Assembly (NCBI GenBank): GCA_001632425.1
Contig: KV425568.1
Span: 133,981 to 197,980, forward strand
Source of the DNA: Neolentinus lepideus HHB14362 ss-1
Lineage: Eukaryota; Basidiomycota; Agaricomycetes; Gloeophyllales; Gloeophyllaceae
DNA length: 64,000 nucleotides
Reading direction: 5' to 3'
Part shown: one piece after another, positions 1 through 64,000 of the stretch
Numbering within the stretch: the stretch's first letter is position 1
Layout: every line of letters starts with the position of its first letter
Translations under genes and position numbers: made by a program
Notes under the pieces: generated by a model
Databases searched by the model: none
The model's input: only the letters and a program-made list of their open reading frames with translations
What the model was told of the DNA's origin: nothing

Positions 1-423
1 CCGCAATGGGGGCGTACGTCTCCACCCGGTGGTCCTGCAACGTGCGGAGCGCCTCGAGCGCCGACAGGACACCGACGATGCCGTCGTACCGCCCGCCTGC
101 GGGTTGCGTGTCGAGGTGCGAGCCCATCGCGATCGGCGGGAGTGAGTTGTTCGACCCCGAGCGCGTGGCGAATATGTTACCTGTGTATATGTGCCGTGAG
201 ATGATTACTTAGTCGTATGCACACATAATGCGCGCGCACCCATCTGATCGACCTTGACGGTGCACCCGCAGGCCTTAACCTGTTCTACGAACCACTGGCG
301 CACGCGCTTGTCGTCGTCGTTGAGCGAGAGCCTGTTCATCCCCCCGTCCGGCGTCGCGCCCCACGCGCATGACTCGTCGAAGGACGCTGCGAGACGCGCT
401 ACTGCCACACGAAAGGAAGTCAT
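1..423 (-). CDS. M20-family amidohydrolase (N-carbamoyl amino acid / beta-ureidopropionase type), 5' part
   Basis: Two exons (423-240 and 180-1) joined over a 59-bp GT-AG intron at 239-181. The gene runs off the left edge, so only the N-terminal part is visible. The joined protein reads MGNIFA across the splice and then carries the metal-site motif GSHLDTQPAGGRYDG, with the His-x-Asp of M20 di-zinc enzymes. This motif is typical of N-carbamoyl-L-amino acid hydrolases, allantoate amidohydrolases and fungal beta-ureidopropionases, which remove the carbamoyl group in pyrimidine or ureide breakdown. I chose the ATG at 423-421; an in-frame ATG lies upstream at 504, and a small extra 5' exon is possible. 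The substrate cannot be decided from this fragment. Confidence 0.8.
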
Positions 424-912
424 TGGATTTGTTCTCTTGATGTTTTGCAGAATGCAGGATAAGAAGATAAGATTCAGAACATACCTGATATCTAGGAAGT
501 CCATAGGAACTTGAAGGTCAGATAAGATTGTAATTATAGTTGACTCCCCGCGAAATTTCCGGGATTGCTGATATTATGGAGGCGTGCACGGAGCCTTTAA
601 GATCGGACGCATGCGAAGACTGGTGACAAGTGTAAACGCTGGTATCAATCACATTCTTACGGTTAATCTTACTGGTGAATAGTACCCACATTTAACGGTA
701 CAGGAGGTTAGTGTACGTACGTATGTTCCGCAGAAAAGAAATACTTTGATTCAGTCACAGCCACAGCCACATGTGGATCGGTAAATACGTTCCGCCGATC
801 ACCGGGTAAAGGATACGTGGCTTACCGGTTGTGCTTACCCCGCATTCTACTCACCCCGCATTCTGTTCAGACTGTATTCATCCTAAAGCCTGGAAGATAC
901 ATACTAGCACTC
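424..912. promoter_or_regulatory. shared upstream region of two divergent genes
   Basis: About 490 bp between the start of the M20 amidohydrol­ase (-) and the MaoC hydratase (+). I see no convincing gene. It most likely holds both promoters; I recognise no specific binding sites. Confidence 0.4.
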
Positions 913-2369
913 ATGTCCGTCGACCTCGCAAAAGCCGTCGGCCACCAGTCTCCTGACAAACCGGTGAGCCTGGCCACACCTCGAAGTGGCCAGCACTCAC
1001 TCATTTGATGCAACTCGAGGTGGCTTGGAATAAACGCGATCTGTTGTTGTACGCCGCAGGGATAGGTGCGAAGAGGGACGATTACCCTTTCGTATACGGT
1101 GCGTGCCGCTCCTCCTACTACTATTGCATCAAATCTACAATCCTCACCTGGGCGCTCTAGAGCTCGGTTAGCCTTCTTCCCTTACGACTTGTGTTAGAAT
1201 CTGAGCGGTACGACGAGTAGACAAGAAGTTTGCCCCGTTCCCGACATACCCCGTGGTACTCGGTCTAAAGGGTATGTACGCAACTTGCCCTCACTTTAAC
1301 TACACTGCTAGACGGCTACAGGCGAGGACCAGGACGTTAACTCTTTCGCCACGCGAGGCAACATCGAGGGCACCCCTGGCCTGCCCAAGTTCGACCTGAA
1401 CCGCGTCGTACGTCTCTCTATTCCTAGGATATGTATATATTATATGTATTCGTAAATGGCTGTATATAGGTACATGGCAGCCAGACCATCGAGATTCTCA
1501 AGCCGCTGCCAGTTGTGAGCGGGGCAGGGTGGAAGTTAAAGCAGAGGATATGCGGGGTGCACGAGAACAGTGAGTCGTTAATATGAACGTCATGCTAAGC
1601 GCTTCCTTGTTGTCAGAGTCCGGAATCATCGTCGACTCGGAGGTCACCCTCGTTGATGGGAGCGGAACGTCCTACGCGCGGCTCTACGTACGTACACTCA
1701 CCCCGGTCGTCCCATCTCCAGCCGCGATCTGAGACGATGAAAAAGGGCTCCGCATTCCACATCGGCTCCAAAGCAACTGGCAAAAAATTCGACAAGGTGC
1801 TCGCAGGTCCCCCGCAGGCGAAGCCTGTCCCGAAGGACCGCAAGCCCGACTGGGTCGTCACGGACCAAACCACCCCGGAGCAGGCGCTCGTCTACCGCCT
1901 TAGCGGGGACTATAACCCGCTGCATATCGGTGCGTCCATTCATATTCACCACTTACCAATGCTCCTAAGCCTTGTAACTCGCACCATCCCCAACACAGAC
2001 CCACGGATAGGCCTGGCGGCGGGTTTCGGCGGCGTCATCCTGCACGGGTTGTCGACATACGGCTTCGGCGCGCGCGCGCTCCTCTCTGCGGTTGGCGGGA
2101 ACGACCCGCACGCGCTGAAGTTCTACGGCTGCCGGTTCACGTCACCCGTCAAGCCGGGCGATGCGCTCGAGACGAGCGCGTGGGAGGTCGGGCCTGGGCC
2201 CGAGGGGACGGTGGAGGTGGTTTTCGTGACAAAGAATCTTACTTCTGGGAAGGTGCGTGTGTGTTCTGGGTTGTGTGGGTTGGGCTGAGCTGAGGAAAAT
2301 TTCTTTTGACAGGTGGCGTTAGGCGGTGGGATAGCGTATATCAGGAAGGTTGAGAAGAGTAAGTTGTAG
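913..2369 (+). CDS. peroxisomal MaoC-type enoyl-CoA hydratase 2, with a 6-nt microexon
   Basis: Ten exons: 913-963, 1020-1098, 1161-1166, 1221-1271, 1322-1407, 1470-1569, 1617-1687, 1746-1929, 1999-2252, 2313-2369 (939 nt, 312 aa). The protein has a tandem hot-dog layout like hydratase 2 of fungal multifunctional beta-oxidation enzymes. The N-terminal half has FPTYPVVLGLKG and VHGSQTIEILKPLP. The C-terminal half has the hydratase signature YNPLHIDP...AGFGGVILHGL, where Asp and His are the catalytic pair in this family. The last three residues are SKL, a peroxisomal targeting signal (PTS1). It should hydrate trans-2-enoyl-CoA in peroxisomal fatty-acid oxidation. Exon 3 is only 6 nt (AGCTCG); including it restores the expected residues Y-E-L-D-K before KFAPFP, and omitting it loses E-L. 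No separate dehydrogenase domain is attached. Confidence 0.88.
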
Positions 2370-2937
2370 TGAGGAGGCGGGGACGGAGGTGCTTGGATAC
2401 ATTGTTGTACGACTAACTTGCATTTGGACGTCCCGGGTTCCTCGGGCGTCTACCTGGAATTTCGCTTACTTGCATGCAGCGAGGAAATACTTTGACTGGG
2501 AGGGAATCTGGCGGACACGAATTCAAGCAATATTTCAACGCGCCGCTCATAGTGCTACGCTGTATTGGCGTCTTGACAGCACAGGTCCGTCCGAGATAAT
2601 GAGGTTTCCAGTCTTATATTATATATCTCAGGAGTCAGTCAGCGTCAAGTAACGTGAGCAAGGATTCTTTCCGGATGTGGCCGACGTCTCCGTTCCTTCC
2701 CGCATCACTTTGTAGGCGCGTATAGGCGCACATATGATTCAGCACCTGCTCCCAGACCCACCATCATAGAATTCACTTCTAACTAACGTGAGTATTCTTC
2801 CACTCGAGAGTACTGATAGTCGCGGGCTTCGTGTATGAATTGTAACTTTACAGACAGCTCATGATTTGTAACCCCGGGGCTGCACTGCTACGTTCAGTAT
2901 ACTTGTCAGGTATGGCGCATAGCTCATCTGTGGCACC
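2370..2937. other. intergenic, no gene recognised
   Basis: About 570 bp after the hydratase stop. It has short open frames only and nothing I can assign. Upstream exons of the kinase-like gene at 2938 would be expected here, but I found none with a protein-kinase N-lobe. Confidence 0.4.
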
Positions 2938-3567
2938 GTGCGTTTGCAAAATTCAAAAAAGTCTTCTTGTGGCGTCCGTCCCCTCCTGGATGAAGTTTTC
3001 GGCCTTGCTGTGGAGTACATAGACGGATACACGCTGGAAGATGTCCAACGCCACAACGACCTTTCCGAGGCGAAACGCAAGGAGATGTCACAGTCAGTCT
3101 TGTCCATCGTTAGGACTGCTCGGACACTTGGTGTTATTCACGCCGACATCAGGTCACCGAACATCATGTTTCGTCGCTCAGACCTCTCAGCCGTGCTCAT
3201 CGACTTTGGCTATACTATTTTACGTGGCGCTGACATGTCCGACGCTACGTGGGCCAGCAAGGTGCGATCCTGGTCTTCCATGTGGGGCACGCGGTTGCTC
3301 TTGAAAGACACTTTAATGCACGACCCAACCCCCGTAGCGTACTCGGAGCGGAAAATGATGCCCAGCCCATTGACGGGTTGGAAGGCATATAATGAACTGA
3401 GAGAGACGATGAATCCTTCGAGGAGGGATAAATATTGGATTCGCACTCAACTGCATGGGCCGGCATGGATCCTGGTTAAGGATGATGATCGTACCGTCCA
3501 TCAATGGCATATGCGCCAGTGGGAGATCAAACCAGGGGCCAGACTGGTAGAGGACGATGATATATAA
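2938..3567 (+). CDS. protein-kinase-like C-lobe protein, N-terminus not found
   Basis: A single open exon whose frame is closed upstream by a stop at about 2920 and which has no ATG near its start (it opens with GTG), so a 5' exon is either missing or unrecognised. It contains LAVEYIDGYTLEDVQ, then a catalytic-loop-like VIHADIRSPNIMF (H-x-D...N) and a DFG-like LIDFG. These are the hinge, the catalytic loop and the metal-binding loop of the protein-kinase fold. The glycine loop and beta-3 lysine of the N-lobe are not visible. After the kinase part come about 110 residues rich in charged and aromatic residues. Such small kinase-like proteins are common in basidiomycetes, often as decaying family members. 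It could be a real gene with unseen 5' exons or a truncated copy. Confidence 0.5.
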   Translation: MRLQNSKKSSCGVRPLLDEVFGLAVEYIDGYTLEDVQRHNDLSEAKRKEMSQSVLSIVRTARTLGVIHADIRSPNIMFRRSDLSAVLIDFGYTILRGADMSDATWASKVRSWSSMWGTRLLLKDTLMHDPTPVAYSERKMMPSPLTGWKAYNELRETMNPSRRDKYWIRTQLHGPAWILVKDDDRTVHQWHMRQWEIKPGARLVEDDDI

Positions 3568-4120
3568 CTGCGGACATAACTGCCTATACTCTCGTGCTAG
3601 CCGTAAGACTCGTTTTTATTGACTACTCTGTGTATTTGTTTGCAATACTGCTACAGGCTCGACGTCAGTGAGGAACCAGGTTACGACTATCTCAGGGTCT
3701 CTTCGTAGGTATAATGTCTCGGGTCTCGGCATGGGTGGCACTACGACGGTATGGGATGGGCCCGAGGGTGGGCGTCAGGGCAGGAAATATTTGTTGAGAG
3801 GATTGCGATATATAAATGTAGCAAGCTTGTGCGATGGTATATGTCGTGAGTTGGGAGTGTAAGTATAGGTAGTGATGACAAAAGGTGGACATCGTTGCAA
3901 CAAGGAACAGCAATGTAGGGGCCTGTACAATCGTAGCAGAGTCATTTGAGATACGGAATCCGGGCGTAACTCCGAGCTAATACTGATAGACATGTTAGTC
4001 ATGATTGTAGGGCAGACCGAGGTTTCACAACGCACCGATTTATCGAGTAACACGCCCATGCACTTATCCTCGCACGACACGGTGATCATTTATAAAATGC
4101 ATACCATCAATGAGGATTCT
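3568..4120. other. intergenic, no gene recognised
   Basis: About 550 bp between the kinase-like gene (+) and the BTB gene (-), which converge here. It probably holds both 3' regions. Short open frames (for example 3668-3862) have no recognisable motif. Confidence 0.35.
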
Positions 4121-6834
4121 CTACAAGGCAGCGATACCGAGCCATATCCCTAGGTTATCCCATATTTTCTGCCTGTGCGCCAACCACGCCGCCTTCCTCA
4201 CTTCCACGCACCCCTCGCAAAATCCAAGCCCACCAGCTCCTAGATCAATGTTCATGAGATAGGACAGACCGCATATGGGGTCATACAGATATTTTTGAAA
4301 CACAGTAGAGCCCATCCCGCCGGTTACATTCCAAGCGACGGCTTTCTCTTCTGCAGTGGGACATGAGTGTGCTGGTGAGGACGAGTCAGGACTGGGCAGC
4401 TGTTCCGACGCGGGCCCATTCAGTGTGGCTTGGGGGCATAGGAACCCTTCGGCTTTACAAGCCCGGATCCATTCGGAGAGTAGGTGCTCCCTCGCCACAA
4501 GTAGCTTGCGTAGTAGAGCTGGCGGCAGTTCGTCACTTCTGTCTTCATCATCCTCATCATCAAATATACATACTCTTGCATTGCCTGGCCCCTGTCCGAA
4601 GAGCTTCACCTCGTCTTCGTCCTTGTCCGGTTGGGCAAATCCACCAGCCCGCAAAAGTTCATATAAAGTGCGCTTGAGGATATTGCGCAGCCCACACTCG
4701 CGAGCCACCAAGACCATTTTCGTCGCCCATTTTGTCTGCACCCCCTTCCCATATCTGGCGTTATTCCAGTTCCCATCTCCCTCTTGCGAGATGAGACCAT
4801 CCAAGTCTCCACCCCACATATCTTCGATTTCAGCAAGAGCCCATTCACGGTATTTTGGGAACGAGAGATGGGTGGAGACTCGGAGAATGGAGATAAGGTC
4901 GGAGAAAGGGGGAGGATTCTTGATATACGTTCTATGAGGAAAAGATCATTACTATCCACCTTCGACAATTGTTTCTACACATAGACTTACACGCCATCCT
5001 CCATCGCTGCTAAGACCTTCTCGAACTCCCTTGCGGTGACTTGTGAGTGGGAGACCTCGTAAACCGGACACCTATCAATCATCTCACGGTCTTCCTCTTC
5101 ACTCCGCTTATCTTCTTCTTCATCCTCATCCTCGCCGCTCGCCCGATGCTGCCCGAACATCTTTGCGAAATACGGTGACTCACTCACCAACCTTGACCGG
5201 TGCAATCTGAAGAGAATACTTTCCACTTGGATGATCACAGACCCATCCAGCTGCCAGAATCGCGAATGCCGGTGCAGCGACTTGCTTGATCCACGGGCAG
5301 AAGAGGCCCGAGACCTCTTGCGCTTGGACTGCAACGCGGGTGGAGGCGGGCTGGCCCGCGACGAGAAGGGATCATGTGAGTCCTCAAAGGACACAGATGA
5401 GGAAGCTCCCCGCTTGCGCTTATTTGTCTGCGACTGCTGCGTCGGCCTGCAAGGGCCATCATCCAACTCTAGTATGTCGACGTCAATGGGTTGATTGATA
5501 TCCGCACCCTCGCCGACATTGAATGAAACCTTCCGAGAGGTACTCGTCCTCCTTTCGAGCTTGGAGTCCTCATGCTTAATCAGCTTCTTCCCCATATCCT
5601 TCTTCAGAATCTGGCTGGCCGAGCGAGTGTAAATCACTTGGCTAGCAGAAGGCACCTGAGATTTGAGCTGCAACTGGGAGAATGAACTAGGCTGCTTGAT
5701 GCCAGCCCAAAAGTCCTCTACGCCAGGCAAATCTATGTCTGAGGACATCTCTCGTAAGGGGTACGGGTCGTCGAAGCTGTCTTCACGATTCTGCATTATA
5801 CTGGCTTCAGCGGCTCTCAGTTTAGGCGAAGATAAGGGGGATAGGACGGGCATTTGGGATGGGTGTCGGGCAGGCGACGAATTGGGAACAACTGGCGGTG
5901 TTGTATTCTCAGCGACTGCAGGTGCAGATTCCGAGTCAAGCGCGGCTGCGGGCGCGGACGTCGCTGGTGTTTCAGCATCAGCCAACGAGCTTGAGTTAGC
6001 CTCGTCATTAGCATCTTGCACACTTTCGCGAGGGGGCATTACATCATTGTTCGGTGAGGTAGGAGTCGAATCCGCTGGAGCATCAGAAACTATGGAATCG
6101 GCTGTCTTGTGATTCGATGACTCCGTGGTCACGACTGCAGACGTTGGACTTGATCCACTAGTGCGCTTCGAATTTAAGGGAGGGTTCGAAGAGTGCGCCA
6201 GTGCGGCAATAGCGCTTGCATAGCCAGTGATAATAGTAGCAGGGATCGAAGCAGAAGTCGCGGGCTTGTTGGATGATTTCTGCGGAGTCTGTGGGACTGC
6301 GGGAGGAATCATGTCTGAGGGTTTACCGTGTCGTTTCGACTTTTTGTGGGACCTGTCTCTTTTGGTATGTGAGATAGAATCAGCCTCCGTGTTATTGGAG
6401 GCTTCAGATGGACGAGAGGCCGAGGCTGAGGTAGATGAAGATGGCGTAGCCGCCGAACTCTTCTTCTTGACTGAGCCTTCCAATTTGACCCTTGCGTCCG
6501 CTGAATGTGCAGAGGTCATTGTCGCTGGGTTTGAAGGTCCTGACTTTGAGGTCATCTGTTGGATGAAAACAACGACATCAGGTATTATGTCTCGCACCGG
6601 TTTGCTTGGTGACTTCGAAACGCCCGCGATCTCTTTCTTTTGCGGCGTACTGGCAGTTGGGCCAGCCTTGGATCTAGAGGATCGCGTAACAGGACTAGTG
6701 CATAGCGTATCAGGTGCAGAGCTCTCTGCGACCTTTTTGCTTGGAGTTTTCTTCGGCGACTGCGAACTCCTCGTTCTCCTCTTTCGTTCCGGAGTCAGTA
6801 GCAGGTCCAGTACCTCTTCGTCTTCTTTAGCCAT
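4121..6834 (-). CDS. BTB/POZ-domain protein with a long disordered N-terminus
   Basis: Two exons, 6834-4991 and 4931-4121, joined over a 59-bp intron (885 codons, 884 aa). The first ~520 residues are low-complexity, rich in Ser, Pro, Ala and Lys, with basic stretches (KRKRGA, SKRKRSR) that could act as nuclear signals. A BTB fold begins near residue 525 with FWQLDGSVIIQVESILFRLH and SESPYFAKMFG. It is interrupted by an acidic insert (GEDEDEEEDKRSEEED) and continues across the splice with YIKNPPPFSDLISILRVS and YREWALAEIEDMW, as in many agaricomycete BTB proteins. BTB domains mediate dimerisation or Cullin-3 binding; the partner here is unknown. No zinc finger or Kelch repeat is attached. The left end of the transposon lies about 300 bp upstream of its ATG. 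Confidence 0.82.
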
Positions 6835-7141
6835 CGAGCTTCAATAACTAAGCAGAATATATGCGCGTCAAAGACGCGCAACACTGGTCTAATAACAAGA
6901 GACACGAGCCGTAGCAAACGTAACAGAGCGCGATGTGCGACGCGAAAGGCGCCCATAATGTGGATCCCATCAGGAAGACGGCTAATCGTCTTTGGGGGAT
7001 CTTACGTCCAGAGATTAAACCTATCAAAAGCACTAGGTAGGACCGCCATAGCCCTTGACTTAATATGTCTTATTCTCGCTTTAAAGAGGGCGTTAAGGAC
7101 CGAAAAATGGGTGAAAGACGACCTTAATAAGAACCATTGAG
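6835..7141. promoter_or_regulatory. upstream region of the BTB gene, cut by the transposon
   Basis: About 300 bp between the BTB start codon and the proposed left end of the mobile element. No gene is seen. It would hold what remains of the BTB promoter. Confidence 0.35.
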
Positions 7142-7159
7142 ACCTCATCAGCAAAATGC
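7142..7159 (+). repeat. left terminal inverted repeat (candidate)
   Basis: CATCAGCAAAATGC at 7146-7159 matches the reverse complement of 19649-19662. The preceding TTGAG at 7137-7141 is a candidate target-site duplication. Confidence 0.6.
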
Positions 7160-7215
7160 TGATGCCCCTTTCTGAGATCTTGCGATCTTATTTGATCTTA
7201 TTTTGGTCGCTAAGG

Positions 7216-7826
7216 CACTAAGATAGCATTAAGGAGAAGTAAGCCAAGTCTCGTCTTATTTTGTCTTGATCAGGTCTAGCGACGTCTGATTGGCACTTAC
7301 GTGGCTTAAGGTTTAGCTTAGATCGGTCTTAAGAGTGTTCTTAGACACGAGTTTAAGCAGGTTTAAGCAGGTTTAAGCAGGCTCAGACATTGCTTAAGAT
7401 CGGGCAAGTCATGCAAGATCATAAGGATTAAACAGATTATAGGGACTACATGTGTTCATAAGACGAACTTAAGAATCTGTAGACACAAGATAAGCAGCAG
7501 CAGTCGGATAAGAGACATAAGAATTAATCAAGAGGATACGCAGAGGTTAGTGAAGCACGCAGCAGTACAAGAAAGCAGACCGAGACACAAGGTGACAGCA
7601 ATGAAGACAAGACAAAAGAAAGAATACCCGCGACCATGGAGGTAACAGAGACACGCTACAGCAGACAAATGACGAGACGCCAGAGGTGAATGACATTTGG
7701 CAGACCATGTCCAAGTCGAGGACAGAGACCTGCGCCACGACAGGCCTAAGATCTCGAGAGATCCTAGAAATATGCTGAGGTGTCAGATGGCAGTAGTTGG
7801 ATGGGAATGGATGAAGACCTACTGAC
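7216..7826. repeat. left subterminal region with a 3x 10-bp direct repeat
   Basis: No gene here. The region is dense in CTTAAG, TTAAGC and CTTAG motifs and includes three perfect tandem copies of GTTTAAGCAG at 7351-7380. CACTA-type elements carry short subterminal repeats that bind transposase; that role is inferred. Confidence 0.5.
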
Positions 7827-10800
7827 TTATTCAGCGTCGGAGTCATCACATCCGAGCAGCGCCCTCGGATCTTCATCAGAGTCATAAGCGTTGATGACTT
7901 GGACACGTCGAGAAGCCGCGCCGGCAATATTCAATGCTGTTGAGATCAGGGGCTGAAGCTGGATCGGCTTGCGATTCACAGCACATTTCATCCAGGCCCG
8001 TGTGCTTTTCTCGTACTTGGAAGCGTTGAACTTATCCGCCTCCTTCTTGGCCATCCTGGGACCTGCCCCATTCTCCTCTGTACCAGAGTCATCCGTCTCG
8101 TCAGACTTGGGACCTCGCAAGAGAAACGTCTTCCCAGTCTTCTTTGATACTGCAGCTTCACGGTCCTTCCACTTGGTCAGGATCCGCTCAAGCTTGTGAA
8201 CATGTATCAGTAGATAAACAGTACGAATGATTGATGCAACATACTGCGCAGGCGGAGAGGGCGATGGCTCCAATCGGCAGCTTCTCCTCACCATTTTCGT
8301 CAAGAACCTCATCAATCATAAGATCCGCGCCGGACTTGAAATAGGAGTAATGATACGCAAGAGTGCCAGCCATCGAGGGTGAGCACAGGACACCACGCCA
8401 TTTCTATTGTATCAGGTACTGTTAGCACTGTATCAGATGACGACAATAAACCCACCTTGTGATTGATGTGACTGGCGTCCGAGTAGACAAACCGAAAATT
8501 GGTTAAAGCATGCTCAGCGAACTTAATGCGAGCGGCATATGTCCCATACTCTCTGGCCTTGCTCTGAAAGTGCGAGTCGATGACTTGAATTGCTGCCGTG
8601 CCAAACCCACTTCTCCATTCGTAGATCTTTTGCTTAATCTATTATAGTATAAGGGTTAACTTATCAGTAATTGAAAGGGAAGGAAAAGCGCCGACTCACC
8701 CTGGAGTAAACGGGATCTTTTGCTTGAATCATGATTGGCCCGTATTTCTTGCGAAAGATAGAGTTGTATGCCGACTGTAGCACGGGTACAAGGTGTTGAT
8801 CATCAATAACCCACGGATTTTGTCGGGTAGCCATCCAGCGGAGGACAGTGGTGGTGAATGCCCGTCTCCACAGAATGTCTTCTCCGATACCTTTAGGAAG
8901 CTGATTGTTTTTTACCTTTCCCTTTGCGTGAATAACTGCGCCCTCGATATCCGGGTAAGACTCGGCTTCTGAGACAGACAGGTTCTTGTCATCATCCGAG
9001 TCATCAATGGAAATCACCTCGTCAGATGCACCAGGAGGGACTTGGATGTCGTCGAAGCCCACTTCTTGCTTGACGGCAACCGTGTCAACAATCTTCTTTG
9101 AGATCTGTGGGAAAGAATCAGCACGTACAACATGATCCAGACGTCATAGCCACATATGCTTACTGCTAACTTGTCCTTTTCTCCGGCCTCCTTTCCATCC
9201 GTCTCGCGTTCAATTACACCGGCACCCATCTAACGGTAGTGTATTACATGTAGTAGTATAAATTCTCAAAAGAACTCACCATATTTGTCGTCCGCTTCCG
9301 GGGCTTAATGGGCATGGGTGTCACAAGAACGCTGTCATGCTTGCGAAGCTTGGTCATGGAGGCATCAGAAACTCCAGCCTCTGAATCGACAATGATGATA
9401 GAATTCTACGATACAATTAGATATAGTGCGCAACCAATGACAGAGCTAGTAACTACTTACTTGCTGCGTGAGACGAGCAACTGGCGTCTTCTCCGGAGAA
9501 GCCATTGCCGCATCCCGTTCATCAGTATCATAATTAATGAAGTAATCCATGTCGTCCATGGGTGCTTCTGGCTCAGTGGCCAAGTTCTGATTAGACGTGG
9601 GCAATGGCGGTGGGTCGTGCAACCGCAGTGGGTCGTGCAACCGCAGTGGGTCATTCGACTGAGGTTGCCCGAATGTATTTGTCGAGTTCACATACGCAAG
9701 CAAGTCCGGTGCACGTTGTCCAACATTTGACTCGGATGCAGACTGGAATTGCATTCGGCGGGTAGAGGCATGTGCGAGAAGAGGCGAGTTCATAGACTGC
9801 CCGGACATGGGCCATCTTTCTCTCAGCATTGCATACTTATCTTGGGCGTTCTTGCCCTTGAGGATACCCAGGGAAGTCGATGACTGATTGCGATCAGCCC
9901 TAACACGATGTTATCACATGTGAAATCAAGGTTGAGTTCTCACTCTATGACGTACCACACTGTGTTATTGGTTGGCGTATTCTCGTCCTCAACATGTTGC
10001 CCACCAGTAACGACCCATGAGGACTGGGGCCTTGCGTATCCTGGCTTCAATGACATACTTTGGTATTCGGTTCCTCCTGGCTGGGGAGCCTGCGTGGCGA
10101 TCTGTGTACGCTGCTGCTCAACAGCATCACGAAAGGAGTTTGAACGAGCTGAGTGCGTTGCCGTCTTCACCTTCTTTCGCATCTGCAACTGTAGAGCTTT
10201 TGCAGAGTACTGTGAAGCGTCTGTCTCCATTCCTGTTGTCTCTCCATCGTCCGACTGCTGTCCAGAAAGGGTGTCCATCTCTGTGTCATCAAACGTCTCC
10301 TTGCTGTTATCCTTTGAACGAACAGCTTTAATGCCCGGCTGTGGGTTGGGGATCTGTTTGCCCCTAGCCCAACTCGAAGACTGTCCAGTGGGAACAGGAG
10401 TATCTGACTGACTGGGCGCCCAGTCTGCACATTCACGGAAGTCAGCGATGGCATACGACCGCTTGAGTGGACGTAGGGTAGGGTGATCAGCGACATCCTT
10501 GACCCGGTTAGCCCTACGCTCATTGTCCCCTCTAGCAACGTCCTCCTCCATCAGTGCCAATTGGAGCTGCACTGCGCTCCGAGCAGCATCTGCTTCAAGC
10601 AGAGCCTGCTCCTTCACCTTGGCCGCATCCTCTTTAGCCCTCCTACTAGCTTCTTTTCGGGCCCGTCTCTCGAGCTCCTTCTCCTGTCGGATGCGGTTGG
10701 TTTCCTCATCTTTCGCCTTCTTCATCTCTGCCTTGACTCTCCTGGCCTCCGCCTCCACTTCCTCCTTCTGGGCCTTCTTCCTTTCCCTCTCCTGTTCCTT

Positions 10801-10944
10801 CTCTTGTCGCTGTAGCTCCTTCTGCCTTTTTTCTGCTGCAACCTCTTCCTTGGTACGTCGTTGTCTTCGCTGTGGCTTTTCGGTACCTGAATCCCCGTCT
10901 GCAGGCCCATGGGCAGCTTTGGTCCTCTTGCCCTTTGCCACCAT
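7827..10944 (-). CDS. transposon-borne DUF6532-like protein with basic coiled coil
   Basis: A multi-exon gene starting at the ATG at 10944-10942 and ending at 7827, with introns near 9953-9901, 9460-9407, 9282-9230, 9171-9105, 8697-8641, 8456-8407 and 8243-8195. All exons are open in frame, giving about 840 aa. Residues ~20-130 form a highly charged K/E/R-rich coiled coil, followed by a Ser/Pro/Gln-rich linker with a small repeat (DPLRLH twice) and an acidic VISIDDSDDD motif resembling a SUMO-interacting motif. The C-terminal third has LWRRAFTTTVLRWMATRQNPW, RFVYSDASHINHKKWRG and AGTLAYHYSYFKSG...PIGAIALSACA, resembling the DUF6532 family of agaricomycetes. It is transcribed away from the transposase and shares a 247-bp promoter with it, so it is probably the element's second gene. 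Its molecular role is unknown. Confidence 0.78.
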
Positions 10945-11191
10945 TATCGCGTCAAAGATTTGAGTTAACAGCTTTAGTACTAGGGATAGTATGGTGAGAG
11001 GAATGAAGACAATGAGTATTGACGTGGCTCAAAAGAGGTTGAATTCAACCAGATGACGGCATCTGAGTCTCCGAAATCCGCCCCCCGCCACTGGCGGGCG
11101 CTAGTCCCGTCTGGTCAATTTCACTCTAAGTCCCGTTCTTCTACAGTATGCTCAGTATATTTGTCTATAATACTGCTTCAACTTTGCTAGA
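10945..11191. promoter_or_regulatory. divergent promoter inside the transposon
   Basis: 247 bp between the start codons of the DUF6532-like gene and the transposase. It includes a GC-rich stretch (CCGCCCCCCGCCACTGGCGG at about 11080-11099) and would drive both genes. Confidence 0.45.
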
Positions 11192-14100
11192 ATGAGCTCT
11201 CCGCTCCGTAGCTTGTTTTCTCCAACAAGGACGGCCTCACCGAGCTTCAAATGTGCTGAATGTGGAAAGTATTGCCGAAGTGCAGGAGGATTACAGAAGC
11301 ACTTGCAGCGGAAACACCCCTACATACCTCCAGCAAATGCCGCGCATGTGCCCGCACCAGCAACCGGACTATCTACAGTATTTAATCGTCTATTTGGGTC
11401 CCCTGCAAGAGCTAAGCTCCCAAACAACAAGACACCATCCCCGAATGCGAAAGCACCATCCCCGAATGACGACTCACCATTGCCACCCACTGACCACCAT
11501 CCTAAACCTGCAGAATCATCCCCGGGCTTCACATCCTTTGACCAGCCTCTAGTATCACCAGGATACCAGGCATCTGACTCGGAGCTGCTCCGATTACCAG
11601 TGACCCCCACACATTGTGTACTTCAAGAGGATGCTGACAGTCGCAGATCACCTGCCTCGTCCTTATCTCCAATCTCCGCTGACGGCCTTGACTACATGGA
11701 CAATATCTTTCACCCAAACTTCTACGACTATATTGATGTCAATCCGTTTGCTCCTATCAGCCAGCCTGAGGAACGTGCTGAAGAATCATATTCAGATGAA
11801 GATGACTTCATGAGTGAAGACAATGATTTCACAGATCACAACCAGGATGGAATAGACCACAATTTACCTGAAAATTGTCATTCGGACGAATCAGCGAAAA
11901 ATCAGAGCAAGATACGCGTAGTTTATCATCCAGAGCTAGACGGTAAGTTCCTGAAGCCCATGTCAATTATGCTACTCTATATAACATTTATTCTAATAGG
12001 TGTGCCCTGTGATCGCAATGGACAGCCCCTGCCGGCAAATCCAGGGCAGACAAAGTCAAGCCAGACACCAGAATTTCCCTCTTCTTCAGGCTCACCGTCT
12101 TCATCCCCCTCTCTTGCCGACAATTCTTGGGCGCCGTATCCAAACAAATCAGCCTTCGATATCGCGGACTTCCTATTTACTCAGGAGCAGATGTCCGCTG
12201 GGAAGATCGATATACTCCTGGACATTTGGGCGTCGCATGCAGTTGAGTACGGTGGGGATGCGCCGTTTCGCAATGCTCGCGAATTATACAGGACAATCGA
12301 TTCAACAACTCTCGGCGATGTAAAGTGGGAATCGTTCACTATCAAGTACCAAGGCCATCAACCTCACCACGACATTCCAGATTGGATGACGGCTGGCTAT
12401 GAGGTGTGGTATCGTGACCCTCTTAAGATTGCGCGTCAGATGCTCGCGAACCCTGACTACAATGGCGAGATCGATTACTGTGCAAAACAGGAGTTTATTA
12501 ACGGCAGTCGACGTCTTAAGGACTTCATGTCTGGTGACTGGGCTTGGAGCCAATCAGTAAGTAGCTGTTTTAACCACTCCCATACACACTAAGTAACCTC
12601 TTGTGCAATTTAGAGTAAAATTGCCAAGGATCCAGAAACACATGGCTCGACATTCGTACCTGTAATCCTCGGTAGCGACAAGACCACAGTCTCAATCGGT
12701 ACCGGAGATAATGAGTATTATCCTCTCTACATGATGCTTGGTAATCATCACAATAATGTGCGCCGAGCGCATCGTAATGCAATCACAGTTATAGGGTTCT
12801 TAGCAATCCCAAAAAGTAGGTTTTATGCCCTAACTGTGAATTTATCATTATAATATTGCATATAGCCAGCCGACGCTATAAAAATGATGTCAAGTTCCGT
12901 AAATTTCGCCGGCAGTTATTTCACGTATCATTGTCAAGAATCCTACAGAGTCTTAAGCCTGGCATGTCTACACCCGAGGTGACGCTCTGTGCAGATGGTG
13001 CATTTCGTCGTGTCGTATATGGACTTGGGCCCTACATTGCTGACTATCCGGAGCAAGCACTTCTCGCCTGCATTGTGCAGGGCTGGTGTCCCAAGTAGGT
13101 TTACATTCATCTGCTCATCTCTTTGCTTACTAATACAGGGTTAACTCGAAGGTGCACGGCTCGTAGAGGAAAATTGGAAGGTGATGGCCCATGTATTCGA
13201 CGGTGCGCTGAGCATACCGAAGCTCTAGTCCAGTGCATGGATCTCGGGACTTTATGGGACGAGTATGGTGTAGTTGGTGACATTGTGGTGCGTATTAAAG
13301 TTTCCATTTCATTCATATTCTGTGTTATTCTTCATTTGTACGTCAAGATACTTTTAGACTGCTTGAGTACTAATCGTGGGAACTTCTGGTTCATTGTGCG
13401 CCATCTACGACACCACTTCCCCACCTCACAAGCATGCTCGCACGATGGGCCTCTACGACACCACAAAGTTCACTCCAGCCACGTCACTCAGAGAATGCAG
13501 GACGGTACCAGGAGCAGTGATCACCCTGGCTCTGGCTTTGGGAAGGGTCCCCGACTTTTCTGTCCGGGGTACTCATGATCACTGTTCATCAGGTTACCAA
13601 TGGCTTCTACGAGTGACCAGGATCTCTTTCTTATTCAACAATTACTCTTCCCTCTCACATCTACGCTCGCTCTTTCTTCATTGTCCGCCACGTCTGCGGC
13701 CCTACCTACTTAAATGTCTGAAGAAACGAGCATAAGACCCTCTCGGAAGGGCAAGGAACGTGAACAAGACCTGGCGCAGCGTATATTCGCTCTGTAACGG
13801 ACGAAAGCAGCGTGCGTATATTTTCTCTCATGCGTTGATGCTAGTGGCTCTTTCCGTATGCCGTTGCATGGCGTACAGTAGGGATGGTGTTCCTGGACGG
13901 TGGTCTAGTCCACAGTCTCGGTATAGTCATCCTGCGGTACGCCTGCACAGTATGCAGAAGGAGCCAAATATCTCGTTAACTCATACTAACGAGCCTTTTT
14001 AAAACAGTGCCATCAGGCCCAAAGAGCGATCAGAACGACTCGCACCGGCCTCTACCGTAGAGGCCTCACCAACACTCATTACAGCCCGAACGCCTATGGA

Positions 14101-17100
14101 AAGACGATCAGTCGAGAAAGCATCCTCATCTACGACGCGCACATCGCAATCACACACTTCTCCACCCCGCAAGCATGTTCCAACCTCCCCGCCTCGTGTC
14201 CTGGTCTCCGGCACCACAATGGACCGTGAAGATCTGGATTTCTCTCGCAGGTTGAAGATCAGCCATTCCCCTCGACCATCCCCCCACGCTCACGACGCCA
14301 CCCACCACACATCCTCGAAAAAGCTCTTCAACCCGAATCTGGACCCCATTCCAATGCGTCGAACCGCGGAGCCGGAGTTGATTTCCGATTCCCAGTCCAA
14401 CTCCTCCTATGTCCAAGTCTCTCAGACATCTCCGCACTCCCGCGAACCTCTCGCACATCGACAGCTCTTCGATCATCGAAAGGACAATCCAGTACGCTTC
14501 GCTGTGCTCGCGCGCCCCTCTCGTCATGACGGCCGCCCCACCCCAATGCCTAAATCATATGGCGATTACGTCTCGGCATCTTCCACCTCATCGTACGCTC
14601 ATTCGGTGGCGTCTAGCTTTACTCTGTCATCCAGCACTACAGATGGCTCCTCAACTCGCTCGGCACTATTCGATCAGTGCAAGCCTTCACAAGAGTCGAG
14701 TGGCAGCAGCAACAACGCCTTTGCACAACAGTTGAAGAAGCTCTACAGAGCTATCTCTGCGCTCGAAGATCGGATAACTAAGGAAGATGGCGACGTAGTC
14801 AACGGCGAAGACAGTGTCGCACGAGATGGGCCGAGGAGGAATGGGGTCGTGCTTAAGGCTAGGAATGCACAGGAAGCAAAGGAGAAGGAAGACGAGGCAG
14901 AGCAGGAGAAATGGAGGAAGATTGTGCAGGACCACAAGGCGTGAGTCCCTTCCCTCCTCGTCTTTGCAATGCATCTCATGTGCTGGCCCAGACTGGTCGA
15001 GATGATGCACAACCGGCTCGAGATCTCGCTCGCCCCGAGCGTCCCCACCTCCCTACGCAACATCCCGCAGAAGTACAACATCATCATCCGGCTCTGGACT
15101 CACGGCTTCCACAAGCTCCTCGAAAACCTCCGTCGTTCATCCTGGGACTCTAGCGTCGCCTTCGAGCACCTTCAAGAGTTCATCTACTATGCGTACACAT
15201 TCTACACCGGCCTTCTTGAAGAGACGACACTTGATGCCCACCGTCTCAGTTGGCTCGAGGCGCTCGGGGATCTCGCGCGCTATCGCATGGTCGTCACCGA
15301 TATGGCGACGAAAGCCTATTCCAAGAGCCAGCCTCAAGCATTGACTGTCGATGCGCTCTCGCAGCAGGCGGCGATCACTAGCGATACGACGCCCGCGACG
15401 AAGAGCAAGGCGAGCATAAGCGATAAGCCGGCAGCGCGGATTGACGACTCGGACGGGCCGAGTATCGGGCTGGCAGCGGCGCGCGCGATGGATATCGAGC
15501 CAGAGAAGGAGCGGTGGAGGGGGATTGCGAGGGAGTGGTACGCGACGGCGTTGGCGGAGAAGCCGGTGGAAGGGAAGTTGCATCATCATATGGGGCTTCT
15601 CTGCCGGGAAGTCGAGGCTGAAGAGCTTCGTGCCGTCTATCACTTCGTGAAAGGGTTAGTACTTTTCCTGCTACGCAAGAGACACAAACTAATGAATGAT
15701 CATTGCAGCATGACGACTCTACATCCCTTCCAGACCTCGCGCGAGAATGTTCTCCCACTCTGGTCCCCCTCTGCCCAAGCAAGACGCTCGCATCCCGACG
15801 CCCGTGTCACCGATCTTTTCGTTCTCCTCCAGGGCATGCTCTTCACGAACATTCAGCTGGATGATTTCCCAAAGTCCTTGGATCGCTTCCTCGAACGACT
15901 AGATCTGGACGGCGCGGAAGAGCGCGAGTGGATCATGATGGCTGTGATCAACATCGGCAGCATCCTTGAGTACGGACGGCCTGGCGGTGTTCTTCGGAAG
16001 ACGGATGTGCTCGGCCTGGGTATCGGCGCGAGCACTACGGGCGGGTCTTCAGCGGCGAAGGTGAAGCTTGCGAAGAAGCCCGAAGACGATGGCGACAGGA
16101 GGATGGACGTCGACGATGACGGTGAAGCGATGGTGACTTCGCCAGCGTTATCAGAAGCCGCTGCTAGCGTTGTCGAGGCGCCTGAGCTCCCTCCCGCGTT
16201 CAAGCTCGCGCTGCAGCTCACCTTTTCGATGCTCTCGCATGCCCTACGGAGGCCAACTCGCAAGCCGTCGGTGCTTCAGAAGCCCACTCTCAACCCTTAC
16301 ATCACCATCATCCTGACCTTCCTCGCGACGATCCTGCGTCACGAGTCCATTCGCATTATTCTTGAGCGTTCAGTGCCTCGGGAGGACCTCACGGCGTTCT
16401 ACACGCGATCGGTCCCTTCGACTGTAATCACTCATGAGGAGAGCGCTCGGTGGACAACGCTGACCAGCGGCTGCCGTCCCCTTCCTGAAGACTGGTGTGT
16501 CCGGGGCATGGAGTGGGTTGGCCGCAAGGTCTTCGAGTGCGGATTCTGGAATAAGGTACCTGAGAGCGACGCCAAGCACGCCGAGCTAGAGATGCTTGAA
16601 TGGCATGACATCCATGATGCTGATGGGATAATTGAGGATGAGGATGATGAGGACGGCAGCAAGAGGAAGTCAACTCCACAGTGTCAACGCTGGGTGAGGG
16701 CCGCCTGGGAGGGTGCTGCCATCGCACAGTGCATGGACGGCTTTGGCCAGGTAGACGATGCAGCTGAGTGGACCATCGGCGGCTCCCTGTCTGTCAAGGT
16801 TCAGTGGTGGAAAGAGGAAGAGCGGTTGGAGCACGAGGAGGAAGAGAGGCGACGTCAGGGCATGCGGTGGGGCGACAACGATTCCATGGACGTCGACGAT
16901 GATCAAGGTTCTAGTGACAATGACACTGACGAGGAGGACGAGGAAGACAGCGACGAAGTGAGGGAGCTCAAGGCTCGGCGCTGGTACCTCAAGAGTCTGC
17001 TGGAGTCCGCTCTGCAGTTGCCCCAGCGATGACCAGCACTGCGATCAGTGCGCAAGCCGAAGACGGCTGTGGATTCGCGTCCGTTACTCAAGGTAACTCC

Positions 17101-19400
17101 TGGGTATTCGGTCCTCGTCATCGATACCAACATTCTACTGTCATCCTTGTCTACGTTTCAATCTATGGTCGAGTCCCTCCGGTGGACGATTGTGGTTCCG
17201 CTTCCGGTCATAACGGAGCTCGATGGCCTCTCCTCGGCGTCCGATGTGCTCGAACTGAGTGGCATCGCATTGGCTGCGCTGCCTTACATCATGTCGCATA
17301 TCTGATCTCATTCCACCTCATTGAAGGTCTTGATGTCGAAAGGCAACTACCTCCGATGATGGCATTCCCTGAACCTGTACCTGTTGATGCTATGCCGATG
17401 TTCACTGTTTTGACCCCGCACTATAGCAAAAAGGTTAGCAGGCGTGAATTGTGGGTATAAGGTTCATGCTGACTCAGTTGTTTAGATTCTTTTGTTGCTA
17501 CATGAGATTATCCATGAGGAGGATCAGATGATGTATGTTATGCTGCTCAAGTACCTTGAGCAGCTGCACCCGGTCGAATGGGCCAACTTCGTCAAGGATA
17601 CCAAGATCTTGGCTGAGGAATGGAATGTGTATTTGATTTAGTTTGGTTCTTGTCTTCCCTTCTATCATTTCTTTTGGTTATAATATGTTTATGTCTAACT
17701 GTGACTGACATACTTTCAGCCTTTTACCAATGATTTCCCTCGTGCTGATATTCATGAGCTACTTTCTCCTGACCTCCTACATCAACTTATCAAGGGCACT
17801 TTCAAGGATCATCTAGTCGACTGGATCGGTGAATTCCTTAGTTTGCGACACGGCCCAGTACACAGCCAGGTGGTGATGACAGAGATTGATCGACGGTATG
17901 ATTGTTCAAATAGCATCATTTGGAGACTCACTGCCAACCCCAGGATTGCGGCGGCACCCCCTTTTACAGGGTTGAGAAGATTCCCTGAAGGGCGCGGGTT
18001 CAAGCAATGGACGGGTGATGACTCAAAGGCACTGATGAAGGTAATGTCCCACATTCAGTGACGTGATAGGACTTTACAACTTTGTGTGAGTTAGGTATAC
18101 CTGCCCGCTGTCGATGGTCTAGTTCCCAGTGAGATAGTCCGGACCATGCGTGCATTCCTCGAGTTCTGCTACATTGCTCGACGTGATGTGCATACTCCAG
18201 AAAGCCTTGATCAACTTGAGGAAGCAGTGGAGCGTTTCCATGACTATCGTGAGGTCTTTCAGGAAGAAGGGGTTCGTGTTGAGGGTTTCTCCTTACCTCG
18301 GCAACATTCTATAAAACATTACTATGATGCTATCTGGGACTTTGGGGCACCTAACGGCCTATGCTCTTCAATTACGGAATCAAAACATATTAAAGCAGTC
18401 AAAGAGCCGTGGCGGCGCTCTAATCGGTTCCAGGCATTGGGTCAAATGCTGACAACAAATCAGCGACTTGACAAGCTCGCTGCGAGCCGCGTTGACTTCA
18501 TCAACCGTGGAATGATTGAACAACCGAGCAAGCGTGAGTTGATTTTCCATAGTCATTTTGAATAAGCCAAAAATAATGTCATGTTCATAGCCAAGCAAGC
18601 CTGTCTCCCATCCACAGATGATGATGGTGCCATTGATGATCCACGATCCCCTGGATATGTTAAACTTTCATCACGCTTCAGTACGTACTTTACTTTCACG
18701 GATAATTCAAGTAGATTTAAATTATTTCATACTAGAACGCCAGCATCATTTCAATTCTGCCGCTCTAACTTCACATCCAGATCGCCCCACATTCAACCGC
18801 CTGCTGCGCGAATTCCTTCGCAATCAAGTCAATGCACTCAATCCATCAATGTTCCTCACCGAACTCCCGGTCTTTGATGAGCCCATTTTTATTCACTACT
18901 CCGCTGCTGCTACCTTCTACGCTCCAAGTGATCCATCTGGTATCAGGGGCATGCGCCGGGAGCATATCCGGGCGAATCCATCCTGGCGTGGAGGCGCTCC
19001 CCGCTTCGACTGTGTCTATGTCAAGCCAGAGGTATGTCATGAAGATTCACCCCATCCGCAATTTGATGTGGCAAGAGTCTTCATGTTATTTTCATTCAAA
19101 TTCCATGGTCAACAATATGAGTGTGCATTGGTCCACTGGTTCAAATGGACTGATTATCATCCTGATGAAGACACGGGGATGTGGATTGTTGACAGGGGTC
19201 ATGCCGGTGACGCAAGTCGTCCTGTTTTATCCATTATTCCTATACAGCGCATACTCCGAGCTGCACATCTTATCCCAATGTTTGGTCAGACAAATGTCCC
19301 TCCCGACATCAGCGCTACAGACAGTCTGGATAGATTTCGCCTTTTTTATGTCAACAAATACGTCGACCATCACGCATTCGAGATTTTACATTCACCGTGA
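11192..19400 (+). CDS. Plavaka-family transposase
   Basis: Nine exons: 11192-11942, 12000-12556, 12614-12815, 12866-13094, 13152-13287, 17720-18040, 18095-18533, 18591-18680, 18736-19400 (3,390 nt, 1,129 aa, no internal stop). The N-terminus carries a C2H2 zinc finger, [22 protein letters not shown] (quoted in part: C-x2-C...H-x4-H). An acidic Ser/Pro-rich linker follows, then the catalytic core with [49 protein letters not shown] and [18 protein letters not shown]. This order matches the Plavaka transposases of basidiomycetes. The splice between ...VVGDIV (exon 5) and [11 protein letters not shown] (exon 6) is in frame and restores the family sequence. The intron between them, 13288-17719, is 4,432 bp, about 80 times the others, and contains captured host DNA. 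The gene therefore looks coding-competent if that intron is removed. Confidence 0.85.
13288..13713. other. 5' part of the giant transposase intron
   Basis: Starts at the donor GTGCGT. It contains a short open frame (13376-13735) with no recognisable motif. It may be promoter or 5'-flanking DNA of the captured EST1/SMG6-like gene, or the original intron sequence. Confidence 0.35.
13714..17349 (+). pseudogene. captured EST1/SMG6-like gene (EST1 region plus start of PIN domain), three premature stops
   Basis: A host gene inside transposase intron 5, same strand. Exons: 13714-13811, 14008-14940, 14992-15654 and 15709 to about 17349; all splices keep frame. After a disordered N-terminus, residues from about 280 match the EST1 DNA/RNA-binding region ([59 protein letters not shown]). 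The C-terminal part begins a PIN nuclease domain ([16 protein letters not shown] with its Asp, [18 protein letters not shown]). That order is found in SMG6, the nonsense-mediated-decay endonuclease. Introns are kept, so capture was from DNA, not mRNA. Stops interrupt the frame at 13795 (TAA for CAA), 17030 (TGA) and 17303 (TGA); each fits one C-to-T change. The PIN domain is cut off at the junction with the next fragment. Confidence 0.8.
17350..17626 (+). pseudogene. captured fragment of a 1,3-beta-glucan synthase (FKS) gene
   Basis: Two exon pieces (17350-17433 and 17486-17626) split by a 52-bp GT-AG intron. They encode [20 protein letters not shown] and then [14 protein letters not shown]...[19 protein letters not shown], about 75 residues highly characteristic of the cytoplasmic catalytic region of FKS-type 1,3-beta-D-glucan synthases (family GT48), the main cell-wall glucan enzyme. 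The full protein is roughly 1,700-1,900 residues, so this is only a small internal slice with no start, membrane segments or end. It abuts the EST1/SMG6-like fragment directly and in the same orientation. The intron is retained, again pointing to capture at the DNA level. A functional synthase is impossible from this fragment. Confidence 0.85.
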
Positions 19401-19665
19401 ACTACTAGTGTAGTCAACTTGAAGTATATATTGCTTACTAGCATGTCTTTACTACTTAGCACACCGGATGTATTCCTTAGTAACTTTCAATGTACTTAGG
19501 ACACTTACTGTTGTCTTGTTTATCTTACCACGGCTTGGATAATCTTATATCTTATCTATTGCCGGACTTTCGGGATTAGCTGATCTTAGCCTACTTATTG
19601 TTACTTAGTGCCTGCGCTAAGACAAAAAAAGACACAAAAGTCAATTTGGCATTTTGCTGATGCTG
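19401..19665. repeat. right subterminal region and right terminal inverted repeat
   Basis: Non-coding DNA after the transposase stop, rich in CTTAG/CTTAT motifs. It ends with GCATTTTGCTGATG at 19649-19662, the inverted match of the left end, followed by TTGAG at 19666-19670. Confidence 0.55.
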
Positions 19666-19694
19666 TTGAGCCCAGACCAATTCCCCTCATAGCC

Positions 19695-19722
19695 CACGTG
19701 GCTTTCACGCGTAACCCACGTG
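19695..19722. promoter_or_regulatory. RPP1: paired CACGTG motifs upstream of RPP1
   Basis: Two copies of CCCACGTGGC centred 22 bp apart (CACGTG at 19695-19700 and 19717-19722), about 95-120 bp upstream of the RPP1 ATG. CACGTG is an E-box bound by bHLH factors in fungi; here it is a likely RPP1 promoter element that lies between the transposon end and the gene. Confidence 0.5.
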
Positions 19723-19814
19723 GCTAGACTAACCATTACCGTCACACGGCTTGACCGAGCAGGACACCACCGACGAGCACTACTTACACGGCCTCGACAC
19801 TCTAATTTAACCCA

Positions 19815-20409
19815 ATGGTGAGTTACACTGCTCTGCGTGATCGCTGCTCGGGATTGGAAGGAAATGAAGGGCAGAACTGGCGGCTGTTGGGATGGATGTG
19901 GATGTTGCGGCTTGGATGTATCAGGTGCAATTGGATTCGACTGACACTGTCTTCAATAGGCCACTGCAGAACTCGCCGCGACCTACGCCGCTCTCATCCT
20001 TGCCGACGATGGCATCGAGATCACTGTGCGTTGCCAAAAAATCCTTCCTTATTCATGCCCATCTCACCCAAACACACGCAGTCTGACAAAATCATCGCAT
20101 TAACGTCTGCGGCTGATGTTGAACTCGAGCCCATCTGGGCGACCCTCCTCGCCCGGGCTTTGGAGGGCAAGAATGTAAAGGACATACTATCAAATGTCGG
20201 CGCTGGTGGTGCCGGCCCCGCTGTCGGGGCAGCACCTGCTGCTGGCGCTGCTGCTGCTGGAGGCGCTGCTGCTGCTGAGGAGAAGGCCGAGGAGAAGGAG
20301 GAGGAGAAGGAGGAGTCAGACGACGACATGGTTCGTCCAGTTATTGATGTTGTCTTGAGTGACGTTGTACTGAGAAGGTGTCTCGCAGGGCTTCGGTCTG
20401 TTCGATTAA
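19815..20409 (+). CDS. RPP1: 60S acidic ribosomal protein P1
   Basis: Four exons: 19815-19817 (only the ATG), 19960-20025, 20082-20330, 20389-20409 (339 nt, 112 aa). It reads [39 protein letters not shown] and [18 protein letters not shown], then an Ala/Gly-rich hinge, an acidic [10 protein letters not shown] segment and the invariant C-terminal GFGLFD. These are diagnostic of eukaryotic stalk protein P1, which pairs with P2 on the ribosomal stalk and recruits translation factors. The last exon encodes exactly GFGLFD plus stop. The first exon is a bare start codon, a layout common in ribosomal protein genes. The transposon's right end lies about 150 bp upstream of the ATG, inside the likely promoter. 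Confidence 0.95.
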
Positions 20410-22419
20410 GCGGTCGCACTGTGCTCTGGATGTTGTATTGTTCGTGCCGTGTCTGTTCTTTCTGGGTATCTTCCCCGTCTTCACTCGCATTTGCTCTCCG
20501 CACTCGCATTGTATCCATTGCAAGACACTCTCCCTCCGCCTCCAAAACATTTTTCCTCCCATACAGCACTATGCCACATAATGCAGTATGTATACATTTC
20601 GACGCTCCATTAGGAGTGCCACAGGAGAGTTGGGTGTGATGATAGTCGACCGCAGGCCATTCTGATATCGGGAGGTATGATTCCGTATGTTTCCTGATGA
20701 TGTCCCTTGCCCTCCTTAAGCCTACTGGAGGCACCGTTGTCCTGCCCTTCACTGATGAAAGAGATTTCATTCTGAGTAAAGCCAGGGTATATATACCCTG
20801 GATGCGCATATGTTTCGTTTGTCGATACGAAATAGGCTGAACCACCGGCTGTGGCTGTTTAGTACGCTGCTTTCAATTTCTGCCGAGTCGTAGTTTTCTC
20901 GCGGACGTCCGACATGGTCACCATGCTTGACAGCTGAGACAGAAAATGCACTGCTGCGTATTTCTCGGGCTTTCCGTCACCAGTGGGCACGATCTAGCAC
21001 CAAACACCTCGGTGCTTTGGCCATGTCCGTGGTGCAGCCCACAATGGTCAAGGCGAGGAACAGTGGAGTATAGTGTAAGTGTCAGATCTCTCAGCATGTT
21101 CGCCCGTGACTTCATCCAGAGCGTAGTATTGTCCCCCATGACTCTGCGCGTGGGACGCCACAACGTGGCTCCTTCCGAAGAACCACGTGATAGCACCATT
21201 ATAGGATTTGTGGCTGCTGCAGGAAATCCCCACCATACCCAATATGCAAGTGAAGACCATCACTTGACTGAGAGGACTCGGTTTGAGATTTGCAACCTTA
21301 AACAAAAGGTATGTGCGCACACGTATCGTATGTACATGATCATATGGCTTGGATAGCTTTTTTCTTTCTGCAATTTAGTAGGAACTGGAAAGGGATCTGA
21401 GCGTAAGAGCATTGTGCCCATGCCCATGGAGTGTTGTACCGTGAGGAATTACGCCAAGTCCTCCATCCAATCAGTAGATGAACGTAAAGCGAATGAGCAC
21501 CTATCGTAAGTTATGGGGTGAACGGTGCGACTCCGTGCGAGGCTGCATGCCAATCATGGCTAGTGCATTAATGCAGTGCCGAGTTATGGAGGACAGGGAT
21601 TCATCGCGTGACGGACCTTGTATTTCATAGGCTATAGTTTTGATCAGTAGTGTACGGGCGGCGCGCTGCCATGCACTCAGACGTGGTGCCATTTATTTCT
21701 GTCCGATAAAGCTCCACCTTGCTTCCACGCACTGACCCAGAGTACTCAGGCTGAAGTCTGAATCGCGGATTGATCGCGATCATCACACACTGGAGTTTCT
21801 CGTGTGATTCGGGAAGTCGTGGTTGGCGTTCTAAAGGCATTTTAACTTGAAGCAGGATCATTTTAGAATTTGGAAACGAACGTCTCAATCAGAAGTCTGG
21901 TTTACGCGTCAGTTTATTCGGCCTCGTTGGCGGAGTTTCAATCTCAATGTTTCAGCTCTTGACCCAGATATGCCACATGATAGGATGTATGAATTGTGCT
22001 GTGGGGCTGCAGACGACTATTATGGCAGCACTCCATGCAACAAACGGCGGCGAATGCATACCCCAAACATTCTCTAACACATGGTTGCTGCGACCTGGAT
22101 GACTGCCAGTACGTTTGGAGAAACCCAATCTCCCCAGCCACAATCTGATTAATTCCTCAAACATCGCGGACTGGATTTAGCCGCAGAGGCGTGGAGACAA
22201 GTGCCAAAACCTTGTGCGATGAATAGGCCAGGGCTGCGCTTGAAAACGCTCTTTTCCAGGCAGAATCATCTCTAAAATCGGCTAGTGAGTCACAGGAGCT
22301 CCAGCTTGTTGTTCACATCGAAGCTAAACGTGTCACCTGAGGTGAGTAGTGATCACACTTATAGGACTATGTTTACCTCAATCTTTCCTCCTCTCGCCAT
22401 TTCGTCGACGTTCCAAGTC
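20410..22419. other. 2-kb intergenic region, no gene recognised
   Basis: Several short open frames on both strands, the longest coding-like stretch being about 21097-21309 (+), without any motif I recognise. It may contain a decayed gene fragment and the promoter of the first P450. Confidence 0.35.
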
Positions 22420-24683
22420 ATGACGATTTCCGTGCTTCACCAGATGACGCCGGTGCAGTTGGGCGCGCTAGCGATATGCGCGGCGCTGTTTTTTGTGACA
22501 GTGTACACGAAGGTGAAGAATCTGATGCAGTCTAGTGGCCATGGGCTGCTTCCTCCAGGTCCACCGGGCCACTGGCTGTACGGCAACACAATGCCTAAAC
22601 TCCAGTAAGTAATTTCGCAGCTCAATATCGATATCAGTACCTGACTATGTTGTGATCATAGCGCACATCGCAAGTTTGAGGAATGGACAAGAGAATATGG
22701 GTCGTTATTCACCCTAAGACAAGGCAAGAAGATTATAATCGTTGTCGGCCGGTATCAAGTACGCCTAAAGCAACCTTTCAGTGATGAATGACACACTTAA
22801 TACCAACTAGGCCGCAGTGGACATCTTGGAGAAGGAGGGCGCGAACACTGTCGACCGTCCGCTATCCATATCGGCAGGAGAAACGCTATCGGGCGGAATG
22901 AGGACGCTTCTTGTTCCAGCTGGAGAGCGCCTCAAGAAACTGCGAAGGTCAGCCAGTGAGCTTGGGATACGAAGCTGGTGCTGAAATCGAGAAAATCTGC
23001 AGAGCACTTCACTCGCAACTCCAGCCCAAAGTGGTCGAGACGTACGAGCCGATCCAAATGGCTAACGCCAAGAACGTCATTCTAGATATCCTCGACAACC
23101 CGTCTGAGCATCAAGTGCATGCTAAAAGGTATTTCATATCTACTAGTACCCAGTGTATGTTCATATCAGATTAGATACGCGGCTTCGGTCATTATGTCCT
23201 TGACGTATGGCAAAACTACGTCAACATCTTATTCCGATCCGGTAGTCCAGGAAGTTAACAAGTGTTTGACACGATTGGGAGTTACCCTGCAACCCGGGAA
23301 GTGGTTGGTGGATGCTTTCCCGATTTTACGGTAGGAAGCCTGCACATCGTGGTACCAATGGTCGTCTCATAGTCCTCGGGCCAGATACGTTCCGGGATAT
23401 CTGAAGACGCTGCAGGAGTGGCACCAGGAAGAGTTGGCGCTATTTAGAAGCCAAGTCGAAGCAGTCCGGAAGCAGATTGTGCGTGCGTTTTGAAGGTGCC
23501 GAACAGCCCCGAGTACATTAATAATCCTATTTGGTTACAGGAGTCTGGACAGGCCCGTCCTTCGTTCGCTAAATACCTCCTCGAGCGCCAGGCCGACTTT
23601 GATCTGACGGATAATGAACTGGCGTATCTGGCAGGGTCTATGTTCGGTGCTGGGTCGGACACGGTTAGTCTCATCAAACCTTCTTACAACGAGATCTCAT
23701 AGCGCTCTGTGTCCATCGTGCCAGAGTGCCTCGGCCATAAGCGTTGCGATCATGGCCGCTGCCACGCACCCCGAGGCACAAGCGAAGGTGCAAGAGGAGC
23801 TCGACAGCGTCGTGGGCTCAGATCGGTGTAAGTCTCCTTGGTTCCCACTGTACCTCGAGTCCTGAGTGACATAATGATGGACAGTGCCAAATTTCGGAGA
23901 CATGGATATGCTCCCTCACACTATGGCCTTCGTCCTGGAAACTTTTAGGTGGAGGCCTGTCAGTGCAGGAGGTTAGTAACCTTCAACACATCCTAATCAT
24001 TGGCTCAAGAGTTGGACTTGTGACCAGGGTTCATGCACAAGGTGACGAAAGATATCTTCTGGGTATGCATGTAATTTTGTACCTGGGTTCTTTGAAGTCT
24101 CACGTGACATGACTAGAGAAATTACTGCATTCCTGAAGGCGCTACAATTGTCGGGAACCACTGGTACGGAGAACTCTCTTCACTCTTTTCGGCTGAGCTA
24201 TTTCCCGATCCCTCAATACTCTCACTGCAGGTCTATCGCACGAGATCCTGTTGTCTATCCAGACCCGGAATCGTTCAAACCGCACCGTTGGATGGACGAG
24301 GATGGCAGAGTCCGAGAGGATATGAGATATTTTAACTTTGGTTTCGGCCGACGGTAAGTGTCTCTTAGGAAAAATCTCGTATCTACTCTTTGATCGCTCA
24401 CTCGGGCTTCGCAGGGTGTGCCCCGGGCAACATGTTGCCCTTCGGTGAGTCCATCGCACCCCATATAGTATGGTTGGTATCCTTATGTCACGGCCATCAC
24501 AGATCAGTGTTCATTAACACCGCTTTGGTTTTGTGGGCGTTCAAAGTACTGGAAGATCCTTCCATGCGTATCGATACGTTAGCCTTCACGGACACAGCGA
24601 ATACGCATCCAATGCCGTTTAACGTGAAGTTTGTACCTCGCACACAGAAGCTGAAGGAGCTTGTCGAAGAGCATGTCGAATGA
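22420..24683 (+). CDS. cytochrome P450 monooxygenase, copy 1
   Basis: Fourteen exons from 22420 to 24683 (1,524 nt, 507 aa), all joins canonical and in frame. The N-terminus is a hydrophobic ER anchor (LGALAICAALFFVTVYT) followed by the proline hinge LLPPGPPGHWLYGN. Later come the I-helix GAGSDT, the K-helix ETFR, PESFKPHRWMDEDG, and the heme loop FGFGRRVCPG with the ligand Cys at about residue 440. It is a class II, ER-bound P450 using a reductase partner; the substrate is unknown. It is close in sequence and identical in exon layout to the next gene, so the two arose by tandem duplication. The chosen ATG gives the shortest protein with a complete anchor; two upstream in-frame ATGs exist (22285, 22369). 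Confidence 0.9.
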
Positions 24684-25163
24684 TGTGGATGGCGTATATT
24701 CAGCTATGTACGAATGTACGATAGGGGTCCTGTGGGTCCGTTCCTTACTATACGTGGGCTAGTCAGATGCTTATATTTACTCTGCTCTAGCGCTGATCCA
24801 GAGCTCGCCGTATTGGTGTTTTGACGTTTGTCGCATTCTTGACAATTGAATTTTTGCATCTTATCTCCCTCACCCGGTCCTATAAGGAATAATTTGCAGT
24901 CTAGGAGCTTGTCTAGTCCCGAGATAAGGTCTTAGATCGCGATGCTACATGAAGGATATGTGGTGACCTACGGCAAATTCGAAGCTCGTCTTCATTTACT
25001 GACCAATTACTTTTCTCATTTGGACCGTGCCCGAGTCCCTTGATCCAGGATCATTGATTCGTTCCACCACAACAATTGCTTCGACTACGTTGTTATATAA
25101 GTATGTTTGCTGAAGTGTGTAAGGTGAACCAGTCGCACAGACAGACTCTTTCTGGACCTGATT
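24684..25163. promoter_or_regulatory. intergenic between the tandem P450 genes
   Basis: About 480 bp with no gene. It probably holds the terminator of copy 1 and the promoter of copy 2. Confidence 0.35.
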
Positions 25164-27449
25164 ATGTCCATCTTGCTGTCCGTTTCAGCTTTGTTCTTAG
25201 CACCCTCGCAATGCCTCCTTCTCGTCACTCTAATCGCCATAAGCATCTGTGTAAGAAGGCTCCTGGACTCGGCTTGCGGCAAGCCTCTCCCGCCGGGCCC
25301 TACTGGGAATTGGTTACTAGGAAATGCTCTACCGCGATACTTGTATGTCTCGCATTGTTGTTTGGTGCTCTTTTATGGTGGACCAGCAGCAATCAACGCT
25401 CCTGACGTCGTTTCTAGCGCTCACCGACAATTCGATGAATGGACTCGTCAATACGGCCCTATTTTCACATTAAGACAAGGACGAAACATCACGATTGTAA
25501 TTGGGCGCTACCAGGTAGTTGTTCAGCGAAGAAGTCCATTGTTACTTGCTAATTTTCTTAGGCTGCGGTTGATATCTTGGAGAAACAAGGTGCCGCTACC
25601 GCTGACAGACCCCGTCACGTCTCCGCCAATGAGATTCTTTCGGACGGTCTTAGACCAGCCTTGACTCGCGCTGGCGAGCGACTGAATAAGATTCGCAGGT
25701 TCGATTTGTAAGAGCTTCGTCGTTCTGTGCGTCTGATTGCTCTCTCGGCTTCAACAGGGTGTACCATGTGTTTCTTCAACCGAAAGCCATTCCGGCATTG
25801 GCACCTGTTCAAATGAAAGCTGCTAAAAGTGTGATTCTAGATCTTCTAGACAACCCAAAGCAGCATAAGTCACATATGGAACGGTATGTCCCAGCTACAA
25901 GATATTCACTCAATAGCGGAGCCACTTACAGATTGCCGTCCACTCAACAGCTATGCCGCATCCGTAGCAATGACAATGACATATGGCAAAACTACCCCGA
26001 CATCGTATTCTGATCCCGCTGTGAGACAGGTGCTAAAGTGCCTTCATCGTTCAGCGACGTTGATAAAACCCGGCGGTCATCCTGTGGACTCGTACCCACT
26101 GCTGAGGTTGGTCGACCGCGTACCCACCACACGTCTCACTAACCATTGACATGCATCAGATTTATTCCAGGATACCTGCGGACAATTAGGAAATGGAGAG
26201 ACGAAGAGAGGGCATTATATTTGACTCAACTTGACACCGTCCGAAAACAGATGGTACGAGAATAGTTGACGTTGGACGTGAACGTGTTTCGAGGAGCATC
26301 ATCTTCTATTTTCCAGGAGACTCACGAGGCACAGCCGTGCCTAGCTAAATTCCTGCTGGAACGTCAGGAAGAATTTTCCTTCGACGAGATTGACTTGGCG
26401 TACATCACCGGGGTGTTGTTCGGCGCCGCCTCCGACACAGCTGGGTTCTCTTTACTTTAATCACAGACTTGCGCGCTGATTGCATCTTCTCCCTATCAGA
26501 CTTCCTCAGCATTGAGTATCAGCATAATGACTGCTGCCACCAATCCTTCGGCTCAGGAAATCGTCCGGCAAGAACTTGACCAGGTCATTGGACCCGAACG
26601 GCGTAGGAGACATTCCTTATCTAGACGCGAGTCAACATGACTTCTTTATCGAGCAGTACCAACCTTCAATGACATGGACATACTCCCACAGACCCTGGCA
26701 TTTGTTCTGGAGACTTTCAGGTGGAGACCTGTCTCGGCTGGCGGTATGGCCCGTGCTCTCCTGAGAATATTCTTTACCGAGTCGATGTTAAGGTTTTGCC
26801 CATCGTGCGACAGAGGACATATTCTGGGTAACAGAGCTTGAAGCCTAAGTTGTAATGATGATCCTCTGACGCTAGTTTGTGGTCTTACAGAATCAGTATT
26901 GCATTCCCGCTGGTTCGGTTGTAATCGGTAACCATTGGTCCGTCAAATTACACTACAGCCTACAGCAGAATGGGCCTTTAATGCTTTGAAAAGGTCAATC
27001 GGCCGTGACCCAGAGGTATTTCCCGAACCTGATACTTTCAAGCCTCAACGGTGGCTCGACGATGAAGGCCGCATACGCCGCGATGTTAAGACGGTCACTT
27101 TTGGGTTCGGACGACGGTCAGTCATATCTAAACGCCTCTGCAGATGAGTTCTGACTTATCTTACTCTCTACAGAGTGTGCTCAGGTCGCCATGTTGCTGA
27201 ACGGTACGAGCGTCATCGTGGTCATAGGTCTCCGTATAAGGATCGTTACTGATGTAACTGTCACCCAGTTCTGTCTTCATCAACACAGCTCTCATACTGT
27301 GGGCCTTCAAGGTAGTTGAAAACCCTTCGAAGCCAATCGACGTCATGGCATTCACGGACACCGCCAATGTTCATCCTCTCGCGTTCCATGTTGACTTTGT
27401 GCCGCGTGTGCCAAATTTGCGTGAAGTAGTTGAGAATCATGTCGTGTGA
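25164..27449 (+). CDS. cytochrome P450 monooxygenase, copy 2 (one GC-donor intron)
   Basis: Fourteen exons from 25164 to 27449 (1,518 nt, 505 aa). Exons 2-14 have exactly the same lengths and phases as in copy 1 (97, 137, 126, 156, 94, 123, 103, 87, 35, 47, 123, 30, 181 nt). Features: an N-terminal anchor, KPLPPGPTGNWLLGN, I-helix GAASDT, ETFR, the heme loop FGFGRRVCSG (Cys about 438), and the end ENHVV. The one oddity is intron 7, 26440-26499: it begins GC (GCTGGG), where copy 1 has GTTAGT. A GC-AG intron would keep the frame, but this donor is weak, and reading through gives a stop within six codons. The gene is therefore either functional with inefficient splicing or newly disabled. Confidence 0.82.
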
Positions 27450-28199
27450 GAGCAGTAGCCGACTGCGCTAATAACGTAGACCAATGGCTGGATGCGCCGC
27501 ATGACGGGTTAGGATTGGCATGGCGTGGCTGTTAACGAATCAACGGCATTTTCCAGCTATTTTAGTCGGCTATGATATGAATGTCTGGAACATAATATTG
27601 GTATTCCGCGCCAAGGCATCCAATTATTCACCATCCATGCAGGTCCCAGCGAACTCCCAAGCCGCCCAAACGGGTTTGTCACTACTTCTCTTTGCGACGC
27701 CGGTGTTTCTTGGGGCGATCGTCCGTCCTGTTGGATGCCTCGCCAGTATCTCTTGCATATGGCGATCCTAAACGCTGGAACCGCGTGTCCTATAATGGCA
27801 CGGTGCCGGGTTCCTTTGCTGTCGTCCCACGCTCAAGGACCATAATGTCCGAACGCTGACTCGCAGGCCGGGCAACGGTGCCAAAGTTGGGCGTACTACT
27901 ATCATTCAGGTCGTCGGGCTAGTGCTGGAAGTCGTCGCGGCGCAAGGAGGGTAGGGCGTTCGATGACTTGCCAATGGTCAATTTACTAGAACCAGCAGGG
28001 TACTTGGAATTGACGTCGAGGATCGAATTGGGCCTGATGGTGTAGGCATTCGCAACTGATGGAGAGCTGGTGCCTCGAAAAGGAAGCTTATATGCGCCCG
28101 AACGCCTCTAGCACCGGATCCTTCTTTCGCGGGCTAGGCACGAGTCACTTGCCACAGCTGGTCAGCACGACCACGATGAAGTCTTTCATTTGATATGAT
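27450..28199. other. intergenic, no clear gene
   Basis: 750 bp after the second P450. A short open frame at 27520-27771 (+) has no motif. C-terminal exons of the membrane-protein remnant (-) might lie here, but I could not join them. Confidence 0.3.
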
Positions 28200-28985
28200 C
28201 ACGTACAGAGTAGATCGGGAGCCATCTGATATCGTTCCTCCAGCGCGCGGGTCTTTCGCATGAAGAAGAATGCCAGCAGTGCGATAGCGCAAAGTGGCAC
28301 AAACGCGGCTATCACAATCCGGCTATAATGGCGGTTAGAAATTCCGACGTACTCGCGCTATGAGTGGGCGCGCCGGCTGTTGTATAATATTAAACGTAGT
28401 CCACGAAGGGTTCGGACTAGTCGTTGTCAGACATTGTAGGATTATGCTCGCTGTATGGAAGATGTGGCGAAGAAACGTAAGGTTGAGACGATCGGTTTGT
28501 GTGACGCTGAATTGACTCGCTGTGCTATTGTCCAGCACGAATGTTACGTTGATTCCATATGGCGCGATGGCTCCAAGAACCAACCCAGACGCCTGGAGCC
28601 CAGGGAGGTGGGATGAGCCGTAGTAGTACATGTGCAAAATGTCGGGTAAGAAACCCACCGGTGAACGAGAATGACATCTTACTAGTGTTGGAGGTGATAT
28701 AATAAGTCGTACCCATGTAGGTGTTGAGATCGCTGCCTAGCGTTCAGTTTCCGAAGTAGTGCAGCTGCAAGGAAGTATCATCGAGATGGACTTGGGATAT
28801 GGGTGAGGACAGAGATGGGAGTTACGAGACCAGGGAAGCATGCATCCGGGACAACGATGGGACGTATTGAGTGAGTCTTCTTGCCTTGCGGTCAACTTTA
28901 CTCCAGCAGCTGAGTCACTACACACAATTACGGGACCTCGTCCGTACGATGTTGTAAAAGCAGCGTCGTTAGTAGACGATGACAA
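28200..28985 (-). pseudogene. probable remnant of a single-pass membrane protein
   Basis: On the minus strand there are pieces typical of a large agaricomycete family with an extracellular beta-sandwich and one membrane helix: MGTTYYITSNTSKMSFSFTG, ASGLVLGAIAPYGINVTFVLDN, and a membrane segment IVIAAFVPLCAIALLAFFFM followed by basic MRKTRALEER. I could not link these into one open frame. An early stop falls where the first domain should start, so it is likely degraded or has unusual splicing. No function is assigned. Confidence 0.35.
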
Positions 28986-29513
28986 CACTCAGAACAGGAG
29001 ACGCCGCTAAATGTGCGATTAAATCATGGAGGTCAGTTCTTGAGAATGACACAGCAGCTCGGCCGCAGGTGTATCTGATGATTCTTTAGGCCAGTAGAGT
29101 TATAGCTGTGTCTGGAACTAATTAGGGATATTCAGGGAGCTTTAGCATGTGCACTGTTGTTGATATTTCTCCCGCCTGCACCGTGCATGATGATGTCGGT
29201 GAATCAATGAAACACAACTCAACTGCTAGGAAGAAGTTGATTAAGTCAATATGGGCGACGTGAGCCTGCCTAGGGCGTGCAGGTAAATATCATATATCCT
29301 AGAAACACCGGATGATACTTAAGCTTACAAACGACTTTTGTCTCCTTCATTGTATTGTTTCAGTTCCGAATAAATCGAACGATGAAGACCGCACGAAAGA
29401 AGGCGACAAGTCGCAATCCGTATATTTATGTGCTATACCCCAGAGCTCCTACGTATACCCTATCAGACTGGACGGTTACAGATAATAGTATGGACAACCA
29501 ATAATCGGCAAGA
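28986..29513. other. intergenic, nothing recognised
   Basis: About 530 bp of AT-richer sequence with no gene. It lies beyond the 3' end of the WW-domain gene. Confidence 0.35.
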
Positions 29514-30405
29514 TCAGGTGCGCAACCAAGCCGTTTTGGCGATCTTCTTGAGCCGTTTCTGTTCTTTCCACCGATCCTGCATTCAGTAAGGCCAGGTCAG
29601 CAATCCACACGTACCCAGTTCCCATTTCCTATCTCAATCCTCCAGCAGAAGAACAGATCTTAAGTGGCACACTCACCAAGTCTTTCTTCGTAGGCTTCTT
29701 CCTCTTTTTCCCTTCCCTTTCCTCCTCCTCTTTCTGCAACGCCACCTGCCGCTCCCACTCCGCCGTATCAAAGTACACTTCACTCATCCGCTTCATTCGT
29801 TCGTACTCGCTCAGGTGGCCAGGGTCGCGGGCGTCAGCCTTCGTGAAGGCGCCCGTCCGGGAGTTGAACTTGGCGGTGAACTCAAATGGCGCGGGGCCAG
29901 ATCCGGCACCAGTTGCATGGGCTAGGGAGGGATCGAGGTACGCTAGGGACGGGTCGATGCCCTGCGCCTGCGCCGCAGCCTGCATTGCGTAGAGCTGCGC
30001 GACAGCGGGGCTGGCACCAGGGCCGGAAGAGGTCGAAGAACCAGCTTGGGGCTCTGGGGATGCAGATGGATTGGAGGAGGAAGCTGATGCCTGAGAGGTT
30101 GCATCTGTAGGTTGCAGCGGGTTCTGCCAGGTCGTCTCATTCGTACGAGCATTATAGAAATAGTAAGCGTTGTGCTGGGGAGAGTAGATAGCTTGCCAGT
30201 CATGAGTATCAGGAGCCGTCATCGTCGCAGTTGAGGGCGTGTCATCGCCGTTCTTAACGGGAGCACCGTCGACCTTTGAGGACGTCGACGCCTCCGCTTC
30301 TGCCGTCTCAGCCTTGTCGACAGTCTCTGGAGATTTACTGTCGACCTTCGGCGAAGGAGAGACAGAGCGACTCTTGCTGACACTCGAAGCTGGGCTAGTA
30401 GACAT
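29514..30405 (-). CDS. WW-domain protein
   Basis: Two exons, 30405-29677 and 29576-29514, with a 100-bp intron (792 nt, 263 aa). After a Ser/Thr-rich N-terminus the protein has one WW domain, WQAIYSPQHNAYYFYNARTN...TTWQNP, with both signature Trp and the Tyr-Tyr pair. An Ala/Gln/Ser-rich linker follows, then a charged C-terminal part (FNSRTGAFTKADARDPGHLS, SEYERMKRMSEVYFD) ending in KKRKKPTKKDL and the small last exon DRWKEQKRLKKIAKTAWLRT. WW domains bind proline-rich ligands; the basic tail suggests a nuclear protein, possibly linked to RNA processing (inference). An upstream in-frame ATG at 30552 would add 49 residues; I prefer 30405. Confidence 0.8.
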
Positions 30406-31626
30406 CGCCGTCGTCGTCGTGACCAGCGAGCGAATGAGCGCGAACGAGCCCGAAGCAGGCGTTGTTTGGTCGCCTTTGGTGCAGCCGTATATTCCCAGGA
30501 ACCGAAAGTCATTACCCGGTAAGGAGCGCAGGGTACTCGATAAGGCGTGCATTCACCTCTGCCATCGTGTTTGCCTGGGCTTGATTTCAGACCAGCCTAC
30601 CTTCATGTAATCTTCAATAAAGGGGCAGGTAGCGTCTCTTTCCGTTTGACCTTCCACATCATGCATCTGTAAATTGTCTATGCCTAGAGCGCCAGATGCT
30701 TGCAACCTTTTGGTTTAACTCAACTCAACTGAGATCGGGACAATTGGTCCTTGTTTCAATCTTCCTGGGCAAACTTCACGAAATTGTGTTCCAGGTGAAA
30801 GTGAGTGTCCACTTGCACTCAACATTATCCCTCTGCAGTCCAGTTCACCTTCGGATGGCGGGCTGTCAGCCTGTAATACAGCACCTGACACAATAGTCCT
30901 GCTCAGCGTTGATTGGGAATACATGAAGCCAAGACATGATAATATTATCAGCGATTTGTAGGCGATAGGGAGCGCGGATGCATTCGATGGAGTGTCCGCT
31001 GCTGCAATATGCAGCCTCGTGAACGACACCGACAAACATTTCTCCGTTCTAGTATGCACTGTCCTGTCCAATCCAAGGACGCCGATATCACCTGTATAAT
31101 CGACGCCTGCAGGGTGCAGCGCTCTCACCAATTGGTCTAGCTCTGTCTCTCGTCTCGTCCGCCACCCTCGGTGTCAATACACACACTTTCCGACAACACA
31201 CAGTACTGAGCTACCACAGTCAACCAAGAGCGAGTTGGGGAACCGCCGGTTCTTTCCTCGTATTCCTACCGTGTGATGAAAACCTGTTCCTTCCGTCGAC
31301 GGCTACATGTTTAGCATACACTGTTAAACTAGCCGCTGCCTGACTTACTACAATGGGGCCTGTTAGGATCCCCCATGATCTCTTAACGTGTCTGACCTGA
31401 CGCTTTGTCTGGCTTTGTCGGAAACGTCGAGACGAGAAACGATCGGCGATTACAATAAGAGGCAGATTCTTACGCTGGCATGAACAGCACCGTGACGTCG
31501 CCGCCAGGGGTGTGAGAAGTAGCTAGAGTATCAGAATGGAAAAGGCGAGGCAGGTGCAAGGCTGGCACTGAATATTGAACTGACAAGCCAAAGCAGAGCG
31601 AAATACTAAGCAGACCCCTAGTACGA
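30406..31626. other. 1.2-kb intergenic region, no gene recognised
   Basis: No convincing coding exon. It would contain the promoter of the WW gene and the 3' region of NOP53. Confidence 0.35.
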
Positions 31627-33296
31627 CTACTCGAATCGCTTCCACGCATGTTTCTCGTATTCTTTGATCTTCGTTTTCCGCCTCCTAGGTCTGTAAACCC
31701 ATATTCAGTCGGCAGAGTAGGAGAGAAGGGATAAAATACACACAAGACAGGCTGTCGCGGTTCAATCAACGCACGATGTTGCAAGCTCAGGAAACGATCC
31801 CGGAACAGATTACCCTCGGGCTACAAACCATCCCGAAATTCCCAGTCATTTCACATTCCAGAACGCGACCGCAAGATTCTGACTGACCTTCAATCCCCTT
31901 AAGCTCTCCGAGAGGTCCTCCCCAAGCTGCACGTCTACTTCGCATTCCTGGACCTTGTACTTCCCAACCTTTTGTCCCACCAGGCCCTTCCGAAGCTTAT
32001 CCTGTATCGCGAGCTCCCGTTCCGCGCGGGCCCGTTCGGAGGCCGATAGCGATTTGTTGACAAGCGAGCGGAGGGACTTCACAGACGTAACGGATGTGAG
32101 GAGGCGTTTGCGTGCGGCCTTCTCTGCGAGGGCTTGTTTCTGTGCATATACGTATTTGGTAAAAGGACGAATGAACGATTAGAGAAACGCACCTCTTTCC
32201 GTAGCCTCTCGGCCTTCTTCCTTTCCTTTTTTGTTTTTCTCTGGGAAGATTTCTTCGTCACAATACCTTCCTCACTGTGCTCCTCTTCGACAGCCTCCCC
32301 ATCGCCGACACTCATGCCCGAAGGGACGCCCTCCTGCTGTTCCTGAGAAGCAAATTTCTTCGCCAGATCCACCTTCTCTTGCCACACCTTCAGCTTCTCC
32401 GCCTCCTTGGTGCGCTTTTCTTCGATCTGGGTAGCGGAGAGTAGAAGCTCTTGGTACGCTTGCGCGGGAGGGTTATACGAGGAACCAACATGCGGCTCAG
32501 AAATAGCGGGAATCTGTATCACAGAGCGCAGGGGATGAGGCTTGGCGGACTTGACCTGCTTCTTCTGCACATGCTCTAAGCCGTCCTTCACCTCTGCCTC
32601 GGTCTCTGATTCCTTCCCAGATGACCATATATCGTATCCGCCGCTCTTCTTCGCCGCTTCGCCGACTTCCAGCAGAGCGCTCCCGTTCCCAGTCTCCGTC
32701 TCGTCGATATAACTGTTCAGTGGCCCACGGCGGGCACGCTTTCCCATGCGCAGCAAGCGCTCCTTCTCTTCTTGTGTAAGTTTGCGCTTGCCGGAAGCTG
32801 AACTGGAGACGCGAGAAAAGACTGCTGGAACAGCGGTGCGCTGACTAAGTATTTTTGTGGAGGTAAGGGCTGCTTTGGAGTATTTCGGTAGCGTCTTGCG
32901 TACTATAGTGAAGTGTAGATATGAGATTCTCAGACACAGTTTATCAGATATAAAATGGCAGGCAGACCTTGCTCATCGCCCCTTACATCGACCAAGAAGA
33001 GGTCTTCATCTTTCTTCTTTTGCAAAGCCGATCTTTGGGGTTAGGTAATGGTGTTCATGCAGGTGTTGACAAAATATATCAGATGTGTAAGCTTACCCAG
33101 TCACCCTCTCTTCTACCCTCAGTCCCTCTAGCCCCTCTTCTACCCCTTCAATGTCGACGTTCTTCCTCCACGCCTTCTTCCCCTTTCGACTCCCTTGCTT
33201 CAACTGAGACGGTGCCCCGACTGAAGATTTAGTCTTTTTGATTTTAGCCTTTAATTTCATAGCTGATGGCGCATTCAAACTCGTTGCTGTTGCCAT
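31627..33296 (-). CDS. nop53: ribosome biogenesis protein NOP53
   Basis: Six exons: 33296-33097, 33032-32968, 32902-32193, 32139-31888, 31814-31744, 31690-31627 (1,362 nt, 453 aa). The order of family landmarks is clear: KKAWRKNVDIEGVEEGLE near the N-terminus, then LFLVDVRGDE, SYNPPAQAYQELLLSA with its downstream KLKVWQEK, a basic KKERKKAERLRKE coiled coil, LGEDLSESLRGLK, GNLFRDRFLSLQHRALIEPR, and the C-terminal RRRKTKIKEYEKHAWKRFE. NOP53 binds pre-60S particles and brings the exosome helicase Mtr4 for 5.8S/ITS2 processing in the nucleolus. It is head to head with the LYR-type gene, start codons 166 bp apart. Confidence 0.92.
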
Positions 33297-33462
33297 TGCT
33301 CGGCCTAGGGTAGTTCAGCAGCGTATGGCAGCGGAAGAAATCATGCAAGAAACTGTGATTGCCTATTTGGGGTACATTGCAAATACGGTGGCTGTCACGA
33401 CAGTGTCACAATATTGAAGCCTCCTCTTGCAGTTTGTTCAGAATATTAGAATGTGGTATTGA
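33297..33462. promoter_or_regulatory. short bidirectional promoter NOP53 / LYR-type gene
   Basis: 166 bp between two divergent start codons, so both genes must share control sequences here. No specific motif is assigned. Confidence 0.55.
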
Positions 33463-34867
33463 ATGTCTCTTTCTCTGGTAACGGTACAGCGCCGCGCCCT
33501 CTTGTCTTCAGCTTTCTCAGAGCTAAAACGAGTGCGACCGCGTGTACCGTTCTGGGAACTCGGGGCGCATCGTATACCGACTTTATGGACTCTTTACCGC
33601 GGACTATTGAAGCAGGCACCAAACGAACACGTACGAGTCCTCAGAAATCTGCATGTCTTCTTATATTTGAACTCAGTTAAGATTAGGTTTCGCATAAAGT
33701 GTCTTTTCAGAAACAATCAAAGCCTAACCAGTCCGAAAGCAGCGAAAGAGCAACTTGTGAAGGGTCATCGAGTGCGTATGAAGTGGCATGCGTTTTCAAC
33801 TGACGCTGAAGCTATTGCATAGTGGCTGGACATCTTTTGCAGAGCTAACGAAGGAGATGAAAGACTACAGCTAGTCCTTGATCGGTACACTAGACTCGTT
33901 GCCATCCGAAGAGAAAAGCAACGCTGGCGGAAGCTTATTACCGATGCCATGGTCAGCCATCTCGCAGTATACCCACTACTATCTTAATCTTGCATTGCAG
34001 AAATACCAAGAACAGTTACGCAACCGTCCCATCATGACCGGTTCCTTCATCCGTCCTTCGCACTATAATAAGCCGCTCCCTCGACTCAAACCTCAACCCA
34101 TCCACATAACGGGTATGATTGTCCGGAGGAAACACGCACGCTTCATGAGAACAGAAAAGGTCGCTGTATATAGTGATTACAGGCGCCTGCTGAAAGAGGA
34201 AGAGATGTTTGAGAAGATTCTGGAGAAGGAAGTTCAACGATACGGAGAACACTTTGAACCTATCTTCAAACATCATATGAACGAATGGAGTGCGTCTCTG
34301 TTTGGCGGTCCTCGCTGTACGCTTACTGAGGTCATTTCTGGCAGGACAACCTATTGTCGACGCCCTTGCTTCTCTCAGCCAGTCCTTCCAGTTGGATACG
34401 AAGCGTGAGACGGCGCCTTACCCTCCTGAGCTGGTTGAAATGGTGCGCGACGCGCGGCGAGAGAAGATTGCTAATAAGACCAAAGAGCGCGAACGCGAGC
34501 GACGTGGGGAGGTCCTCGCATGCACTCTGCGCAGGATGAATAAGGGTCCACCGGCGCACGTGGCTTATAAAATGACCGATGAGGAGAAGAGGATGGATCG
34601 GATATCAAGAAGTCCTAGCGAGGTGGGGTACGTAGCTGTCGTCAAGAAGAAGCTGGGGTTTAAGTTGCGCAAACCAGATGCGTGGAAGGTCGAAATCGGG
34701 AAAGATGAGGATCAGGAGAAGTTGCATAAGGTGGCTTTGGAGATTGAAGAGGAGAATAGGCGCAGGAGATCTTTACGACTGCGCGACTGGTACGTTCCCT
34801 TTCTTCCTGTCCGGCGAAGCGTTCTGACACTTCGTTTTGAGCAAGTTGGGACAAGGAGGAGGGGTGA
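33463..34867 (+). CDS. LYR-motif (complex I LYR-like) mitochondrial protein, extended
   Basis: Five exons: 33463-33771, 33823-33951, 34001-34289, 34345-34789, 34846-34867 (1,194 nt, 397 aa). The N-terminus is basic and hydrophobic (VTVQRRALLSSAFSELKRVR), like a mitochondrial presequence. It is followed by an L-Y-R tripeptide in TLWTLYRGLLKQA and by RFRIKCLFRNNQ...KEQLVKGHR, the pattern of the complex1_LYR fold. LYR proteins bind acyl carrier protein and help assemble respiratory or ribosomal complexes. The remaining ~250 residues are basic and helical (PLPRLKPQPIHITGMIVRRK, RREKIANKTKERERERRGE) and I do not recognise a second domain. A small intron near 33635-33680 is possible but not needed to keep the frame. 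Confidence 0.72.
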
Positions 34868-35336
34868 TCAATTCTTAGCTGCTCGGTTCGTTCGTTGCAC
34901 CTTGGGATTTGGAACCCCGATGGATCCTATCGAACAGTGCTTGCAACAACCAAAACTTCGCGATGATACACCTGGCGCCGCTTGATACAACGGCTCTTCA
35001 AATGCTGAAGTAGAATTCAAACCCCGACTCAATCTGGCAGCGCACGCACGCACGAATACAAGCGAACAGGGTTCTCTCAATTAATCGGCCGGTCATTTGC
35101 TGCAACTTTGTCAATTGCTCCGTCTTTGTGCAACGAACGAATGGAACAGTTAAAGATCGAGCACCCCTAGTAAGCAATCTAGTGATCTTTCCGTCCGGCG
35201 TTGTGAATAGAGCACGGAAATTTTATAAATAGTAGCACAGCGCAAGCCGAATGAAAGAAAACCCCTAACATTGGTCACTAAAGCCAAATGATGCAAAATT
35301 GCTATCGAGTCCCCGAACCGTCCGCGCCGCCCTCAT
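34868..35336. other. convergent intergenic region
   Basis: 470 bp between the ends of the LYR-type gene (+) and the monooxygenase (-). No gene; probably two 3' untranslated regions. Confidence 0.4.
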
Positions 35337-37092
35337 TCACTCAAGAACAAGAAACCTTGTCCAACCCGGATGGCCCAAGGTCCTCCAGATGGAAACTAGC
35401 AACAGAAGGGTCACAACCCATTGAAAAGAACTAACAATCAGTTCTTGTCTGCGATGTCGCTCGACGACTTTCGAGTACGGCGTCCCAGCTTCGAAGGTAA
35501 CCGCCGCGTACAGTGGCGCCCAGTGGCCAGGGAATGCTCGAGCCAAGAAGAAGTCTAAACTCTTCCGCAGCTTGTACCGCACTTCGAGGACCGATTGACT
35601 CAATTCCTGATCATTACAGCATGTTCGTCAATAAACCTCGAGTAACGAGTGATAGGGGAGCGAGTACCTTCTTATGACCCCATGCAATCCCTTCGATGGC
35701 CTCCAGGTCATTGTGCCGCATTTTTGAATAGGTGTCAAGTGCTGTTCTCTGGTCGGGCTCACAACTCAGGCATTCCAGCAATATTCGGACATCCTCGAAG
35801 CCGACATTTGCTCCATCTGGCGAGCCTTATCAGATTGTGACGACTGGAGTGGAAATAACACTTACGACCGAGGTAAGGCACTATTGCGTGCGCAGCATCA
35901 CCAATCAAGATCCGATGCTCGTCGTTCATCGGGAAACACTGTTCGGATTGTTAAGCGCACAAGATCGAGTTAAGCCGATCTTCACAAACCTTGGTTGAGC
36001 ACATAGGAACAATCGGACCGGTCGTCACTTGGTTAACTACGTCTTCGGGAGATGTAGCAGTAATGAAGGAAGGGAACTCTTCCGTGAAGAACTGGAGAGC
36101 ATAGTTCTTGTCACGAAGGCGCTCCAAGAGGGCTTCCGGAGCCCATAGGACACAAGTGAAAGTTTTATCCTATGTTCCGTGATGAACGGAATAGGTACAG
36201 CAGTTGGACAGGAATCAACGCACTGGATTGCTGGGTGCAATGAGCAGGAAATCTTTGCGCGGCCAGACGTGGAGTTTGTCCGGGTCGAAGGCGTGGTCGG
36301 TACTGCCATCCGCGAGAACAACGGGCGGAACTTCGATTTTCATGTACGACAACGGAGCCCATCTGGTGGACAAATCCATTCTAATGATCGCATTCAGTAC
36401 ACAGACCATACGACATTCCGCAGTGTGGGAACGCACTTGATTACCCGGCGCATCTGCTCACGGACAGCGGAGTATGCGCCATCGGCACCGATGATCAGGT
36501 CTGCTGTCGCAGACACATGCTCTCCCGTCACAGGGTTTTCGAATAGCAAATTTCGTCCGTCTGACTTGATTAATTTGCGACTATAGTGTGTCTTGATTAG
36601 TGGGCATGAATCAATGGCTTCTTTCAACAGGGCTATCATTGTGAGCCGATTGATAGAATAGATCGCCTGGGAAGCAGGATAAGTGCTCAACAATGGATCA
36701 AAGAAAGATAATGAGTCTTAACCTCGCCATGCGGACCGTATGCTTGGAACTCGGTTTTTCCGTCACGTTTGTGGATGGTTCGACCGTAAAGTGGCACACT
36801 CTGGCGGACGAGCTCAGCAGCAATCTCAGGATTGATTTCCTCGAACGTGCGCAGGCCTCGGTTACTCAAGGCGAGATTGATCGTCCTCGTGTCATCAATT
36901 GCCTGTGAAGTGGCTGGGAGGTGCACGTCAATAGCGTAGGAAGGTACCGAAAAAGCATGACTGACAGCTGCGAGCGTCATAGATGTCCACAGTCCAGGAG
37001 AACTGGGTGGCGAACCCGAGAGCAGCTAGACACCCGACGAGTCCAGTGCCAATGACCGCCACACTTCGGGAAGAAGAACTGGACGGAGACAT
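35337..37092 (-). CDS. bna4: kynurenine 3-monooxygenase
   Basis: Eight exons: 37092-36966, 36913-36723, 36666-36437, 36380-36224, 36169-35990, 35938-35866, 35816-35668, 35606-35337 (1,377 nt, 458 aa). It starts with the FAD-binding VAVIGTGLVGCLAALG. Next come TINLALSNRG, AIYSINRLTMIALL, ADLIIGADGAYSAVR, LHVWPRKDFLLIAPSNPDKT, and the second FAD motif RILIGDAAHAIVPYLGHGAN...GFED. This order matches kynurenine 3-hydroxylase, the outer-mitochondrial-membrane enzyme of tryptophan-to-NAD synthesis. The C-terminal LIVSSFQWVVTLLLLVSIW is a membrane helix, as expected. The usual G-Q-G before the Met/Ala-N is G-H-G here. Confidence 0.85.
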
Positions 37093-38849
37093 CGTTGTGA
37101 AGTGTTAGTGAAGACGACTAAGTGAGAGGGCTTTGGGCCCTTATATGTTCGGATCAATAAAAAGACAATGTGTGTTTACCTAAAGCAAGATTGACACAAG
37201 GGGATCAGTGATAGCCTAGATCTATGGTTGGAGAAACTTTGATGGATGTAATTTCGGCAGGCACGCCATAGTCGCAGGCAATGATGGACAGCATAGCCAT
37301 CCGACGATTTGCCTCCGCTCACCTGCACGTTCGCTACCAAAATATGAACGGAGAATCCGTCATGTGCCAAGACCTCCGGAGTCTGTGAGAACGCGATGCT
37401 AACATTCAAAATCCCATTCATTGTGCCGTGGCATATACTTTGAAACACTCGCCATACGAGATTACATGGTCGACCATGCGTATTTTGCAATAGCTGTGTT
37501 CAATTGATGTAGGGTCCGTGATCCTGGACCCCTGTCTCTTTAGTGCAGTCATCGCATAAATTGGGATCACTTCACATGATACATTTGCCTGGCAATTGAA
37601 CTTGGTCGGTGTTGCTAAAGATGGGCGCGGGTAGCCGATGCACCCAAGGTATCAGACACGGGGACTGCCCAGACGCGAGTACAGTGCATCGAAAGGCGAC
37701 ACCGTGCATTACCGCGCACGTGTCCACGGCGTTTGTCGCGAGTCCCATTTTTCGACCTAGATGGCATAGTTTTGACCTCATAAGTCGTGTTTAGATGTTG
37801 CAAAGGTAGAAGCTGAAGCTTACTGGGGCTGTCGGGCCTGTCTTTTCCCCGAATCTAGGTCTCGTACGTCAAATTCCCAACGTCCTGGAGATATTGGACA
37901 CTAGCCTTCCAGGACCCGCGGTCTTCATAACGGGGGACGTAGCCCGAATCGTTACGGGTGTGGTGTACGCGGGCGAAGGTACCGTATTGCTCGGGACACC
38001 CGTGGTTTCACCCGTCCCCATTCTGTGCTGCACTGACTATGACAATTGAGCACTGCATTGGAGTCTATACTGCGCGCATAATTCATGTCAATCACAGCAC
38101 ATCCGAATGAAGACAGTTGCACTATTCCATATGAGGTTGTGTAGAAGAGTGATGAGTCCGAACCTTTGAGTCCAGCCAGGCCCACAAAATCGCTATTTGA
38201 TCAGTTTGCGACAACAGTGATATTGCGGGATCGATCCGGAGGAAATTGTGATGACGGCGCGAGGTTACTGCCATCGCTTTATGTAGCAGCAGACGCTACT
38301 TCCAAGTATCATTTCTCTTGCAGCAACCGTTGTCTATACGCGATCAGGGGTGGGGTTGATGCGTATTAATCCTCTCGCTGCAATTTGCGCCACAAAGCCC
38401 CCGACTTCGTGCCGCACAGACAGAAACGTTAGTGGGTGGTATGTGATATGGCTCCTAGTTTACGGCATAGCTGTGAAACTTTTAAGGGACGCATCTTGGG
38501 AGCTGTTCCCTTATTCTTGAAGGAGGTCACTGGTTTGATGCAAGGACAGTTTCTGAGTCCGACTGCGGACTCGAAATGATCTAGGGTCACGATTCAACGT
38601 TACCGTGATCCCCGACGGCATCCGAATTTCGCATCCGAACATGAAATCAGGATGAGCACAGTATTGGTCATAATCAATACTTTGTGGTTGATATGGCGCC
38701 TAATATCACACGAAGTCTCAATGGGGCGCTTGGTTTGTCCCATGGTGTACCGACGTCCACGGACTGTTAACTGAGGCCTTGTGCTCGAGTGTCCTAACTT
38801 TGATACCTTGACCTTGACCTAGAAGAAGTCTGTAAGATAGGGCTCGGGT
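37093..38849. other. 1.75-kb intergenic region
   Basis: Lies between the start of the monooxygenase (-) and the start of the MFS gene (+). No gene is recognised; it presumably holds both promoters. Confidence 0.35.
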
Positions 38850-41065
38850 ATGTCGAGCCTCCGTACCTCGTCTTCGCCGGAGAACAGGCTTCCTGCCACC
38901 GAGAAGGTTACAGAGGGTCAAACTTTGCAAGTCGACACTCTCGTGCAGTCAACCCAAGAACGACGCGCAGAGCCCTTGACAGGATGGAAGGCCTGGGGTA
39001 TGATCATCGCCGTGAGCGGCTCAACGTTATTAAATGTAACTGACATCTTTGCCCTGTAATCCTATCTGGAACTTAGTGAAAACTTCAGGTTTACATGAAT
39101 GGGGCAATAACGGTCGCCATACCCTCCATTGGAGAAGACCTGGATTTCACCCAGTCCGATCTCACATGGCCTCTGCAAGCTTTCAGGTACATTTTATGTC
39201 CCTTCACTCCTTGACGTAGTTCACTAACGCATCTCGCCTTCGACAGCCTCACATCCGGCTGCCTACTCCTTCTAACCGGTCGACTGGCAGACAAGTATGG
39301 TAGACGACCTGTCTTCCTCATTGGCACGGCTCTCTTCACTTTTCTCAGCATCCCGCCAATTTTCTGTCCAGGTCAGTAGGATTATTTGGTAGCGATGCGT
39401 TTATATCAGCTAAACCGTGTCTCGTAGAGCCGGTTTCATTCAACACCATGATGGGTCTGGTCGGTATTGGCGCCGCAATGATGACTTCGTCCGGTGAGAA
39501 CATATTGTACAGCCATCCGTCGTCTCCTGACCGACAAATTGTTAGGCATGGGCATCCTTGGAAGCAACCTTGAAGGAGCCCTAAAGAATCGTGCAATTGC
39601 TGTTATGGCTGGCGGACAAAGTATAGGCTTCATCCTTGGCCTCCTCTCAGGTTCTTCCTACTCTTCTCCCAAGATCTCCTCAGGTCTCATGTGTTCTTCC
39701 TCGATGTCCAGCGGGCTTCCTTTGCCAGCTTCACAGAGGATGGCGTTGGATTTTTGTCATTCAAGTTGCTTTGGGGGGTATCTTTCTGCTCGCAGGTATA
39801 GCATCTGTGCCCAAAGACGTAGTCAAATACAACAGGGCACTTGATTGGCCTGGGGTAGTTCTTAGCTCCTCCGGATTAGTCCTTCTCATATTCTCTCTAT
39901 CGTAAGTTACTATAATTCAAGCCGCCAGCTACAGCTAACGGTGTCACCAGTCAGTCCCAGAACGTTGGGTGCGTATGGCGTTATCCTCGATAACTTTGGC
40001 TCATGTCTGCTATAGTTGGAAGGTCGCGTACATCCCCACTCTGTTTGCGTTATCCATTGTCATCCTCGTGGCTTTCGTCCTCTGGGAACACAACCGGGAC
40101 AAGAAGGGACACTCGGTCCTGCTCAAGACGAGTATATTCAAGGACGTCCAGTTCCTAGCGTTCTTCGTGCTGATATTCTTCATCTGGTGGAACTTCAATG
40201 TCTTGCAATACTTTGTCACTGTCTAGTACGTTCGTCATGCTTCGTTGCATTCGAGTACCAGATGACTGACATAGATCCTGGCAGCTATCAGGACGTGCAA
40301 CATCTCAGCCCCGCACACACAGGTATCCGCTTCATTCCAGAGTCGTTGTCCGGCGTGGTAGTTAATACAGCGACCGGTTGGTTGGTGGAGTACGTTCCTG
40401 GGCAGTGGCTTAACGCCTTCGGAGTCGGAACCACCGTGGTCAGTCTACCTGCTAACGCCAAATTTCGCAACGGTTCTCATTCAGTGTGACCACTATGCCA
40501 GGCATCCTCGGCCATTTTCGCTGTTATTGACCCCCACGTGAGCTACTGGCGCAATGCGTTCTGGGTGGTATTACTCCTCCGTGAGTACTAATCAGATCAG
40601 ACCACTGGTTGACCAGTCAGCGCTGACATTGTGACGATGATTACCCAACATCACAGCCGGCGCGGACTCTATATACACTGTCGGCAACCTCTTCGTCCTC
40701 ACTTCGATGCCGAGCGACTCACAAGCGCTCGCCGGGGGCCTTTTTGCGACTGGCACGCGCGTATGTCATCTCCATTCCCTCTTTTCTCGTCATATCTTCC
40801 GCTCCCCTTATCCTGTCACTGATTTTCACTCTCCGCGCAGATTGCAACCTCCATCGGCCTCGCAATCACCTCCGCAATTGCTTCTGGCGTCTCGAACCAC
40901 GACGACTCGCCATGGAGTTTATTGAAGGGCTACAGAGCTGCTGGGTGGACGTGTTTTGCGGCGAGCTGTGTGGGACTCGTCGTCCATTTGGTATGGCTTA
41001 GGGGGGTTGGAGTTATGGGTGGGAAGAGAGGGGTACGATTGGGTGATGAGGAGGGGGCGAAGTAG
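38850..41065 (+). CDS. MFS transporter (DHA2-like, about 14 membrane helices)
   Basis: About eleven exons from the ATG at 38850 to the stop at 41063-41065. Joins are in frame by hand, for example AFS|LTSGCLLLL at 39186/39246 and TTV|ASSAIF near 40440/40506. The protein has a polar N-terminus, then TLLNVYMNGAITVAIPSIG, the motif-A-like GRLADKYGRRPVFLIG between helices 2 and 3, GIGAAMMTSSGMGIL, GWRWIFVIQVALGGIFLLAG, and later IFFIWWNFNVLQYFV and GLFATGTRIATSIGLAITSAI. This layout fits the drug:H+ antiporter-2 branch, which exports toxic compounds or metabolites at the plasma membrane. The substrate is unknown. No biosynthetic genes flank it closely. Confidence 0.85.
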
Positions 41066-41634
41066 TGTACTCAGACGCATGCGATTATATAGCAACGTAT
41101 AGTAATACCTACAATAGGGCTCTGGTATATTACGATCCACAAGTTCAAGTCGATAATAATGAAGCTCAAAAGTGCAGAGACGATTCTCTTGCATAATGAC
41201 ATATCTCGGCTGCGCTCGGTGTAAATGATTTACTGCTTACAATTGACTGGTGGCACGTTGGTCAAGTTGAGGATTAACTTGAATATGTCACCAGACTGCC
41301 TTGAGCTCATCAAGCTTATTTCGGCCCGGCACCGATTCAATGTAATTTGGGTACTGCGTACTGAAGACCTACAAATATGCCCTCTGTGCCGATGAAGCGG
41401 CTCTGCTTCGCACTCCCCGTCCATTCAATCGCTACAACTCAATCTGCAACAAATTGATTACGGCAGATTGCCTGCATGCGGACACGATTATCATTAACGA
41501 AAGATCAGATGAAGAGGATTGCGTTTACATAGAACCGCGAAACGTGATTGATTTACAAATGACCATGAACACGGAAGGTAGGTGCGAGAACCTCAATTTA
41601 TCCTACTATTACCACGTACTCGAGGTCACCTCCT
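41066..41634. other. intergenic, no gene recognised
   Basis: 570 bp between the MFS stop and the 3' end of the helical-domain gene E; AT-rich, nothing assigned. Confidence 0.35.
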
Positions 41635-42336
41635 TCACGTCACAGTACTCGTGCTGGAATGTGGCTCCGCATTCTCGCTAGAAGGTAGCGAAGGTGTTGA
41701 AGAGCTGACAAGGGGCAGAGTCGACGTCGATGCGGTGGAAATGGACGTATTCGAATTGGCGAGGAGTGGGTGCAGCCACACGTCAAGCTTGGAATCCTCT
41801 GCGTAGTAGCCGGGGCAATGTGGGGAAGGGTGCAAGCCGGAGGTATCAAACTTGAATTTCAAACTGTCCTGCACGCGGCGGGCCTCAGCAACGTGCCAGG
41901 CTTGGATCGCGAGGCCAATCGTATCCTGTGTCGGACAATGTATTACGCAGGCAGAGGAAGAAAGCGACAGGCGAGACTTACGGACAATCTCCGGAGCGCC
42001 TCTCTGAAGGCTGCTTCGTGTCGATCTATTTGGGAAGTTATCTCGTTGCGCTCGCGGTACCTGACAAGGGCCGGCTCTCCGGCCAGATGCTCGGCAAAAG
42101 CCTGGATGCCCTCGAGTGCTCTATAGAATATGAGTCCGCGCAAATATCGAATAACGCAGAGGAAGACTATACTTGGTGAGTCGATCAAATGGCTCTTGTA
42201 AATCTGATAGAACGAGAGTAGCAGCGTCCCGCTGAAGACACGCGTAGTCCTCAGTGCACCGCGCGGCGAGTTGTAGACACTTTGCCTTGTCCTCCTTCAC
42301 TTGCCGGCAGTTGGCCCAGATGCAGAGTGAAGGCAT
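41635..42336 (-). CDS. divergent helical-domain protein (family member E), 5' end uncertain
   Basis: Three exons, 42336-42173, 42120-41982 and 41925-41635, in frame. It reads KEDKAKCLQLAARC, LSDLQEPFDRLTKALEGIQA and HEAAFREALRRLSDTIGLAI, then a Ser/Thr-rich tail. The pattern of Cys-Leu helices and a 139-nt middle exon of the same phase matches the related genes at 44.6, 47.5 and 52.2 kb. These resemble the N-terminal four-helix (MLKL-NTD/HeLo-like) adaptor domains of basidiomycete NLR-type proteins (inference). Where the relatives have an acceptor AG before the second coding exon, this copy reads GG (CTGCCGG|CAAGTG, about 42310), so the true N-terminus is missing, spliced differently or decayed. 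No nucleotide-binding domain follows. Confidence 0.5.
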
Positions 42337-42699
42337 CGTCGTCCAGTAAAGTCCCGAGACAACTCAATGATGCGATAGATTAGCTACCACACAGGTCTAG
42401 GGCGAAACAAGTTATATGTGTGACAATACGGGTAAGGAGTCTACGATTTTATACTTGCCCGATGTTGGGAAGAGGCGCGTGTGGAGACTTGGATTTTTCA
42501 CCGGATGCGAGATCTCAGGAAGACACGGGAGGCGGGTATAGAAGGATTTGGCAACAAGCCATACAATATTGTGGCAAACACATCGTACGTCACACGGAGG
42601 TGCTCCAAGCGACCTGTTGTGTCTGCGGGATGAGCTCGGGTGACAACGCAAGCGCGGGTAAGCCCGGGCCGTTAGCCTCGTAAAATTCCGAGCCAGTGA

Positions 42700-42910
42700 A
42701 GTTAGGAATCCTACCAATAGCGTTGCGGTACGGTTCTAAGGTAATACAACGTCACTCCCGCCTGACTCTTGTATTCACTCGGCTATTGTTTCCTCAAAAG
42801 GCTATGTCCCGTCTAAATCAAAACAGGTCTTCCCCCGCCCCCGCCGCGTACGCCACATCAGAAGAAATGTTCACCTTTCAAAATTTCCTCTGTGAATGAG
42901 ATACGGACTC
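42700..42910 (+). repeat. inverted repeat R1, left copy
   Basis: About 200 bp matching the reverse complement of 46650-46880 with scattered mismatches. Shared stretches include GGCTATGTCCCGTC (inverted as GACGGGACATAGCC) and CACTCCCGCCTGACTCTTGTATTCACTCG. Confidence 0.75.
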
Positions 42911-42974
42911 ATGCGATGTACCATATTGAAGAGAATATCTCGAACCGCTCCCGCTCCACACACTATAGTCAGCC

Positions 42975-43330
42975 ACAATGAGCAAGTGCATTCTTATTCT
43001 CTTGACACATGTATGGCGCATACAACCCCCCCTCTGTCTTAGACGCGTATACGCATCCGCCTTGCTCGTTTAGATGCAACCCCCCCTTTATACCCTTCAT
43101 ACCCTCCCTCTCTCAAACTGCCGACCAACCTCACCCTTAGCAGATACTGCCTCTCGCACTCCTCTGTGTTCATCGTCGTCGTCCTCCCGAGTCAAAAGTG
43201 CCAAGGCACTTCGAGGGGTGGGGGCCTTCATCTTACTTTTTACTTTTCAACCTTTTGGCAGCAAGCTGATTGAGCGGGCGAGCAGACTGCATGTGACGCC
43301 TATCGCGCCGAGTCTCGCTACGACGCGGCA
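42975..43330 (+). pseudogene. duplicated 3' fragment of the universal stress protein gene
   Basis: Begins with the USP donor (GAGCAAGTGCATTC), keeps a decayed copy of the intron, then the acceptor and exon start CAGATACTGCCTCTCGCACTC at about 43139-43159. It continues through frame-shifted USP sequence to CTACGACGCGGCAGTGAGG near 43330. The intact source is the USP gene (-) at 49.7-51.2 kb. Deletions remove most of the conserved segment, so it cannot encode the domain. Confidence 0.75.
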
Positions 43331-44597
43331 GTGAGGGTAAGCAAGGTGAGTGTGAGTCCCTTGTGCGGTGGCAACGTCCTGCTGTGTTTGGTTGTCAATG
43401 GTGCGAAGTATCCTGCCACAGGGTGGTCCTGGGTGGCAGGCCACGGAGGACGGAAACCGATATGTCCGGTTCCTACGATTGTGTCCACCCCAGTATCACA
43501 CCACGCCGTGCCATATCCTGTTATTCACATTTAGTCGCCAATCCTTGAAGATGGCAGGAGAATCGGTGGAATGTGGATATGAATATATAGTATCTGGTTG
43601 GTTGGTTGGTATAATTAGACTACTCTTCGGTATCATTTTGAGTTCGCGTCGGTGGTTTGGTGTATGAAAAGGCAAGGGGGAAGGTGTTTAATAGATGTAT
43701 GAGACGAGAGATTAGGGGTGGCGGGTGTATCGATTAGCCTGGTATCGATCATGGACGGTGATTGGGGATTAACTCTATGCAGGAGACCGCGACTGGTCAT
43801 GGTCATGGCAGGAAATGAAGAATGCAAATACTTACGACTCGGATGCTCTCGTCAAGGCAGTTCCAGTATCTGAATAAGATCAAGGCACGAATTTCGGGTG
43901 ATCATGAGGTATATACGCTGCAGATTTTAGAGATATTGCAGAGTCAGGGCCAAGGGCGATTCTGTGCGAAGGATCCACGTTATAGGCGAGAGGGAGGGAG
44001 GAAGAGATTGAGACGCTGCTGGATGAAATTTGTTGGGTGGATGGGTGAGGGGGGGAGGACTGTCAGGGGCCGGAGAATCGCACAGCTTTTACCGCTCACG
44101 AGGCCGTCTGGTTGGTAGTGTCCCAGTAACGTGTATTTGGACTCTCATGAGCAAAGCAGGAGTACTAGCAGTACACACCGGGAAACAAGTGTGAGTGCCC
44201 GGGTCTGTTCGTGTGCGTGGAGGACAGGCGGCATGGAACGGTACAGACATGAATAGGTGTAGAAGTCCGTAGGCTCCCTATGGTCTGTCGTTATCCACCA
44301 ATGACATGATTTAAGGGGGAAAGCCAAGTCGTGCGTTCGTCGGGAGACATAGAGAATTATTGATTATAGAAAAGCTCTGACAGAGCTGTGCAGTGAAGTA
44401 CGTCAATCAGCGTCGGGTGTTACTGTACCGCAGTGTTGTCTAAAGATAACAATAAACAGATTCGACGAGGATCCTATTTTTAGTGTGGCCATACCTGGGA
44501 TATACAGCTGCACATTTCAAGACATGGCGAGAGACCATGACGGCCAGAATGATTAGAGCGCGACGAACTAAGATTGTTTATAAATGAATTGCTGATT
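43331..44597. other. non-coding part of the left duplication arm
   Basis: No gene recognised. It is related in inverted orientation to 48.6-49.7 kb, and 44180-44500 is also related, in direct orientation, to 51.9-52.2 kb beside copy C. Confidence 0.45.
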
Positions 44598-44775
44598 TCA
44601 GTGAAAGCAAGATACCGTTACGATATAGCTACAACCGATCAAAGAGACGGTCCGAGGATAGCCGGGATATGTTGGACTGCGCCACGACAGATCCCAGAGG
44701 CCAGTGTAATGAACGCTCGACAGATCCCAGAGGCCAGTGTGATGAACGCTCAAGTTTGAGTTAAAAAAAAAAAAA
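44522..44775 (+). mobile_element. poly(A)-ended insertion in copy A (possible retroposon)
   Basis: Relative to copies B and C, copy A has about 250 extra bases between the segment matching their C-terminus (44465-44520) and the CAGACGATTTCAG segment (44788-44800). The insert ends in A13 (44763-44775) and includes two 33-bp tandem units at 44685-44717 and 44718-44750. I see no clear tRNA-type promoter boxes. Confidence 0.4.
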
Positions 44776-45714
44776 CAGAGAGCGTCAGACGATTTCAGTT
44801 CCACAGCTCGCCCTTTCTGGACTGCCATGTCCGAGGCGGTGCTGTCATCAGGTTTCTGCGCGAGCTCCGCCCGGAGTGCCTCGATCGTCTGCTACAAACG
44901 AGGTGATCAGCATCGTTCTAAGAGCAAGAACGGGTGAATGACTTGCCTCTAACTGGTCCTCTACGCGAGTGATCGTCGGCGTCATTGCCTGTTGCCCGTG
45001 GATGATAGCTAGAACTCCAATCCGAGTTCCCGTGTGCATCGATACCTGAAAACAACACGGCCAGTGGTGAACTCACTGCAAGCAATTCATGGGGACGGAA
45101 ACATGACATACATTGAATGCATTATGAGCAGCATCGAGTTTCTCCACACAATCTTTGATTGTTTTCTTGTCATCACTTGTAGTTGTGATACGCTTCCACA
45201 ATCTCTGTGATGCTACCTCGGTCATTGCCACATTGATGCTTTCGAGGACACTACAGTTTATTGTGAGTCGCATAATTCACTCGCAGAAGTAAACGAGTGT
45301 GATGCGCACGATCCGAAGCACCGTATGTCATGCACCAGCCGCTCATCGACATCTACCAGCGTTCTGTCTTTCGTAGCATCCAGCAGGGTCTCCACTAGTG
45401 CGCGAATATTCTCCACGATTGCGAGGCAGTCGTCCTTATTCCCTTTCGCTTTCTAACCTGAGACTCAGTACTGACGTACCAATAGTAGAGTTCGATGAGC
45501 ATACCTGAGCTCTATCCGCAATTTCTTTGGCTGTTCCAATCACGGCCTGTAGTCCGGGGATGTTTAGATCTTTCGATGCCTCGTGAAGGCCAGCGAGAGC
45601 GACAGAGGCAGCTGCCAGCGCCGCAGAGCGCTTGCGTCTCTTTTTCGGATCTTGTCGAACTCGGGCGACCTCGCGAACCTTCTCGGTAGCTTTGCGGGAG
45701 AGACGGCGGAGCAT
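44598..45714 (-). CDS. helical-domain protein, copy A
   Basis: Five exons: 45714-45505, 45452-45310, 45250-45112, 45045-44947, 44891-44598 (885 nt, 294 aa). It begins MLRRLSRKATEKVREVARVR, a basic stretch, then ALAAASVALAGLHEASKDLN and IPGLQAVIGTAKEIADRAQ, DDCLAIVENIRALVETLLDA, LESINVAMTEVASQRLWKR and MHTGTRIGVLAIIHGQQAMT. The amphipathic helices resemble MLKL-NTD/HeLo-like domains of basidiomycete NLR-type proteins, linked in fungi to cell-death signalling (inference). Intron 4 is GC-AG (GAG|GCAAGT), shared with copies B and C. The last exon runs into an insertion that ends in 13 A residues (T on this strand) and holds a 33-bp tandem repeat, giving a C-terminus unlike copies B and C. Confidence 0.65.
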
Positions 45715-46215
45715 TTGGTGAATGTCTCGGCGTTGTTGGGAGTGACGGCTGAGGGTACGGGAAGAGTGGCAGATGTAAAAGGGGGGAGGCGTACGAGGCT
45801 GCCACAGCTTTCGCAAAGTTGGCCCACCGCGCTTTAAGGCACCGCATCTCCCGAGACCATGTAGGCGTCTACAGCACATTCGAGTGTCTCTGTATCTGGA
45901 TTTCCAATGAGCGAACGGGAAACGATGGAAACCGAATATAGCGCGACCCGATAGATCATGACAACAGAGGATACTCACTTAGGACGAAGCATAGGTATGC
46001 CCGGCAGTGATACTGTATGATAACGAAGTTCACCATCCTCTTCACGACATCACTTGTGAAATTCAAAGTTTGATGTTTTGCACAGTCATGCCGAAGCTCT
46101 ATATATTCTGGAGGCAGACGAAGAGTAATGAATCAGCGAGGTTTCATTTGCAGGTAGTGGTGTATGATGATAATGTATAGCGATGAAATATTTATTGTGG
46201 CGCGTTCTTTGTGTA

Positions 46216-46954
46216 TTATTTGGCTTGTAGGCCCGGGGATCGCCGGAAGTTCATGACAATCTTCCAACCTTCGATTAAATGCTTTCGCACTTGTGTCAAT
46301 GACATGTACTGGTAGATTCCATGCATGCATCGTGATCTTCGCTGGCTGGACAATCTCCTCGCTGGTTTACGAGCTTGTCTGCTTGCTTGCCTTTCAGCCA
46401 GTACTAGGTTTGTCCCCCCATCAAGCGACTCTCGAGCCCCAGTCGGCTTCGGAAGTATCTCCCGCAGCGCGGCTCTCAGCCACAGGACTCCTCGCAGCGC
46501 GTTTCTGGTCACGCGCTTAGGTCATGCGTTCAGGTCGACCAATGCAGCAGCCCCAAGCAGTTGGGAATTCTGATGGCGTGTAGCGTCACGTCTGACTGTG
46601 GTGTGCGGGGCAGGAGCGGTTTAAGTTGGGCCATAATCATTGTCGAATGGATGTCTTATTCACAGAGTTTCATCGTTCGTTCGCGTTTCGGTAGAAATAA
46701 CCAAAGGTGTGCATTTCTTCTGATTCCTTCCCGCCCCCATCGCGTACGCCACCTGTTTTGATTTGGACGGGACATAGCCTTCTGACCAAAAATAGTCGAG
46801 TGAATACAAGAGTCAGGCGGAGTGACGTTTTATTACCTTATAACCGTGTCGCAACGCTAGTGGTAGGATTCCTACCAAAACTTTATTCGTTCTCGGTATG
46901 CGATTCTCGTAGTACTCACAGTTCGGACAAAGACTGCTTCGTCAACTCAGGAAT
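46216..46954. other. spacer between the arms of the inverted duplication
   Basis: About 740 bp containing inverted repeat copy R1' (46650-46880). Otherwise no gene recognised. Confidence 0.5.
46650..46880 (-). repeat. inverted repeat R1, right copy
   Basis: Reverse-complement relative of 42700-42910. Together the two copies flank the left duplication arm (about 4.2 kb) like long terminal inverted repeats. Confidence 0.7.
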
Positions 46955-47439
46955 GATAACAAAGAACGCACCACCATTGTCCCGATCGCCTAGGATCACT
47001 ACTCGACACCATTCTCATCCGACACTGCCTGCAAATGAAACCTTGCTGATTCATTCCTCTTCGTCTGCCTCCAGAATATATACTAATATAGAGCTTAGGC
47101 ATGTCCATGCAAATCGTCAAACTTTGGATTTCACAAGTCATGTCGTGAAGAGGATGGTGAACTTCGTTATCATATATTACTGCCGGGCATACCTATGCTT
47201 CGTCCTAAGTGAATATCCTCTGTCATGATCTATCGGGTCGCGCTATATTCGGTTTCCATCATTTGCCGATCGCTCATTGGAAATCCAGATACAGAGACAC
47301 TCGGATGTGCTGTAGACGCCGACATGGTCTCGGGAGATGCTATGCTCTAAAGCGCGGTGCGCTAACTTTGTGAACGCTGTGGTGGCCTCGTACGCCTCCC
47401 CCCCATTCACATCTGCCACTCTTCCCGTACCATTGGCCC

Positions 47440-48470
47440 TCATTTTCAACAACGTCAACACGTTCACGAAATCTTCCGCCGTCTCTCCCGCAAAGCTACC
47501 GAGAAGGTTCGCGAGGTCGCCCGAGTTCGACAAGATCCGAAAACGACTCGGAGACGCAAACGCTCCGCGGCGCTAGCAGCTGCCTCTGTCGCTCTCACCG
47601 GCCTTTACAAAGCATCGAACGACCTAAACATCCCCGGGCTGAAGGCATCGATTGGAATAGCCAAAGAAATAGCCGATAGAGCTCAGGTATGCCTATTCAA
47701 GTCCACTGTTAGTAAGTCAGTACTAAGCTTTGTTTTAGAAAGCGAAAAGGAATAAGGACGACTGCCTCGCAATCGTGGAGAACATTCGTGCACTAGTGGA
47801 GACCCTGGTGGATGCTACAAAAGACAGGACACTGGCAGATGTCGATGAGCGGCTGGTGCACGACATACAACGCTTCGGATGGTGCGTCTCACTCGTTTAC
47901 TTCTGAGAGTGAATCATGTGGCTCACAGCACACTGTAGTGACCTTGAGAGCATCCACGTCTCAATGACTGAGGTAGCATCACCGCGGTTATGGAAACGTA
48001 TGACGATTACAAGCGATGACAAGAAAATAATCAAAGATTGTATGGAGAAACTCGATGCTGCATATAAGGCATTCATTTTCCGTCCCCATGGATTGCATAC
48101 AGTGTTTTCACCACTGGCCGTATTGTTTTCAGGTATTGATGCACGCGGGAACTCGGATTGGAGTTATAGCTCTCATTCACGGGCAACATGCAATGACGCC
48201 GACGCTCACTCATGTGGAGGACCAATTAGAGGCAAGTCACTTCTACATCCTCGCTCTTCGAGTGATGCTCATCGCCTCATCTGCAGTAGACAATAGAGGT
48301 ACTTCGCACAGAGCTCGAGCTGGTGCGGAAAGGCGGCGATATCGCGGCGTCGGACACAGCGTTTCACAAAGAGCGCGGTGTGCAACTGAAATCGTTTCAA
48401 GTGTGGCGCTGCCACGCTAAAGATAGGATTCTGATCGGAATTATCGGATCTGCTTGTTTTTTAAAACCCC
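47440..48470 (+). pseudogene. helical-domain gene, copy B (broken)
   Basis: Corresponds exon by exon to copy A, in inverted orientation. Its frame gives FRRLSRKATEKVREVARVRQ, SVALTGLYKASNDLNIPGLK, DDCLAIVENIRALVETLVDA and LESIHVSMTEVASPRLWKR. Two lesions stand out. The start codon of copy A (ATGCTC) is ATCTTC here, with no replacement ATG in frame. The donor of intron 3 (CAATGTATGTC in A) is deleted (CATTTTCC here, near 48076), so the following VSMHTGTR-like exon cannot be joined. The GC-AG donor of intron 4 (GAG|GCAAGT) is still present at about 48232. The C-terminal FQVWRCHAKDRILIG matches copy C rather than A, which supports copy A having gained the insertion. Confidence 0.7.
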
Positions 48471-48835
48471 TTCTCTAAAGCTTCTCTACCCCAGCGAGAG
48501 GCGCAAGTAGATAACTGATTACGGGAACACGACTGCTCCGAGCGTCGGAGCAGCCTGAATATTGCATTTTGAGGCATCACGGACCGTATGCAAGGATACA
48601 CATGTTCTCAATGCTCTCTTCTATAGTCCTTCTATACATTACCAGCAGACTCATGTCTCGGCTTTCAATTCCCATACCTATCTTACGTCGATGTCTGCAC
48701 AACGCGTCGTACCGTCTGTCCTCCGCATTACTCGGGTGGACGTTGGCGCCACTGATCCAGCGAGAAAGTGGATATCTCGTAATACTAAATCTCTCTTTCC
48801 CCTAAATCACGCCAGCGCCCAATCCTTGTTGCTGT

Positions 48836-49101
48836 TCATCAAAATCCAAGTACACCGGTACTAGGACACTCCCAATATCAATGAGACGGCCTCGTGCTCG
48901 AAAACACGCCAGCTGTGAAAGCTATGGACCCGTGTCTGCTGTCGCTCATCGGAATCCAAGTATACCGCGGCCGGTACTAGGATGACCTCGTGAGCTGTGC
49001 GAGTCCTGAGCCCAACCAAACCTTAGCGCCGCTCATCGGATTCCAGGTACACCGGTACTAGGACACCGCCAACCAGACGCAGACGGCCTCGTGAGCGGTA
49101 A
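48836..49101. repeat. three degenerate direct repeats
   Basis: Three units contain a version of TCATCGGAATCCAAGTAYACC followed by GGTACTAGGA and then CCTCGTG, starting near 48836, 48946 and 49030. Spacing is 85-110 bp. No coding potential. Confidence 0.5.
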
Positions 49102-49713
49102 CAACTGTGCGAAGCCCCCCCTCCGGCAGTACTTACTTCCCCACTCCCCCAGATTTCGTCTAACAACACCTCAATCTCTCTAGCCTACCCTCTCGCCCAT
49201 AACGCGGATCCTTCGCACTCACCCCCAGCACGCAATATCTCCAACTCCTGCTTTTACACCTCAAGGTCATCCGAAAACCGCGCCTTCAAATACTGCAACT
49301 GCCTTGGTCATAGCATCGAGTCGCAATTATCCATATATCTTTAATTCTTGCTACGACCACGACCAGTCGCGATGGCTGGCGAGCATAATCCCCACCACCG
49401 ATATCTAGCGAATAAATACACCGTTCGACCTCTCTCTCGCCTCATACATCTATTAATCCCCTCCCCCTTTCCTTTACTTCATACACCAACTCACGTAAGC
49501 CCAAAACGATACCGAAGAGTAGTCTAATTATACCAACCGACCAGCCACATACTAGATATTCCACCGATTCTCCCCCCTCTTCAACGAGTCGCGACTTAAT
49601 TCGCGGGGTATGGAAATGGTGTGGTATGAGTACAATCGCAGGAACCGGATATATCGATTTCCGTCCTCCTGCCCCCCTGTGGTAATCACATCCATTACCT
49701 GCACATCTCACCA

Positions 49714-51214
49714 TCAACACCCAAACACAACAGAACGCCAAGTTACTGCCGCGTCGTAGCGGGACTCAGCCCAGGCAGCCTGCTCGCCCGCCCACCCAAT
49801 CACATAATCAGCGTGCATTCCAAAAGCCAAAAGCAAAAGGTAAGATGAAGGCACCCACCCGTCAAAATGCCGCCCGCGCTTCGGGTCCGCGCGCCGCTTC
49901 TCCACCGCCTTGCGCACTTTCGACTCGGGGCGGACGACGATGATGGGCACGGGGGAGTGCGAGAGGCAGTATCTGCGAAGGGTGGGGTTAGTTAGCGGTT
50001 CAAGGGAGAGAATGAAGGTGAGGTGGGCTAGTAATAGATAGAATGTGGGTGTATGCGCATATAAATGAATGAGATAGATGCGTGTACGAGTGGAAGGCAA
50101 GGTAGAGGGGTGTATGCGCGACACAGTGCAGCAGGAAATACATAATGCGTGGAAAGAGAAGAGGAACGCACTTGCTAACGCTACCTACGCCACTGCCGCT
50201 CCCGCCGACACCGATGAGACCTGATACGCCCCACGAGACGAGCCCGCGCTGGCCACGCGTGCCGACGACGAGCGCGTCGGGCCGGTAGAGCGCGATGAGT
50301 CTGTCTCGATTATACACATCCAGCGTCAGATGGGAGTAATGAGTATGACGTCAGCGTGCAATGAGGCATAGGGACGCACCGATCAATGGTGGTGGTGATC
50401 TTGCCGGCGACAAATTCGACGATGAGGGACAGCTTGCGGTCGGGGTCAGACTCGATGCATTTTTCTTGTAGGTAGCGTATCAGCTCGTGCGCAGAGTCGC
50501 GGACGAAGCCGTGCGGTTTCTCTGTGATAATATTAGGCTAGGATTGGACAAAGAAAGCGGATGCAATATATAGGAAGGGAGACTGATGCGTTAACAGGAG
50601 ACGGGAGACTCACGCAGTTCCTCCTCTCCAACACCCCGTAACACGATCAGCTCATCCCCCTCCTGCACCAAGCTCTCGCATGCCCAATCAAGTGCCTGCA
50701 ACCCGCTCTGGTCCGGGCTCGATGCGCACAGGAACACCCGCGTCCCCTTCCCCTTCTCGAACCCATCGCTCTTCACCCGCAGCGTATAGCTGAACATGGA
50801 CGAAGACGGGTCTTCAAATGTATCAAACGACACCTTGGGCGTGTAGCCCGCAATGGGCATCGGCGTGCTTGGCGAGGGCGAGAGCAGCGGGGACGATGGG
50901 AGGGGAAGGCTCGACGGCGACGGCGACGGCATCGCGGAGAGGCTGTTGTTCTGGATGTGGTATGGGATCGGGCTGGCGTGGGCGTGCGACTGGTAAGGGC
51001 TGGGGCTGGGGCTATTTGAGACCGTGCTGAGCCCGGAGATGGATGTATGCGTCGACGTGCGGGGCAGGACAGCGCCGATCTGGGCGGGCGAGCCGGGCGT
51101 GGACGGGCGGGAGCCGGCGCTGTTGTGCTTCATCGCCGAGCGGAGGGGCACCGGGGCGGGCAGCGTGATGTGCGACGGGTGCGGGAGCGGCGAGCCCTGC
51201 CTCGATTCGGACAT
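49714..51214 (-). CDS. universal stress protein (UspA domain) with disordered N-terminus
   Basis: Four exons: 51214-50614, 50521-50380, 50300-50172 and 49972-49714 (1,131 nt, 376 aa if the last exon is read through). The first ~150 residues are Ser/Pro-rich (SPSPSSLPLPSSPLLSPSPS). The USP domain starts at about residue 160 with RVFLCASSPDQSGLQALDWA, continues with HELIRYLQEKC and KLSIVVEFVAGK, and has the nucleotide-binding-type LVVGTRGQRG...GSVSKYCLSHSPVPIIVV. That G-x2-G-x9-G(S/T) pattern is seen in ATP-binding USPs. After RRADPKRGRHFDG a GTGGGT could be a donor, so the last ~45 residues may instead be intron. Its last exons and preceding intron were copied into the inverted duplication at 43.0-43.3 kb. 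Confidence 0.78.
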
Positions 51215-52191
51215 CGGATACTCGTTTGGGAGAAGACGATGCTTGAATGATGTCAGGATGGACGGAGGGGGCGGTCAGTATCTGTCTCCGTTGTCGGTCC
51301 CTGGGTAAATGGAGACCGTAGAGCGGCAGAAGGCCAAAAGAGTGGATCCGGTTTTGGCAATGCGTCACACGAGTGCAGAGAGCGAAGACAGGAGTGACGT
51401 CCTGTGGCAGAAAAGGAGCGGGCGGATACAGCCCCGCGATGCCAAGACAACTTTTGACCCTAACCATAAATTGATGAGAACACGCCACTCTTGATTGGTC
51501 ACACTAGGCTATATTTGAATTGGATATCTCATTCGTGATCAGCATGAAGTGGGGTGATATCGAAAGAGGAATATAGAGAGGGGAATATAGACAGTAGATA
51601 TATACGATGAACGAGAATTGAGTGCACATGGTGTGTATTCATTAGCTAGGAACCTATGGAGGGTACTGTGGATGTATGCTAACTGTCGCGCTTACATATG
51701 TCCGCTTGTGATGAAAACATACCTGCAATTCAGATGCCTAGCCCGAGGCGAGAGGGGCTGGGCATCGGGGTCGGCAACTGCTGAAGAGACCGAGGGAACA
51801 CCTTGTTATATTTGGATTCCGATGGGCGCTAGTAAGCGAAGAGGAAAGGACTGCCAGTGCAGAACGCATCGGCGGGTTAGCAACAAACACGCGTCCGCAC
51901 CCTTGCCTGGGCATGGTTCTATCTGTGTACGTGGAGGACAGACGGTGTGCAATGGTACGATAAGGTATGCAGACACGGATAGATCTAAAGGCCCGTAAGA
52001 TAGCGATAGTATAACATGGTAGGGAAGCCGAGACACGGGTCCGTTAGTAACATATAGAGGTACTATAGAAGAGCAAGTACTGCAGAAACACCAATGATGA
52101 CTGTTTAAGTACCGGTGGCCAAAAAATGTAGAGTAGACCAGGATCCTATCTTTAGCATGTGACACCACAATAACGGTAACGGTCTTAAGCG
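51215..52191. other. intergenic, partly duplicated DNA
   Basis: No gene recognised. 51900-52160 is similar to 44180-44500 in the same orientation, so the duplicated unit around copies A and C includes about 0.3 kb of 3' flank. Confidence 0.4.
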
Positions 52192-52248
52192 TCATTCATT
52201 ATTGAAAAAAAAAAAAGCAGCACCGATCAGGATCCCATCTTTAGCATG
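52136..52248 (+). mobile_element. short poly(A)-ended insertion with 24-bp flanking direct repeats
   Basis: GACCAGGATCCTATCTTTAG (start of a 24-mer at 52136-52159) recurs at 52225-52248 with two mismatches. Between them lie about 65 bp ending in A12 (52205-52216) and GCAGCACC. Direct repeats around a poly(A)-ended piece look like target-primed insertion of a short RNA copy. A simple local duplication is the alternative. Confidence 0.4.
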
Positions 52249-53208
52249 GCCGCGCCACACTTCAAACAATTTCAGTTGCACAGCGCCCTCTTTCTGCTGG
52301 AACGCTGTGTCCGCCGCCGTGATACCACTGCGTTTCTGCACTAGCTCGAGCTCTGCACGAAGCTCATCTATTGTCTGCTGCAAATGAGGCGATCAGCATC
52401 ACTCTAAGAGCGGGAATGCGGAAGCAACGTGCCTCCAATTGGTCTTCCACGCGAATGAGCGTCGGTCTCAGCGCCTGTTGCCCGTGCATGAGAGCTATGG
52501 CTACGATTCGCGTTCCCGTGTGCATAGACACCTTCAGAAAACGCAGATAGTGAGCTCACGGAAGCAATTCAACAGAGGGAATCATGACATACATCGAACC
52601 TCCCTCGGGCTGCTTGAAGTTTATCGATACAATCTTTTATCGCGAGCTTGTCATCATTCGCCGTTGTCAACCGTTTCCATACGCTGCGTGACGACAACTT
52701 AGTTATGTCCACACGAATGTCCTCAAGGGCCCTGCATATCCTTTATGAGTATATGCAATGGTGAACGGACAAACAGAGCGTACGCCGCGAATCGGTCAAT
52801 ATCCCGCACTAGGCTCTCATCCATTTCAGCCAACGTCTTCCCTCGCGTAGCATCCACCAACGCCTCTATTATCCCGCAAATTCTCTCCACCACAGGTAAA
52901 CAGTCGTCTTTGTTACTCTTAGCTTGCTACATTCCAGCTCAGCGACGACCAATTCTTTGTCAACGGGAGAGATATGCTCTCACCTGAGCCCTATCCACAA
53001 TTTTCTGCGCTATCCCAATAGCAATGCTCAACCCAGGTATCTGTGCATCTTTCGATGCACCACGCAAAATAGTTAGAGCAGCGGAGGCAGCATCCAAAGC
53101 AGAAGAGCGCTTCCTTCTGCCTTGTTTACCTCGCGCGCTGTTGGCAGGCTGCCGCGCCTGTTTGCTGGTCCCGAAGCGGCGGCGTATCGCGTGGCCGAGT
53201 GAAGGCAT
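52192..53208 (-). CDS. helical-domain protein, copy C
   Basis: Five exons: 53208-52984, 52926-52784, 52731-52593, 52531-52433, 52377-52192 (792 nt, 263 aa). Exons 2-4 have exactly the lengths of copy A (143, 139, 99 nt). It reads ASAALTILRGASKDAQIPGL, DDCLPVVERICGIIEALVDA, LEDIRVDITKLSSSRVWKRL, MHTGTRIVAIALMHGQQALR and QTIDELRAELELVQKRSG, ending AKDGILIGAAFFFFNNE. The last exon contains the heptad-like helix and a short hydrophobic end. Intron 4 is GC-AG (GAG|GCACGT). The final four Phe come from a 12-A tract on the plus strand that belongs to a small insertion. As in copy A, the fold is likely a four-helix NLR-associated domain (inference); no effector or NACHT domain follows. Confidence 0.65.
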
Positions 53209-53999
53209 TTGTCGATGTAGACAGAGGCGACGTTTCAGACGAAAAGAGGTACAATGTCGGCGGTGTCGATGTGGGCAGAGGTTGGGTTCGCAGTGCGAGC
53301 TGCGGTCCTGAGAGTCGGTACAGCTTTCACAGCTTTCACAGCATAAAGTAAGCGTTGCAGAAATAAGCTCATGGTGTATAATAAATGGACAATGGATGGG
53401 ATCGCACATACCAAATTTTCGAGAAACGATTTCGAGCCATCTGAGTCACCAACTTGCTCAAATCCCCCAGAAGTCTAATGGGAACGAGACACAAATTTCG
53501 ATCCACTCAAACTCTTGCTTCTTCAATGTGAGAGCAGTAAGCAATCGCCATATTAGCTAGTCCGACTTATGTACCGACGAAAGAGTGGTAAAGACTGGAA
53601 GTAAGGCGAGCATGTAGTCAGTCCATGTCGTCATACAGACAAGTCCAACAACTCGACAACGGGGAAACCTTGGCGGCACATCCCGTTTTCCAACTGCAGC
53701 GAGATATTCGGACTGTTCTCACCCAGCACATGAATTAAACGCTTGGGACTGCGTGATATCTAGACTTCGATACCGCACATAGTCTCGACGATTGTAGTAG
53801 TCAGAACGAAATAGCAGAGCGCGAGAGCGACTTTACTTGCTTTCAGTTGCTGCATACTGGTCGTGCATCAAGGATATGGCAACAATAAGAGTTTCCATGA
53901 TATTGACGCCTATGTATGTACAAAGTGAGCTAGTTCATCTGCAGACGAGTGCTAAAAGGATTGCGCACATCTGACATCTTAGCTGTTTGGCTATTTCGA
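53209..53999. other. intergenic, no gene recognised
   Basis: 790 bp upstream of copy C. It includes the upstream region of copy C and AT-rich sequence; nothing assigned. Confidence 0.35.
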
Positions 54000-54190
54000 T
54001 CGCCGCCTTCAGTCAGAGAATGTCCACATCATTCAACGCTTCATGAAAGACGGTAAGTGCGAGCGAGGCAGTGGCTCGATCCGCAGAGCGTTTTCGTTTC
54101 ATTTTCATGTCTTGTCGAGCTCGCGGGACCTTGGCGACCTCCTTAGAGTGTCGGAGTGGATATATCGAAGCGAAGGGGGAGCATCTTATG
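54000..54190 (-). pseudogene. helical-domain gene relic, copy D
   Basis: The minus strand encodes KRKRSADRATASLALTVFHE and ALNDVDIL, a TGA stop, then LKAAIEIAKQLR. This matches the first exon of copies A-C (KRRKRSAALAAASVALAGLH...IPGLQAVIGTAKEIA). Only this exon is recognisable; upstream the frame is also broken. Confidence 0.65.
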
Positions 54191-54902
54191 TAAGTTTTTT
54201 ACTTGTCAAAAGTAAGTCAAAGTACAGGGAGAACGGTAAGTGCGAGAAGGAACGACAGGGTGCTCCCAAGGCAGCATCTCTGACAAAACGCGAGATCGCT
54301 TCAGCGCATCTAGCGCCGCCTAGTACCTAGTATCCTGGACTTATATTTCAATGAGCGCACGACAATGGATGTGAAAACATACAACGAAACGAAACCTCAC
54401 TATCCACTTTCCGACATGACTTGTCAATAGTCTCAGTACTTAGACTATTACGGACCCAAAGAGTCATCTGATCACCAAGATCTGTGTATTACTGAGGAAG
54501 AAGGACCAGCGTAGTCTCATTTGCGGGATGTGTTGGACAAATGCTGTTGATGAGTGGCAAGGCTGATCACGTGTCCGAGACTGTGGCACATTATTAAAAT
54601 CTGTACCTTGTTTGTCGTTGTAGGCTCCGAAATCGCTTGCACAGCTCAGGTTTCATGACGCCTTATTGAATATTAATACTCATGGACAGAATCCCTGTTG
54701 AACCCGCAGACTCCAAGCTTGAGGCCTGAGGCTTGGTGATCATGAGGGAGCCCAATGAAAGACTCAACCGCGATGCGTTGATGCTTTGAAGGACGCGCGT
54801 AGGACAGACCCGTTCATGCTCATAAAGCAAAACACGACGTCGACCATCCATTCCGAAAAGCACATGTTAATGATACACTGAATATATTCTTACAGGCGCT
54901 CT
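54191..54902. other. intergenic, no gene recognised
   Basis: 700 bp before the 3' end of CSN1. No motif or RNA gene seen. Confidence 0.35.
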
Positions 54903-56818
54903 TTACTCATTTAATGGCGAGAACTCGCTGATCTGCGACATCTGAGAGGAGGGTGCAACAGCAGCCGACTCGGGTTTCTGACCCTTGGGTGGTTTCACCA
55001 CGAGGTCAGCTTGTTGCCTGGCAAGCGGGATCAGCGGTGCCTCGAAGGAGAGAATAGAAAACTCACAGTCGCATGCGCAACAGCAATTTCCTGTTAGCAC
55101 TCTGCATCTCGCTGCCGGCCTTCAGCGCCTTCGCGAATAGCTGCGCTCTCGAGTCCATCTGCTTCGCCTTCAGAATCTAAGGATTGATCAAGATTAACAG
55201 GTCCGAGCCGCACTCAGTGTTGGTCACTTCAACTGTACCTTATTCTGACTATCGACCCTCCCCTGGATCTCGCCGCTCTGAATTAGCGACACGACCTGCC
55301 TCTCGACCTCGTCGACGCTCCATCCGAACACGGTGCTCATCCGATCGAGCTTGATAGTCGAGAACGGTTGAAAGTATAGCACGATCGCGCGATTCCGAAT
55401 GAGATTCGTCAGGTCATGGACGTGAGATGATAGGTATATGTCCAAGTAGTGTCTTGTCTATATCCTGATTAATAAATATGATACTCAGAGGCCTGACTGC
55501 TGGCTCACTTACCGAGAACCTCTCGAGTAGCTCAAGCACCACCTTGAACCGGTTGCTCATATACGCCTCCACAATGTCCCGCACGTACGGCTCATGCTCA
55601 ATATAGACACCAAAGGTCTCATTCTCGAGCACGCGCGACTTAATGGCGCTCCGCGACATACTCGCCAGTGCGCAAAGTGTTCCACAAATCGCAATGTCTC
55701 CTGGCGCAACTAGCTGCATCTCGGTCAGTCACCCACTCTCTGTCCTGTGCAGATGGCTCCGCACCTTGCCTGCCCAGTCATCGAATTTTGCGGACGGGCC
55801 GAGCTTCAGGAACGAATGCGCCGCCTTGTCGTACAGGCCCTGACCCAGTTGACTCAATGCCATCGCAAAGTCGAGCTTGGTCTGGTACCGCTCTCGTTCC
55901 GCGGATGCCTTCGCCTTTGTGCCGACAGGGGCCTTGGAGTTCTCGGGCACGGATGTGGACTGGTCGAGCGCTGCATCGGATTTGAATATGTACGTGGGAA
56001 TATGAGAGTAGTTGCGTTGCTCTATCAGAATCTGCGCCCGGTCAGCGGTTAAGGGAAGGAACGATGCGATTAGCGCACTTCGAGCACAGATAGACACATT
56101 TCGAGAATGTGCTGGTTGGTCGTGCAGAACTCGCGTGACTTCGTGAAATGTTTAAGAGCGGTAGTGTAGTCCCCGACGCTCTTGTAAAACTCGCCGAGAT
56201 CTCGGTGCGCCATCTGCCGTCCGACCGCCGTTAGGAAGGCGTGGCATAAAGGCGAAGACGACGCACCCGAATGCTCTCTTTGATCATGTTATTCGTATAT
56301 GTCTTCAGCTCTACCTCCAACTTCATCCTCTCGTTCTGATTCTTCGCATTCGTCTCGTCCACCCATCTCTGATCCACGGTGGCGATGTCATTTACTGCTG
56401 GTAGTGGGACGGACCCGAGTGATGCTGCTTGCTTCATTCATTCGTCGGTCAGTTCCACATCCGTTCTTGTATAATCAAAATTTACCTCGTACGCAGATAG
56501 CACTACTTGATATAGCGCAGGGTCTCGTAGTGATTGTATGTGGCGGAAGGCGAGTTGAAGAGCTTGGGGTGCAATGGATGGTGCTAAAGAGATGATATGA
56601 ACGAGCCGATCAATTGCTATTCGCCCTGCAACATATAATTCAAGTCTGAGTACACCAAGTTAGTGGCAAGATCAAGACGACACGCCTGTGTAGTTTGCCA
56701 TGTATGTTTCGAGCTCAAAGGGATGGTTCTCATCGACGACCACTGTCGGGATAGGAACCTTCGATGTCTTCGAGGGACCCGAGGCCTGTTCTGTGGCATC
56801 GGCCATTTCGACATCCAT
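54903..56818 (-). CDS. csn1: COP9 signalosome subunit 1
   Basis: About ten exons from the ATG at 56818-56816 to the stop at 54905-54903; roughly 490 aa. It begins [20 protein letters not shown], then [20 protein letters not shown], the RPN7-type helical repeats ([40 protein letters not shown]), [17 protein letters not shown], and a PCI domain ([48 protein letters not shown]). The IRNRA and RIDSxNK-like motifs and the ANYTGR start favour CSN1 over its paralogue Rpn7. CSN1 is a scaffold of the signalosome that removes Nedd8 from cullins. The first intron appears to be GC-AG (ACAG|GCGTGT...TTGCAG). The last exon is a short low-complexity tail. Confidence 0.87.
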
Positions 56819-57879
56819 GTTCGCAGAGCGAGAGTAGCAAGTGATTACGCGTGGACGGCGGGCAGGACAGCACAATTCTAACGTTTGATTTACATGCTGC
56901 AGAGATCACGTCCCAATGAGGCACATGCTTTTTCTCACGCCGTCTATTAGCTCCGCCATTAATGGGTGGAAACGAGTGTCCTAAGTTCTGTTACAGTAGT
57001 CATGCCCAAAGAGTGTTTACTAGACACAATCAGATCCCGCGGGATAGCGTCGATACCACCGGTCTCGCAGGAACACGTTTCTGTCTTGCACAATCGCTTT
57101 GACGACTATCGGTACCGTCAGCTCCCGTGGACGGATTTTTGTCTCATAGGAGAATCATGATGAACTAAACTTCGAGGATTCAATGGCAGCGGTCGACGCG
57201 TATCTGCTCACATCCTTTGTACTGGACCATCCCCCCAGGTGCTGTCGAATGCGCTATGGAAGCAGAGCGGATCGAGAAAAAGCGAGTACCTGCCCTTGCG
57301 CGAGCTTCCAACGTCAACACTCATAGAGGTCTGCCACTAGAGCGACTTGGCCGAATTCATTCTCAATACATTTCATCGCCGTACGTAATTTTGACAATCA
57401 GATGTGCAGCTCCTATGTTGTTCCGATACGTTGAGAGTCAGGGGTTTTCGTCATTCTGATCCAAGTGAATATTCACTATAGCGACGTGACGGAGGTACGT
57501 CTGGCCTTTTCCTTTGCAATTAAGGCTGAACAATTCGCAGGTGCTCTTTGTGCTTACGACTGCACGTGCGACATATAGAAACACGACGGCAGAAGCATAA
57601 CGATCCGATTTAGTAGAGCGGGCCAGTCCATGGTGGTGGAGATAAGCAAACATATATGCACGACGAATACTGTATCTAGATCTAAATTGGTCGACACTGT
57701 CTTTGAGGTTACGGCCACCACAATTTGTCACGGGAATAGCGACAGATCAATGGAAGGACCGCCTCCTCGAGTACGTCCAGTACAGCAATACCTGCTTGAG
57801 TGCCCGAAGAATAATACTGAGATCATGGTGAGCGCGATATAATCACTAGATCACCAAATGCCATCTTATGAAACCTTGT
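56819..57879. other. 1.06-kb intergenic region
   Basis: Contains the CSN1 promoter and the cupin 3' region. A 70-codon open frame at 57630-57842 (+) has no motif. Confidence 0.35.
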
Positions 57880-58392
57880 TTACTCTTCGGCACTCGGAGG
57901 CTGACCCCAACCGTCCAAGTTTACGACAACAGGTACTCCGCCGCTTCTGACGATCGCCCACACCACTTCTTCATCGCCCTCGTTGACTTCTTGATGTTCT
58001 GCGAACGCAGGTATAATGGCCCAATCTCCGGGAGCCATTTCCACGCGGTTGGCGCCGCCGGGGCCGTACACGATAGCACCACGTCCGGCAACGCCGTAGA
58101 CGATAGTGTCTAAAGTGGAAACAGTTAAACGTCGGTGCGTGGCTCGTACTCGACAGTGAGACTGACACCCACCTTGTTCTGCGTGGTGGTGCACGGCGGA
58201 GTGGCTATGTGGCGGCGCCTTCATTACTGCTACTGGTCAGTGCCGGTGCATGATATGTAACATCCAACACCTACAGGTTCCGCATATCCTGTCAGACTTG
58301 TCGACAATAGCGGCTTGCCTGATCATTCCCTCGGTCTGCCCCGTTCCGGTTTCGACCTGGAAAGCCTTCGTCTGCTCAACAGTTTTTGACAT
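57880..58392 (-). CDS. small cupin-domain protein
   Basis: Three exons: 58392-58275, 58232-58173, 58109-57880 (408 nt, 135 aa). After a short N-terminus (MSKTVEQTKAFQVETGTGQT) the protein is one beta-barrel: PPHSHSAVHHHAEQDTIVYG gives cupin motif 1 (with the His cluster and a Glu for metal binding), and GDWAIIPAFAEHQEVN gives motif 2 (with a His). The spacing and size fit single-domain cupins; the metal and substrate cannot be told. Small fungal cupins of this kind are of unknown function or act as dioxygenase/isomerase-type enzymes. The gene has its own short introns (42 and 63 bp) and is complete. Confidence 0.85.
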
Positions 58393-59303
58393 TGTGGAAG
58401 GTATGGTGGTTAGTAATTCTGAGAGGGCTCCCCCAGGCTCCCTACTCGATTTATAGTGGCAGGTTATTCCAATATGGTGAGCGGCAGACAGCCGCTTCGC
58501 TAATATTGGAACCTCGGGGCGTTTCAAAATAAGGCTTGACGTCACGATGATCCACAGATCGAGGATTAATCGTGCATTTCAGAATTCGCCCTGGACCTCC
58601 TTCGCGCTGTCTTGAAGGACCCAGAAAGTCCGAGACCTAAGGAGCTGTGATTGTGTGGAGATGAACGTCATACACTCCGAACAATTTCCTCATCTTCGTT
58701 GGACGCTTTGAAGCACTCCTGGAACGGTGTCAAGCTTATTACCAAGCCTGCGCATAGGAATATTCGAGTAAACCCTTGCGGATACTGTGGTCCCTTATCT
58801 TCCGGTCGTGTGAGCCTCGTCTAACGGACAACGGACATCCGCCGCTCGATTCAATCCGTTGACATGATTCAGGGGCCGGCGCTGTGCTAAGAACATACCC
58901 TTAGTTATATTTGTGGACAGTGACGAGCGAAGTACATGCAGTTATATATGACGATTGCTGAATATTAATGCGACGTTCCGATGCTGTCTCCATTGAGACG
59001 AACTTGACTGAGTGTTGGAATAAACTAAGGACGTAGAATTGAGCGCTTGCCCCCGCGTCGTTGGTTGCAACCCGAGGGGCAATCGCGTACTGGACAAACT
59101 ATAAAATACAAGCTTATTCGGGAACCTCTTTCAACACTTTGTGACACTGCTCTCAGCTGCGTGGCCAACGTCCCACCGCGAACCCAGATTCCCACGAAGC
59201 CACGGCGGATACTTAACCCAACTTCAACTTTGTGTGGGGGCTGGGGGTTAAAAGTTATTGTTACAACCATGCATGAAGTACATGATCGTGAAAAGAAACC
59301 ACA
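58393..59303. other. intergenic, no protein gene
   Basis: 900 bp upstream of the cupin gene and downstream of the tRNA. Nothing recognised apart from the T-run after the tRNA 3' end. Confidence 0.35.
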
Positions 59304-59409
59304 TACACCTGGTGGGACTCGAACCCACAATCTCCCGCTCGTACTGAGTGGGTTTAAAACCTTCGCTGTTTGTAGGAAGCGGGCGCCTTAACCATTGGGC
59401 CACAAGTGC
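59304..59409 (-). tRNA. tRNA-Arg(CCT) with an intron of about 33 nt
   Basis: On the minus strand the acceptor GCACTTG pairs with CAGGTGT (two G-U pairs). Then come a D-arm around GCCCAATGGTTAAGGC, an anticodon stem CCCGC/GCGGG, and a T-arm GTGGGTTCGAGTCCCAC, whose B-box reads GGTTCGAGTCC. With the intron placed one base 3' of the anticodon, as in eukaryotic nuclear tRNAs, the loop is TTCCTAA and the anticodon CCT, reading AGG (arginine). A run of four T follows the 3' end and fits Pol III termination. The exact intron borders and the identity rest on this fold by eye. Confidence 0.82.
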
Positions 59410-59672
59410 GCTTCAAAATAAGTCGCGAATATATATATTATATACAAATCAAGGACCGCCAGTGGCCGTTTCAATAGATACTACAGTTCAACATTTAGTG
59501 CCCAGGCCCCTTGGCTGTACCAAGCTATGCTTGCCCTTGACGGGCCGTATTTTCTGCAGACTTAATAGCGAATGGAAGGCGAAGGATATCACTTGGATTT
59601 TGATTGCTATTGAGGAAGACAAGGACGATGGACCGATTGGATTTTTGATACATGCTTCTGCGAATAGTGCGA
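59410..59672. other. spacer between tRNA and SFM1
   Basis: About 260 bp without a gene. Confidence 0.35.
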
Positions 59673-60722
59673 CTAAAAGTCAAACCCTCGATCCAAGTCC
59701 CTCCTAAGGAGATCTTTCATGCCGGGAGGGAGAAGGGGCAAGCCATCTTGAGATATGTAACCTGAATGAAAAGGCGTAAGCAGGCATCTAGGACTGAGAA
59801 GGCGGAAACGCACGGAAGGGCATCTCGACCGATTCTTTGGCTGAGAACCGAATCGTCGGGAAGTCCTACCAACCGGGTTGGCATGTATTTAGAGGAAATG
59901 TGCGAAGAAGCTGACGTACAATATAAGGTATCGCGGATAAGCGTACTTAAACAGAAACTTCGTGAGTATTCCTGCCATACATGAGAAAAACGATTTCCAT
60001 GGACTAACTTCCGTCTTCGACTACCTTCTTCGTCACGCCTAGTGCTGTATCGGTAGTCATCTGCACAGGGCCAAGATGTCGTGAAGGGAATCCTAGTATA
60101 CGGAGCTCAGAGGTGCGGTCGCGTGGAGGGTCATCGCCTGTCATCTCCACAACGTGATAAGTCCGCCAGACGTTTCAAAGAGTTCGGGACGATCACCTAA
60201 GATCCCCTACGAGGAGGTACGTGTCAGTTCACACAGCATAGAGAAGTAATCGCCTACTCCAAACAGAAAACAGTCAAATTCGCTCGCATCCGCGGGCGAT
60301 ATTTCTTTCATAGCTTTGGGGTCCAGCAGACAGACTCGTTCGAGAGAGATCGAGAGAGAAGATAGGAAAGGAAGAATGGGATCAGTGTGGGCGTAGGCAA
60401 ATGCAAGTGTCGAGGAGGCTGATGATGTGGAGGAAGAAAATAGTGAAGTCAAAGAGGCGGTCGAGGTCTGGGAAAGGTGGGTGAAGTGCACGGAGGAGAA
60501 TGGGCCCGCTAAACTGCGCATATGCTGGAAATCATAGTATATAATCCGTAATTGATTTTAAGAAGACACAAACGGGTAGGATGGCACAGCACAAAAAAAT
60601 ATCGAAATTTAGATCGAGTTGTAAAACACGAGTGACTATGACTGTACCTGATACTCGAGAATGACCCATTCGGGCAGCGACTGAGGGGTGTTCTCGTCCT
60701 CTTCCATATGTTCTACGCACAT
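59673..60722 (-). CDS. sfm1: SPOUT-type protein arginine methyltransferase SFM1, with a 10-nt exon
   Basis: Seven exons: 60722-60648, 60524-60258, 60206-60197 (10 nt), 60137-60009, 59945-59920 (26 nt), 59865-59814, 59761-59673 (648 nt, 215 aa). It reads VEHMEEDENTPQSLPEWVIL, RVCLLDPKAMKEISPADASE, DCFLFGGILGDDPPRDRTSE, LGPVQMTTDTALGVTKKVVE, IPYIDFPTIRFSAKESVEMP and FRYISQDGLPLLPPGM. This is the full motif order of yeast Sfm1 (DUF431, SPOUT fold), which methylates an arginine of ribosomal protein uS3 in the cytosol. The 10-nt and 26-nt exons are required to rebuild GGILGD and IPYIDFP, so the structure is well supported. A Ser/Thr-rich insert of about 35 residues lies before the LDP motif. Confidence 0.9.
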
Positions 60723-61397
60723 GTCGCATGAAGACATATCTCGAACGTTATTTCCTCGCAAATTTAGAGCACCACGTATGCGTACCGATAACATATTTAA
60801 AACCCATTTTTCGTATGTTTTCTTATCTTTTCTGGAGGCTCTGAGGTCTAACTCGAAGAGCCGGTAGCCGTGGATGATGAAAACTAATATGACCGAGACC
60901 CTAACCTTGTCTTCCCAGATGCTACAAGCAAGAAGTAGGGATTGCGCTTCTAACAAACGCTTCGATCATAGTATTCCTGATTTAGGTAGTCAGCTGCCAA
61001 TTTTGGAAATATATTTTCGTTTGTTTTCGTCTTTGTGTCAGTACTGAATTGTGTTAAATTATATAGCTAATGCATCAAGTATCATACTTTGTTGCACTAC
61101 AGAACAGGGAGCCGTACTCCTCCCCCGGAAGGATTTGAGTGTTACTGACGCTGCCGGCGGCCACTTACAGCTGCGGTTCACCATTGACTGTACGTTGACT
61201 ATTAGCCCGCTAGCCTTGGCCAACTACGTCGACTGCTTGAAACTGGCACACAACGTCTGTCAATATTTTATTAAGGTGTCATTGGTTCTTATTACGTACT
61301 CACATGGGCGCTAAATGCGGCGTTGTATCCTCGAGGTTACCTCGCGATCGGCCGCTATATCTTGTCTTTAGCATCAACCGCCCCTTCGAAGTCCGCG
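60723..61397. promoter_or_regulatory. divergent upstream region of SFM1 and the F-box-like gene
   Basis: 675 bp between two divergent start codons. No gene recognised; AT-rich around 60950-61100. Confidence 0.4.
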
Positions 61398-63286
61398 ATG
61401 GCTTGTCCAATATTACCTGCGGAGCTTTGGGTCTCTATCTTCTCACATCTTGGCTTTCGTCAGATCATAAAATCCCAAGAGGTTTGTACATATCCACCCG
61501 AACGTCTCCGAACGTACGACTGACTCCCTGATCCGCAGGTATGCAGGTCATTCTCGGACATCATCTCTTCCTCCAGTCTCCTGCAATATCTCATTCGACT
61601 GGGTGTCTACGGATACGTCGATCTGCCATTAAAGTATCGTCTGAACATACCGGACAGGCTTGCATACCTCCAGAAGTATCATTCCGAATGGCGCATCCCT
61701 AAACTGCAACACCGAGAGACGATTCAGCTAGAACACGAGATACCAGCAAGGGCCCGTTGGTATCCAGAGAAGTTTCATGACGGCGTTCTAGCAGTAGGCC
61801 ATAAAGACGACGGAGGCTACCCTCCCTACCACGAGGACTGGAAGACAGAGTTCCATTTCATGTTCAATCAGATCTCTTTGTTTCGGCTTGATACAGCTGG
61901 TGATCCTCGATATATCAAGTACGAGCTTGGTGACTTCTTTGGTCTCTTCGATTTCGATGTACCGGAAGACGTTTTAGTTGTGGCACGGTGTCCGGCGTCT
62001 CCTAGATCGTAAGGATCTCTCTTTGCGTAAATATACCGATCTAAGGATCTCGAATTTTGTTCAGGTCGCAGGTGTTGTTGAAGGCCTTTTCATTGTCCCA
62101 GGACTCTGCACACCGCAGATCACACGTTCGAGAGATTATTGTACCTTGCTACAGCTCTGCGATCACGAAGTTCCGCGTATGCGGAGAGTTAGTGGCCTTC
62201 AGTACGAGAAGCCCTGGAGTGATAGTTGTCAACTGGACAACTGGTAGCTTCCGTACGGTGGGTCTATTCTGATCGGATATCTGTCGTCTCCCTTCTTCCT
62301 ATTGAGCCTTACTCAATTGACTGTCGGCCAGATCGCCCTCTCGCCATGTCTATCGGTCGCCTCCGATCTCTGCTTCATCTCCACTACGCATCTCGCAGTG
62401 TCCGATGGATGGTCGCATCACCCACGTCTACAAATCTTCTCTTTGGAGCGACCTTCGCTAGATGGAGACATAGACTGGATCGTCCTGGAACTTCCCAAAA
62501 TCTTCCCAACTCTGACAATCGAGAAGGACAGGATGATGTCTTCTCTTTCTCGAGGCAACGGCCAGGACCAGTACCCGTCCGATCCCGACTTGGACCGCTT
62601 ACTGTTCCAACCCTCCCCTGTTCGAGCAGATCTCCTTTGCACACACATCACCGTATCCAGTTTGGCAGGTAACGAGGAGGAAGACGCGTACTACCATCGA
62701 AAACCAGGGAGTCACACCTACACCGCTGTTATCTCCGTCCCCGGGATCCTAAACATGCTCGTCGCGTCGCCGACATCTCTCTTATCTTGGGACAGCTGGG
62801 GTCCCCCTCTCTGTCGCTGGTTCCAGGACTTGGACCTCGTCAGCCAGGACGATCTGCACACCCCCATATCCGGGCCACGCATGATCCTCAAAGATTGCAT
62901 ACTCGACTTCAACGCTGTCGAAATTGCGAGGGACTTCAGCCAGTGCAGGTGTCGAGTCCCCGCAGCTCATTGGACTGATGTGCACGGGCAGTATCCTGAC
63001 GCCAGCCCGAACTTCTATTGCGAAGAACATAAGGCCGTCGTGACAAGGCCGAGCACGGTACCGTGTGGTGTGGCGTTCACGAACCGAGTAACAACGGGCC
63101 TGCCGTATCGGAAGGTGATGGAGTTCTGTCAGTCTAGACGGCTGAGAGAGTCGGATTGGACGTACATGAGTGCGAGTTTGGTTAGGGTGAGGTGCTTCAC
63201 GTGAGATAATAACTGAACTGACCGTTGAACGAATGCAGCGCGTGGATGAAGATGGCACAATCGTCTTTCATTTTCTGGATCTATAG
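61398..63286 (+). CDS. F-box-like protein
   Basis: Five exons: 61398-61481, 61539-62008, 62065-62257, 62332-63186, 63239-63286 (1,650 nt, 549 aa). The N-terminus MACPILPAELWVSIFSHLGF, QIIKSQEVCRSFSDIISSSS forms an F-box (LP.E...IF..L........VC..F), the Skp1-binding helix trio of SCF ubiquitin ligases. The rest is a beta-rich region with short strands (ITKFRVCGELVAFSTRSPGV, VVNWTTGSFRTV, LCFISTTHLAVSDGWSHHPR) typical of the substrate-side domain of basidiomycete F-box families, which are large and fast-evolving. It ends EDGTIVFHFLDL, as many of these proteins do. The substrate is unknown. All joins are canonical GT-AG. Confidence 0.8.
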
Positions 63287-63507
63287 AGGACATCATGTCA
63301 TCATTCTCCCCTACGCATTCGTCTTATATATGGCAGCCCTTCACAGGGGAAAGGATCGGTTCACCGCCAGTCGTGGGGGTTCTAGTCCAAGCAGCGTGCT
63401 TTGGGACCATGAATAATGATATTTCTGCCCAAGGAATTAATTTACAGTAAGAACGGCGTGAATATGTTAATACAACAATATTGAAGTCATTTCGTATAGT
63501 AAGCCGG

Positions 63508-64000
63508 CTACTCATTTACATGAACCCCTAACGAGTCATGAGAGGAGGGTTTCCGCGTCTGCAACCTCGACAAACGCCTACGGTGTGCACCCATAGGATT
63601 ACCGGACCGTATTCGGAAAACATAAGTAAATACATAGATAGCCGCGGTCTGGATTGAGAAAAGACGTTATCAGACGCTCAAGTCCCGGAAGAAGTGAGTT
63701 CCTCACATTGAAAGCAGTATAAACTAGAAGCAGACCGAAGTTCCTCCACCGATGAGCATATTGGATATTGAAGTATTTGCCAAGCAACTCGTCAGTTGTA
63801 CGCGATGAACAGAACTGGCAACCGCTAGTGGCGTTAGGATCGACCAAGTATCCACCAGCATACGATATGAAGGCCTGCATGTAGTCGCCACATGTCAGGC
63901 CAGAGGGAGGCGTCAATGTCACATATTCTACGTCGCTGCAGGAGATGAGCGTCTTCCCAACAGCTGTCAGTCGAGACCTGTCAGTCCATGGTTTGCTCTA
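63508..64000 (-). CDS. PDR-type ABC transporter, C-terminal part
   Basis: Two visible exons, 63717 to the window edge and 63648-63508 (intron 68 bp). The gene begins beyond the right border. The visible protein has VEYVTLTPPSGLTCGDYMQAF, then GYLVDPNATSGCQFCSSRTTDELL and HRWRNFGLLLVYTAFN, and after the splice TAAIYVFTYVFRIRSG and a short tail. The Cys-rich luminal loop (CSSRTTDELL after GC-x-F-C), followed by RNFGLL and the last membrane helix, is the C-terminal signature of fungal pleiotropic drug resistance (Pdr5/CDR-like) full-size exporters at the plasma membrane. A further intron may lie near 63960. The stop at 63510-63508 is clear. Confidence 0.85.

What the first reader, a model, noticed from the sequence alone, without database searches (positions are those of the whole stretch)
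13288..17719. A transposase intron used as a cargo bay: two host genes captured inside intron 5 of a Plavaka transposase
The transposase reads in frame across nine exons (3,390 nt) only if 13288-17719 is removed as one intron. The flanking exons join as [17 protein letters not shown], the expected family sequence. The 4,432-bp intron, against about 50 bp for its siblings, holds an EST1/SMG6-like gene and an FKS fragment, both on the transposase strand with their own introns. Cargo in an intron would let the element carry host DNA without losing its transposase. Gene capture is known for Pack-MULEs and CACTA elements; placement inside a spliced intron of a Plavaka transposase is, to my knowledge, not a described pattern.
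Basis: partly seen in the sequence, partly recalled or inferred. Interest (0 to 1): 0.9.

Follow-up and report, generated by a model that had tools for sequence, protein, structure and literature searches.

The report
Transposon carries host genes in intron
A family of jumping genes in a wood-rotting mushroom repeatedly stores pieces of the host's own genes inside one intron of its transposase gene, so it can carry host DNA around while its own enzyme apparently stays intact.

Summary
Window 7146-19662 is a complete PlavakaB-type DNA transposon (14-bp TIRs CATCAGCAAAATGC, 2-bp TSD CT) of Neolentinus lepideus. Its transposase reads intact over ten exons (not nine; a 48-bp intron was missed; 1,113 aa) only if 13288-17719 is one 4,432-bp intron. 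That intron holds a 3.7-kb EST1/PIN gene fragment (host locus C7, 96%) and a 269-bp FKS fragment (C8, 90%). Both are partial; EST1 has an early stop.

The pattern recurs. Of ten related copies modelled, intron 5 is 2.5-6.7 kb in five and 51-98 bp in five; every other modelled intron is at most 233 bp. The five elements with the exact TIR all show long-intron cargo (Kelch, EST1, FKS, unnamed genes); a sister lineage has a cyclin fragment there. Copies with the same cargo, 99.4-100% identical, sit at different sites, so loaded elements have moved. Exons beyond the intron show purifying selection (dN/dS 0.07-0.20), which implies splicing; no RNA was available. The EST1 cargo shows a sharp age step without loss of colinearity, suggesting later exchange with the host gene. 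Transduplication is known; this placement I did not find in print.

The parts
7146..19662 (+). whole transposon, 12,517 bp, PlavakaB-type termini CATCA..TGATG, TSD CT/CT
   Evidence: exact 14-bp TIR found 10 times in the genome, reversed control 0
7146..7159 (+). 5' terminal inverted repeat CATCAGCAAAATGC
19649..19662 (-). 3' terminal inverted repeat
7144..7145 (.). target site duplication CT, left copy
19663..19664 (.). target site duplication CT, right copy
7530..11028 (-). region of minus-strand open frames, probably a second, divergent spliced gene of the element (ATG near 10943); not modelled; DUF6532 only at E 0.067, below cut-off
11192..13287 (+). transposase exons 1-5 (11192-11942, 12000-12556, 12614-12815, 12866-13094, 13152-13287)
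   Evidence: PF18759 matches over cut-off
13288..17719 (+). intron 5, 4,432 bp, phase 0, GT-AG, CTAAC and CTGAC branch-like motifs near the 3' end
13288..13641 (+). 5' part of intron 5 without any other match in the genome (origin unknown)
13642..17353 (+). EST1/PIN gene fragment captured from host locus C7:413928-417645, 96% identity, sense to the transposase, ATG at 13714, stop at codon 28
13642..16242 (+). young tract of the EST1 cargo, 35 differences in 2,601 aligned bases (1.35%)
16243..17353 (+). old tract of the EST1 cargo, 104 differences in 1,111 aligned bases (9.36%)
17351..17619 (+). FKS (1,3-beta-glucan synthase) fragment from host locus C8:232332-232600, 90% identity, sense; 3-bp overlap (CTC) with the EST1 fragment at the junction
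17620..17719 (+). 3' end of intron 5 (no host match); its last part is alignable to other long-intron copies
17720..19400 (+). transposase exons 6-10 (17720-17895, 17944-18040, 18095-18533, 18591-18680, 18736-19400 with stop)
17896..17943 (+).

Best explanation
This is a complete, probably autonomous Plavaka transposon whose lineage uses intron 5 of the transposase gene as its main place for host DNA. Shown: pieces of host genes, copied as genomic DNA with their introns, lie in this intron in several copies; they come from different host loci and differ in age; loaded elements have transposed; the transposase frame is intact on both sides; the cargo decays mainly by C-to-T change at CpG. Inferred: the pieces enter by DNA repair that copies from ectopic templates (the sequenced junctions are tight, 3-bp overlap to a few bases of filler); only entries in an intron leave the protein intact, so those lineages survive; the intron is spliced out through conserved end pieces (GT, CTRAY 15-17 bases before the 3' end, AG); and once a piece of a host gene is present, homologous exchange with the host gene can renew or extend it, as the EST1 age step suggests.
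For: Ten exons open without stop. Intron 5 is 4,432, 2,798, 6,745, 3,091 and 2,540 bp in C18, C64, C29, C33, C10 and 98, 64, 64, 59, 51 bp in C83, C3, C42, C97, C129, same site and phase; largest other modelled intron 233 bp. Donor loci: C7 96%, C8 90%; C1 Kelch 92%; C11 98%, C10 85%, C1 93-94%, EST1 67-68% in C29; C15 cyclin 84-86% and C22 75%. Donor-to-cargo C>T/G>A against T>C/A>G: 74:36, 21:2, 93:26, 83:14, 40:12, 85:35, 29:6, most at CpG. Exact TIR 10 times, five elements, TSDs match CT, CG, TG, TG, TT. C29 and C4 99.4%, C64 and C130 100% identical through cargo and TIR, then different flanks. dN/dS of exons 6-10: C18-C64 0.07, C18-C29 0.08, C64-C29 0.20, C33-C10 0.19, C29-C4 0.18; pair with a decayed member C3-C42 0.90. 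First Met of exon 6-10 lies over 50 codons in, beyond the conserved [15 protein letters not shown] block. EST1 age step 1.35% / 9.36%, Fisher p 1e-28, in one colinear alignment.
Against: No transcript evidence. Introns of 2.5-6.7 kb are extreme for this gene, whose other introns are about 50 bp. Low dN/dS is not special to loaded copies: short-intron pair C97-C129 gives 0.08. In the two recent loaded pairs exons 6-10 are less constrained than exons 1-5 (0.20 v 0.04; 0.19 v 0.07), which could mean partial relaxation. C10 has one stop. The tree needs two changes of the long-intron label and short-intron C83 nests inside at 89/87, so one gain plus loss, or two gains. Cargo also lies outside intron 5 in C33/C10. 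No capture intermediate was seen; repair as the cause is inferred from few junctions.
Confidence: 0.75

Rival explanations
1. Neutral ballast: intron 5 became long once by chance, and a long intron is simply the largest harmless target, so pieces accumulate there without any tie to the element's life; the cargo does nothing.
For: EST1 cargo has a stop at codon 28; cargo decays by C>T; C10/C33 also have cargo elsewhere; long copies fall close together in the tree.
Against: All five elements with the exact TIR are loaded and 4 of 5 loaded full-intron copies lack stops against 2 of 5 short ones, so loaded copies are the better preserved ones; small numbers, and this does not show benefit.
Confidence: 0.45
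2. Two-protein transposase: exons 1-5 and 6-10 are now made as separate products, with exons 6-10 driven by a promoter in the cargo, so the giant intron need not be spliced.
For: No RNA evidence for the join; exons 6-10 are less constrained than 1-5 in the recent loaded pairs.
Against: Splice signals are kept at both ends in all five long introns; exon 6 opens with a highly conserved block before any Met; cargo upstream of exon 6 differs between copies.
Confidence: 0.07
3. Assembly artefact: host sequences were joined into transposon copies by misassembly.
For: Several related copies lie at contig ends (C4, C27, C64, C118, C130, C157).
Against: C18 and C29 hold the whole element in one contig with matching TSDs; cargo differs from its donors by 2-15% with a C>T bias and so is not donor DNA; the age step and stop are in the cargo only.
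Confidence: 0.02
4. The age step in EST1 reflects two separate captures, or conversion of the host gene by the cargo, rather than renewal of old cargo from the host gene.
For: Direction of exchange cannot be read from two sequences.
Against: The donor is colinear across the step at intron base 2955/2956, which two unrelated captures would not give; the cargo, not the host copy, has the stop.
Confidence: 0.35

Closest known systems
PlavakaB transposons of Agaricomycotina (PMC12730594, passages seen)
   Same: PF18759 transposase, CATCA..TGATG termini, 2-bp TSD; Plavaka is reported there to carry a foreign TET/JBP gene in some families
   Different: that cargo is an enzyme gene encoded beside the transposase; here decaying host-gene fragments lie inside a transposase intron. 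No passage seen there mentions intronic cargo (not the whole text read)
Pack-TYPE elements: Pack-MULE, Pack-CACTA (PMC8903248 and PMC13317346, passages seen)
   Same: capture of host gene fragments as genomic DNA, multiple donors per element, mobilisation of the fragments
   Different: Pack-TYPE elements are defined as non-autonomous; here the transposase frame is intact and the cargo sits in its intron
Cargo-bearing grapevine TIR elements (Cactavine-5, Pifvine-3, Hatvine-6; PMC2528002, passages seen)
   Same: transposase-coding families with captured fragments, shared by several copies
   Different: the described cargo lies beside the coding part (downstream of the ORF, long 5' region, variable region), not in an intron
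Tgm-Express1 in soybean wp (PMC1947982, passages seen)
   Same: captured gene fragments lie in an intron; a 6.44-kb intron could still be spliced correctly in some transcripts
   Different: the intron there belongs to the host F3H gene and the element has replaced its own interior; here the intron belongs to the transposase
Ipomoea Tpn1 CACTA family (PMC5105172, passages seen)
   Same: members of the wider CACTA group that capture host genic regions
   Different: the captured DNA replaces the interior; the loaded elements are non-autonomous
En/Spm of maize (recalled, no call)
   Same: the first intron of TnpA contains other coding sequence (TnpD), so a big gene-holding intron is known in the wider CMC group
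   Different: that is the element's own gene, not host cargo

Membership tests
Plavaka superfamily (PlavakaB) | PF18759 transposase domain | tested here: met
   four window stretches over the cut-off: 103.8, 94.7, 103.6 and 63.7 bits, the last beyond intron 5
Plavaka superfamily (PlavakaB) | termini 5'-CATCA..TGATG-3' | tested here: met
   criterion from PMC12730594
Plavaka superfamily (PlavakaB) | 2 or 3 bp TSD | tested here: met
   2-bp TSD in five of five elements, three of them paired across contigs by inference
Plavaka superfamily (PlavakaB) | placement in the PlavakaB clade of the published tree; catalytic D, D, E and C(2)C / H(3-4)H motifs | not tested
   no comparison with the published tree or residue check was run
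Pack-TYPE element | fragments of host coding genes between the TIRs | tested here: met
Pack-TYPE element | non-autonomous (no transposase match) | tested here: not met
   1,113-aa open transposase frame; criterion from passages of PMC8903248. It works like a Pack-TYPE element but is not one by that definition
autonomous transposon | functional transposase produced and able to move the element | tested here: inconclusive
   intact frame, purifying selection and near-identical copies at different sites; activity and expression not testable here

The most novel reading that the evidence does not exclude
Intron 5 works as a self-renewing cargo dock: a captured piece of a host gene gives homology through which the element repeatedly recombines with that gene, renewing and lengthening the cargo, while splicing hides the load from the transposase protein. 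Pieces of well-conserved host genes (EST1/PIN, glucan synthase, Kelch, cyclin) may in turn make silencing of the element costly to the host.
Probability: 0.25. Interest if true: 0.85.

Novelty: new variant of a known kind. Interest (0 to 1): 0.72.

Why it matters
How DNA transposons capture unlinked host genes is still open: the 2026 review whose passages I saw says there may be a yet undiscovered mechanism (PMC13317346). Here are loaded elements with intact transposase, identified host donors, captures of several ages, readable junctions and unloaded relatives in one 34-Mb fungal genome. That makes capture and cargo renewal testable. It also explains how an element could gain host DNA without becoming dependent on another copy for transposase, and it offers a natural test of whether a basidiomycete can splice introns of 2.5-6.7 kb.

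Tried and rejected
Independent Kelch capture in C64 and C29: rejected. Their cargo differs at about 8.5% of 1,704 sites, like the non-coding background between the two (7.6-11.5%), and they share 26 differences from the host gene, 18 of them outside CpG, so one capture before the split fits best.

Sense-only cargo: not established. Orientation could be read for seven captures, six sense and one antisense (the C22-like piece in C33), two-sided p 0.125. The strand of the gene at C10:313187 is unclear because both strands have open frames, so I left it out; one search had counted it as sense (7 of 8, p 0.07).

Cargo only in intron 5: true as far as tested for the window element. Its left 4,046 bp and its last 262 bp match only other Plavaka copies. 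Not true for the C33/C10 lineage, whose TIRs I did not find.

The nine-exon model: rejected for ten exons. My first nine-exon query gave false frameshifts in C64, C29, C4, C130, C33 and C10.

EST1 in C29 (67-68%) as proof of an ancestral EST1 load later renewed in C18: undecided, since independent capture of the same gene fits too.

The 514-aa insertion at the same joint in Lactifluus volemus P0086: its relatives are unnamed proteins, those named being from Lactarius and Russula; whether it is cargo, a nested repeat or a gene-model error is open. The 53-aa insert in P0084 may be a retained intron.

Papers: full-text searches (9 searches) returned nothing I could see describing host cargo in a transposase intron; I read passages only, of eight papers bearing on this (PMC12730594, PMC13317346, PMC2528002, PMC8978399, PMC1947982, PMC8903248, PMC4158355, PMC5105172), and of PMC4858842, whose three passages did not bear on it. 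PMC4158355 says no TEs were identified in CACTA transposase introns. Subscription papers are mostly not in the library. One search (Neolentinus lepideus with transposons) found no paper.
Full report
What it is. The window lies in G000, contig C18 (33.8 Mb, 168 contigs). The genome is Neolentinus lepideus HHB14362 ss-1: the named protein P0002 lies on a contig of 995,929 bases, the length of G000:C3, and its pieces match L016 from that contig at 97-100%. Window 7146-19662 is a complete transposon of 12,517 bp with 14-bp TIRs and a 2-bp TSD, CT. Termini and TSD fit the PlavakaB description in PMC12730594 (passages), and the PF18759 profile matches on both sides of the long intron.

The gene. The protein is then 1,113 aa over ten exons. 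Of 120 listed relatives, 118 are continuous across the exon 5-6 joint, and in 15 of the first 16 rows of the genome search the profile crosses this place in one stretch, so the join is what the family expects.

The same intron in relatives. I modelled ten copies across this site. Intron 5 is 4,432 (C18), 2,798 (C64), 6,745 (C29), 3,091 (C33) and 2,540 bp (C10) in one set and 98, 64, 64, 59 and 51 bp (C83, C3, C42, C97, C129) in the other; the largest other modelled intron is 233 bp, near the poorly conserved N-terminus. C4 and C130 show at least 2,994 and 2,075 bp of such an intron before their contigs end. All five long introns keep a GT start, a CTRAY motif 15-17 bases before the end and an AG end.

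The cargo. C18: EST1/PIN fragment from C7 and FKS fragment from C8. C64: Kelch gene fragment from C1. C29: pieces from C11 (98%), C10 (85%) and C1 Kelch (93-94%), and an old EST1 piece (67-68% to C7 and C18). C10 and C33: a gene with a Pfam cyclin match just above cut-off, from C15, with a further C22-like piece in C33. That is eight pieces from seven host loci; EST1 and FKS may have entered together, and C7 as source of the old EST1 piece is inferred. Kelch is best read as one capture before C64 and C29 split. Introns of the donors are kept in the EST1 and FKS fragments, so these were copied as DNA.

Direction and decay. Differences run from host C to cargo T (with G to A) in excess: EST1 74:36, FKS 21:2 (19 of 50 CpG positions changed), Kelch 93:26, 83:14 and 40:12, cyclin 85:35 and 29:6. 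The old EST1 piece of C29 shows little of this (53:34 and 7:10, with 86 and 15 transversions). This fits CpG methylation and deamination in the element, inferred. The EST1 cargo stops at codon 28, where the host gene is open. So no intact EST1 product is expected from it.

Mobility. The exact TIR occurs 10 times in the genome and its reversed control not at all: two ends each in C18 and C29, and one each in C4, C27, C64, C118, C130 and C157. I pair the latter into three elements by cargo identity and TSD; the five TSDs are CT, CG, TG, TG and TT. C29 and C4 are 99.4% identical, C64 and C130 100%, from cargo to TIR, and then the flanks differ. Loaded elements have therefore moved, and lately. 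For C27/C4 and C118/C130 the stretch between the two contigs was not seen.

Is it spliced? There is no RNA. Indirect evidence: dN/dS of exons 6-10 is 0.07 (C18-C64), 0.08 (C18-C29), 0.20 (C64-C29), 0.19 (C33-C10) and 0.18 (C29-C4), against 0.90 for C3-C42, of which C42 is decayed. Synonymous change is near saturation in the C18 pairs. Against an easy reading: the short-intron pair C97-C129 also gives 0.08, and in the recent loaded pairs exons 6-10 are less constrained than exons 1-5 (0.20 v 0.04; 0.19 v 0.07). Exon 6 starts with a conserved block that lies before any Met, so it should be read through from exon 5.

Ages within one cargo. In C18 the EST1 fragment is one colinear alignment with a sharp step: intron bases 355-2955 differ from the host at 35 of 2,601 sites, bases 2956-4066 at 104 of 1,111 (p 1e-28); the FKS piece differs at about 10%. 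The simplest reading is an older EST1+FKS load whose EST1 5' part was later renewed from, or exchanged with, the host gene. The direction is not proven.

Junctions. EST1 and FKS overlap by 3 bp (CTC). In C29 the C11 and C10 pieces are 4 bp apart; the two C1 pieces are 1 bp apart and skip about 370 bp of the donor. This fits repair with template switching or end joining; few junctions, so inferred.

Evolution. In a tree of 23 proteins the five long-intron copies and C83 form a group (97/96); C83, with a 98-bp intron, nests inside at 89/87; the long label needs two changes. So either one lengthening and a loss in C83, or two lengthenings. In C33 and C10 a DED1-like helicase fragment (closest C23:60124-61952, 81-86%) lies beyond the transposase gene in both copies (the name DED1 is recalled from the sequence, not from a family search). 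Intron 5 is thus the main but not the only cargo place in the wider clade.

Verdict. Gene capture by TIR elements is known; an intact transposase that keeps repeated, dated host captures in one of its own introns I did not find in the searches named in Tried and rejected.

Noticed in passing
L009 and L010 (C33, C10), beyond the transposase gene: A decayed DEAD-box helicase (DED1-like, name recalled) fragment shared by both copies, closest to C23:60124-61952; probable cargo outside intron 5.
   Followed up: partly
P0086, Lactifluus volemus, residues 311-824; P0084, Grifola frondosa, residues 556-608: Predicted Plavaka proteins with 514 and 53 extra residues exactly at the exon 5-6 joint; the first has relatives among unnamed Lactarius and Russula proteins.
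   Followed up: partly
P0094, Leucogyrophana mollusca: Predicted protein joining a Plavaka transposase to a C-terminal Kelch part that resembles the Kelch gene captured in N. lepideus; perhaps an insertion into or capture of the same gene.
   Followed up: no
window:42700-50020: Large nested inverted repeat, arms up to 342 nt at 77-96% complementarity around about 46.6 kb.
   Followed up: no
L009 minus strand, first 182 bases of L009:1-1852:-: A repeat of about 126 bp with some 30 further matches in the genome at 74-88%, MITE-like.
   Followed up: no
window:7530-11028, minus strand: Divergent second gene of the element; open frames and a weak DUF6532 match below cut-off; exon model not made.
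   Followed up: partly
L012:3389-4402, intron 5 of C29: An open frame of 338 codons runs from the C11-derived piece into the C10-derived piece, a possible chimeric reading frame.
   Followed up: no
window:13288-13357: The first 70 bases of intron 5 look like a small intron of their own (GTGCGT..CTTTTAG); its use would end the protein two codons on.
   Followed up: no
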